Assembly: GCA_903879915.1 (NCBI GenBank)
Contig: CAIRNJ010000081.1
Span: 1 to 37,673, forward strand
DNA: 37,673 nucleotides
Direction: 5' to 3'
From: an uncultured Elusimicrobia bacterium
GTDB lineage: Bacteria > Elusimicrobiota > Elusimicrobia > Elusimicrobiales > UBA9959
In this document: piece after piece, positions 1-37,673 of the stretch
Numbering within the stretch: the first letter of the stretch is position 1
How the letters are laid out: every line of letters starts with the position of its first letter
Made by a program: the position numbers and the translations under genes
Notes under the pieces: model-generated
Told to the model about the DNA's origin: nothing
Databases searched by the model: none
The model's input: only the letters and a program-made list of their open reading frames with translations

Positions 1-1517
1 ACCCTGCCGGTCCCTATCGCCGTTACGCCGGAGCTGCTCATGGTAACGTCGCCGCCCATCGCCGCGGCGGCGGCCGCGCCGGCCTCGTTACCTATAAAGA
101 TATTCCCCGTCGGCAGCGCGCTGCTCAGCTTCACGTCCAGCTGCGCTTTTAAAGTGGTGGTGTCCGACGCTACCGTGTTCAGCCTGCCGTTCAGCGCGCT
201 GTCGGCGCTGCTGCGGGCGGTTATTTCGGCCGTCAGACCGCCGGCTATGGTGGAGGTATCGGCCGCCACCGCGCTGAACTGCGCCGGGCTGACGTTCGTC
301 AGCAGCGAGCCGTTAAGAGCCGGCAGGTAGCCGAGGCCGTCCAGCCGCACCAGCTTATTGGCGGCGTTGAAAGTGTTGCCCTGCAGCGTTACGCTGGAAC
401 CCAGCGCGCTGAATTTGTTGGTGCCGCCGTCCAGGTGCAGGCTGGCCTCGTCAGCCGTGTAGAAAGCCCCCCCGTCGTCGTTGCCGCAGGCCCAGGCCGA
501 GCCGTTCCACTTCGGGACCTGGTTATTGGTACAGCCGCTCTGGTTGAGCCTGTCGAGGGAGATGGTGGACAGCGCGATATCTGCGGCTATTATCGCGCCG
601 TCCGCGATCTTTATGCTGGTCACGGCGCTGTCTTCCAGCGCGCCGGTATAGACCTTTCCGGCGGCCACGGACGAAGCCAGCACGCCGTAAAGCCCCGCCC
701 CGCTGCCCACGAACAGCCCCGCGTTCACCGTGCCGCCGGCCATATTGATGCCGGAACTCAGGAAAAGGCTGTAGCCGCTGCCGGCATCACGCCCCGTTAT
801 CGTCATGGAGGCCACGTTCACTATCTGCCGTCCCGACATGTTCAGGTTCTGCGTGGCGGTATGGTTGCCCAGGCTGTCCCCGACAATACCGCTCAGGGAG
901 GAGCCGTCGCCGTAGTATTTCGCAGCTGAAGAGAAGCCGACGATATAAACATTGGTCGATACCCTCACGCCCGCTCCAAGCGAGGAAAGGGATTCGGAGG
1001 AAACATCCACCCCGCCGGACAGGCGCAGCTGAGGCGCGGCCAGCGTTCCGGTAAAGGTCTTGTTGCCGGCAATGGTCTGGGCCGCGGAATCGGTGGAAAC
1101 GAAAGCGCTGTAATCCCTGCCCTGAAGGCTATAGGCGTTGAAAGCGTAAGGCGCCGTTACCAGGCGCTGCCGCGGGCTCAGCGCTATGGTATCCACCGTG
1201 ATCTGAAGGTAAGCCGCCGGCGCGTAGAAGATCGGCGCCGTAATAGGAGTGACCGCGCCCAGCTGCACCGCCAGCACGCCGTTGGCCACCGTAATCCCGC
1301 TCTGAGTTTCCGTCCAAAGCTGCGTACCGCCGGAGGAGGCGTCGTAGATGCCGAAAATAAAATCATGCGGACCGCTTAAAGGGTTGTTGCTGGCGTCGGT
1401 AAGCCGGCCCTGGAAATTAATAAGCCCCGGAGGCGTCTGGGCCGGGACCTGCGGCGGCAGCCCCAGGAGGAGCGCCGCTGTTAATATAAATTTACCCGCG
1501 AAATTAATTTTATTCAT
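1..1517 (-). CDS. Modular surface fibre protein, partial (C-terminus beyond left edge)
   Basis: I read 505 complete codons from the ATG at 1517 with no stop before the window edge, so the gene continues to the left. It starts MNKINFAGKF and has a clear signal peptide (hydrophobic stretch about residues 8-26, probable cleavage after VPAQ). Residues about 30-120 (LINFQGRLTDASNNPLSGPH onward) are homologous by eye to the N-terminal domain of the fibre at 32977-35634. The rest is low-complexity, rich in Ser, Gly, Ala and Thr with repeated short beta-strand phrases, as in phage tail fibres and trimeric adhesin stalks. It begins 21 bases after the histidine kinase stop with no good Shine-Dalgarno, so translation may be coupled to that gene. 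Export to the cell surface is inferred from the signal peptide and the upstream PorV-like gene. The ligand is unknown. Confidence 0.8.
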   Translation of the reverse strand, partial: MNKINFAGKFILTAALLLGLPPQVPAQTPPGLINFQGRLTDASNNPLSGPHDFIFGIYDASSGGTQLWTETQSGITVANGVLAVQLGAVTPITAPIFYAPAAYLQITVDTIALSPRQRLVTAPYAFNAYSLQGRDYSAFVSTDSAAQTIAGNKTFTGTLAAPQLRLSGGVDVSSESLSSLGAGVRVSTNVYIVGFSSAAKYYGDGSSLSGIVGDSLGNHTATQNLNMSGRQIVNVASMTITGRDAGSGYSLFLSSGINMAGGTVNAGLFVGSGAGLYGVLASSVAAGKVYTGALEDSAVTSIKIADGAIIAADIALSTISLDRLNQSGCTNNQVPKWNGSAWACGNDDGGAFYTADEASLHLDGGTNKFSALGSSVTLQGNTFNAANKLVRLDGLGYLPALNGSLLTNVSPAQFSAVAADTSTIAGGLTAEITARSSADSALNGRLNTVASDTTTLKAQLDVKLSSALPTGNIFIGNEAGAAAAAAMGGDVTMSSSGVTAIGTGR

Positions 1518-1538
1518 AAACGCGCTATTACTGATATT

Positions 1539-2888
1539 TTACTTGTTTTTTCTCCGTTTGGGGAGCCTTACCAGAAAAAGAGTATCCTTATCCATCTTGC
1601 TTTCCACCCAAACCCGCCCGCCTAAAGCGGTAACGGCCTTATGGACGATGTTGAGCCCCAGCCCGGTGCCCGGTATCCTTTTGCCCTTCTCCCTGTCCTG
1701 CGTCGAGCGGTAGAACTTGGTGAACAGGTGCGGGATATCTTCGGCCGGAATGCCGCGCCCGGTATTGCGGACGTGGAACATCACCTCGTCGTCGCTTTCC
1801 ATCAGCCCCACGCTAACCTCTCCGCCCCTGGGCGTGTACTTGATGGCGTTCGACACGAGATTGTTCACTATCTGCCGTATCAGTTCTTCCGGCGCCATTA
1901 CATAGGCCTTGAAACTTTCATGCAGCGGCAGTATCTTTATGCCGTTCGCCTGGGCCATGGGCATGAAGATGGTTATCGTCTGCTTGAATATCACGTCCAG
2001 CATTACTATCTGGTCCTCGGTCTCGGTACGCAGCCGGCCCTCCCCCCTGAACAGCCTGAGGGCGTTGCCCAGCGAGTTCTCCATCCGCAGCACGGCCGCC
2101 ATCATGGTGGCCTGTATCTCCGCGGTTTTTCTAACGTCGTGAGGGATCTGCTCGTCCTGCCACAGTTCAAGGTAGCCTTTCAGCCCGCTCAAAGGGGTGT
2201 TTATCTCGTGAGTAAGGGTATGAAGAATATCCTCGCGCGATTCCAGCAGTTCCCGGAGGCGCGCGGCCATGGAGTTGAAGCCTCTCGTCAGCGTCCCAAC
2301 CTCGTCGTCGGAGCGCACCGGCAGCGAAATATCCATGTGCCCGGTGGCCAGCAGGCCGGTGGCCCGCGCCAGGGCCTCTATGGGCCCGATAAGCAGGTGG
2401 GTAACCCAGGCGTTGATAAGCAGCCCCAGGAACAGGAAGCCGCCGGCTATCCAGGCCGTCCAGCGTATCAGCGGGGCCAGCGCCCTGTTCACTTCGCCGT
2501 CGATATTCGCACGGACGAAGCCGAAACGCACCAGCCCGGCGCCCTGCGCGGCGCCGGCCGGCGGAGGCACGTTCCGGGAAAGGTAGAGCAGGTCCGCGCG
2601 CTCCTCTCCGATCCCGGAAACGTGTCCGTCGCAGGACACCGACGCGAAAGCGAGCTCCGGGTAGGTCTTCTGCAGGAACATAAGGTAGCTTACCGCCATC
2701 AGCCGGTCGTGGCTGTCGGAGGACTCCTTAGCTATGCGCGCCGCGCCCTCGAGCATGGCCTCTACGCGCTGCATGGCCTGTTCGCGCAGCACTTTGCGCT
2801 GCGTGCTTATTACCATTGCCGCTATCGAAACCACCACTGAGATTATCAGCGTGGCGGTTATCAGCTGGTATTTAGCTCTGATTCGCAT
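1539..2888 (-). CDS. Membrane sensor histidine kinase (HAMP, HisKA, HATPase_c)
   Basis: 449 aa. It has a transmembrane helix at about 8-28, a periplasmic region of about 110 residues (30-140) without a recognisable sensor fold, a second helix at about 142-167, a HAMP domain (about 168-220) and a dimerisation/phosphoacceptor helix with His227 in LTHEINTPLSG. The ATPase domain shows the N box (NNLVSNAIKYTP, about 342-353), a G1 box reading NTGRGI (the usual Asp is Asn375, a common variant) and the G2 box GTGLGL at 407-412. It lies 4 bases after the barrel-TPR gene, so it is probably translationally coupled. Its likely partner is the receiver-only protein at the head of the same run (6956-7345); that pairing rests on context only. 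The signal sensed is unknown, perhaps the state of the envelope or of the surface proteins encoded beside it. Confidence 0.95.
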   Translation of the reverse strand: MRIRAKYQLITATLIISVVVSIAAMVISTQRKVLREQAMQRVEAMLEGAARIAKESSDSHDRLMAVSYLMFLQKTYPELAFASVSCDGHVSGIGEERADLLYLSRNVPPPAGAAQGAGLVRFGFVRANIDGEVNRALAPLIRWTAWIAGGFLFLGLLINAWVTHLLIGPIEALARATGLLATGHMDISLPVRSDDEVGTLTRGFNSMAARLRELLESREDILHTLTHEINTPLSGLKGYLELWQDEQIPHDVRKTAEIQATMMAAVLRMENSLGNALRLFRGEGRLRTETEDQIVMLDVIFKQTITIFMPMAQANGIKILPLHESFKAYVMAPEELIRQIVNNLVSNAIKYTPRGGEVSVGLMESDDEVMFHVRNTGRGIPAEDIPHLFTKFYRSTQDREKGKRIPGTGLGLNIVHKAVTALGGRVWVESKMDKDTLFLVRLPKRRKNK

Positions 2889-2892
2889 AATA

Positions 2893-4542
2893 TTATTTAC
2901 CCTTTTCCTCTTTGAGACGGCGCAAAGCTTTCAGCGCCTCGACGTTGCCGGGATCGGAATCCAGGACCCTCTCGAATATTTCGCGCGCCTTGTCGAACTC
3001 CCTGTTAACGTAAAGGTCTACGCCGCGGTTCATCAGGTTCTCTATTTCGGAGCGCGACAATACGGCTCTCTGCGCGGCGCGCGGCCCGCCCCGGAGCGCG
3101 GCGGCCGCCCCGGAGCGCGCCAGGCGCGCTATGGATTTCATATAGTCCCTTATGGCTTCCTTCAGCGCGGGGCTCTTTTCGTTCCCGTACGCCTTCTCCC
3201 AGGCGGCCAGCGAATCCCCGTAGTTGCCCAGGCCCAGGTACGCCGTGCCCATGTCCTGCCAGGCGGCCGCCGAGCCGGGATCCATATCCGCCGCCGCGGA
3301 CGCCAGCGTTACCGCCTCGCCGTAGCGCCCGGCCGTGATAGCCTCTTCGGCCCTGGCCAGTTTATCGGCCAGCGCGCGCTCGTCTTCGGAAAGTTCGGTA
3401 GCTATGAAAACGGTGACCGTGCTTCTCTCCACATTCACGGCGGTCCCGGCTTTCATCTTCAGCCCGCTCAGGGTTTCCATCAGCATCTCCAGCGTCTCTT
3501 CCTGGTCCGTGGCCTTGCCGAAATGGAAGGTTATGGCCATGCGGTGGCTGCCCGACGTGCCGTTCACGGCGCCCAGCGGCAGGGCGTAGCCGTAATCCAC
3601 CTGCACTCTGCGCGTCCTGTAGGAAAGCCCGACGTTAAGCTGTTTATAGTCCCTGGTACCCGCGGCTATCGCGCCCCTGACGCCGAAGTCCCCCGCTAAA
3701 GCCTTCGGGAACCAGCGCTCGGCCGCGGCCGTGAAGATGCTGTCGGTGGACCCGTCGGGAGCTTTTTTGGTCTCCACCTGCGCCGCCAGGTTGGAGATGA
3801 GGCTTTTATAATCCAGGCCGAGTTTCACGTCCAGCGGCAGGGGATCGGAGTCGGAGGAAGAGAAAGCCATATTCGGGCGCGGGAGATGCGCCACCTGCAG
3901 TCCCAGCTGGTAATGCGTCCTGAAGCGGTAAAGCGCGCCCACGTCCGCGTCCAGCGCCCTGTGGCTGGAATTCCCGCTGAGCAGGGGGTCGGCCCGGCCC
4001 GTGTTTATGATCCCGTTGGTGGCGTTGGCGCTTTCCGGGAAGCTGCCGAAAGAACTGGACAGGTATTTCAGCGTCCCGCCCAGGAACAGCTCTCCCCCGC
4101 CGGGGCGGATGTAGGCCAGGCGGCCGTAAGAGAGGTAAAGCGTGTTCTCGCGGTAAAGCCCGCCGTCGAGCGAGAAGGAATTTAAGGCGCCGGCGAAAGT
4201 TCCCAGCCGGCCCTCGTCCACCGGGTGCGCGTAGCCGAAGAAGGAGGTGCCCAGTTTCGAGTCGTCGGTCAGCCCGGAAAAAAGCTGGGTATAGGCCGCG
4301 GTGAACTGCGCCCGCGTCATCACGCCCAGGCCGGCCGGATTATAATGCGCCGCGTACACGTCGTCGGCCACGGCGGCCATGGCGTTGCCCATGCCCGGCC
4401 CGCGGGCGCCCGCGCCCAGGTCCTCGAACGCGGCGCGCGCGGGAACCGCCGCCAGCGCACAAAGGCAGAGCCAGGCAAAGAACCGGACGGCGGGAAGTTT
4501 CTTTCCCGTGGCCCCGGCCCGCATGGTCAGCCTGCTATTCAT
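2893..4542 (-). CDS. PorV/PorQ-type outer-membrane barrel with C-terminal TPR domain
   Basis: 549 aa. A signal peptide (about 17-38, ending near ARAAFEDL) precedes the motif GARGPGMGNAMAAVADDVYA followed by HYNPAGLG, which is typical of the N-terminus of PorV/PorQ/UPF0164-type barrels. Residues about 40-355 carry the alternating beta-strand pattern of an outer-membrane barrel. After a linker, residues about 385-545 hold TPR-like helical repeats (for example GRYGEAVTLASAAADMDPG and NREFDKAREIFERVLDSDPG). A barrel fused to TPRs implies a periplasmic protein-binding platform below the pore. The ATG is 7 bases downstream of the FN3 gene stop and the gene ends 4 bases before the kinase. In Bacteroidetes, PorV is the outer-membrane carrier for type IX secretion cargo; whether this relative does the same is inference. 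Confidence 0.85.
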   Translation of the reverse strand: MNSRLTMRAGATGKKLPAVRFFAWLCLCALAAVPARAAFEDLGAGARGPGMGNAMAAVADDVYAAHYNPAGLGVMTRAQFTAAYTQLFSGLTDDSKLGTSFFGYAHPVDEGRLGTFAGALNSFSLDGGLYRENTLYLSYGRLAYIRPGGGELFLGGTLKYLSSSFGSFPESANATNGIINTGRADPLLSGNSSHRALDADVGALYRFRTHYQLGLQVAHLPRPNMAFSSSDSDPLPLDVKLGLDYKSLISNLAAQVETKKAPDGSTDSIFTAAAERWFPKALAGDFGVRGAIAAGTRDYKQLNVGLSYRTRRVQVDYGYALPLGAVNGTSGSHRMAITFHFGKATDQEETLEMLMETLSGLKMKAGTAVNVERSTVTVFIATELSEDERALADKLARAEEAITAGRYGEAVTLASAAADMDPGSAAAWQDMGTAYLGLGNYGDSLAAWEKAYGNEKSPALKEAIRDYMKSIARLARSGAAAALRGGPRAAQRAVLSRSEIENLMNRGVDLYVNREFDKAREIFERVLDSDPGNVEALKALRRLKEEKGK

Positions 4543-4549
4543 AAATTTC

Positions 4550-6925
4550 TCAGCGTATCACGACTATCGTCCCGTTAAAGGTCTTCTGTTCGGCCTTTAT
4601 CTGGTACACGTACACGCCGCGCGGCACCGCGTTGCCGCCGGCCTTGCCGTCCCACTCCAGCGTATCGGCCACCTGCGTGCCGAGCCGCATCTCGGCCACC
4701 AGCGCGCCGCTCAGGTCGTAGATCTTGCCGCTGAACAGCGAATCGCGCGGGTTATCCAGCGTGAAGACCACGTAATCGTTCAGGCCGTCGCCGTTGGGCG
4801 TGATGACCTTGTTCGACATTTCTTTTATGCCGAAGTTTATCCCGTCGGTGCGCTGCAGGCTGCGTATCTGGTAGGAACCCGGCAGCGCCGAGCGGACGGT
4901 GATGGTCTGCGCGACCGGGTCGACAGTGCCGTAGACCTTCACGTATTCTTTACCGTTGAACCAGTAAGCCCCCAGCTTGGTGCGCGCGTCGGACGCGTTC
5001 ACGGCCGCCGTTAAAGAGGACAGCGGCTGGCTATCCCCCGCCGACGCCGGGGAGGAACCTTTATAGCCGCTGGGGACCACCACCCCGTTCACCACGTCGT
5101 AGCGCAGCACGATGTCCGCCTCCGGCTTCGCGAAGCGCAGGTCCGCAACCTCGCCGCCCGTGGGCGCCTGCACCGGCCTGAAATCCACCGACTTTATGAC
5201 CTTGCCCCCCACGTCCCCGGCTTTCTCGCGCGCGGCCAGGAACAGCCTGCGCCCCGACGAGTTGCCGGCAGCGTCGAGCGCGCCGGTCATGTCCGCGGGG
5301 ATCTTAAGGCGCGAGACCTGGTCAGGAGCCACGGCATAAAGATTCTGATAAGTATCTACTACCATGGAGCTGCCGGGAGCGCCGACGGTATCCCTGGCCG
5401 CGACTTTATAGTAATACACCGTGTTCGGGTCGGGCAGGGGCACGGTAACGCTGTGGGAGGAAACGGGCGCCGAAGCCACCAGCGTCCAGCCGGAATGTAT
5501 GATGCCGGTAGCGCGGTAAACGTCGTACATCGCGAGTTCCATGGGGTCGCCCGAATTATGGAACTCCGTGCCGTCGATATTGGAAACCACGCCGTCCCAG
5601 TTCACTGTAATGGCCGAGCGGTCGGAGGCAACCGTTGCGGTGAGCCCGGCAGGCGACATCGGGGGCAGGTCCAGGATGCACTCGGTGGCCACGAAAACGG
5701 AATACATCTGCGCGGTGTTGCGGCTGGCGAAGCGGTAATAGTAGGTGGAATTCAGCGCCAGCCCGTCGTGCAGCTGGGAGGAAGCTGCCGCTTCGGCCAG
5801 CACCACCGAGCCGTCCGGGAAAACGCTGCCCTTTCCATAGGCCGTGCCGCTCACCATGGTGTAGGTGATGGGAATAGTGCTCATCTGCACTACTACGCCG
5901 GCGGGATCGTCGAACTCCTGGTTGGTCCAGTTGAACGTCAAGCTATGCGCCAGCGCGTCGGCCAGCGACGTGAGGTTCTCTATGGGCCGCGGCAGCATGC
6001 CCATCGTGGTCCTGGTGGCTATGATGGTGCCGAAGTTCACGTCCTGCTGCCAGTTCAGGCTGCCCAGTTTGAAGTAATAATTGGTATTGGGATTAAGACC
6101 GGTCACGGCCAGGGTCAGCAGGGTGCCCTCGGCGGTGACGGAGGAATGCACGGTGCCTCCGGGGAACAGCGCGCCGAAGTTGGTGGAGGAGCCGGCCACC
6201 TGGTAGCCCTCCGCGGCGCCGGCCGGGATGCTCCAGGTAAAAGTAACGCTGGAGCGGTAAACCCCGCTGAGCACCGGCGAGGCCGGCAGGTTCGCCAAAG
6301 TGGAGTCGTTATCGGTAACGGAGTGCTCGGCCACTACCTTGCGCGCGTCGGCCAGGTAAATGCGGGTGTAATAAGTGGTGTTGGGCACAAGCCCGGTCAC
6401 GATATAAGCCTGCGCCTCGCCCGGGATCACGGAAGTGGAGAACTCGGTCACGAAGATGGACGGGTCGAAAACGTGCGAAGTTTCGGAAGAGGTGTCGATG
6501 CGGTACAGGCCGCCGGTGACGGCGCCCAGGAAACCGTCCAGGCCGGGCGCCGTCCAGGCCAGTTCCAGCGTGCCGGTGGTCTTTGAGACCGCGGTGATGC
6601 TTATTATCGTCCCGGGCTGGGCCGCCAGGGGCATATAGCCGGAACTGAACTTGAAGCCGGCGCCGCTGAACGAGGTTACGGCGGTTTCCGCCAGCGCGTA
6701 GTTCAGGGAACGCCCCGTGCCGGCCGCCACCGCCCCCCCGCCGGAGACTATATTGCGCCGTATGGAGTTGTCGCCGCCCGCCATGGGGATGCCGGCCTGC
6801 GCGCCGCTCACAAAAGCGCAGACCAGCGCCGCGAAGCACAAGCCGCCCAGCAAAGCGCGGGCCGGCTGCCGGCTGTTTCCGGAGGCCGGCCGTTCATTTT
6901 TTACCGACTCGTTCTTTGGTTGCAT
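4550..6925 (-). CDS. Secreted fibronectin type III repeat protein with gliding-type C-terminal domain
   Basis: 791 aa. The signal peptide is about residues 22-44 (GLCFAALVCAFVSGAQA). About four FN3 domains follow (roughly 105-195, 212-305, 315-415 and 420-515), each recognisable by its ending, such as LVPNTTYYTRIY, LNPNTNYYFKLG, LNSTYYYRFAS or DPNTVYYYKVAA. After a less clear region (about 535-690) the last 90 residues contain TPNGDGLND (709-717) and end with strands like RGVYVYQIKAEQKTFNGTIVV. This matches the FlgD-Ig/CHU_C-like domains found at the C-terminus of many surface proteins, including type IX secretion cargo. It starts 30 bases after the response regulator and is followed at 7 bases by the PorV-like barrel, so the two may be cargo and carrier. 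The start has only a weak Shine-Dalgarno. Confidence 0.88.
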   Translation of the reverse strand: MQPKNESVKNERPASGNSRQPARALLGGLCFAALVCAFVSGAQAGIPMAGGDNSIRRNIVSGGGAVAAGTGRSLNYALAETAVTSFSGAGFKFSSGYMPLAAQPGTIISITAVSKTTGTLELAWTAPGLDGFLGAVTGGLYRIDTSSETSHVFDPSIFVTEFSTSVIPGEAQAYIVTGLVPNTTYYTRIYLADARKVVAEHSVTDNDSTLANLPASPVLSGVYRSSVTFTWSIPAGAAEGYQVAGSSTNFGALFPGGTVHSSVTAEGTLLTLAVTGLNPNTNYYFKLGSLNWQQDVNFGTIIATRTTMGMLPRPIENLTSLADALAHSLTFNWTNQEFDDPAGVVVQMSTIPITYTMVSGTAYGKGSVFPDGSVVLAEAAASSQLHDGLALNSTYYYRFASRNTAQMYSVFVATECILDLPPMSPAGLTATVASDRSAITVNWDGVVSNIDGTEFHNSGDPMELAMYDVYRATGIIHSGWTLVASAPVSSHSVTVPLPDPNTVYYYKVAARDTVGAPGSSMVVDTYQNLYAVAPDQVSRLKIPADMTGALDAAGNSSGRRLFLAAREKAGDVGGKVIKSVDFRPVQAPTGGEVADLRFAKPEADIVLRYDVVNGVVVPSGYKGSSPASAGDSQPLSSLTAAVNASDARTKLGAYWFNGKEYVKVYGTVDPVAQTITVRSALPGSYQIRSLQRTDGINFGIKEMSNKVITPNGDGLNDYVVFTLDNPRDSLFSGKIYDLSGALVAEMRLGTQVADTLEWDGKAGGNAVPRGVYVYQIKAEQKTFNGTIVVIR

Positions 6926-6955
6926 AGCGCTTTGTGTTCTTCCGTTCAGCTCCGC

Positions 6956-7345
6956 TCAGAGCTGCGTAGGCTTCGCGGCCTGTTTAAGTATCGAACTGAT
7001 GCGGGCTATAAGCACCCTGGGACTTATGGGTTTGAACATATAATCTTCCGCGCCTACGTCCAGGCCTTCCACGCGGGTCACTATCTCCCGGGCCTCTCCG
7101 GTAAGCATAAGCACCGGGATATGCCTGGTTTTGGGCTCCGCTTTCAGGGCGCGGCAGATCTCTATGCCGGTCATATCCGGCAGATTAACGTCCAGCAGGA
7201 TAAGGTCGGGCTTTTCCGAAAGGGCCGCCGCCAGCGCGCTGCGCCCGTCCTCGCTGAGACGGAATTCATAGCCCGCCGCCACCAGCGCGGTCTGCAGCAG
7301 TTTCTGCATCATGGGGTCGTCTTCAACTGAAAGTATCCTGTACAT
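6956..7345 (-). CDS. Single-domain response regulator (CheY-like receiver)
   Basis: 129 aa, a receiver domain with no output domain. All catalytic landmarks are visible: acidic residues E8/D9/D10 (SVEDDP), phosphoacceptor Asp52 in LLDVNLPD, Thr82 in MLTGEA and Lys105 in FKPIS. It is the first gene of the minus-strand run. The ATG at 7345 has a good Shine-Dalgarno (AAGGAG at 7352-7357, about 6 bases away). With no DNA-binding part it must act through protein contact or as a phosphate relay. The kinase three genes downstream is the natural phosphodonor, although the divergent winged-helix regulator next door could belong to the same pathway. Confidence 0.95.
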   Translation of the reverse strand: MYRILSVEDDPMMQKLLQTALVAAGYEFRLSEDGRSALAAALSEKPDLILLDVNLPDMTGIEICRALKAEPKTRHIPVLMLTGEAREIVTRVEGLDVGAEDYMFKPISPRVLIARISSILKQAAKPTQL

Positions 7346-7489
7346 TGCGAACTCCTTTTTCCTGCTTTACGTTCACTTGCCTTTATAGTAAACAGTTACG
7401 CAGATACATATACGTTTCAGCCGTGTAACATTGATGTAACATGTATAGGGTATGATACCTATGTGGTATAATTGAACCGGGAGAACACC
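7346..7489. promoter_or_regulatory. Divergent promoter region between two response regulators
   Basis: This AT-richer gap separates the receiver-only gene (minus) from the winged-helix regulator (plus). For the plus strand there is an extended -10, TGGTATAAT, at 7464-7472, without a good -35. Transcription would start near 7479, leaving a leader of about 10 bases that carries the Shine-Dalgarno GGGAG (7479-7483) before the ATG at 7490. For the minus strand a possible -10 TACTAT lies at 7385-7390. The direct repeat at 7424-7442 sits between the two and could control both. Confidence 0.55.
7424..7442 (+). promoter_or_regulatory. Direct repeat TGTAACAT x2, likely response-regulator binding site
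   Basis: TGTAACAT occurs at 7424-7431 and again, identical, at 7435-7442, giving an 11-bp period. Direct repeats at one helical turn are the classic site architecture of PhoB/OmpR-family regulators, and such a regulator is encoded immediately downstream. The repeat lies just upstream of that gene's extended -10. Site identity is seen in the sequence; binding by the neighbouring protein is inference. A single copy of the same 8-mer lies before the permease at 8251-8258. Confidence 0.55.
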
Positions 7490-8203
7490 ATGACCGAAAT
7501 CCACCGCTTCCTCGCCATCTCCAAAAATCCCGCTTTTATAGCCCTGCTGCAGGGCTGCGTGAAACAGGGAGGCTACCTCCTTGAGGTGGTCGGCACCGGC
7601 GCGCAGGGCTTCAAGGCGATAATAGCCGAAAAGCCGGCCATTGTTTTCCTCGATATCGCCATTCCCGACATAGACGGCCTGTCCTGGCTGGGCATACTCC
7701 GCGAAATGCGCGAGGGCAAAGGGCTTCCCGTTATAATAACCGGCGAGAAGCTGGGGGCCGATGAGCTGGCCCGGAGCTTCGAACTGGGAGCCGACGACTG
7801 CATAGTTTTCCGCCACTGCGACCCCCGCGAGCTTTGCGCCCGCATCCGGGCGGTTCTGAGACGCCATACCGTGCACGCGGAGCTCCCCGCGGCTACCCTG
7901 ACGGCGGGGCCGGTGGAGCTCGACCCCTCCGCCCACAGATGCTTCGTGAACGGCAAACAGGTGCCGCTGCGGCCGCGCGAGTTCGAACTGCTGGAGATAC
8001 TCATGCGCAAAGCGGGCCGGGTATTGAGCCGGCCGTACCTGCTGGAATCCGTCTGGGGCATGGCCAGCAACGCCAACACCCGCGCGGTGGACGTCACCAC
8101 CAGCCGCCTGCGCAAGGCGCTGGGCGAAAAAGCCGGCAAGTGGGTGGAATCGGTGGATAAGTTCGGCTACAGGTTCTCCGACCCCGAAGAGATCACGCGC
8201 TGA
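7490..8203 (+). CDS. OmpR/PhoB-type winged-helix regulator with degenerate receiver
   Basis: 237 aa from the ATG at 7490, chosen because GGGAG lies 6 bases upstream; an in-frame TTG at 7472 falls inside the -10 box and is rejected. The N-terminal half is a receiver fold with Asp55 (VFLDIAIPD) and Thr84 (IITGEK), but the paired acidic residues normally near position 10 are Ser11/Lys12 and the conserved Lys is replaced around VFRHCDP (108-112). It therefore probably lacks normal Mg-dependent phosphorylation. The C-terminal half (about 138-232) is a trans_reg_C winged helix with LRPREFELLEILMRKAGRVL, the recognition-helix region RAVDVTTSRLRKAL and the wing VDKFGYRF. It is likely autoregulatory through the repeat upstream. 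It is transcribed away from the receiver/kinase run and may be controlled by protein contact rather than phosphate. Confidence 0.9.
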   Translation: MTEIHRFLAISKNPAFIALLQGCVKQGGYLLEVVGTGAQGFKAIIAEKPAIVFLDIAIPDIDGLSWLGILREMREGKGLPVIITGEKLGADELARSFELGADDCIVFRHCDPRELCARIRAVLRRHTVHAELPAATLTAGPVELDPSAHRCFVNGKQVPLRPREFELLEILMRKAGRVLSRPYLLESVWGMASNANTRAVDVTTSRLRKALGEKAGKWVESVDKFGYRFSDPEEITR

Positions 8204-8250
8204 CGCACCCCCCCCCTTCCCGGAAATTATTGCGCCCCTCCGGGCAAATT

Positions 8251-8258
8251 TGTAACAT
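8251..8258 (+). promoter_or_regulatory. Third TGTAACAT copy, in the permease upstream region
   Basis: An exact match to the 8-mer repeated at 7424-7442, lying 33 bases before the permease ATG. No second half-site is seen at an 11-bp offset. An alternative reading is a core promoter: TTGCGC at 8230-8235 and TAACAT at 8253-8258 with a 17-bp spacer. Either way it marks the control region of the permease. The gap 8204-8290 also has a run of nine C (8208-8216) and a weak 6-bp inverted repeat (8219-8224 with 8239-8244). Confidence 0.35.
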
Positions 8259-8290
8259 TTCACAATTCCCCCGAAAGTACAAGGAGAATC

Positions 8291-9760
8291 ATGAAGGCAC
8301 TATTCCGGAAAAAATCCCTGACGGCGCTGATGGAGCAGACGAAGGATAAAGAGCATTCCCTGAAACGGGTGCTCGGCCCGCTCAACCTCACGCTGCTGGG
8401 CATAGGCGGCATCATCGGCGCGGGCATCTTCGTGCTTACCGGCCAGGCGGCCGCGCAGTACGCGGGCCCGGCCATCGTACTGTCCTTCATCATCTCCGCC
8501 GTCGGCTGCGCGTTCGCGGGCCTCTGCTACGCCGAGTTCGCCTCGATGATCCCGGTAGCGGGCAGCGCCTACACTTACTCCTACGCCACCATCGGCGAGC
8601 TGCTGGCCTGGATCATAGGCTGGGACCTGATCCTTGAATATCTCTTCGGCGCGGCCTCGGTGTCGGTTGGCTGGAGCGGCTATGTGGTGAGCTTTCTGAG
8701 GGACTTCGGCGTGAACATCCCGGCCGCGCTGTCCAGCGCGCCTTTCGCCTTCGACCACGTCGCCGGCTGGACCTCCACCGGGGCCGTCTTCAACCTGCCG
8801 GCGGTGCTGATCATCGCGCTGGTCACCGGGCTGCTGGTGGTGGGCATACAGGAATCCGCCACGGTCAACGACTTCGCCGTCTTCGCCAAGATCACCGTGG
8901 TCATACTGTTCATAGTTTTCGGCGTGTCCTACATCAACGCCGCCAACTGGCACCCGTTCATGCCGGCAAATACCGGCACGTTCGGCCAGTTCGGCTGGAG
9001 CGGCGTCTTCCGCGGGGCCGGCGTGATCTTCTTCGCCTACATAGGCTTCGACGCGGTCTCGACGGTGGCGCAGGAGGCCAGGAACCCGCAGAAGGACATG
9101 CCCATCGGCATACTGGCCTCGCTGGCCGTCTGCACCGTGCTCTACATAGCGGTCGCGCTGGTGCTTACCGGCATCGTGAGCTACAAGGAACTGCTGGTGC
9201 CCGACCCCATCGCCGTCGGCGTCAACGCCGCCGGGCCGGGACTGTTCTGGCTGAGGAAGTTCATCAAGATAGGCGCCATAGCCGGCCTTTCCTCGGTAAT
9301 GCTGGTGCTGCTGCTGGGCCAGCCGCGTATTTTTTACGCTATGTCCATGGACGGGCTGCTGCCGCCGCTCTTCTCGAAAGTGCACCCCAAATTCCGCACG
9401 CCGTACGTCACCACGATAGCCACCGGCGTGGTGGCGGCGCTGCTGGGCGGTTTCTTCCCCATCGGGGCGCTGGCGGAAATGGTTTCCATCGGCACGCTGC
9501 TCGCTTTCGCCATAGTCTGCGCCAGCATCATCGTGCTGCGCCGGACCCACGCCGACCTGCCCCGGCCGTTCAGGACGCCGTGGGTGCCGCTGGTGCCGGC
9601 GCTGGGGGTTCTTATCACCGTCGTGCAGATGCTGTTCCTGCCCTGGGCCACCTGGCTGCGGCTTATAGTCTGGATGGCCCTGGGCATAGCTATCTACTTC
9701 TTCTACGGCCGGCATCACAGCAAGCTGGCCGCCATCAAGGCCGACGCCTGGAACAAGTAG
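8291..9760 (+). CDS. APC-family amino acid permease (cationic amino acid transporter type)
   Basis: 489 aa, almost wholly hydrophobic with about 12 transmembrane segments. The first helix carries the APC signature GIGGIIGAGIFVLTG (about 37-51). Further family phrases are YAEFASMIPVAGSAYTYSYA, GFDAVSTVAQEARNPQKDMP and GQPRIFYAMSMDGLLPPLF, which together resemble the YfnA/CAT branch of the APC superfamily. Inner-membrane uptake or exchange of amino acids is the expected role; the substrate cannot be told from sequence. The ATG at 8291 has AAGGAG 6 bases upstream. It stands alone on the plus strand, behind the winged-helix regulator with an 87-base gap, and ends at a strong bidirectional terminator. 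Confidence 0.93.
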   Translation: MKALFRKKSLTALMEQTKDKEHSLKRVLGPLNLTLLGIGGIIGAGIFVLTGQAAAQYAGPAIVLSFIISAVGCAFAGLCYAEFASMIPVAGSAYTYSYATIGELLAWIIGWDLILEYLFGAASVSVGWSGYVVSFLRDFGVNIPAALSSAPFAFDHVAGWTSTGAVFNLPAVLIIALVTGLLVVGIQESATVNDFAVFAKITVVILFIVFGVSYINAANWHPFMPANTGTFGQFGWSGVFRGAGVIFFAYIGFDAVSTVAQEARNPQKDMPIGILASLAVCTVLYIAVALVLTGIVSYKELLVPDPIAVGVNAAGPGLFWLRKFIKIGAIAGLSSVMLVLLLGQPRIFYAMSMDGLLPPLFSKVHPKFRTPYVTTIATGVVAALLGGFFPIGALAEMVSIGTLLAFAIVCASIIVLRRTHADLPRPFRTPWVPLVPALGVLITVVQMLFLPWATWLRLIVWMALGIAIYFFYGRHHSKLAAIKADAWNK

Positions 9761-9770
9761 GCCAGGGCGC

Positions 9771-9813
9771 AAAAAAGCAGCCGCCGGCACAGGGCCGGCG
9801 GCTGTTTTATTTT
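9771..9813. terminator. Bidirectional Rho-independent terminator
   Basis: An 11-bp perfect GC-rich stem (9778-9788 with 9794-9804) encloses a 5-base loop. It is followed on the plus strand by TTTTATTTT and preceded by AAAAAA, which is a T-run on the minus strand. It lies between the convergent ends of the permease (9760) and the P-loop gene (9826) and can serve both. Confidence 0.9.
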
Positions 9814-9825
9814 ACCGCGCTGTGT

Positions 9826-10809
9826 TCACTTCTTCGAAGCGGTCAGCATCGAATACAGTTTGTCGGTAGCGCCCTTGATGCCGTTGGTCACGTCGGCCAC
9901 CATCTTCGGGTCCCAGTCCTTCTTCTCGACGCGCAGGAAAGACGTCTTATCCACGCGGTTGTCGAAGCGGCCTATCGGGAGATGGAACTTCTTCCCCTGG
10001 GCGGAGACGGTAATGGTACCCGGCACTTCCGAGTTCTTCTCGAGGTAGTCCATGTCGTCGCAGCCGTAGTCGTTGAGCATCACTTCCATCGGCACGCCGT
10101 GGTGCAGGATCGAGCCCGGATCGTTGGGGTTGGTGCGGGCGGTGTTCTTGCGGCGGCTTTCCTCGGGGGTCACCCACACGTAGAGGATAACGGCCTTTTT
10201 AAGTATCTCGGGGTCCAGTTCCCTGAGGGAATACTGGTAGCCCAGCGGATCCTGCAGCGGGTAGGAGGATTTATCCGGGCCGCCGCGGGCGGCTTCGATA
10301 ACTATGGTCTTCCCCTCGAAAGAGTCGGGATAGGCGGCATGCTTCTCGTCGAGCATCGCGCGCGCCTCTTTCTCCAGGGCGGCGGCCACGGTGGTCCAGA
10401 CAGCCTTGTCGAGCTTCGACAGGCGCGGCGTTATTTTGGCCTTCTCTCCGGCCATGTCGATGCGGCGCATCAGCAGGTCGGCGGCGGAATCGGCCTTCAT
10501 GATCTTCTTCCCCATCAGGTCGCGGTAGTCCTCGTTGAGCAGGTGTATCAGCGTGCCCCAGTCCCTGGTATCTATGAACGGCCTGTCGCCGGATTTGAAG
10601 AACAGGCGGGCTTTGCCCAGCTTCGCCAGCTCGTCGTCGGCGCGGCGCATCATGTGCACGTACGGGAAATCGTCCAGCTGCAGGTTGGCGCCGATGTGGA
10701 ATTCTTTCTTAAGCCTTTCGGGCTCTACGTTGGCCAGGAAGCGCCTGACCTCGGATTTGCCGGAAGCCGGCAGGGCCAGGAGCAGTACTATGTCAAATGT
10801 TTCGCTCAT
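9826..10809 (-). CDS. Uncharacterised P-loop NTPase, kinase-like
   Basis: 327 aa. The N-terminus reads MSETFDIVLLLALPASGKSE: a hydrophobic beta-strand followed by a Walker A-like loop (ALPASGKS, 12-19, with Ala in place of the first Gly), as in small-molecule kinases. A segment ILYVWVTPEESRRKNTARTN (about 206-225) could be a lid or base-binding region with paired Arg. I do not recognise the family. No transmembrane segment or signal is seen, so it is probably cytosolic. The ATG at 10809 has a strong AGGAGG. The gene is divergent from the TerC gene and convergent with the permease, so it is a single-gene unit. Substrate is unknown; nucleotide, sugar or protein kinase activity are all possible. 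Confidence 0.8.
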   Translation of the reverse strand: MSETFDIVLLLALPASGKSEVRRFLANVEPERLKKEFHIGANLQLDDFPYVHMMRRADDELAKLGKARLFFKSGDRPFIDTRDWGTLIHLLNEDYRDLMGKKIMKADSAADLLMRRIDMAGEKAKITPRLSKLDKAVWTTVAAALEKEARAMLDEKHAAYPDSFEGKTIVIEAARGGPDKSSYPLQDPLGYQYSLRELDPEILKKAVILYVWVTPEESRRKNTARTNPNDPGSILHHGVPMEVMLNDYGCDDMDYLEKNSEVPGTITVSAQGKKFHLPIGRFDNRVDKTSFLRVEKKDWDPKMVADVTNGIKGATDKLYSMLTASKK

Positions 10810-10901
10810 TGTTTCCTCCTAACAGAATGTAGTGGATAAATTCTAAACAATATCGGGAGGAAAGTAAACCCGCCGCGGCCTGCCCCGCCCCGCCAATTTT
10901 A

Positions 10902-10907
10902 TATAAT
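10902..10907 (+). promoter_or_regulatory. TATAAT -10 box placing the TerC-family mRNA start at the ATG
   Basis: A consensus TATAAT ends 7 bases before the ATG at 10915, and no Shine-Dalgarno lies between them. If this is the true -10, transcription starts at or next to the initiation codon and the mRNA is leaderless. No clear -35 is seen (the upstream sequence is GC-only). The 105-base gap 10810-10914 otherwise holds only the start region of the divergent P-loop gene. Confidence 0.5.
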
Positions 10908-10914
10908 TCCAGAT

Positions 10915-11847
10915 ATGACCCCTCTCGAAACAATGTGGATCGTCTTCGCCGTCACGGCCACCGCGCTGTTCGTGGCAGACATAAAGCTTTCGGCCGGCCA
11001 CGCGCACGAGATAACCCGCAAAGAGGCGCTGACGCTCTGCGGGTTCTGGGTCATCATCGCCTCGCTGTTCGGCTTCCTGACGGGCTACATGCTGGGCTAC
11101 GAGCGGATGATAGAGTACTTCACCAGCTACGTCATCGAATATTCGCTCTCGATGGACAACATGTTCGTCTTCGTGATGATCTTCTCCTACTTCGGCGTGC
11201 CGAAAAAATACCAGCCCAAGATCCTGACCTGGGGCATAATCGGCGCGGTCATAATGCGCCTGATACTTATTTTCACCGGCGTGGGCCTGATAAAGGCCTT
11301 CGGCTGGATAATCTACGTGTTCGGGGCCGTGCTTATCTACACCGCCGTGAAGATGTACCTGCAGAAGGATTCGGAGATGGACCCCGGCAGGAACCCGGTA
11401 CTGAAGCTGCTGGCCGGGGTGCTGCCCATAGACAGGACCGACCTGTCCGGTGATTTTTTCATCCGCAAGGACAAGCTCTACGCCACGTCCCTGTTCGCCA
11501 CGCTGCTGGTCATCGAGACCTCCGACCTCATCTTCGCGGTGGATTCCATCCCCGCCGTGCTGGCAATTTCCAAGGAGGCCTTCATCGTCTACACCTCCAA
11601 CGTTTTCGCCGTGGTGGGGCTGCGCTCCCTGTATTTCCTGCTGGCCTCGCTGCTGGACCTGTTCCGTTACCTTAAGACCGGCATCTCGGTGATCCTTTTT
11701 TACGTCGGCTGCAAAATGCTGGCCTCCGACTTCATACATGTCCCGGCCATCCTTTCGCTGGGCGTCGTGCTGGGCCTCCTCGCCCTGTCGATGATACTTT
11801 CAGTGGCGATACCGCGCGGCGAAGAAGCGGCGAAGAATAAAGAATAA
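10915..11847 (+). CDS. TerC/Alx-family integral membrane protein (probable metal exporter)
   Basis: 310 aa with about 8-9 transmembrane helices. The two internally related signature regions of the TerC family are present: EYSLSMDNMFVFVMIFSYF (about 75-93) and VIETSDLIFAVDSIPAVLAI (about 201-220), each with the conserved acidic residues in the membrane (MDN, DS). The length matches Alx/YjbE-type members. Characterised relatives export or balance manganese, and the name comes from tellurite resistance; a metal-ion export role here is inferred from family. The upstream gap is too short for a yybP-ykoY manganese riboswitch and a -10 box abuts the start. The gene ends before a bidirectional terminator. 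Confidence 0.93.
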   Translation: MTPLETMWIVFAVTATALFVADIKLSAGHAHEITRKEALTLCGFWVIIASLFGFLTGYMLGYERMIEYFTSYVIEYSLSMDNMFVFVMIFSYFGVPKKYQPKILTWGIIGAVIMRLILIFTGVGLIKAFGWIIYVFGAVLIYTAVKMYLQKDSEMDPGRNPVLKLLAGVLPIDRTDLSGDFFIRKDKLYATSLFATLLVIETSDLIFAVDSIPAVLAISKEAFIVYTSNVFAVVGLRSLYFLLASLLDLFRYLKTGISVILFYVGCKMLASDFIHVPAILSLGVVLGLLALSMILSVAIPRGEEAAKNKE

Positions 11848-11865
11848 CAAGGCGCCGCGGACAAT

Positions 11866-11900
11866 AAAAAAGCCCCGGCTGATACCGGGGCTTTCTTATT
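11866..11900. terminator. Bidirectional Rho-independent terminator
   Basis: A 10-bp stem, AAAGCCCCGG (11869-11878) with CCGGGGCTTT (11885-11894), and a 6-base loop. It is followed by CTTATTT on the plus strand and preceded by an A-run, so it serves the convergent TerC-family (ends 11847) and FKBP (ends 11917) genes. Confidence 0.9.
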
Positions 11901-11916
11901 TGTAATTAAGCGCGGC

Positions 11917-12732
11917 TTATTTCTTTTCCGCGGGGGCCGCTTCGGCGGGTTTCGCTTCAGCGGGCTTCACTTCCGCGGGCTTCACTTCCGCGGGCGCAGC
12001 GGCAGCTGCCTCTTTCACGATGTCCAGCAGTTCCACCTCGAACACGAGGGTGGCGCCGCCGGGGATCGCTCCGCCCGCGCCCTGGTCGCCGTAGGCGGTC
12101 TCAGAGGGGCAGACGAGCTTGGCTTTGCCGCCGACCTTCATCTTCTGCACGCCTTCGGTCCAGCAGGGGATCACGCCGGACAGCGGGAATTCGGCGGGGG
12201 TGCCGCGCTCCACCGAGGAGTCGAACACTTTCCCGTCGGGGAACGTGCCGTGGTAATGCACTTTCACCATGTCGGAAGCTTTAGGAGAGACGCCGGCGCC
12301 TTCCTTTACCGGGATATAGATAACGCCGGAAGCCAGCTTTACCGCGCCGGTCTCCTTGGACATTTTCTCAAGGAAGGGCTTGGTCTTCTGTTTTTCTTTG
12401 GCCACCAGCGCTTCCTGCTTGGCCTTCAGGTAGTCGTTGAGCTTGAGGCCGTACACTTTCTCGTCTATCTTTTCGCCTTTCCCCGCCAGCGCGCTGGAGA
12501 AACCCTGTATGATGTACTTGGTCTCGTCAGCAGAGAACTCGAACTGCTTGATCTTGGAGCTGACCGCCTGGCCTAAGAAATAAAGGGTCTTCTGGGCTTC
12601 GGTCATTCCCGGCTTAGCCGCCGCAGTTTTGGGGGCCGTTGCGGGAGCCGCTGCGGGCTTCACCGCGGCATCCTGAGCCATTGCCGAGGCAGCTATCGAA
12701 CAAACGAACACCGCAAGTAATATTTTTTTCAT
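11917..12732 (-). CDS. Secreted FKBP-type peptidyl-prolyl cis-trans isomerase (FkpA/Mip-like)
   Basis: 271 aa. A signal peptide (1-19, ending ASAMA-QD) is followed by an Ala/Pro-rich linker, an alpha-helical FKBP_N dimerisation domain (about 45-130) and an FKBP_C catalytic domain (about 148-238). Characteristic catalytic-domain phrases are VKVHYHGTFPDGKVFDSS, VIPCWTEGVQKMKVGGKAKL and AYGDQG. The usual Gly before the active-site Trp is Cys here (IPCW). The C-terminus is a repetitive Ala/Pro/Glu/Lys tail built on PAEVK/PAEAK units. Expected role: folding of periplasmic and outer-membrane proteins, as for FkpA and Mip. The ATG at 12732 has GGAGG upstream. It is a single gene with its own promoter region, where a TATTAT -10 candidate lies at 12768-12773. 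Confidence 0.95.
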   Translation of the reverse strand: MKKILLAVFVCSIAASAMAQDAAVKPAAAPATAPKTAAAKPGMTEAQKTLYFLGQAVSSKIKQFEFSADETKYIIQGFSSALAGKGEKIDEKVYGLKLNDYLKAKQEALVAKEKQKTKPFLEKMSKETGAVKLASGVIYIPVKEGAGVSPKASDMVKVHYHGTFPDGKVFDSSVERGTPAEFPLSGVIPCWTEGVQKMKVGGKAKLVCPSETAYGDQGAGGAIPGGATLVFEVELLDIVKEAAAAAPAEVKPAEVKPAEAKPAEAAPAEKK

Positions 12733-12835
12733 ATTGTCCTGTTTCCTCCGTTTTCACTGTCACGAATATAATACCAAAAAAACCCGCCATATTTCACTAT
12801 AGCGGCCGCAACCGCGGCCCGGCCGGCGGCAGGCC

Positions 12836-14122
12836 TCAGAAAGCGACGCCGAAAGTAAGCTGCGTATTCAGCCTGGCGCCGGAAAAAGTATATTCCCCGC
12901 GCGCGGGGCCCAGCAGGGCGTTCACGAGCAGCCCCGCGGAGAAGTCGTTGAGGTTCCTGTAAGTCACGCCGGCGGACAGCACTCCGGAAGCGTCGTCGAG
13001 GTTGCGCACGTAGTTCGCGTTCAGCGTCAGGTCCGTTATTATGAACCGGCTTACGGCGGTGAACACCGCCGCGTAATACCTGGAAAGATAGTTGGGCTCG
13101 TAGAGGCCGCTGCCCAGCAGGAATTCCCCCTTCGTGCCGGTCGGACGCGATAGCGCCAGCGGCCCGGAGAAAGCGTAAGCCGCCCGGTCCCGGAACGGGC
13201 TCTTCGCATAGCCGGTCTGGTTATAGAAGAACTCGGTGGTCACCGTCAGCCTGTCGTTGAACTCGCCCAGCCGGAAGCCTTCGCTGAAGTTGACCGCGGC
13301 CTTGGTCACCCAGTCGTCGTTCTTCCGGTACGTCTCGAGCACGCCGCCGTCCTCCCTGACGAAGCGCGTATTGTCTCGGCGCGCCAGGCTAACCTCGCCG
13401 GCGATATCCACGTCCCCCAGCCGGCTGGACAGGTCATAGCCGAAAACCGGGCGCCGGCCGCGTTTCGCCCAGCCCGAGACCGCCATTTCGGTCCTGCCGG
13501 TGAGCAGCTCGAACTTCAGCGCGCCGCCCAGGTCGCGGTCTTCCGCGGCGTTGCCGGTATCCACAAAGCCGTAAATATTGTAGTCGGTGCCGAACGGCAC
13601 GTGGAATTTCAGCCCGTAGGCGCCGTCCCGGTAGCCGAGCTTGCGCACGAAGGTTTTTTTCTCTACGTTAATAAGGTCGACTGGATTCCACAGGTAGCAC
13701 CTGCCCCACTGCAGCACCTGTTTGCCGGTGCGGAAATAAACGCGGCGGCCCAGGTTGAAATCCAGGAAGGCCTCGCGCAGCACCGAGGCGGTCTGCCTGG
13801 TCCTGGGATAATAGGAGGTCTCCATATTCGCGAACGCTTTAACGCCGTTCTTCAGGCGCGCGTCCAGCATCAGGTTGCCCACTATGTACGAATTGAACGA
13901 ATTGCCGGCCGCGGTGCTGTAAACCACGTCCTCCAGCACGCTCAGGGCCTCGCCGGAAAAGCCCAGCGTCTTCTTTTCCTCCGCCTCCGCGGGGGCGGCC
14001 GCCGCCTGGGTGACCACCTCGGAACTGGAGAACATCTCCAGTTCGGCCGCGGCGTCCCCGGCGAAAGCGGCCGCGGGGCTCAGCGCCAGCGCCAGCGCGG
14101 CAAGCGGGAAGGGTATTTTCAT
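12836..14122 (-). CDS. Outer-membrane beta-barrel protein of an ABC/LolA-like cluster
   Basis: 428 aa. It has a signal peptide (about 1-22, SPAAAFA-GDA), a short Ala/Glu-rich linker, then amphipathic strands to a C-terminal Phe (QLTFGVAF), the usual outer-membrane barrel ending. The segment YFRTGKQVLQWGRCYLWNPV (about 128-147) resembles the G-Q-x-x-x-W-G...NP-x-D pattern of DUF1302-type barrels. It is the last gene of the cluster, two bases after the LolA-like gene, so it should be co-expressed with it and with the ABC transporter. Likely role: outer-membrane endpoint or receptor for whatever the LolA-like protein carries. Homology to a named family is weak by eye. Confidence 0.8.
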   Translation of the reverse strand: MKIPFPLAALALALSPAAAFAGDAAAELEMFSSSEVVTQAAAAPAEAEEKKTLGFSGEALSVLEDVVYSTAAGNSFNSYIVGNLMLDARLKNGVKAFANMETSYYPRTRQTASVLREAFLDFNLGRRVYFRTGKQVLQWGRCYLWNPVDLINVEKKTFVRKLGYRDGAYGLKFHVPFGTDYNIYGFVDTGNAAEDRDLGGALKFELLTGRTEMAVSGWAKRGRRPVFGYDLSSRLGDVDIAGEVSLARRDNTRFVREDGGVLETYRKNDDWVTKAAVNFSEGFRLGEFNDRLTVTTEFFYNQTGYAKSPFRDRAAYAFSGPLALSRPTGTKGEFLLGSGLYEPNYLSRYYAAVFTAVSRFIITDLTLNANYVRNLDDASGVLSAGVTYRNLNDFSAGLLVNALLGPARGEYTFSGARLNTQLTFGVAF

Positions 14123-14124
14123 AG

Positions 14125-14889
14125 CTATTTACTCAGGTTCTCCAGGTACGCCTTGGTGAAGACCGTGTCGTCCAGCTTGCCCGGCACGATGTTGGCTATC
14201 TCCACTATGGTCTTGTTGCCTTTCTCGAACTCGTCGATGAACAGCTGCTTCACCGGCACGAACCGCCCCTCCACCTCGGTGAACTTCAGAAAATAGGCGG
14301 TCTGCATCAGCGTGCCGGAAAGCGAATAGGATTCCTGTTTGAGCAGCAGGTTGTTGTCGCTGCGCGTCCAGAAGATCTGCCGGGGGTAATCCACGTCGTT
14401 GACCCTGGCCTTGAGCTCGAACCTGTTGACGGCCACCTTGCCCAGCAGCTCCTCGGAGAACTTTTCGGTGCCGGAGGAATCCGCCACCGGGCCGTAAAGC
14501 TCCTCCAGTTTGCGGGTCTCGAAATCGTCGCTGTGCGCGTCCGAGCCGCCTATGCTCTCGTCGCGGTTCACGTGCTGGAAGGTGCGGGTGTTCTTGCGGT
14601 ACATCCAGAAATTGTCGCCCACGCGCAGGTAGCCGTTGCCTTTCTCGTTCTCGGGCGCGTTCATGGCTATCAGGAAAGCGTCGTCCGAGTCGCGGCGGAA
14701 ATAGGTCATATCCATGATCTTGGTGCCCTGCCCCGCCCGCTGCTGGGTCAGCGTCACGTCGGCCCTAACGTCGTTCTTCAGCTTGTAGTTGGCGTCTATG
14801 GCCTTCAGCACCGGCGTCACGCGGCTTTCCGCGCAGAACCCCGGCGCGGGCAGCAGCGCGGTCAGGAACAGGAGAATGAGCTTCATCAT
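14125..14889 (-). CDS. LolA-like outer-membrane lipoprotein-sorting protein (COG2834 type)
   Basis: 254 aa with a signal peptide (about 1-20, LLPAPGFCA-ES). The Cys does not sit in a lipobox, so the protein is probably soluble in the periplasm. Family phrases include DVTLTQQRAGQGTKIMDMTY, FLIAMNAPENEKGNGYLRVG and NFWMYRKNTRTFQHVNRDES, which match the COG2834 group of LolA-fold proteins found beside ABC or RND transporters. It would shuttle lipid or a lipidated protein between the inner-membrane ABC transporter and the barrel. The start at 14889 has AAGGA 6 bases upstream; the next codon is also ATG. Ten bases separate it from the permease upstream. Confidence 0.9.
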   Translation of the reverse strand: MMKLILLFLTALLPAPGFCAESRVTPVLKAIDANYKLKNDVRADVTLTQQRAGQGTKIMDMTYFRRDSDDAFLIAMNAPENEKGNGYLRVGDNFWMYRKNTRTFQHVNRDESIGGSDAHSDDFETRKLEELYGPVADSSGTEKFSEELLGKVAVNRFELKARVNDVDYPRQIFWTRSDNNLLLKQESYSLSGTLMQTAYFLKFTEVEGRFVPVKQLFIDEFEKGNKTIVEIANIVPGKLDDTVFTKAYLENLSK

Positions 14890-14898
14890 GATGTTTCC

Positions 14899-16638
14899 TT
14901 AAGTAAAATGCCCCAGAGCCTGCGCCGGCGAAAAATTAGCCGCCCGGCGCGCCGGGAACCAGGCCGTGACCACGGCGATGGCGATGATCAGCAGCACGCT
15001 GCCGGCTATTCCCGTGAAAGTGGGCAGAAAATACAGGTGGCCGTTGACCAGCAGCATGCCCAGCGGGTTGTCCTCCGGGTGGAAGGTCAGCAGCGCCAGC
15101 CCTCGCATCACCGCGAACCCGAGCAGCAGCCCTGCCAGGGCGGAGAACAGCGTGAGGAAAAAAGTTTCGAGCAGGAACATGTCGCGCACGTCGGCGCGCT
15201 GCATGCCTATCGCGCGCACGGTGCCGATCTCGCGGGTGCGCTCGCGTATGGTCATGCGCAGCGTGTTCACCACGCCCAGCAGGATGATGAAGAACAGCAC
15301 CACCACGGCGGAGATAGTGATGATGTTCAGCACGCTCTCGAGCTTTAAAATATCGCTGGCGGTCTCGTACATCGTGGAGATATCGATCGTGGTGCCTTTC
15401 CACTTGTTCTTGGAGATGTCCTGGTATTTTTTCTTATAGTCGTCGGTGGTATAAGTGCGCCGGAGCAGTATCCATTCCGGGGCGGCCAGCCCGGCCCAGG
15501 GTCCTTCCGGCAAGTAGGGCTTCATGCCGGGGCCGGGCGCAGCCGGCATATCCTCGTAGTAGTAGTCGTAGAAGCCGGCGTCGTTCAGCAGCACCACGTC
15601 GGGGCCCGGGCAGCCGGCGGCGCACACGGCGGCCACGGTCAGCGAGGCGTCTTTAGGCCCGGCCTCGAACTTGCGCGGGTAGGACAGCTTTATCTTCCCC
15701 CCCGCCGCAACGCCCAGCCTTCCGGCCAGCGCTGCGGGCAGTATCACGCCGTCCTTGCGGAAAGCCTTGTCGAAAGTCCCCGAGGATAGTTTCGCCAGCC
15801 CCCGTATTTTCTCTTTGGAGGCGTCGTCGCTCCTGAACCCTATGACCGTCACGGGTCTGCCGGCGGCGGAGGCGTAGATCACGGCGGTGCCAGGCTTGTA
15901 CCTTTCATGTATGCGGTCGGCCAGGGCCCGGGCGTTCTTCTGCGGGTCCTTTATGTTAAGCGTGATGTTCCCCGTCTCCCAGGGGCGGAAGCCGAGCAGC
16001 TCTTTCGCGCGGCCCAGTTCCACGAAGACCACCGACTGCATGAAAATATTGTCGTTGCGGCTGATGCCCACCACGGTAAGCCGGGCGGCCTGGTCCTGGC
16101 CGAACATGTTGCGGAAGCGCACCCTTATCGTATCGTTCCTATTCACGTTAAGGTAGCGGGCCTTGTCCTCGGAGATTATCGCCGGGTTCTCGGCGTCGGC
16201 GCGCTCCAGGTCCTGCCATTTCCCCTCCGACATCCGGAAGGATTCCTCCAGCTCCTTTAGGTCCGCGGCGCTGATGTCCTTTTTAAGCTTCACGCCCACC
16301 ATCATTATATTATCCGACTTGCCGTTGCCGATGGCGCGGGAGAACATGCCGATGGACTCGTCGGCGTCTTTTATAACGGGCTCGCCTTTTACGGCCGCCC
16401 AGGCCCGTTCCCGGTCGCGGAAGATCTCGCGCATCACGCCGCCGCGCTCGTTGAAGCGCACCGCCACATGGCCGGTGACGTAGCGCATTACCTTGTTGAA
16501 CATGATGTCCGAGATGCCGTGCGAGAAAGCGTTGGCGGTGATGAGGATGGCCACGCCGATGGCCATGGCCGAGCCCAGCAGGAGATTGCGCCGCTTCTGG
16601 CGCAGGAGGTTCCGCAAAGATAATTTGATCAGCAGCAT
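14899..16638 (-). CDS. ABC transporter permease, FtsX/LolC-E type (second permease)
   Basis: 579 aa. One N-terminal helix (about 20-42, after the cytoplasmic phrase LIKLSLRNLLRQKRRN) is followed by a large periplasmic domain (about 45-440) and three C-terminal helices with the FtsX signature NTLRMTIRERTREIGTVRAI near the first of them. This is the MacB/LolCE topology that moves periplasmic substrates mechanically instead of pumping across the inner membrane. It starts 7 bases after the other permease. Together with the ATPase and LolA-like protein it should form a LolCDE-like lipid or lipoprotein extractor. Confidence 0.93.
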   Translation of the reverse strand: MLLIKLSLRNLLRQKRRNLLLGSAMAIGVAILITANAFSHGISDIMFNKVMRYVTGHVAVRFNERGGVMREIFRDRERAWAAVKGEPVIKDADESIGMFSRAIGNGKSDNIMMVGVKLKKDISAADLKELEESFRMSEGKWQDLERADAENPAIISEDKARYLNVNRNDTIRVRFRNMFGQDQAARLTVVGISRNDNIFMQSVVFVELGRAKELLGFRPWETGNITLNIKDPQKNARALADRIHERYKPGTAVIYASAAGRPVTVIGFRSDDASKEKIRGLAKLSSGTFDKAFRKDGVILPAALAGRLGVAAGGKIKLSYPRKFEAGPKDASLTVAAVCAAGCPGPDVVLLNDAGFYDYYYEDMPAAPGPGMKPYLPEGPWAGLAAPEWILLRRTYTTDDYKKKYQDISKNKWKGTTIDISTMYETASDILKLESVLNIITISAVVVLFFIILLGVVNTLRMTIRERTREIGTVRAIGMQRADVRDMFLLETFFLTLFSALAGLLLGFAVMRGLALLTFHPEDNPLGMLLVNGHLYFLPTFTGIAGSVLLIIAIAVVTAWFPARRAANFSPAQALGHFT

Positions 16639-16645
16639 ATCCGTT

Positions 16646-18157
16646 CTAATCCCTCGAGATCGCGTCCAGCGGCGTGATGCGCGCGGCCACCCGCATGGGG
16701 TACAGCGCGGCCGCTATGGTAACGCCCAGCAGCTGCAGGGCCGTAAGGGCCACGCCTGACAGGCTCAGCAGCGGGTTGAAGAAATTCCCGCCGTAAAGCA
16801 GCTGCAGCATGTCGTTGTCGGTGGTTATCCGCAGCAGCGGGATAACGCGAACCGCCGCTATGCCGGCCAGTATGCCGAAGCCGCCGAAGACCGCCGACAG
16901 CACGCCCGTCTCGCACAGGAACATGCCGGCGACGAAGGGTTTCTGGGCGCCCACCGCCCGCATCATGCCCAGCTCCGACGCGCGCTCCAGCGCGGACATG
17001 GTAAGCGTGTTCACTATGATGATAACCGCCACGCAGAACAGCAGCGTCACGAAGATGAACAGCGCGCTCTTTATTATCAGCGCCATGCTGCCTATCGGCC
17101 CGGAGGCCTTGCTCCACGGCACGGCGTGCACGCCGGTCCCGGCCGCGGCAAGGGCGCCGTTGAGCCGCGCCAGGGCGGGCCGGTACTCCACGCCCGGGTT
17201 GACCCTGAGGAAAACCGCGTTATAGGTGCCGTCTTCCGCGCTTTTGACCGCCTGTTTCGCCGCCTTGATCGGCTGCGGCGCTTTTTTATAGGCGGTCACC
17301 ATCATATCGCCGCCGAACAGCGAATCGAGGTCGGAGCCTTCCAGCCCCAGCAGTTTTTTCTCCTCTTTGGGCACCTGCGCGGCCATATCGGCCGCCGTGA
17401 AATAGCCCAGGCATTCGCGGTAGGATTCTATGTCCACCAGGCAGAAATGGCCGAAGATCTTGTTAAGGGCCCCGTAGCGCACTATCCCTTTTATCGGGAA
17501 GCGGATGTCGCTGGTGGAATTTATGCCGCTGGTCATACCCAGCATCACCACGCTGCTCGAGACCGGCAGGGAGGCGATATCCGCCAGCGCTTCCGGGCTC
17601 AGGTTCTCTTTTACCACCTTGCCGCCCTCGGGCAGGAACCAGATGTTGTAAAAATTATAGAACTCGCTGCGCTGGGAATCCGGGAACAGCATGGCCCGCT
17701 CGCCCTGGGCCGGGTAATTGCCTTCCACCACAGTAAGATTATCCGGGAACATCTTCCGGTACGCGGCGAAATCCACGCCGATAAGGTACGCGAAGCCCGG
17801 CGTCGAGGTTTTTTCGTCCAGCAGCATGGCCAGGTTCTTGCCCACCGGCAGGTAGCTGCGCACGTACGGCTGCGCGGCCAGCACTTTTTTTATTTCCTTG
17901 TAGCTGTTTATCGGCTCGATGCTCGAGCCCATCATGTTCATCAGGATATTGTCGGTCTTCTGCCCGTCGCTGATGAGCACGATGTCGCCCATGAAGCCGT
18001 CGATGATGTTCTTTTCTATGCCGGCCGCCATGCCGGAAATAACGCCGTTGCCCAGCGTCATCAGGAAGGCGCCCGTAAAAAGGATCACCCCTATCACGAG
18101 GCTTTTTCCCTTGTGGCGCAGCAGGTTGCGCCAGGCGATGGTGAAGATAAGCCTCAT
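16646..18157 (-). CDS. ABC transporter permease, FtsX/LolC-E type (first permease)
   Basis: 503 aa with the same architecture as its neighbour: N-terminal helix (about 20-40) preceded by IAWRNLLRHKGKSL, periplasmic domain (about 45-370), then three helices with NTLTMSALERASELGMMRAV. The ATG overlaps the ATPase stop by four bases (ATGA), so translation is coupled. Two different permeases with one ATPase matches the LolC/LolE plus LolD arrangement rather than the single-chain MacB. The substrate is not shown by sequence. Confidence 0.93.
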   Translation of the reverse strand: MRLIFTIAWRNLLRHKGKSLVIGVILFTGAFLMTLGNGVISGMAAGIEKNIIDGFMGDIVLISDGQKTDNILMNMMGSSIEPINSYKEIKKVLAAQPYVRSYLPVGKNLAMLLDEKTSTPGFAYLIGVDFAAYRKMFPDNLTVVEGNYPAQGERAMLFPDSQRSEFYNFYNIWFLPEGGKVVKENLSPEALADIASLPVSSSVVMLGMTSGINSTSDIRFPIKGIVRYGALNKIFGHFCLVDIESYRECLGYFTAADMAAQVPKEEKKLLGLEGSDLDSLFGGDMMVTAYKKAPQPIKAAKQAVKSAEDGTYNAVFLRVNPGVEYRPALARLNGALAAAGTGVHAVPWSKASGPIGSMALIIKSALFIFVTLLFCVAVIIIVNTLTMSALERASELGMMRAVGAQKPFVAGMFLCETGVLSAVFGGFGILAGIAAVRVIPLLRITTDNDMLQLLYGGNFFNPLLSLSGVALTALQLLGVTIAAALYPMRVAARITPLDAISRD

Positions 18158-18840
18158 GCGGCCGCGGGTTCCTTTTCAAGAAGCCCGTCCTTGATCTTTA
18201 CTATGCGCCGGGCGTATTTAAGCACGTTGGCGTCGTGCGTGGAGAAGATGAAAGTAGTATGCTCCAGCTCGTTCATCCGGCGCATCAGCTCCAGTATGGA
18301 GGCGCCGGTGACGGAGTCGAGGTTCGCGGTGGGCTCGTCGGCCAGCACGATGTCCGGGTTGGTCACCAGCGCCCTGGCTATGGCCACGCGCTGGCGCTGG
18401 CCGCCGGAGAGCTCCGCCGGGCGGTGCGCGGCGTGCTCCTTGAGCCCCACCTCTTCTATAAGCTGGTCGGCGCGCCGGCGCGCCTCGGCGGCGGAACGTT
18501 TCATCAGCAGCAGCGGAAATTCTATGTTCTCTATCACGTCCAGCACCGGGATAAGGTTAAAGGTCTGGAAGATAAAGCCTATCTTGTTGAGGCGGATATC
18601 GGTTATCTGCCTGTCGCTCAGCGCGGTTATTTCCCGCCCCCCCACCTTGACGCTGCCGGCGGTGGCGTAGTCTATGCAGCCTATGACGTTGAGCAGCGTG
18701 GTCTTGCCGCTGCCGGAAGGGCCTATGATGCTCATAAAATCGCCTTCCGCCACTGTGAGGTCCACCCCGCGCAGGGCGGGCACGACGGTGCTGCCGAGGG
18801 AATAATCTTTCCTCAGCGCGCTGATCTCTATAATGTTCAT
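18154..18840 (-). CDS. ABC transporter ATP-binding protein (LolD/MacB type)
   Basis: 228 aa. Walker A GPSGSGKT (40-47), Q-loop Gln92, signature LSGGQRQRVAIARAL (144-158), Walker B IVLADE (164-169) and switch His202 are all intact. The length and the phrase TFNLIPVLDVIENIEFPLLL are typical of the LolD/MacB/FtsE group that works with FtsX-type permeases. It is the first gene of the five-gene cluster. There is no visible Shine-Dalgarno, and the terminator-like hairpin of the upstream citrate lyase operon lies only 37 bases before the ATG. Confidence 0.95.
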   Translation of the reverse strand: MNIIEISALRKDYSLGSTVVPALRGVDLTVAEGDFMSIIGPSGSGKTTLLNVIGCIDYATAGSVKVGGREITALSDRQITDIRLNKIGFIFQTFNLIPVLDVIENIEFPLLLMKRSAAEARRRADQLIEEVGLKEHAAHRPAELSGGQRQRVAIARALVTNPDIVLADEPTANLDSVTGASILELMRRMNELEHTTFIFSTHDANVLKYARRIVKIKDGLLEKEPAAA

Positions 18841-18876
18841 ATTTTTATTGCACCCGGGGCTTTGCCGTTAAAACCG

Positions 18877-18901
18877 CGGGGGAGCGCTCAGCGCTCCCCC
18901 G
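18877..18901 (-). terminator. Hairpin terminator after the citrate lyase operon
   Basis: An 11-bp perfect GC-rich stem (18877-18887 with 18891-18901) with a 3-base loop, placed just past the large-subunit stop at 18910. On the minus strand it is followed by GCGGTTTTAA, a short T-run four bases from the stem, so termination may be incomplete. It separates the citrate lyase operon from the ABC cluster. Confidence 0.6.
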
Positions 18902-18909
18902 TGTATCCG

Positions 18910-20739
18910 TCAGAGGTCGGTCATGTAGGCTATCTCGTCGTAAGGAGTGCGGTACAGCGGCTGCTTCAGCCTTTTCTGGTCGAAGATATGGCCGAAGATG
19001 CCGATGGAGCGCCCCACCACGAACAGCGCGTTCAGGCAGCCCATGGCCACGATGTTATCGATCTCTTCCTTCGCGAAAGAGCCGCAGCTGTTGAGCATGT
19101 CGACGAAGCAGATGCCTATGCAGCCGTCCACGTTCAGGATCAGGTTGCCTTTCTTGGACGACGTGATCTTCTCCACTTCCAGCGCGTAGTCCAGCAGTTC
19201 CGTCTTCCTGAAATGCTTCCGGCAGAACGCCTTCAGCTGCGTCACGCGCATGTCGGGGTTGGAGATGCTCTTCACCCTGTGGCCGATGCCCGGGATGTTA
19301 AGCCCCTTCTCCTTCATGTCGCGCACGAACTGCGCCGGCGTGAGGCCGGAATCCCTGGCGCGCTTGAAGTTCTGCGCCGCGTCGTCTATGGCGCCGCCGA
19401 AGCGCGGGCCGATGGTAAGCAGGCCCGAAGCCAGCGCCGAGATGATGTCCTTGCCCGCCCGCGCCGCCACTATGGCGTTATGCGCGCCGGACACCGCGGG
19501 GCCGTGGTCGGCCACCAGCATCAGCGCCGTTTCAAGGAAGCTGCGGCCGTAGGCCGGCAGGTCGCGCTTGAACCAGAGCAGGCCTATCACGCCGCCAAGC
19601 CCCATGCCGCTGTCCAGCACTTTCGAGATCGGCATATTGCAGTATTCCAGCTCTTCCTTCTTCTCGTTGGAGATGGTGTTGATGAACGTGGTGGCCTTGC
19701 GGATCTTCCCCTCTTTCATCGCCTGCGCGAAGTCCATCGGCAGCGCCGGGGCGGCTACTTCCGCCGCGGGCTTTATGGCGCCTTTCTTCACCAGCTTCTC
19801 GTAAGTCTTCTTTATCATCACGCCGTAGTCGTCGAACGAGTCCGGCACTATGGCGCCGGCGGCCTTCAGCGCCCTGTTCTTCGCCTCGGCGGTCTCCAGG
19901 TCGGAGCCGGCTTTGGCGCCGGCGTGGCCGAACTGCACGCCCGCCGGGAACATCTTGGAGCAGGTGCCGGTGACCCAGATCACCAGCGGCTTCTTTACCG
20001 CGCCGCTCTTGAGGGCGTCCACTATGCGCAGCTCCTCGGTGCCGCCTATCTCGCCCAGGGCCACGATCAGCTTCACTTCCGGTATGGCCTCGTAGCGCAG
20101 GATGTGCTCGAGCAGCGTCGATCCCGGGTAGGCGTCGCCGCCTATGGCTATGCCCTCGTAAAGGCCGTCGGTGTTGCGGGCTATGATGTTGTAGCACTCG
20201 TTGGAAAGCCCGCCCGACTTGGACACGAAGCCCACGGAGCCGGGCCTGTGCAGCTTGGATTCCACTATGTTCTCGTAGGTGCCGGCGGTGTTGGCTATCT
20301 TGAAGCAGCCGGCCTTGATGCCGCCCACGGTGGCCGGCCCTATCACCATCTTGTCGAGCTTCTTGGCGGTGGCGGCCAGGATCCGGGCGCGGCGCTCCGG
20401 TATGCCCTCGGCTATCACGGCCACGGTGCGGATGTTCTTGTGCTCCAGCGCTTCCATGCTCGAGGCGAACGCGCTGCGGAAGGAAGCGAAGTTCACGCAC
20501 ACGTCCGCCTTCGGGTGGTTCTCGGCGGCCCTGGCCAGCGTCCGGTACATGGGCAGCAGTATCTCCCCTTTCCCGAAGAAGGCCTTGTGCACGCCTTCGC
20601 GGCCCGGGTCCACTATGGCGGCCACCGACGGCACCTTGCGCCCGCAGGCGTAGTCGAAGTCCAGCATGCGCTGGATGGCGTTGGTGTGGTAGCCGTAAAC
20701 TATAGCTGTGGTGTCTTTGGTGAAAAGTTCAGGTTTCAT
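18910..20739 (-). CDS. aclA: ATP citrate lyase, large subunit (CoA-ligase and citrate-synthase-like domains)
   Basis: 609 aa, close to the length of AclA of green sulfur bacteria (and of the subunit called ACLB in plants). The N-terminal half is a succinyl-CoA-synthetase-like CoA-binding/ligase part with the phosphohistidine motif QFGHAGAKAG (His272) and SKSGGLSNE. The C-terminal half (about 340-609) is the citrate-synthase-like lyase domain with DHGPAVSGAH (411-420), IGPRFGGAIDDAA and GIGHRVKSISNPD (484-496). The enzyme splits citrate with ATP and CoA into acetyl-CoA and oxaloacetate in the cytosol. The ATG overlaps the small-subunit stop by four bases and has GGGAGG upstream. It is the last gene of the aconitase-aclB-aclA operon. 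Confidence 0.96.
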   Translation of the reverse strand: MKPELFTKDTTAIVYGYHTNAIQRMLDFDYACGRKVPSVAAIVDPGREGVHKAFFGKGEILLPMYRTLARAAENHPKADVCVNFASFRSAFASSMEALEHKNIRTVAVIAEGIPERRARILAATAKKLDKMVIGPATVGGIKAGCFKIANTAGTYENIVESKLHRPGSVGFVSKSGGLSNECYNIIARNTDGLYEGIAIGGDAYPGSTLLEHILRYEAIPEVKLIVALGEIGGTEELRIVDALKSGAVKKPLVIWVTGTCSKMFPAGVQFGHAGAKAGSDLETAEAKNRALKAAGAIVPDSFDDYGVMIKKTYEKLVKKGAIKPAAEVAAPALPMDFAQAMKEGKIRKATTFINTISNEKKEELEYCNMPISKVLDSGMGLGGVIGLLWFKRDLPAYGRSFLETALMLVADHGPAVSGAHNAIVAARAGKDIISALASGLLTIGPRFGGAIDDAAQNFKRARDSGLTPAQFVRDMKEKGLNIPGIGHRVKSISNPDMRVTQLKAFCRKHFRKTELLDYALEVEKITSSKKGNLILNVDGCIGICFVDMLNSCGSFAKEEIDNIVAMGCLNALFVVGRSIGIFGHIFDQKRLKQPLYRTPYDEIAYMTDL

Positions 20740-22004
20740 TTCTTTTTGCCTCCCAGGGCCATTGAAACTACCGAGGTCATGTGGGTTTCGGGCCCGTAGA
20801 CCTCGATGGGCACGCCGAGCGTGGCCCCCAGTTTGCGCATGTTGTCCAGGCCTTCCTTGTAGTTGGGCCCGCCGCGCCGCACGTAGATCTTCACCTTGTT
20901 CTCGACAAGTTTCGTCCTGTACTCGGTGAGGGCCTTTATGATGCCCTTGAAGGTCTTGGCCACGTCGGTGAAGTTGGCTATGCCGCCGCCTATTATCAGC
21001 ACCTTGCCTTTAACGGTGTTCTCGCGCGTCATCAGGTCAAGAACGGTCCTGGCGTACTGGTAGGTATCCTCGGCCGACGGATCGCCCGAATATTCGCCGT
21101 AGTTGGCCAGCTCCCTGGAGTAGCCGAGGTCGCAGACGGTATCCGCGTAGATCACCGACGCGCCGCCGCCCGCCACCATGTTCCAGATGCGGCCCTTGGG
21201 GTTGAGCATGGTCAGCTTAAGGCTCGCGCCGGTCTTTTCGTCGAGGCTCCGGATGAAGTCCTCTTCCGGGGTATGCTTGGAGCCGAACGAGGCCGGGAAT
21301 TCCAGGCCGCCCCAGATCCTGGCGCATTCGAAGGCCGCGGTGTCGTCCACCCGCGCCACCAGGTCCAGCGGCACGATGTTGTCGCCGGAGAAAGTGAAGG
21401 GGTTGATCTCCAGGTAGGTGAAGCCGCCCTCGGCGTACACTTTATAAAGGGCTTTCACGAACTCGGCCACCTGCGCCGTGCGCGGGCCCAGGTCGGGCAT
21501 GTTCAGCTTAACGTCGTCGATGGAGGCCAGGATGGGCACCTCGGTCTCTTTTACGGCGCCCCAGTTCTCCTCCACGTAAATGCCGCCCTTGTCGGAGAGG
21601 TAGATGGTATCGCCGTCGCGGGCGGCGCGGATGGCCACGTAGCCTTCCTCGTCGTCCCGGTGGGGCGTGAAGGGCTCTATCAGGAAGTCCTGCAGCTCGC
21701 CGGTGGTATGCCCCACCGTCACCGTTTTGTTCATCCGCTCGGTTATCCACGCCCAGGCGGTCTTCCAGTCGGCGTTCAGGCACAACAGCCCGTGCTTGCC
21801 GCGCTTGCCGAACAGCTGGTCGGGCTTTACCACCAGCTTTTCTTTGGCCAGCCAGGGGTTGTCCTTTAAAAGTTTTTTGGGATCGGTATCCGGCCTGACC
21901 AGCGCCAGTTTTTTGGACCTGCCTTCGAAAGAAGGCAGGTATTTCGCCAGTCCGTCAAAAAGTATCTTCTTGCCTTCGTATTCTCTTATTCCGCGTTGTG
22001 CCAT
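20736..22004 (-). CDS. aclB: ATP citrate lyase, small subunit (ATP-grasp/citrate-binding)
   Basis: 422 aa. The N-terminal ATP-grasp half begins MAQRGIREYEGKKILFDGLA and contains KLVVKPDQLFGKRGKHGLL, typical of the ATP-binding subunit. The second half has LNPKGRIWNMVAGGGASVIY, ANYGEYSGDPSAEDTYQYAR and GKVLIIGGGIANFTDVAKTF, the citrate/phosphate-binding portion. The symbol follows Chlorobium usage, in which aclB is the small subunit; plants use the opposite letters. It has AAGGA before the ATG. A 71-base gap with a strong hairpin separates it from aconitase, and it overlaps the large subunit by 4 bases. Confidence 0.96.
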   Translation of the reverse strand: MAQRGIREYEGKKILFDGLAKYLPSFEGRSKKLALVRPDTDPKKLLKDNPWLAKEKLVVKPDQLFGKRGKHGLLCLNADWKTAWAWITERMNKTVTVGHTTGELQDFLIEPFTPHRDDEEGYVAIRAARDGDTIYLSDKGGIYVEENWGAVKETEVPILASIDDVKLNMPDLGPRTAQVAEFVKALYKVYAEGGFTYLEINPFTFSGDNIVPLDLVARVDDTAAFECARIWGGLEFPASFGSKHTPEEDFIRSLDEKTGASLKLTMLNPKGRIWNMVAGGGASVIYADTVCDLGYSRELANYGEYSGDPSAEDTYQYARTVLDLMTRENTVKGKVLIIGGGIANFTDVAKTFKGIIKALTEYRTKLVENKVKIYVRRGGPNYKEGLDNMRKLGATLGVPIEVYGPETHMTSVVSMALGGKKK

Positions 22005-22036
22005 GTTATTTTCCTTTTAGAGGGTGTCGAGCTTAA

Positions 22037-22065
22037 GCGCCGCGCGGGACCGGCCCGCGCGGCGC
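22037..22065. other. Strong intercistronic hairpin between aconitase and aclB
   Basis: A 12-bp all-GC perfect inverted repeat (22037-22048 with 22054-22065) with a 5-base loop, located after the aconitase stop and 32 bases before the aclB ATG. On the minus strand the stem is followed by TTAAGCTC, not a T-run, so it is unlikely to be an efficient terminator. It could stabilise the 3' end of the upstream mRNA segment or tune the amount of lyase relative to aconitase. Confidence 0.6.
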
Positions 22066-22075
22066 GCCTTTGGTT

Positions 22076-24010
22076 TTATTTGCCCGTCGTATGGTTAAGA
22101 AGGCCGCCCGCCGCCAGGATGGCCCGCTGGCGCGCCGACAGCGCGCAGACGCATTCTATCGAAGCGCCCGTGCGCCCGTTCCTGAGCATTACCGGCCTGC
22201 CCTCGGCCGCCGCGGCCCGCCAGTCCGCGCAGGTCAGCTTGTCGCCGGCCTGGATGGAGGCGTAATCAGCGGGGTTCCTGAAGGTCAGCGGCGCTATGCC
22301 GAAGTTAAGCAGGTTCGCCGCGTGGATGCGCTCGAAGGATTTCGCCGCCACCGCTTTCACGCCCAGGTACATCGGGCACATGGCGGCGTGCTCGCGGCTG
22401 GAGCCCTGGCCGTAGGATTCCCCCGCCACTATCACGTTATGCGCGTCCGCGGCCTTGCTTTCGAGGGCCCGTTTGGCGAAGGTGCCGTCCACGTTCTCGA
22501 ACACGTACTGCGCGTATTTCGGCACGTTGGAGCGGTATTTCAGCCGCGCCCCGGCGGGCATGATATGGTCGGTGGTGATCTTGTCCCCCACCACTATCAT
22601 CACCGCGCCGTTAAGCTGTTCCGGCATCCTGCCGTTCTTGGGCGGCTCGCCGATGTTAGGGCCGCGGAACACTTCGGTGCTCTTCAGTTCGGGAGCGGGC
22701 TTGATGAACATGGAGTCGTCCACCAGGAAGGCGGCCGGCTCTTTCACGTTGGGGTACGGGATGCCGGCCTTGCGGGGGTCGGTGAACTTGCCGGTCACGG
22801 CGGCCAGCGCGGCCACCTCGGGGCTCACCAGGTAAACCTGCGCGTCGGCGGTGCCGCTGCGGGCCTCGAAGTTGCGGTTCGAGGTGCGCAGGCTCACGCC
22901 GCCGCTCTTGGGCGAAAAGTGGTTGCCTATGCAGAAGCCGCAGGCGCTTTCCAGGATGCGCGCGCCTGAGTCCAGCAGGTTCGCGAGCGCCCCTTTGCGG
23001 GCCATCATCTGCAGCACCTGGCGCGAGCCGGGCGCCACGCCCAGGCTGACGCTGGCGTGCACTTTGCGGCCCTTCAGCACTTCGGCCGCGGTCATCATGT
23101 CCTTGTAGGAGGAATTGGTGCAGGAGCCTATGCAAACCTGGTCCACGGCCTTGCCTTCCAGCTCGGAGACCTTCTTCACTATGCCCGGGCTGTGAGGGCA
23201 GGCGGCCATCGGCTCTACGGCCGAAAGGTCCAGCTCTATCACGCGGTCGTACTTCGCGCTGCGGTCGGCCTTCAGCTCGCTCCAGTCGGCCTCGCGGCCC
23301 TGGGCCTTCATGAATTTCTTCGTAACGCCGTCGGACGGGAACACGGAACAGGTTACGCCCATCTCGGCGCCCATGTTGGCTATGGTGGCGCGCTGCGGCA
23401 CGGAAAGTTTCTTCACCCCGGGGCCGCCGTATTCCAGCATCACGCCCACGTTGCCTTTGGTGGACAGCAGCTCCAGCATCTTCAGCACCACGTCCTTGGC
23501 GGTCACCCACGGCTGCAGTTCGCCGGTAAGCTTCACCAGGTAAACTTTGGGGGCCGCGGTGTAGAACAGCCCGCCGCCCATCGCCACGGCCACGTCCAGG
23601 CCGCCGGCGCCTATGGCTATCTGGCCTATGCCGCCGCCGGTGGGAGTATGGGAATCGGAGCCCAGCAGCGTGGTGCCGGGCTTGCCGAAGCGCTCCAGGT
23701 GCACCTGGTGGCAGATGCCGTTGCCGGGGCGGGAATAGACCACTCCGTATTTAGCGGCCACGGTGGCCAGGTATTTGTGGTCGTCGGCGTTCTCAAAGCC
23801 CACCTGCACGGTATTGTGGTCCACGTACGAGACCGAAAGATCTGTTTTTATTTCCTTCAGGCCCATGGCTTCGAACTGCAGGTAGGCCATGGTGCCGGTG
23901 GCGTCCTGCGTAAGGGTCTGGTCTATGCGTATGCCTATCTCTTTGCCGGGCACGTAATCGCCTTCCCGCAGATGAGCGCTCATTATCTTTTCAATGATGT
24001 TCTGTCCCAT
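22076..24010 (-). CDS. acn: Aconitate hydratase (short monomeric bacterial type)
   Basis: 644 aa, the length of the compact aconitases of many anaerobes, shorter than AcnA (about 890) or AcnB (about 865). The 4Fe-4S ligands are Cys297 (CIGSCTNSS), Cys357 and Cys360 (ACGFCIGNHFSP; many relatives have GCGPC). Other active-site phrases are GSDSHTPTGGGIGQIAIGAG (118-137), TSNRNFEARSGT (376-387) and GQGSSREHAAMCPMYLGVKA. It interconverts citrate and isocitrate through cis-aconitate. As first gene of the operon it links isocitrate to ATP citrate lyase. The ATG at 24010 has AAGGAG 8 bases upstream and a well-formed promoter beyond. Confidence 0.96.
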   Translation of the reverse strand: MGQNIIEKIMSAHLREGDYVPGKEIGIRIDQTLTQDATGTMAYLQFEAMGLKEIKTDLSVSYVDHNTVQVGFENADDHKYLATVAAKYGVVYSRPGNGICHQVHLERFGKPGTTLLGSDSHTPTGGGIGQIAIGAGGLDVAVAMGGGLFYTAAPKVYLVKLTGELQPWVTAKDVVLKMLELLSTKGNVGVMLEYGGPGVKKLSVPQRATIANMGAEMGVTCSVFPSDGVTKKFMKAQGREADWSELKADRSAKYDRVIELDLSAVEPMAACPHSPGIVKKVSELEGKAVDQVCIGSCTNSSYKDMMTAAEVLKGRKVHASVSLGVAPGSRQVLQMMARKGALANLLDSGARILESACGFCIGNHFSPKSGGVSLRTSNRNFEARSGTADAQVYLVSPEVAALAAVTGKFTDPRKAGIPYPNVKEPAAFLVDDSMFIKPAPELKSTEVFRGPNIGEPPKNGRMPEQLNGAVMIVVGDKITTDHIMPAGARLKYRSNVPKYAQYVFENVDGTFAKRALESKAADAHNVIVAGESYGQGSSREHAAMCPMYLGVKAVAAKSFERIHAANLLNFGIAPLTFRNPADYASIQAGDKLTCADWRAAAAEGRPVMLRNGRTGASIECVCALSARQRAILAAGGLLNHTTGK

Positions 24011-24057
24011 GCGATGTTCTCCTTAATTAAAACCGGAAAGCCGCTATCTATATACAT

Positions 24058-24087
24058 ATAATAGAATAACGGCCGTTAGACATTCAA
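24058..24087 (-). promoter_or_regulatory. Promoter of the aconitase-citrate lyase operon
   Basis: On the minus strand, -35 TTGAAT (24087-24082) and -10 TATTAT (24063-24058) are separated by 18 bases, giving a leader of about 40 bases to the ATG at 24010. The spacer contains the palindrome annotated at 24067-24078. The rest of the gap 24088-24200 holds only the 3' flank of the pilM gene, with a weak 4-bp stem before TTTTT (about 24115-24134 read on the minus strand) and no gene that I can support. Confidence 0.6.
24067..24078. promoter_or_regulatory. Perfect 12-bp palindrome TAACGGCCGTTA, candidate operator
   Basis: A perfectly self-complementary 12-mer lying wholly inside the -35/-10 spacer of the aconitase promoter. 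A dimeric repressor bound here would block RNA polymerase directly. No regulator gene is adjacent, so the protein is unknown. Confidence 0.45.
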
Positions 24088-24200
24088 CTCTCATAGGGGA
24101 ACGTTCCGTGAATACAAAAAGCCCCGAAATCACGGGAGTTGCAGTTACAAGTCCCCGGCCGGCTATCGGACGGATCAGACAACAGGGGCACGGTAAACGG

Positions 24201-25739
24201 TTATTTGGGGATCTGGAGCTCGAACCTGTTGCCTCCTGCGGATACTATCACGTTCTGCTTCGTTATCGAAGTAAAAACACCTTTGACGGATCTCCCGCTC
24301 TCGTAGAACATCTTTCCGTTCTTAACTATATAGGATCCGCCGGGCCCGACGAGGATGGCCGAAGAGCCGGAAGGATCGGCGAAAACCCCTGAAACTTTCA
24401 GCTCTTTGAGATAGGCGAAGGTGTCTGGCGCCGGGGCGGCCTTCCTGGGCGCGGCCGGCGCCGCCGGAGGCTGTTTTTCGGCATACTGTTCCTCCGCGGT
24501 TTCACGCGTTTTGTCCAGATCCGCGCGCAGCACCGACAATTCGGCCCGGCGCTTCAGCGTTTCGGCGCTTATCCTGCCGTTGAGCAAATTATAACCGTAA
24601 TAGGCCGCGGCCAGGGCCGAGAGAAGCAGGAAATAGACGGCTATCCTGCCGGCGTAACTGGGGCGCCGCAGCAGCGCCTTGGGCAGCAGGTTTATGTGCG
24701 TGAACAGCTCCGCGCGCTCACGGGGGAACCTGCGTATCGACAGGCCGGCCGCTACCGAGAAACGCGGGAGGAAGATCTCCACCGGAACGCCGAACGCCGC
24801 GGTCAGATATTTGTCCAGCCCGGGCAGTTCGGCCGAACCGCCGGTAAGCACCAGCCTGGCGGCGCGCATGCCGGGGCCGGGAGTTTTCTCCGCGTAATAC
24901 GCGATGGTCCGTTTTATTTCGGCGATGATCTGGTCCACCCGCCCGGAAAGCAGGCCGGAGGCCTTTATGGCCAGCTGTTCGTCCTGCTTCAGCGTGTCGG
25001 AGGCGCTGGCCGGCCTGGCTTTGAACCGCGCCAGCAGCCCGTGCGTTTTTTTAAAAGCTTCGGCGGCCGCCGGCGTGATAGCCAGCTCCCGCTGCAGCGT
25101 CACGCTGAGATTGTTCCCGGCCAGGAAAACGGTGCGCACCGCCAGCACAAGCCCCCCGCTCATAACGGCCAGCTCCGTAGCGTTGGCCCCGATGTTAATT
25201 ACGAATACCAGCCCTTTTTCATCGGGCGCCAGGGAGGACAGATAGGCGTTGAGCACGGCGAAAATATTCACGTCGGCTATCACGGGCACAAGGCCCGCGT
25301 TCCTGACGATCTCGGCGCGGTCCTCTACCTCCCCCCGGTCGGCGGTCACCGTCAGCGTCTTTTTTCCGGACGCCGCGCCCGCGCTCCCCGCCGCCAAAGG
25401 CTGTATATAGGTTTCTTCTTCCGTGGTCTCGAGGCGCATCTCTCCGGCGGCGGTATTCTGCGGCGACCGGGTTATGTCCACTGCTGCGGCGGTAGTCGGG
25501 ATGCCTATTACCGCCGTTTTCGTGCGTATTTTATGCGCGGCCAGGACCTTTTTGAGCGCTGCCACGTACGCTTCCGACTTGCCTTTAGGGCCGCCGGCCG
25601 TGCTGAGATCTATTTCGCCGCTGACGGCGCGCAGCGGCTCCTGCCTGCCGCCCGAGAACCTGGTCTCCACTATTTTAATGGAATGCGTCCCCAGGTCTAT
25701 TCCCAGCACGTTTTCATCCGAAAAGGGCGTTAATTTCAT
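24201..25739 (-). CDS. pilM: Type IV pilus PilM protein fused to PilN-like and PilP-like parts
   Basis: 512 aa. Residues 1 to about 340 are a PilM actin-like ATPase: LGIDLGTHSIKIVE (12-25), FVINIGANATELAVM (179-193) and RLVLTGGSAELPGLDKYL (295-312). Next comes INLLP (349-353), the motif at the N-terminus of PilN that docks into PilM. It is followed, as in PilN, by a transmembrane helix (about 363-383) and a short coiled coil (about 388-420). A Pro/Ala linker leads to a C-terminal beta-rich domain (about 444-512: VSGVFADPSGSSAILVGPGG, then a Tyr-x-Val and a closing hydrophobic strand) resembling PilP/GspC periplasmic domains. The chain would span the inner membrane and act as a one-piece pilus alignment complex. 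GGAGGAG lies before the ATG. The gene starts 52 bases after the radical SAM stop. No other pilus gene is in the window. Confidence 0.88.
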   Translation of the reverse strand: MKLTPFSDENVLGIDLGTHSIKIVETRFSGGRQEPLRAVSGEIDLSTAGGPKGKSEAYVAALKKVLAAHKIRTKTAVIGIPTTAAAVDITRSPQNTAAGEMRLETTEEETYIQPLAAGSAGAASGKKTLTVTADRGEVEDRAEIVRNAGLVPVIADVNIFAVLNAYLSSLAPDEKGLVFVINIGANATELAVMSGGLVLAVRTVFLAGNNLSVTLQRELAITPAAAEAFKKTHGLLARFKARPASASDTLKQDEQLAIKASGLLSGRVDQIIAEIKRTIAYYAEKTPGPGMRAARLVLTGGSAELPGLDKYLTAAFGVPVEIFLPRFSVAAGLSIRRFPRERAELFTHINLLPKALLRRPSYAGRIAVYFLLLSALAAAYYGYNLLNGRISAETLKRRAELSVLRADLDKTRETAEEQYAEKQPPAAPAAPRKAAPAPDTFAYLKELKVSGVFADPSGSSAILVGPGGSYIVKNGKMFYESGRSVKGVFTSITKQNVIVSAGGNRFELQIPK

Positions 25740-25790
25740 AATACTCCTCCGCTGCTTATTACATAAGATATCAAATCTTCCGGCTCACCT

Positions 25791-26912
25791 TCATATCCTG
25801 GCGCCGCTCCCCCCTCCGCCGCCGGCGAGCAAAGCTTTTACTTTCCGGACCGCCGCACTGGCGAGCAGGCCGGGCAGGGACGGCCAGTGGAAGATAAGGC
25901 TGGCGTTCACCGCGCATTCGAAAGTGCAGGAGCATTTCGTCCGTTCGATATAGCCGCGGGCGGCGGCGCAGGCCGCCCCTCCCAGTATTTTTTTAATATC
26001 GTAGCCGCTGCCGCGCAGGCCGCCGAGGCAGCGGTCCATAAGTTCGCAGGGGAACACGCGGCCGGTTTCGCTGATGACCACCAGTTTCCTGCCGGCCAGG
26101 CAGGGCAGGCGCGCGCGCCCGCCGAGCAGTCTGGCCGCTATTATGCCCCGGCTTTTCTCCGCCACCGCGCGCAGCAGCCCGTGCCAGGGCCGGGCGTCGC
26201 TGCCCGTCAGCGGAACCGCCAGCCGTTCGCACAGGGCCAGGTAGCCAGCCGGGCCGGGGGCGGCCGCGGCCGGCTCCCGGGTGTCCCCCCGTACCCAGGT
26301 GACGCTGTAATTATCCGCCCGGAAATTGGCTTTTACGAAGTCGAACAGTTCGGCTGCCCGGTGCTCGTTAAGGCGCGAATATACCGTGTTCAGGTCTATC
26401 AGCAGGTTCCCGTACCGCGCGCGCAGCGGCAGCAGGGCCTTATATGTGGCCGTCAGCTTCTCATAAGCGCCGGGCATGCCGCGCACGCGGTCGTGCTCCT
26501 CCCCTGCGCCGTCTATGGACAGCGCTACGCGGATGACCGTGCGCGGGTTCTCTTCGAGCATGCGCGCGACCATCGCGGGGATCCGGTCCGGCAGCGACCC
26601 GTTCGTGGGGATGGTGAGATAGCGGACGCGGTTGTTGCGCGCGAACAGCGCGGCTATTTCACAAAGGTCGGCGCGCAGGAAAGGCTCCCCGCCCGTCAGG
26701 GAAAGCTGGACTATATCGGAAAAGCCGCGGGAGATCTTTTCCAGTTCCGCCAGCGTCAGCTCGTCCTCCGCCCGGGCGGCGGCCTGCTGCTTCCAGTAGA
26801 AGCACATGCCGCAGCGCTGGTTGCAGCGGGCGGTGACGTACAGGATGACGTACGGCGGGGTGGGCGTACGGAAAAGGGTGTAAAGCAGGCCGAGCCGCCC
26901 GGCGGGTTTCAT
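25791..26912 (-). CDS. Radical SAM protein with C-terminal Cys-rich (SPASM-like) region
   Basis: 373 aa from the ATG at 26912, chosen because it gives an ATGA overlap with the glycosyltransferase; the reading frame stays open further upstream but that part is a shadow of the other gene. The radical SAM cluster motif is CNQRCGMC (Cys30, 34, 37), with SLTGGEPFLR as the SAM-binding GGE segment. The C-terminal part has several Cys (LPCLAGRKL, VFPCELMD, KCSCTFECAVN) that could bind one or two auxiliary iron-sulfur clusters, as in SPASM proteins. It would perform S-adenosylmethionine-dependent radical chemistry on a peptide, protein or carbohydrate; the substrate is unknown. It is the third gene of the radical SAM / GT2 / radical SAM operon. 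Confidence 0.9.
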   Translation of the reverse strand: MKPAGRLGLLYTLFRTPTPPYVILYVTARCNQRCGMCFYWKQQAAARAEDELTLAELEKISRGFSDIVQLSLTGGEPFLRADLCEIAALFARNNRVRYLTIPTNGSLPDRIPAMVARMLEENPRTVIRVALSIDGAGEEHDRVRGMPGAYEKLTATYKALLPLRARYGNLLIDLNTVYSRLNEHRAAELFDFVKANFRADNYSVTWVRGDTREPAAAAPGPAGYLALCERLAVPLTGSDARPWHGLLRAVAEKSRGIIAARLLGGRARLPCLAGRKLVVISETGRVFPCELMDRCLGGLRGSGYDIKKILGGAACAAARGYIERTKCSCTFECAVNASLIFHWPSLPGLLASAAVRKVKALLAGGGGGSGARI

Positions 26913-27931
26913 GGCGCCCCGCGCCGGCGCGCGAAGGGATCGGCCGGACAGAACAGCGAATAGACCACGGCTTCCAGCGCACCGAAAACTATCACGAACG
27001 AGAACAGGAACAGCCAGACGGCGCTGAGGGCGGAGAACAGCGCGCCTTTTTTCTTCAGGCAGAAGCCGATGAACCCGGCGTGCCCGGCCGCGGCTACGAG
27101 CAGCAGGAGCGCCGAAAGCGCCAGCAGCGCCGGCCCGGCTGCTGGGGGCGCGGACAGCGCCAGGAGGAAAGCCGCCAGGGAAAGCGGCGCGGACACGGCC
27201 GCTGCGGCCGCGGCCGGCGTGGCCAGCACCTCGTCGAAGCGCCGGTGTTTCATAAAATAGGCCATCCACCAGAAAACGCGGTGGCGGAAGATATAGAACA
27301 GCTTGTTGAAACCGCCGAAATGGTGGCCTACCTGCACGCGGGGGTCCAGCAGCAGCCTGCCTACGGCGGCCACGCGGCGCCCGAACTCGTCGTTCTCTAT
27401 GTCCACGCCGGCGGGGAAAGCGGAAAAGCCGCCGGCGCTGAAGAACGCCTCCCGGCGGATAGCCGCGCACTGGGAGGCGAACACGTTGTAGCTGAGCCCC
27501 GGTTTGCGGCTTAAAGCGTAATGCTTCAGCAGGCAGTAATATTCGGCGAAGAAGCCTGGGCGCAGCGGCTCGTCGGAATAGATGCCCACCACGCCGGCTA
27601 TGGAAGGATCGCTGAAATGCGCCGCCGCCCTGGCTATGGTGTCCGGCCGCATGGCCGTGTCGGCGTCCACGAAGAACAGGATGTCTCCCGCGGCCGCCCG
27701 CGCGCCGGCGTTGCGCGCGGCCGCCGGCCCCTGCGCCGGGGCCAGGGTGATCACCCGGCCTCCGAGCCCGCGCGCGATGGCGGCCGTGCTGTCCTCGGAG
27801 CCGTCGTCCACCACTATCACCTCCAGCGGGCGGCAGGAAGCCCCGGCCACGGAGCGCAGGCACTGCTCCAGCGTCGCGGCGGCGTTATGCGCCGGGACTA
27901 TCACCGACACCCCGGGGAGACCATGCTTCAT
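26909..27931 (-). CDS. Family 2 glycosyltransferase, membrane-anchored
   Basis: 340 aa from the ATG at 27931 (MKHGLPGVSVIVPAHN), preferred over an upstream in-frame start at 27991 because it makes a 4-bp ATGA overlap with the preceding radical SAM gene and puts the GT-A fold at the true N-terminus. Nucleotide-sugar motifs are VIVVDDGSEDST and the metal-binding FVDADT (Asp89, Asp91). EAFFSAGGFSAF and a DIENDEFGRR acceptor-loop Glu/Asp segment follow. Three to four hydrophobic helices occupy the C-terminal third (about 225-330), anchoring it in the inner membrane. It transfers a sugar to a lipid, glycan or protein acceptor on the cytoplasmic face. It sits between two radical SAM genes. Confidence 0.92.
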   Translation of the reverse strand: MKHGLPGVSVIVPAHNAAATLEQCLRSVAGASCRPLEVIVVDDGSEDSTAAIARGLGGRVITLAPAQGPAAARNAGARAAAGDILFFVDADTAMRPDTIARAAAHFSDPSIAGVVGIYSDEPLRPGFFAEYYCLLKHYALSRKPGLSYNVFASQCAAIRREAFFSAGGFSAFPAGVDIENDEFGRRVAAVGRLLLDPRVQVGHHFGGFNKLFYIFRHRVFWWMAYFMKHRRFDEVLATPAAAAAAVSAPLSLAAFLLALSAPPAAGPALLALSALLLLVAAAGHAGFIGFCLKKKGALFSALSAVWLFLFSFVIVFGALEAVVYSLFCPADPFARRRGAP

Positions 27932-29028
27932 GACAGCGCCCCGGACAACCCGTTGAAGAGCAGGTTCAGCTCGGTCTGGCAGTTCCAGCAACAGTCCCTG
28001 CAGCGGCCTGCCTCAAGCCCCGCCGCGGCGAATTGGGGAGAGCGCGCGAACTCTTTCAGGGAGGTGCGGCGCACGCTGCCCACCTTCCTGCCCGTCTGCA
28101 GCCGGGGGAAGCAGGGATAAACTCCGCCGGAAGCGTCCACGGCTATGGTCGCCTGCATGGCGTAGCACTTCAGCGGGGAAGGTTCCCCCCTGAAGCTGCG
28201 CATGAACAGGGCCAGGTAGCGCGCGGTGTTCTCCATCACGGGCTCGGTCCTTTTCAGGGCTATCAGCCCGCTCATTACTTTTTCTGCCAGCGCGAGGTCG
28301 GTCACCCGGAGCCGGTCCGCCGCGGCGCCGTCCAGGTCCAGCGCGTGGAACGGCATGAAACCTATACCGTCAACGCCCAGGCTGCGGGCGAAAGCCGGCA
28401 TCTCCGGCGCCTCGGCCAGGTTCAGGCCGTTGAGCACCATAACCAGGTTCAATTTGGTCTTCCCGCCCCGGGCCGCCCTGAGCTCCAGGAAGCGCGCTAT
28501 GTTCCTGAGCAGCGCGTCGAAAGAGGTAAGCCCCCGCAGGGAATCGTGCGTGGCGGCCGTCACGCCGTCCAGCGAAACGTTGATCCCCTCGATGCCCGAA
28601 GCGAGCAGCAGCTCTATGCGCCTGTCGTCGAGCAAAGTGCCGTTGGTGCTCAGCCAGACGCCCATGCCCCGTCTTTTTATGTGGGCGAAGAGCTCGAAGA
28701 TATCGTCCCTCAGCAGCGGCTCCCCGCCGGTGACGCCGATCACTTCGGCCCCGGCGTCTTTAAGACCGTCTATGACGCGCCTGAACTCTTCCAGGGTCAG
28801 TTCCGGCTCCGGCGGCGCCGCGCCGTCCGGTCCGCCCAGGCGGCAGATGGCGCAATGCGAATTGCACCGCCGGGTCACGCTGAGGGTGGCGAACAGAGGT
28901 ACGCAGACCGGCCTGCCGGCGGCGGCGGCCGCTTTTATTTTCAGGTAGCTGAACAGCATCTTGAAGGGCCACAGCGGGCGGCCGCCGAGAACGGTTCGTT
29001 TGAGCAGGCCGGCGTAAGAATGTCTCAT
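27928..29028 (-). CDS. Radical SAM/SPASM domain protein
   Basis: 366 aa. The radical SAM cluster is CNSHCAIC (Cys55, 59, 62), followed by GVTGGEPLLRDD and LSTNGTLLDD. The C-terminal part carries a SPASM-type Cys set (KCYAM, GGVYPCFPR, then CRDCCWNCQTELN). Such proteins modify peptides (RiPP and quinohaem maturases) or act as anaerobic maturases and lipid or sugar modifiers. It is the first gene of a three-gene operon. No Shine-Dalgarno is visible before the ATG, and the promoter lies about 75 bases upstream. No precursor peptide gene was found next to it. Confidence 0.92.
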   Translation of the reverse strand: MRHSYAGLLKRTVLGGRPLWPFKMLFSYLKIKAAAAAGRPVCVPLFATLSVTRRCNSHCAICRLGGPDGAAPPEPELTLEEFRRVIDGLKDAGAEVIGVTGGEPLLRDDIFELFAHIKRRGMGVWLSTNGTLLDDRRIELLLASGIEGINVSLDGVTAATHDSLRGLTSFDALLRNIARFLELRAARGGKTKLNLVMVLNGLNLAEAPEMPAFARSLGVDGIGFMPFHALDLDGAAADRLRVTDLALAEKVMSGLIALKRTEPVMENTARYLALFMRSFRGEPSPLKCYAMQATIAVDASGGVYPCFPRLQTGRKVGSVRRTSLKEFARSPQFAAAGLEAGRCRDCCWNCQTELNLLFNGLSGALS

Positions 29029-29102
29029 TTATTTGAACGCGACCGGAAGGCGGGTAGCAGCGCACGAACGTTCCGCGAAAATATACGCATTGACCGGCTC
29101 TT

Positions 29103-29131
29103 ATTGTATTAAGTTAGCTCCCGGGATTCAA
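29103..29131 (-). promoter_or_regulatory. Promoter of the radical SAM / glycosyltransferase operon
   Basis: On the minus strand, -35 TTGAAT (29131-29126), a 17-base spacer and -10 TACAAT (29108-29103). The -35 hexamer is identical to the one proposed for the aconitase operon. The gap 29029-29170 otherwise contains no gene that I can support. Confidence 0.55.
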
Positions 29132-29170
29132 TCCGGAGACTTAAGAGGGCCTGGGCCGCGCCGGAAGGGG

Positions 29171-30865
29171 TCAGCCGCTGCCCGAGACCGGGTAAAGCTT
29201 CCGCAGTATTTCCAGCAGCTGGCCGCGCGTCAGCGCGTATTCCCCCCGGCCGCCCGGGCCTAAGCCCTGTTTCAGGGCGGCGCCGCGCGGGACCTCGGCG
29301 GCGATGCTTTCCGGCGGGCCGAAAGAGGCGAGTTTTGCCAGTACTTCCGGCAGCTGGTCCGGGGCCAGGTAAAATTGCCCGCGGTGGTAAGTGCCCAGGC
29401 CGTGCTTCAGCAGCCAGTCCACGCTTTCTTCGTCGGAGAGCAGCGCGCCGCGCAGGGCGGCCTCGGCCAGCCCCAGCGCCAGCCAGGCGGAAAAGCTGTC
29501 GGGGTCCAGCTCGACGGCACCTCTGAAGCGCGCGCGGGCCGTCCTGAGCCTTCGCCCGGGGCAGGCGTGCAGCGCGGCGATATTGAACAGGTATCTGCCG
29601 CTGGTAATAAGGGCATTGGCCTGCCTTTGTTTACCGTAGGAAAAATAACTGAAAACCTCCTCAGGGCCGGCCCACTGTTTTTTTACCGGCTCGTTAAAAG
29701 CCCCGGCTATGCTGCGGGCGCAGGCGTTGGCCAGCAGCAGGTACCCGGTAATATTGGGATGCACCCCGTCGGCAAAAAGTTCGTTGCCGGGCAGCCCGTG
29801 CGGAGAGTTCCGTTCGAAGATCGCCGCCACGTCCACTACGGGTACGGCATATTGCTTGCCGAGCGCCCGGATGAAATCGTTCTGCCGGCCCGTCGCGCGG
29901 GGAAAATTATCGAAGGCGGACAGGTCCAGGGCCCGCCGGTAGCTCCGCGCGGCATCCTCGTACCGGCCCGCCGCCTGGTAACATTTCCCGGCGCGGTATT
30001 CAAGGTAGGCCCGCGCCTGCGGGTGCTCACCTGCCTGCGCCAGGTAATAGCTGAGCGCGGCCCCGGCGCGGCCCTGGTCTTCCAGCGCCTGTCCTTTTTC
30101 AAGCATGGCCGTAATTTCGGCAAGGGACAGGCCGGCCCGGCGCGGGTGGCGCGGGGACAGGCGCTCGCCGGGGAACAGGCCCGGATCGATATCGGCCGTG
30201 TTGGAGACCAAAGTGGAAAGTACCGGGACCAGGCCGCTCTTCAGGCTCATTTCCACGATACGCCGCAGATGCCGCTCGTAAGTGCGCGGCGTTCTTACGC
30301 GGAGGAAGGGCAGCAGTTTCTCGGCGTGGAAGGACAGGTCCGAGAGCAGCATGGAGCGGTCCAGCACGTTTTCCCTGAACCATTCCAGCGGCAGCGGCCC
30401 GTGCGGGCTCATCGCGTCGTTATGGCCGGCGTAGACCAGCACCGCGCCAGGTGCCGCGCCGCCGCGCAGGCGCAGCGCCTGCTCCAGCGCCACGGACTGG
30501 GGATACACCGACTCGCCGCTTCTGGACAGGTCGAATACCCTGACCTCCCTGCCCTGGAACCGGTCGCCGAGCAGGCTGCTGACCAGGGCCGCCAGCGTGA
30601 TCGGCCTGCCCGGCACGTTGGGCTGCCCGTTGTACGGTTCGCCCGCGGCGGTGGACTCTCCGACGATATACAGCGAAAAATATCCTTCTTCGGCGCCGCC
30701 GGCAGGTCTGCCGGCTCTCAGGGTCCAGGAGGCCCGGTACAGCATTTCCGCCGCGCCGCCCAGTACCAGCGCGGCGGCAGCCGCGGCGCCCAAAAGCCGC
30801 CAGCGCCGCGCCTGCGCAGCTCCGGAAGTCTTTGGAGCGTTCATGCCGGAAGCAGGGTCGTTCAT
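29171..30865 (-). CDS. Membrane-anchored SGNH/GDSL-type hydrolase with inserted TPR repeats
   Basis: 564 aa. One N-terminal helix (about 24-41) anchors the protein; the rest is probably periplasmic. Catalytic blocks: GES (69-71, nucleophile Ser71, with Glu instead of the usual Asp of GDS), GHND (147-150, block III with Asn149) and DGVH (Asp366, His369, block V). TPR-like helices (about 250-312: ALEDQGRAGAALSYYLAQAG, AGKCYQAAGRYEDAARSYRR) are inserted between blocks III and V, and more helical repeats follow (about 420-470). Such enzymes are esterases or O-acetyl esterases/transferases acting on glycans or lipids. It lies 6 bases after the polytopic membrane gene. An alternative start at Met8 (30844) is possible; neither has a clear Shine-Dalgarno. 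Confidence 0.85.
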   Translation of the reverse strand: MNDPASGMNAPKTSGAAQARRWRLLGAAAAAALVLGGAAEMLYRASWTLRAGRPAGGAEEGYFSLYIVGESTAAGEPYNGQPNVPGRPITLAALVSSLLGDRFQGREVRVFDLSRSGESVYPQSVALEQALRLRGGAAPGAVLVYAGHNDAMSPHGPLPLEWFRENVLDRSMLLSDLSFHAEKLLPFLRVRTPRTYERHLRRIVEMSLKSGLVPVLSTLVSNTADIDPGLFPGERLSPRHPRRAGLSLAEITAMLEKGQALEDQGRAGAALSYYLAQAGEHPQARAYLEYRAGKCYQAAGRYEDAARSYRRALDLSAFDNFPRATGRQNDFIRALGKQYAVPVVDVAAIFERNSPHGLPGNELFADGVHPNITGYLLLANACARSIAGAFNEPVKKQWAGPEEVFSYFSYGKQRQANALITSGRYLFNIAALHACPGRRLRTARARFRGAVELDPDSFSAWLALGLAEAALRGALLSDEESVDWLLKHGLGTYHRGQFYLAPDQLPEVLAKLASFGPPESIAAEVPRGAALKQGLGPGGRGEYALTRGQLLEILRKLYPVSGSG

Positions 30866-30871
30866 ATGGGT

Positions 30872-32782
30872 CTATTTAAGGTCTGCCGCTGCGCCGCCGG
30901 GCCCGGAAGGCCCGTGCGTAAAGCCGTCCGGGCGGGTCAGCTCGTCCCTTATCCGCCGCCTTAAGTCCGGATCGGGCGCGCCGCCGGCACGTGCGCTCCT
31001 GAGCAGGGCGGCTGCCCGGGCCAGGCGCGGGGTGAGCGTAACGCTGCGCGAAACTTCCGAAAGTATTTTCCCCATCCTTTCCGGGGGCCACATCAGCAGC
31101 GCGTTCGCCGCGGCGCCGTTCCAGTACCAGTCGGTGTCCTCCTTGAACAGCTCGCGCAGCTCCTTGTCGCCGCTGTACGGCCGCATGTTCTGCCAGTCGC
31201 CGCCGCCCGCGGCCCGCGGCGGATTCAGCTCGGCGTAAGCCCGCCGCAGGGAGACCAGGGCCGCGGCCCGGTCCCCCAGTTCGAACTCGCGCAGCATCCT
31301 GACCGTATAATAGTAGACGCTCTCGCCGTGCGTCTCCTCGCGCGGGGGAACCGGGATCGCGGCCGGCGAGCGCGAAGCCGTCACCGCCAGGAAATAGTTC
31401 TTGGCCTCGTCGCGGAACTTCACGCCGCATTCGGCCAGGCAGCCGCGGTAAGCCCCGTCCGCGCCGTTCAGCCAGAGCTCGCCGCACTTAAGCTCGTACA
31501 GCTTCTTGTCCCCGGGAAAGCGCGCCGACGCGCGCGCGTAAGTGTCGGCCGCGGGCGCCTGGCGCCCGGCGCGCCAGGGATAAACCAGCACCAGCGCTTC
31601 CACGCACAGCACGGCGGCGAAGGCCGGCCAGAACGCAGCCGTCACCGCTTTTTTCGCGGCGGCGTACGTCCAGGAGAGACCGGCCGGCCGCCGCGGGAGC
31701 AGGGTGCCGGCCAGCAGCGGCGGCAGCAGGTAGCTCAAGGGATAGAAGTAGCGCTTCTCCACGGCCAGCGCCGCGTGGACCAGCACGAAATAAACAGGCA
31801 GGCAGAAGATGAAACGCTTCTCTTTCTCCCGGCTCAGCGCCAGGGCCGCCAGGAAAAGAGCGAACAGTGCCGGATAGAACAGGAAAACACGCCACAGCCG
31901 CCTCAGCACCGTGAGCGCGTAGAAGAACGGCCTCCTGGCCGCCTCCCTGAAATAGAACGCGGCGGCGCTGTCCTGCCAGGTCAGGCCGGCCGCCTTGCGC
32001 GTATCGCCGAAAGCGGTGTAGACGCCGCCCATGGCGGCGGTGATAACGTTGTTGGAGCCCCGCTGCTCGTCGAGCACGCTGAATTTCCCGGTCACGGAAT
32101 AATTAAGATAGCCCCAGGGCAGCAGCAGCGCGTAGGCGGCCGCCGCGAACAGCAGCCAGCGGCGCGCGAAGGCCGCCCGGCTTTCGCCGGCGCCCGGCCG
32201 GGCGCACAGAACCAGCAGAGGGGCGAACAGGAACAGCGGCGTGCGCACGAGCAGCGAAGAGCCCACGGCCAGGCCGCACAGCAGGCTGTTCCTCAGGCTT
32301 TTTTCCTCCAGCTGCAGCAGCAGCAGCGCGAAGACCAGAAGGATGAAATAACTGTAGATAGCCTGCTCATAGACCAGGTCGTGCCCCCCCCCGAACAGGC
32401 CCGCCCACAGCAGGGCCAGGATGCCGGCCCAGTAGCCGCGCAGCAGGCAGCCGGTAAGGAACACCAGCGCGTAAACGCCCATATGCAGGAGAATGAACAG
32501 CAGGTCGGGCCCTATCCCGGCGTTAAGCGCCGCCGAGACGAGGATCTCGGCGAAAGGCATGTTCAGGCTTATCCCGATATTAGGCAGGCCTGCCAGGAAA
32601 AAACCGCCCAGGTCCATCTGGCAGAGCTCGGTGTAAAAACTTTCGAATTTCGGGAACCCCCACAGGTTCAGGCAGCAGAGCGCGAAGGCCAGCAGTGCCG
32701 GCAGCGCGGCCCTGCGCGCTTTTGAAGCGGCGAACCACGCGTTCAGCCTGAAGAAGATGGTGCCGGGTTTCGGATCGTCCAT
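30872..32782 (-). CDS. Polytopic membrane protein, GT-C glycosyltransferase-like, with soluble C-terminal domain
   Basis: 636 aa from the ATG at 32782, chosen because AGGTGA lies 7 bases upstream; the ATG at 32788 would be only 1 base from it. About 10-11 transmembrane helices fill residues 30-410 (for example LLFILLHMGVYALVFLTGCL and YSYFILLVFALLLLQLEEKS), then about 210 soluble residues that look helical and TPR-like (AYRGCLAECGVKFRDEAKNY, LGDRAAALVSLRRAYAELNP). The layout resembles lipid-linked-sugar glycosyltransferases of the GT-C/PMT class, but I cannot place the catalytic acidic residue with confidence (ESFYTELCQMD in the first loop is a candidate). It is co-transcribed with the SGNH hydrolase, so a joint role in surface-glycan assembly is plausible. 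Confidence 0.8.
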   Translation of the reverse strand: MDDPKPGTIFFRLNAWFAASKARRAALPALLAFALCCLNLWGFPKFESFYTELCQMDLGGFFLAGLPNIGISLNMPFAEILVSAALNAGIGPDLLFILLHMGVYALVFLTGCLLRGYWAGILALLWAGLFGGGHDLVYEQAIYSYFILLVFALLLLQLEEKSLRNSLLCGLAVGSSLLVRTPLFLFAPLLVLCARPGAGESRAAFARRWLLFAAAAYALLLPWGYLNYSVTGKFSVLDEQRGSNNVITAAMGGVYTAFGDTRKAAGLTWQDSAAAFYFREAARRPFFYALTVLRRLWRVFLFYPALFALFLAALALSREKEKRFIFCLPVYFVLVHAALAVEKRYFYPLSYLLPPLLAGTLLPRRPAGLSWTYAAAKKAVTAAFWPAFAAVLCVEALVLVYPWRAGRQAPAADTYARASARFPGDKKLYELKCGELWLNGADGAYRGCLAECGVKFRDEAKNYFLAVTASRSPAAIPVPPREETHGESVYYYTVRMLREFELGDRAAALVSLRRAYAELNPPRAAGGGDWQNMRPYSGDKELRELFKEDTDWYWNGAAANALLMWPPERMGKILSEVSRSVTLTPRLARAAALLRSARAGGAPDPDLRRRIRDELTRPDGFTHGPSGPGGAAADLK

Positions 32783-32860
32783 GATCATCTCACCTTGCTA
32801 TGACCTGCCGCGAACGCTCGCCTTGCTCATGTTCATGAAATAGCCGCCTTCGGCCTCCTA

Positions 32861-32866
32861 ATTATA
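32861..32866 (-). promoter_or_regulatory. TATAAT -10 box upstream of the membrane protein/SGNH operon
   Basis: A consensus TATAAT on the minus strand (32866-32861), about 79 bases before the ATG at 32782; no clear -35. The leader contains AGGAGG directly after the box and a 12-codon open frame (ATG at 32836, stop at 32798) ending 15 bases before the main start. Nothing else is seen in the gap 32789-32916. Confidence 0.45.
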
Positions 32867-32916
32867 GCAAGGAAAAACGCCCAATGCCCGTAAGCCCGCG
32901 CGGCGGCGCCAAAAGC

Positions 32917-32947
32917 AAAAGCCCTCGAAATTATTTCAAGGGCTTTT
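32917..32947. terminator. Hairpin terminator after the duplicated fibre gene
   Basis: Stem AAAAGCCCT (32917-32925) with AGGGCTTTT (32939-32947), extended by four more pairs after one mismatch. The T-run is at the end of the stem on either strand. It lies 30 bases past the stop at 32977 and separates the fibre gene from the promoter of the next operon. Confidence 0.8.
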
Positions 32948-32976
32948 GGCTGCGGGGGCGCGCACCAAATAACCGG

Positions 32977-35634
32977 TCACGGGCCTGCGCGCACGCAACG
33001 GACGTGGACGGTGTTAGTCTTAAGGACACCGAGTATATTGCCATTGCCGAAGTATATGACATACGCGTATGTAGTATCGCTCTCTGTGGAACCCCAATAG
33101 TCGCTGCTGCTAAAATTTCCAACCACAGCTTGTTGGCCATATAATAACGATAATTCAGCCGTTGAAGGCAGATACCAGTCGTCATAATACTCGCCATTTA
33201 CTACAGCGCTGTAATCGTTGCAGAGCTGCGCGGCATTGCCTGATCCCAGAGTGGTGCTGATCATAACCGTATTCGCTTTCCCAGCGTATACAGCATTAAG
33301 AGTTGCCCCTGTATAGCCGCTCTTCCACTGCATGGACGTACTTTGGTCCGCTGTCGCGGCAATTAAACCATGCCTTCCGGAGGCGTCCAGCCAGAAGATC
33401 TTCCCGCCGCCGTAACTGTCCCCTATCGCCAAGGCGCCGGTGGCGGCTGTCTGCCAGGCCGCAAGTCCGTTTGCGTCGGAGGTCAGCACCTTGCCGGCGC
33501 CCTGCGTGCCGTCGACCAGTTTAAATGTTCCGACTACCGTAAAGGTCGAAGTGGGCGTAATGGTCCCGATTCCTACTTTGCCGGCGCTGTCCACCGCGAA
33601 AGCGGCGGCGCTGGCCACTGGCGCTGTCGAAATTATGAATCCGCCCCTGTTCTTGAACCAGGTCCTGTCGGCGACGGCATTGTTAACAACCGTCCCCTCC
33701 GAGTCCGCCCAGGTAAAAGCGCCGTTGGCGGTGGAAGAAGAGGCATATCCCGCGGCGAATGAATAATCTCCCTTCGCCGTACTTTTATATCCGCCGATCA
33801 CGGTGGACGCGTATCCGTTCGCCGTGTTTTGATATCCGCCGCCCACGGTGGCATAATCTCTGCTCGCCGTATTTTCAGTTCCGCCCGGCACGGTGGCATA
33901 CCAGTGGCTCGCCGTGTTTTGATAGCCGCCGCCCACGGTGGCCGCCACTCCGCTCGCCGTGTTTTGATATCCGCCGGCCACGGTGGAGTTGTCGGTGCTC
34001 GAAGTGTTGTATCTGCCGCCGCCTATCACGGAATACTGGCCGGACGCGACCTGCGCGGCCGCACTTCTGTTCATCTGCAGATCCACGGCATTTACGCCGC
34101 GGGCGTTGCCGGCTACGACGCCGCCGGTGGATTGTATTACGGTATTAAAGAACAGACCGTTACTAAAGGTGTTCTGCCCGGTGAAGGTCTGCGTGGAGGC
34201 GAGATACACATCCCCGTAGGCGGCGGGAGTCGTCCAGGAAGCAAGGCCGTCCGCGGCGGAGGTAAGCACCTTGCCGGCGCCCTGCGTGCCGTCCTGCAAC
34301 GTAAATGTTCCCACAACGGTAAACGTGGAGGTCGGCGTAATGGTGCCGATACCGACTTTACCTGCACTGTCCACCGCGAACGCGGCGGAGCTTGCCACCG
34401 TGGTCGTCGAAATCAGGAACCCGCCCCTGTTCTTGAACCAGGTCCTGTTGGCGACATTATTAGTGACTACCGTCCCCTCCGCGTCCGCCCAGGTAAAAGC
34501 GCCGACCGCGGTGGAATAGGAGTAGTACCCCGCGGCGAATGACCCATCTCTCGTAGCCATGTTTCCTAGTCCGCCGGCCACGACAGCATTAGCACCGCTC
34601 GCCGTGTTTGACTGTCCGCCGGACACAGTAGCTTGATCGCCGCTCGCCGTGTTGCTAATTCCGCCGGACACAGTGGACGCAAAGTTACTCGCCGTGTTGC
34701 CGCGGCCGCCAGCCGTGATGGAATAATTCCCGCTCGCCGTGTTCCATTGCCCGCCGCCTATTACGGAAGCATAGCCGGATGCTACCTGTGTGACTGAGCC
34801 TCTGTTTGTCTGCAGATCAACGGCATTGCCCCCGCGGGGATTGCCGACGTAGCCGCCGTTGCCGGGGCCGGTGGACTGTATTATGGAATCGAAAAAGACG
34901 CCATGGCTGAAGATGTTCAACCCGGTAAAGGTCTGCGTGGAGGCGAGATACACATCCCCGTAGGCGGCGGGAGCTGTCCAGGAAGCAAGGCCGGCTGCGT
35001 TAGAGGTAAGCACCTTGCCGGCGCCCGGCGTGCCGCCGGCTATCTTTACCTGGCCGGCTACCACGATATCGGAGCTGACCGTCACCATGTTCACAAAAGT
35101 GTTCTGCCCGGTAAAGGTCTGCGTTGCGGCAAGAACGACGTCCCCGGTGCCGATAGCGGGCTTATTGATTATCCCGCTCCAATCCGCGCCCGCAGCCCAG
35201 GCGGAGGTGGCGCTATTTACGGAATATGCCGCGGTGCCGCTGTTTATGGAGTATAAAGAGTAAACCGAAGAAACCAGTTGATAGCGGGGCAGCATTTCGC
35301 TGTCGGTCCCCACCGTAACGCCAAGCCAATAAGCGGTGGAAAAACTTACATTTAAAGGCGTGACCGTCCCCAGCAGCACGGTGTAAATGCCGTATTCGTC
35401 CGGCGTCACGTTCTGGGTTTCCTGCCAGACCGCCGCGCCGCCGGTGTTGGCGGTATAGAGTTTAAACACCATCGGGACAGCGCTGGTTACAGCTTTCCCG
35501 GCCGAGTCGGTAAGCTTGCCCTGGAAGCTGATCAGTTCCGGCACAGCCGCGCGCGCTGTTGCCGCGAATGTAAACATTATAACCAGCCCCGCCAGCGCGG
35601 CGCATAAAATCATTGTTTTTTTACTGTTTTTCAT
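32977..35634 (-). CDS. Large modular surface fibre: YadA-like heads, duplicated module, DUF1566-type tip
   Basis: 885 aa from the ATG at 35634, preferred over the in-frame ATG at 35658 because CGGAGA lies about 7 bases upstream and the N-terminus then starts MKNSKKTM with a clean signal peptide (to about TARA-AVPE). An N-terminal domain (ELISFQGKLTDSAGK onward, about 90 residues) is shared with the fibre at 1-1517. Two long, closely similar modules follow. Each has a run of 15-residue head repeats (NTASGxxxTVxGGxx), a WFKNRGGFxIST segment and a VDSAGKVGIGTITPTSTFTV strand. The last about 140 residues (GGGKIFWLDASGRHGLIAAT, then DDWYLPSTAELSLLYGQQ and VRCVRAGP at the end) match DUF1566/Lcl C-type-lectin-like domains. 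No membrane anchor is present. Adhesion is the likely role. Confidence 0.9.
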   Translation of the reverse strand: MKNSKKTMILCAALAGLVIMFTFAATARAAVPELISFQGKLTDSAGKAVTSAVPMVFKLYTANTGGAAVWQETQNVTPDEYGIYTVLLGTVTPLNVSFSTAYWLGVTVGTDSEMLPRYQLVSSVYSLYSINSGTAAYSVNSATSAWAAGADWSGIINKPAIGTGDVVLAATQTFTGQNTFVNMVTVSSDIVVAGQVKIAGGTPGAGKVLTSNAAGLASWTAPAAYGDVYLASTQTFTGLNIFSHGVFFDSIIQSTGPGNGGYVGNPRGGNAVDLQTNRGSVTQVASGYASVIGGGQWNTASGNYSITAGGRGNTASNFASTVSGGISNTASGDQATVSGGQSNTASGANAVVAGGLGNMATRDGSFAAGYYSYSTAVGAFTWADAEGTVVTNNVANRTWFKNRGGFLISTTTVASSAAFAVDSAGKVGIGTITPTSTFTVVGTFTLQDGTQGAGKVLTSAADGLASWTTPAAYGDVYLASTQTFTGQNTFSNGLFFNTVIQSTGGVVAGNARGVNAVDLQMNRSAAAQVASGQYSVIGGGRYNTSSTDNSTVAGGYQNTASGVAATVGGGYQNTASHWYATVPGGTENTASRDYATVGGGYQNTANGYASTVIGGYKSTAKGDYSFAAGYASSSTANGAFTWADSEGTVVNNAVADRTWFKNRGGFIISTAPVASAAAFAVDSAGKVGIGTITPTSTFTVVGTFKLVDGTQGAGKVLTSDANGLAAWQTAATGALAIGDSYGGGKIFWLDASGRHGLIAATADQSTSMQWKSGYTGATLNAVYAGKANTVMISTTLGSGNAAQLCNDYSAVVNGEYYDDWYLPSTAELSLLYGQQAVVGNFSSSDYWGSTESDTTYAYVIYFGNGNILGVLKTNTVHVRCVRAGP
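33745..34044 (-). repeat. Head-repeat array B (45-bp period, about six units)
   Basis: Six consecutive 15-residue units of the form NTAS-x-x-x-A-T-V-x-G-G-Y-Q encode the second head region. At DNA level the phrase CTCGCCGTGTTTTGATA recurs nearly unchanged (around 33818, 33908 and 33953 on the plus strand). The pattern resembles the head repeats of YadA-type trimeric adhesins. Confidence 0.75.
34515..34785 (-). repeat. Head-repeat array A (45-bp period, about five units)
   Basis: Five consecutive 15-residue units (NTASGNYSITAGGRG, NTASNFASTVSGGIS, NTASGDQATVSGGQS and so on) form the first head region. The unit length is the same as in array B but the DNA has diverged more. Confidence 0.75.
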
Positions 35635-35687
35635 AGACATTCTCCGATAACTTTTCATAAAAATCTTGTCCCGGCTTTAACAATCAC

Positions 35688-37643
35688 TTACTCTAAAGGT
35701 AATACGGCGCCGCTTTCCTCAGTTGGCTCCTGCGCAAAGGTAAGGATAGCGATCACGCGGCGGTTGCGCTGCCGGCCTTCTTCGGTCTGGTTGTCGGCTA
35801 CCGGGCTGGTTTTACCTATTCCCTTGGCCGACAGGCGGCCGGCAGCCAGGCCTTCCGCGTCAATAAGATGCTTCATGACCGCGTTTGCCCGGGCGCCGGA
35901 AAGCCTGATATTGTAGTCATCGGTGCCATGTTCGTCGGTACAGCCCTGCAATTCTATCCGCGCGCCGGGATTGGCTCCCATGAACGCCGCTATATTTTTT
36001 AGCTGCGGGGCAAAATCGCCTTTCAGTTCGGCCTTGTCGTAATCGAATTCCATGGCTAATTTCATGCAGAACTTGTCCACCTGTTCCCAGGGACAGGCAG
36101 GGTCCCCGGCCGCGTTGCGGACGGCGTCCAACAGGTCCTCGGTAACCGAGCCCGGCATGGCCAGCAGGCTCAGCCTGTCCAGCGCCTGGACCTCCGCCGT
36201 AGAAATTACCGGGCAGCCTGCGGCATTCACCGCTGTTCCGGTGGAAGTGCCGGGGCATTCGTCTAAATAGTCCGCCACGCCGTCCTTGTCGTTGTCCACA
36301 GGGCAACCCGAAAGATCAACCACTGCCGCAGTGGAAGTGTCGGGGCACTTGTCCAAATAGTCCGGCACACCGTCCTTATCGCTGTCCAGCGGGCAGCCGT
36401 CCGCGTTAACTACCGCGCTTGTGGAAGTATCTGGGCATTTGTCTAAATAGTCCGCCACGCCGTCCTTATCGCTGTCCAGCGGACAGCCGGCCGCGTCAAC
36501 CGCCGTTCCAATGGGAGTACCGGGGCACGTGTCTAAATAGTCCGCCACGCCGTCCTTATCGCCGTCCAGCGGGCAGCCGGCCGCGTCAACCGCCGTTCCC
36601 GCCGGCGTATCGTGGCATTTGTCCAGATGATCCGCCACGCCGTCCTTGTCGGTATCCAGCGGGCAGCCGGCCGCGTCGACCGGCGCTTTTGCGGGAGTAT
36701 CGGTACATTTGTCCAAATAATTCGGTACTCCGTCCTTATCGGCATCCAGGCCGCCGAATTTTATAGCCAGCGATATCCGGTGGGTGATGCCCAGGTCCGT
36801 GAACGAATTCCAAGCGTAGTCGAACTGCAGATCGCTCCATTTAACGCCGAAACCGAGGGTTAAACCCGACAGCGCGCCCAGTTCTTTAACCGTGTCCGTC
36901 TTATAGCCGCCTCTCAGCGCAAGTATCGCCGCGCCGAAACCGCGCGTGTATTCCGCCCCGGCGTGGATGTCGGCGTCTTTTTCCGTGTAGTTCAGGTCCG
37001 AGGCCACCAGCAGGCTTTTAAACAGCCGAAGGGCGCCGCCGGCGCGGATCATCACCGGCATGGGATATTCTTCGGACACATACTTGGCTTTCGTGCCTAT
37101 GTTCTGCACCGAGAAGCCTACGCCGAGGTTCCTGTCCCAGGGCCGGAAACCGGTGTAGAGCGCGCCGATGTCGGCGGCAAAAGAACGCGCGCTTTCTTCC
37201 TCCAGCTGCGAGGAGATGTACTTGAGGTTCGCGCCCAGCGCAAGGTCCCCCCACCCGCGGGCGTAGGAAACCAGCCCCATCATGTCGGACATGCTGTATT
37301 TATCGGCGAGCCGCAGCCCGGTGTTGTCCGCTTTCTGGATATCGCCCGTATTAAGGACGTTGAACCCGGCGCCAACGGTCCCGCCCAGCATGGGCAGGGC
37401 GCACGCGAGATTTGTATAGGTGATATCCTCAAGCCATAAAGCGTGCGTCATGGTCAATTCGCGGCGCTCCATGCCGGCAAGCCCGGCCGGGTTCCAATAA
37501 ATGGCGTTCACGTCGCCGGCCACGCCCGCGTAAGTCTCGCCCATCCCCGACGGCCTGGCGTGTAAAGTTGCAGGCAATTTTGACCCACCAGTAGCAGCGA
37601 ATTTTGACCCTCCTAAATCCAAAAGATACCCTGTTAGGAACAA
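35688..37643 (-). CDS. PorV-like barrel with TSP3 repeats and OmpA domain, native 5' end lost to an IS
   Basis: Native coding sequence appears to run from 37560 to 35688. It begins ARPSGMGETYAGVAGDVNAI then WNPAGLAG, which aligns with the first mature residues of the PorV-like protein at 2893-4542. An outer-membrane barrel (about 300 residues), six 30-residue thrombospondin type 3 calcium-binding repeats (DKDGVADYLDKCPDT pattern) and an OmpA peptidoglycan-binding domain (MEFDYDKAEL, GCTDEHGTDDYNIRLSGARA, RQRNRRV) follow. The signal peptide is missing. Upstream of 37560 the frame runs into IS-like DNA and its first usable start there is a TTG at 37643 without a Shine-Dalgarno, encoding MFLTGYLLDLGGSKFAATGG. 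The protein is probably not exported normally and may be a pseudogene. It would otherwise be the partner gene of the fibre downstream. Confidence 0.8.
   Translation of the reverse strand: MFLTGYLLDLGGSKFAATGGSKLPATLHARPSGMGETYAGVAGDVNAIYWNPAGLAGMERRELTMTHALWLEDITYTNLACALPMLGGTVGAGFNVLNTGDIQKADNTGLRLADKYSMSDMMGLVSYARGWGDLALGANLKYISSQLEEESARSFAADIGALYTGFRPWDRNLGVGFSVQNIGTKAKYVSEEYPMPVMIRAGGALRLFKSLLVASDLNYTEKDADIHAGAEYTRGFGAAILALRGGYKTDTVKELGALSGLTLGFGVKWSDLQFDYAWNSFTDLGITHRISLAIKFGGLDADKDGVPNYLDKCTDTPAKAPVDAAGCPLDTDKDGVADHLDKCHDTPAGTAVDAAGCPLDGDKDGVADYLDTCPGTPIGTAVDAAGCPLDSDKDGVADYLDKCPDTSTSAVVNADGCPLDSDKDGVPDYLDKCPDTSTAAVVDLSGCPVDNDKDGVADYLDECPGTSTGTAVNAAGCPVISTAEVQALDRLSLLAMPGSVTEDLLDAVRNAAGDPACPWEQVDKFCMKLAMEFDYDKAELKGDFAPQLKNIAAFMGANPGARIELQGCTDEHGTDDYNIRLSGARANAVMKHLIDAEGLAAGRLSAKGIGKTSPVADNQTEEGRQRNRRVIAILTFAQEPTEESGAVLPLE
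36205..36750 (-). repeat. Six 90-bp repeats coding TSP3 calcium-binding units
   Basis: Each 30-residue unit reads roughly D-x-DKDGVADYLDKCPDTxxxxAVDAAGCPL. The Asp-rich loops are typical calcium ligands of TSP3/OmpA-linker repeats and the two Cys per unit probably pair. The repeats form a stiff linker between barrel and peptidoglycan-binding domain. DNA identity between units is high. Confidence 0.85.
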
Positions 37644-37673
37644 GACAAATAGTTCCAGGCAGGAGGGAGGTCA
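37561..37673 (+). mobile_element. Terminal segment of a probable IS21-family insertion sequence
   Basis: The host reading frame is interrupted exactly at 37560/37561, and the new DNA starts with TG (TGTAAAG). Two adjacent 24-bp imperfect direct repeats follow, 37566-37589 and 37590-37613 (20 of 24 positions equal), each containing AATTTTGACCC. Short repeated units next to a TG-starting tip are characteristic of IS21-family ends, where the transposase binds. Near the window edge AGGAGG (37658-37663) followed by GAGGTCA would be a good Shine-Dalgarno if an ATG begins at the last base, consistent with a transposase gene just outside. The other end and the target duplication are outside the window. 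Confidence 0.6.

Follow-up and report, generated by a model that had tools for sequence, protein, structure and literature searches.

The minus-strand open reading frame at positions 24201..25739 of the window, i.e. the whole analysed stretch of 37,673 nucleotides from an uncultured Elusimicrobia bacterium (genome G000), encodes a natural single chain of 512 aa that joins PilM, PilN and PilP, an assignment supported by the translation and by homologues in 7 other Elusimicrobiota genomes. This protein is quite probably the inner-membrane alignment component of a compact type IV filament machine that lacks PilO, the copy in the window being a relic left after the decay of the parent system. The evidence consists of the domains of the chain, its operon in related genomes, its co-occurrence with a particular secretin and the loss of parts of the machine in the window genome, all of which are directly observed. 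The fusion is not the full sum of the three proteins: the periplasmic domain of PilN is lost and PilO is skipped. An earlier sequence-only reading of this DNA had given the open reading frame, its coordinates and the order of the domains correctly, and its view of the protein as a natural PilM-PilN-PilP chain that includes the docking motif of PilN is borne out by profile, profile-profile and fold comparisons.

Domains of the fusion protein

The PilM-like, actin-fold ATPase domain (aa about 5-340; 24720..25727, minus strand, as are all features of the gene given below) is cytoplasmic by homology and is recognized by family models, structures and fold. Pfam PilM_2 (PF11104) matches residues 13-325 (E 3.4e-22) with 79 bits against a cut-off of 27, and TIGR01175 (pilM) matches residues 10-330 (E 1.6e-30) with 106 bits, under its curated cut-off of 133; family models thus place this part in the PilM family, the former over its threshold and the latter below it. 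The PDB matches are PilM proteins (3jc8, E 2.6e-46; 2ych, E 3.3e-29), as are the best Foldseek matches. The match to Amuc_1101, a PilM-like protein of Akkermansia, is confined to the PilM part (140-324 of 608). The conserved aspartate of the phosphate-2 motif (DxG) is replaced by Asn-182 in the window copy (25194..25196). In alignments, the equivalent position is Asp in the fusions of G002, the sister species, and of G003, G021 and G023; the Asp is also absent from the fusions of G196, G205 and G206 and from the canonical PilM of the window genome, which has Asn. Because this canonical PilM shares the Asn, the aspartate does not strictly define PilM, and Asn-182 would not be proof of inactivity. 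Furthermore, 18 PilM residues present in the fusions of G023 and G003 are missing at the junction of aa 323/324 (24770..24771) in the window copy; this gap is common to G002, and the G021 fusion is without 6 of the same 18 residues.

The PilM domain is followed by INLLP (aa 349-353; 24681..24695), the PilN-type motif for docking into PilM, which each of the seven intact fusions has in the form [IV]NL[LV]P. Next come a predicted single, PilN-like membrane segment (aa 361-379; 24603..24659), identified by hydropathy and the PilN profile, and a PilN-like helix or coil (aa 380-420; 24480..24602). By hydropathy alone the membrane segment is borderline, with a KD19 value of 1.49 in the window copy and 1.6-2.0 in the other six fusions; the residues between INLLP and this segment include K/R and no D/E, which is consistent with an N-in topology. 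Comparisons were made with reference sets of 42 canonical PilM, PilN and PilO proteins each and 39 PilP proteins, taken from pil operons of Elusimicrobiota. The profile of the 42 PilN proteins of this phylum matches residues 348-415 of the fusion, and in profile-profile comparison the region 340-440 of the seven fusions matches PilN at 95.5% (E 1.4e-8), covering approximately the first 72 of 183 PilN residues. The controls for the same region are at 46% for PilO and 0.1% for PilP, the former because the stretch is a generic membrane segment with a coil. The alignment of the fusion profile with the PilM:PilN1-12 chain of PDB 5eou extends across INLLP, and in several relatives the profile continues beyond the stop codon of pilM into the downstream pilN reading frame. 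Together with the profile-profile match, these observations identify the stretch as the start of PilN.

The periplasmic ferredoxin-like domain of PilN is missing: the profile alignment stops at approximately position 74 of 183, ahead of a Pro/Ala-rich linker of 18 residues (aa 421-438; 24426..24479) that occupies the expected place of this domain and leads to the PilP domain. In the AlphaFold2 model, residues 360-420 form a helix of locally low confidence; the full-length model, built from four sequences, has a mean pLDDT of 56.6 and falls below 50 over residues 325-366, which span INLLP. The PilN assignment leans on the motif, the predicted membrane segment and the putative coil, and this is to be counted against the best explanation.

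The C-terminal domain (aa 439-512; 24204..24425) is an all-beta domain of the PilP/GspC homology region (HR) type. The canonical PilP profile matches residues 439-503 (E 9.4e-7 at a database size of 1e5), and hhalign aligns the domain with PilP at 98.4% (E 5.5e-15), with PilM, PilN and PilO controls at no more than 0.4%. The AlphaFold2 model of the domain has a pLDDT of 90, and a Foldseek search of the PDB with this model returns PilP chains in the first six places and a GspC-HR chain in the ninth (E 0.02-0.2, probability 0.96-1.0); structurally, GspC-HR corresponds to PilP (PMC3169554). The sequence search of the PDB is weak, the best match being PilP at E 0.7, and it is the fold comparison that settles the identity of the C-terminus. 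Hence, the relationship of the last ~70 residues to PilP/GspC, claimed in the sequence-only reading, withstands structural search. Instead of being a separate lipoprotein, as PilP is, the domain is the C-terminal part of the 512-aa chain and has no N-terminal lipobox of its own. Pfam and NCBIfam report the PilM part alone, as would be expected of an ordinary PilM extended at the C-terminus by unrelated sequence, but this candidate was rejected since profile, profile-profile and structure comparisons all recover PilP, and it is now scarcely credible.

Distribution and parent operon

The fusion was detected in 8 of the 341 Elusimicrobiota genomes, in two families: five carriers, one of them with a frameshifted gene, belong to the genus of the window genome and three to a genus of another family. 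In one member of each family (G023 and G196), the genes follow the same order, namely, extension ATPase, platform protein, two prepilins, a PilX/GspK-like protein, the fusion and a secretin. The partial contigs of G206 and G205 match this order as far as they reach; in G003, the fusion and the secretin lie beside a divergent set of ATPase, platform and prepilin genes that includes other pilins, and the operon set of G021 is without the secretin. No PilN, PilO or PilP genes were found among the open reading frames of the fusion operons, which, lacking PilO, depart from the PilMNOP composition of type IVa alignment complexes. The combination of ATPase, platform protein, prepilins and secretin that characterizes the type IV filament superfamily is found in G023, G196 and G003, and is not found in the window genome itself.

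Secretins of the type encoded next to the fusion (at least 50% identity) are present in 7 genomes, all of them among the 8 carriers of the fusion; the remaining carrier is G021, in which no such secretin was found. The hypergeometric probability of this co-occurrence is 8e-14, a value calculated as if the genomes were independent, although they are not. In the PilM tree, the fusions lie on one side of a branch with support of 99/96, where long branches meet, so a single origin of the fusions can be proposed with caution. The conserved operon, the co-occurrence with the secretin and the single group in the tree, taken together, indicate that the fusion belongs to a compact machine of its own, in which it is the alignment component. 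Binding of the HR domain to the N0 domain of the secretin would fit the pairing of the two genes and the co-occurrence of the fusion with an STN/N0-bearing secretin, and would parallel the contact of GspC-HR with GspD-N0 (PMC3169554).

A scan of contigs with two short peptide patterns, which would miss distant relatives, recovered four fusion loci, all from Elusimicrobia, and a search of plasmids for the fusion returned plain PilM-like matches only. A match in G044 that contains a stop codon, tried as a broken fusion, is actually a canonical pilM followed by pilN. The fusion operon of G003 encodes an unusually large prepilin of 883 aa (L035, 10932-13583) with carboxypeptidase-regulatory-like domains and a weak match to a lamin-tail domain. 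The ATPase of the G023 operon (L039, 13612-15646) contains an MshEN domain, and a receiver-domain protein is encoded ahead of it. In known proteins, MshEN is a c-di-GMP-binding domain; its presence together with the receiver-domain protein suggests that the G023 machine could be under signal control.

Alignment complexes and probable decay in the window genome

The genome of the window also encodes a complete pilM-pilN-pilO-pilP-pilQ operon (contig C50, locus L004), to the PilM of which the PilM part of the fusion is approximately 30% identical. This operon is the very result that the sequence-only reading had named as fatal to its proposal that the fusion replaces separate pilN and pilP genes, and replacement is therefore rejected. 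The fusion does represent all three families in one chain; nevertheless, that it stands in for PilM, PilN and PilP in the main type IV pilus of the cell is highly improbable given the complete pilMNOPQ set in the same genome, the canonical pilM also present in G002, G003, G021 and G023, and the separate operon of the fusion in relatives. Contamination at C50, which could have rescued replacement, is argued against by the grouping of the canonical PilM of the window genome with that of its congener G023 (94/99). A further locus (contig C59; L051, 9740-14412) encodes a GspL-like PilM-PilN chain with a periplasmic part, GspM/PilO-like and GspC/PilP-like proteins, together with a secretin, an ATPase and a platform protein of its own. 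The window genome shows three alignment-complex architectures, those of C50, C59 and the fusion. In addition, the PilB/GspE-type ATPase family is matched 14 times in this genome, with some of the matches perhaps being pieces of one gene, which suggests that type II/IV-like systems or retraction ATPases might be numerous. The assembly comprises 112 contigs (99.2% complete, 4.5% contamination) and the genomes compared are mostly drafts, so that absences are not absolute.

Most parts of the parent operon have no dedicated counterpart in the window genome. The PilX/GspK-like protein has no match there; the only two platform proteins are at most 35% identical to that of the operon and belong elsewhere, one beside PilB/PilT-like ATPases on C61 and the other in the type II secretion-like set of C59; and no ATPase exceeds 47% identity, compared with 65-78% in intact systems related to that of G023. 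What is left of the secretin is an open frame on another contig (C26, 74951-75580) that encodes 239 aa with a signal and the N0-N1 domains, without the pore domain. The secretin frame of the sister species G002 (C70, 10016-10756), also still open, stops after N1 at the identical place, and the G002 fusion gene has lost its reading frame through a deletion of about 67 nt. Between G000 and G002, dN/dS is 0.27 in the N part of the fusion and 0.48 in the rest, compared with 0.07-0.29 in flanking genes, and 0.37 in the secretin fragment; the values are below 1 with p 1.1e-5 for the fusion and 1.5e-4 for the fragment. Over the whole divergence of G000 and G002, selection has been relaxed, not absent.

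The window genome is most simply read as having lost the machine, with recent decay of what remained. Its copy of the fusion most likely no longer serves a functional machine and is a relic on which selection has been relaxed; given the intact frame and dN/dS below 1, some function may remain. It is less likely that the leftover pair has been re-used, either to form a scaffold across the envelope or to regulate another filament system. Re-use would account for the constraint on both frames (0.27-0.48 and 0.37) and for the retention of N0, the binder of PilP/GspC-HR in known systems, and exaptation of this kind has a precedent in the PilMNO homologues and the PilQ-N1 domain of the flagellar motor in Campylobacterota (PMC11870540). 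However, the fusion of G002 is broken by a deletion, the constraint is weaker than in the neighboring genes, and the two remnants lie on different contigs, all of which makes re-use improbable. There is similarly little to recommend the combined reading, in which Elusimicrobiota possess a working, envelope-spanning filament machine with a one-protein alignment complex that lacks both PilO and the periplasmic domain of PilN, and the remnant in the window lineage, the fusion and the pore-less secretin fragment, is kept by selection and re-used as membrane scaffold or regulator.

Within the window, as annotated with Pfam, the gene is detached from other pilus genes, just as the sequence-only reading had stated. 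Its position beside radical SAM genes is real as well; what does not hold is to take this isolation as the original arrangement, since the operons of relatives and the parts missing from G000 mark it as a derived state that followed the loss of the parent operon. The upstream radical SAM protein (25791..26858, minus strand) and the downstream aconitase (22076..24010, minus strand) are both conserved in G002 and lie outside the machine.

On the minus strand at 18910-24010, the window encodes this aconitase in tandem with an ATP-grasp/citrate-binding protein and a CoA-ligase/citrate-synthase protein. By domain content, the latter two appear to be the subunits of ATP-citrate lyase, a pair that could support the reductive TCA cycle or citrate cleavage. 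At 25791-29028 (minus strand), an MftF-like glycosyltransferase is flanked by two radical SAM/SPASM proteins, possibly a cassette for peptide modification or glycolipid synthesis. An 893-aa protein with repeated motifs resembling trimeric adhesin heads (UspA1_rep) and an Lcl_C domain, encoded at 32977-35658 (minus strand), is a probable surface protein.

Proposed machine and comparison with known fusions

In the proposed PilO-less machine, the PilM part would take the cytoplasmic position at the extension ATPase that GspL and PilM occupy, and the PilN motif fused to it would dock into the PilM part of the same chain or of a neighboring one. The single predicted membrane helix and the coil would then cross the inner membrane, and the terminal HR domain would bind N0 of the dedicated secretin. 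In this manner, a single chain could link the motor to the outer-membrane pore without any need for PilO, and the machine would assemble a filament or a pseudopilus.

The parent operon might instead encode a pseudopilus exporter similar to type II secretion, with the fusion being a GspL-GspC fusion. GspL itself has been described as a fusion of PilM and PilN (PMC10191384), the likeness of GspC-HR to PilP (PMC3169554) is compatible with this assignment, the platform protein, the PilX/GspK-like protein and the secretin would also fit type II secretion, and the operon contains no retraction ATPase. Several features argue otherwise: the PilM part matches PilM models and PilM structures in the PDB, [IV]NL[LV]P is the motif of PilN, the ATPase of the operon bears an MshEN domain, and a separate, clearly GspL/M/C-like set is encoded at C59. 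An exporter is, on these grounds, a possible but rather doubtful alternative to a type IV filament machine. The choice between the two is mostly one of naming, the job of the fusion being the same in either case.

GspL keeps a periplasmic ferredoxin-like domain. A close analogy to the fusion is the type II secretion protein GspL/PulL, the protein that has been called a PilM+PilN fusion (PMC10191384) and in which a cytoplasmic PilM fold and a PilN-type membrane segment are likewise combined in one chain; GspL/PulL, however, has the ferredoxin-like domain and no PilP/GspC-HR, whereas the window fusion has lost the former and gained the latter, and so is not a GspL by domain composition. Natural in-frame joining of PilM and PilN is also known from Clostridioides difficile (PMC6916266) and from most type IV pili of Campylobacterota, where the clusters keep the order pilMNOPQ (PMC11870540), but PilP is not joined in these cases. 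Conversely, the PilO-PilP fusion of Pseudomonas putida (Q88CU9), as cited in PMC3169554, carries the PilP HR domain in cis on an inner-membrane alignment protein, but there the partner is PilO, whereas the window fusion joins PilP to PilM-PilN and has no PilO. PDB 5eou (ATP-bound PilM:PilN1-12 of P. aeruginosa) shows PilM followed by the INLLP motif of PilN in one chain, but is a crystallized construct with the PilN peptide only, with neither membrane segment nor PilP. The canonical operon at C50 comprises the same three families, but as separate genes, with complete PilN and PilO. A PilM-PilN-PilP fusion was not found in the open-access literature, the scope of the search, and its novelty is provisional with respect to subscription papers.

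The bridge from motor to secretin is often taken to require all four of PilM, PilN, PilO and PilP. Whether these proteins are essential or merely stabilizing is debated (PMC10191384), and a natural operon that appears to manage with one chain and no PilO bears on which of their contacts are essential; alignment by a single chain also bears on the ratio of subunits from motor to pore. The window copy adds the caution that an isolated fusion gene can be the remnant of a lost machine and not a substitute for the standard genes. Altogether, neighbors within this complex fuse differently depending on the lineage, PilM with PilN, PilO with PilP and, here, PilM, PilN and PilP with PilO skipped.
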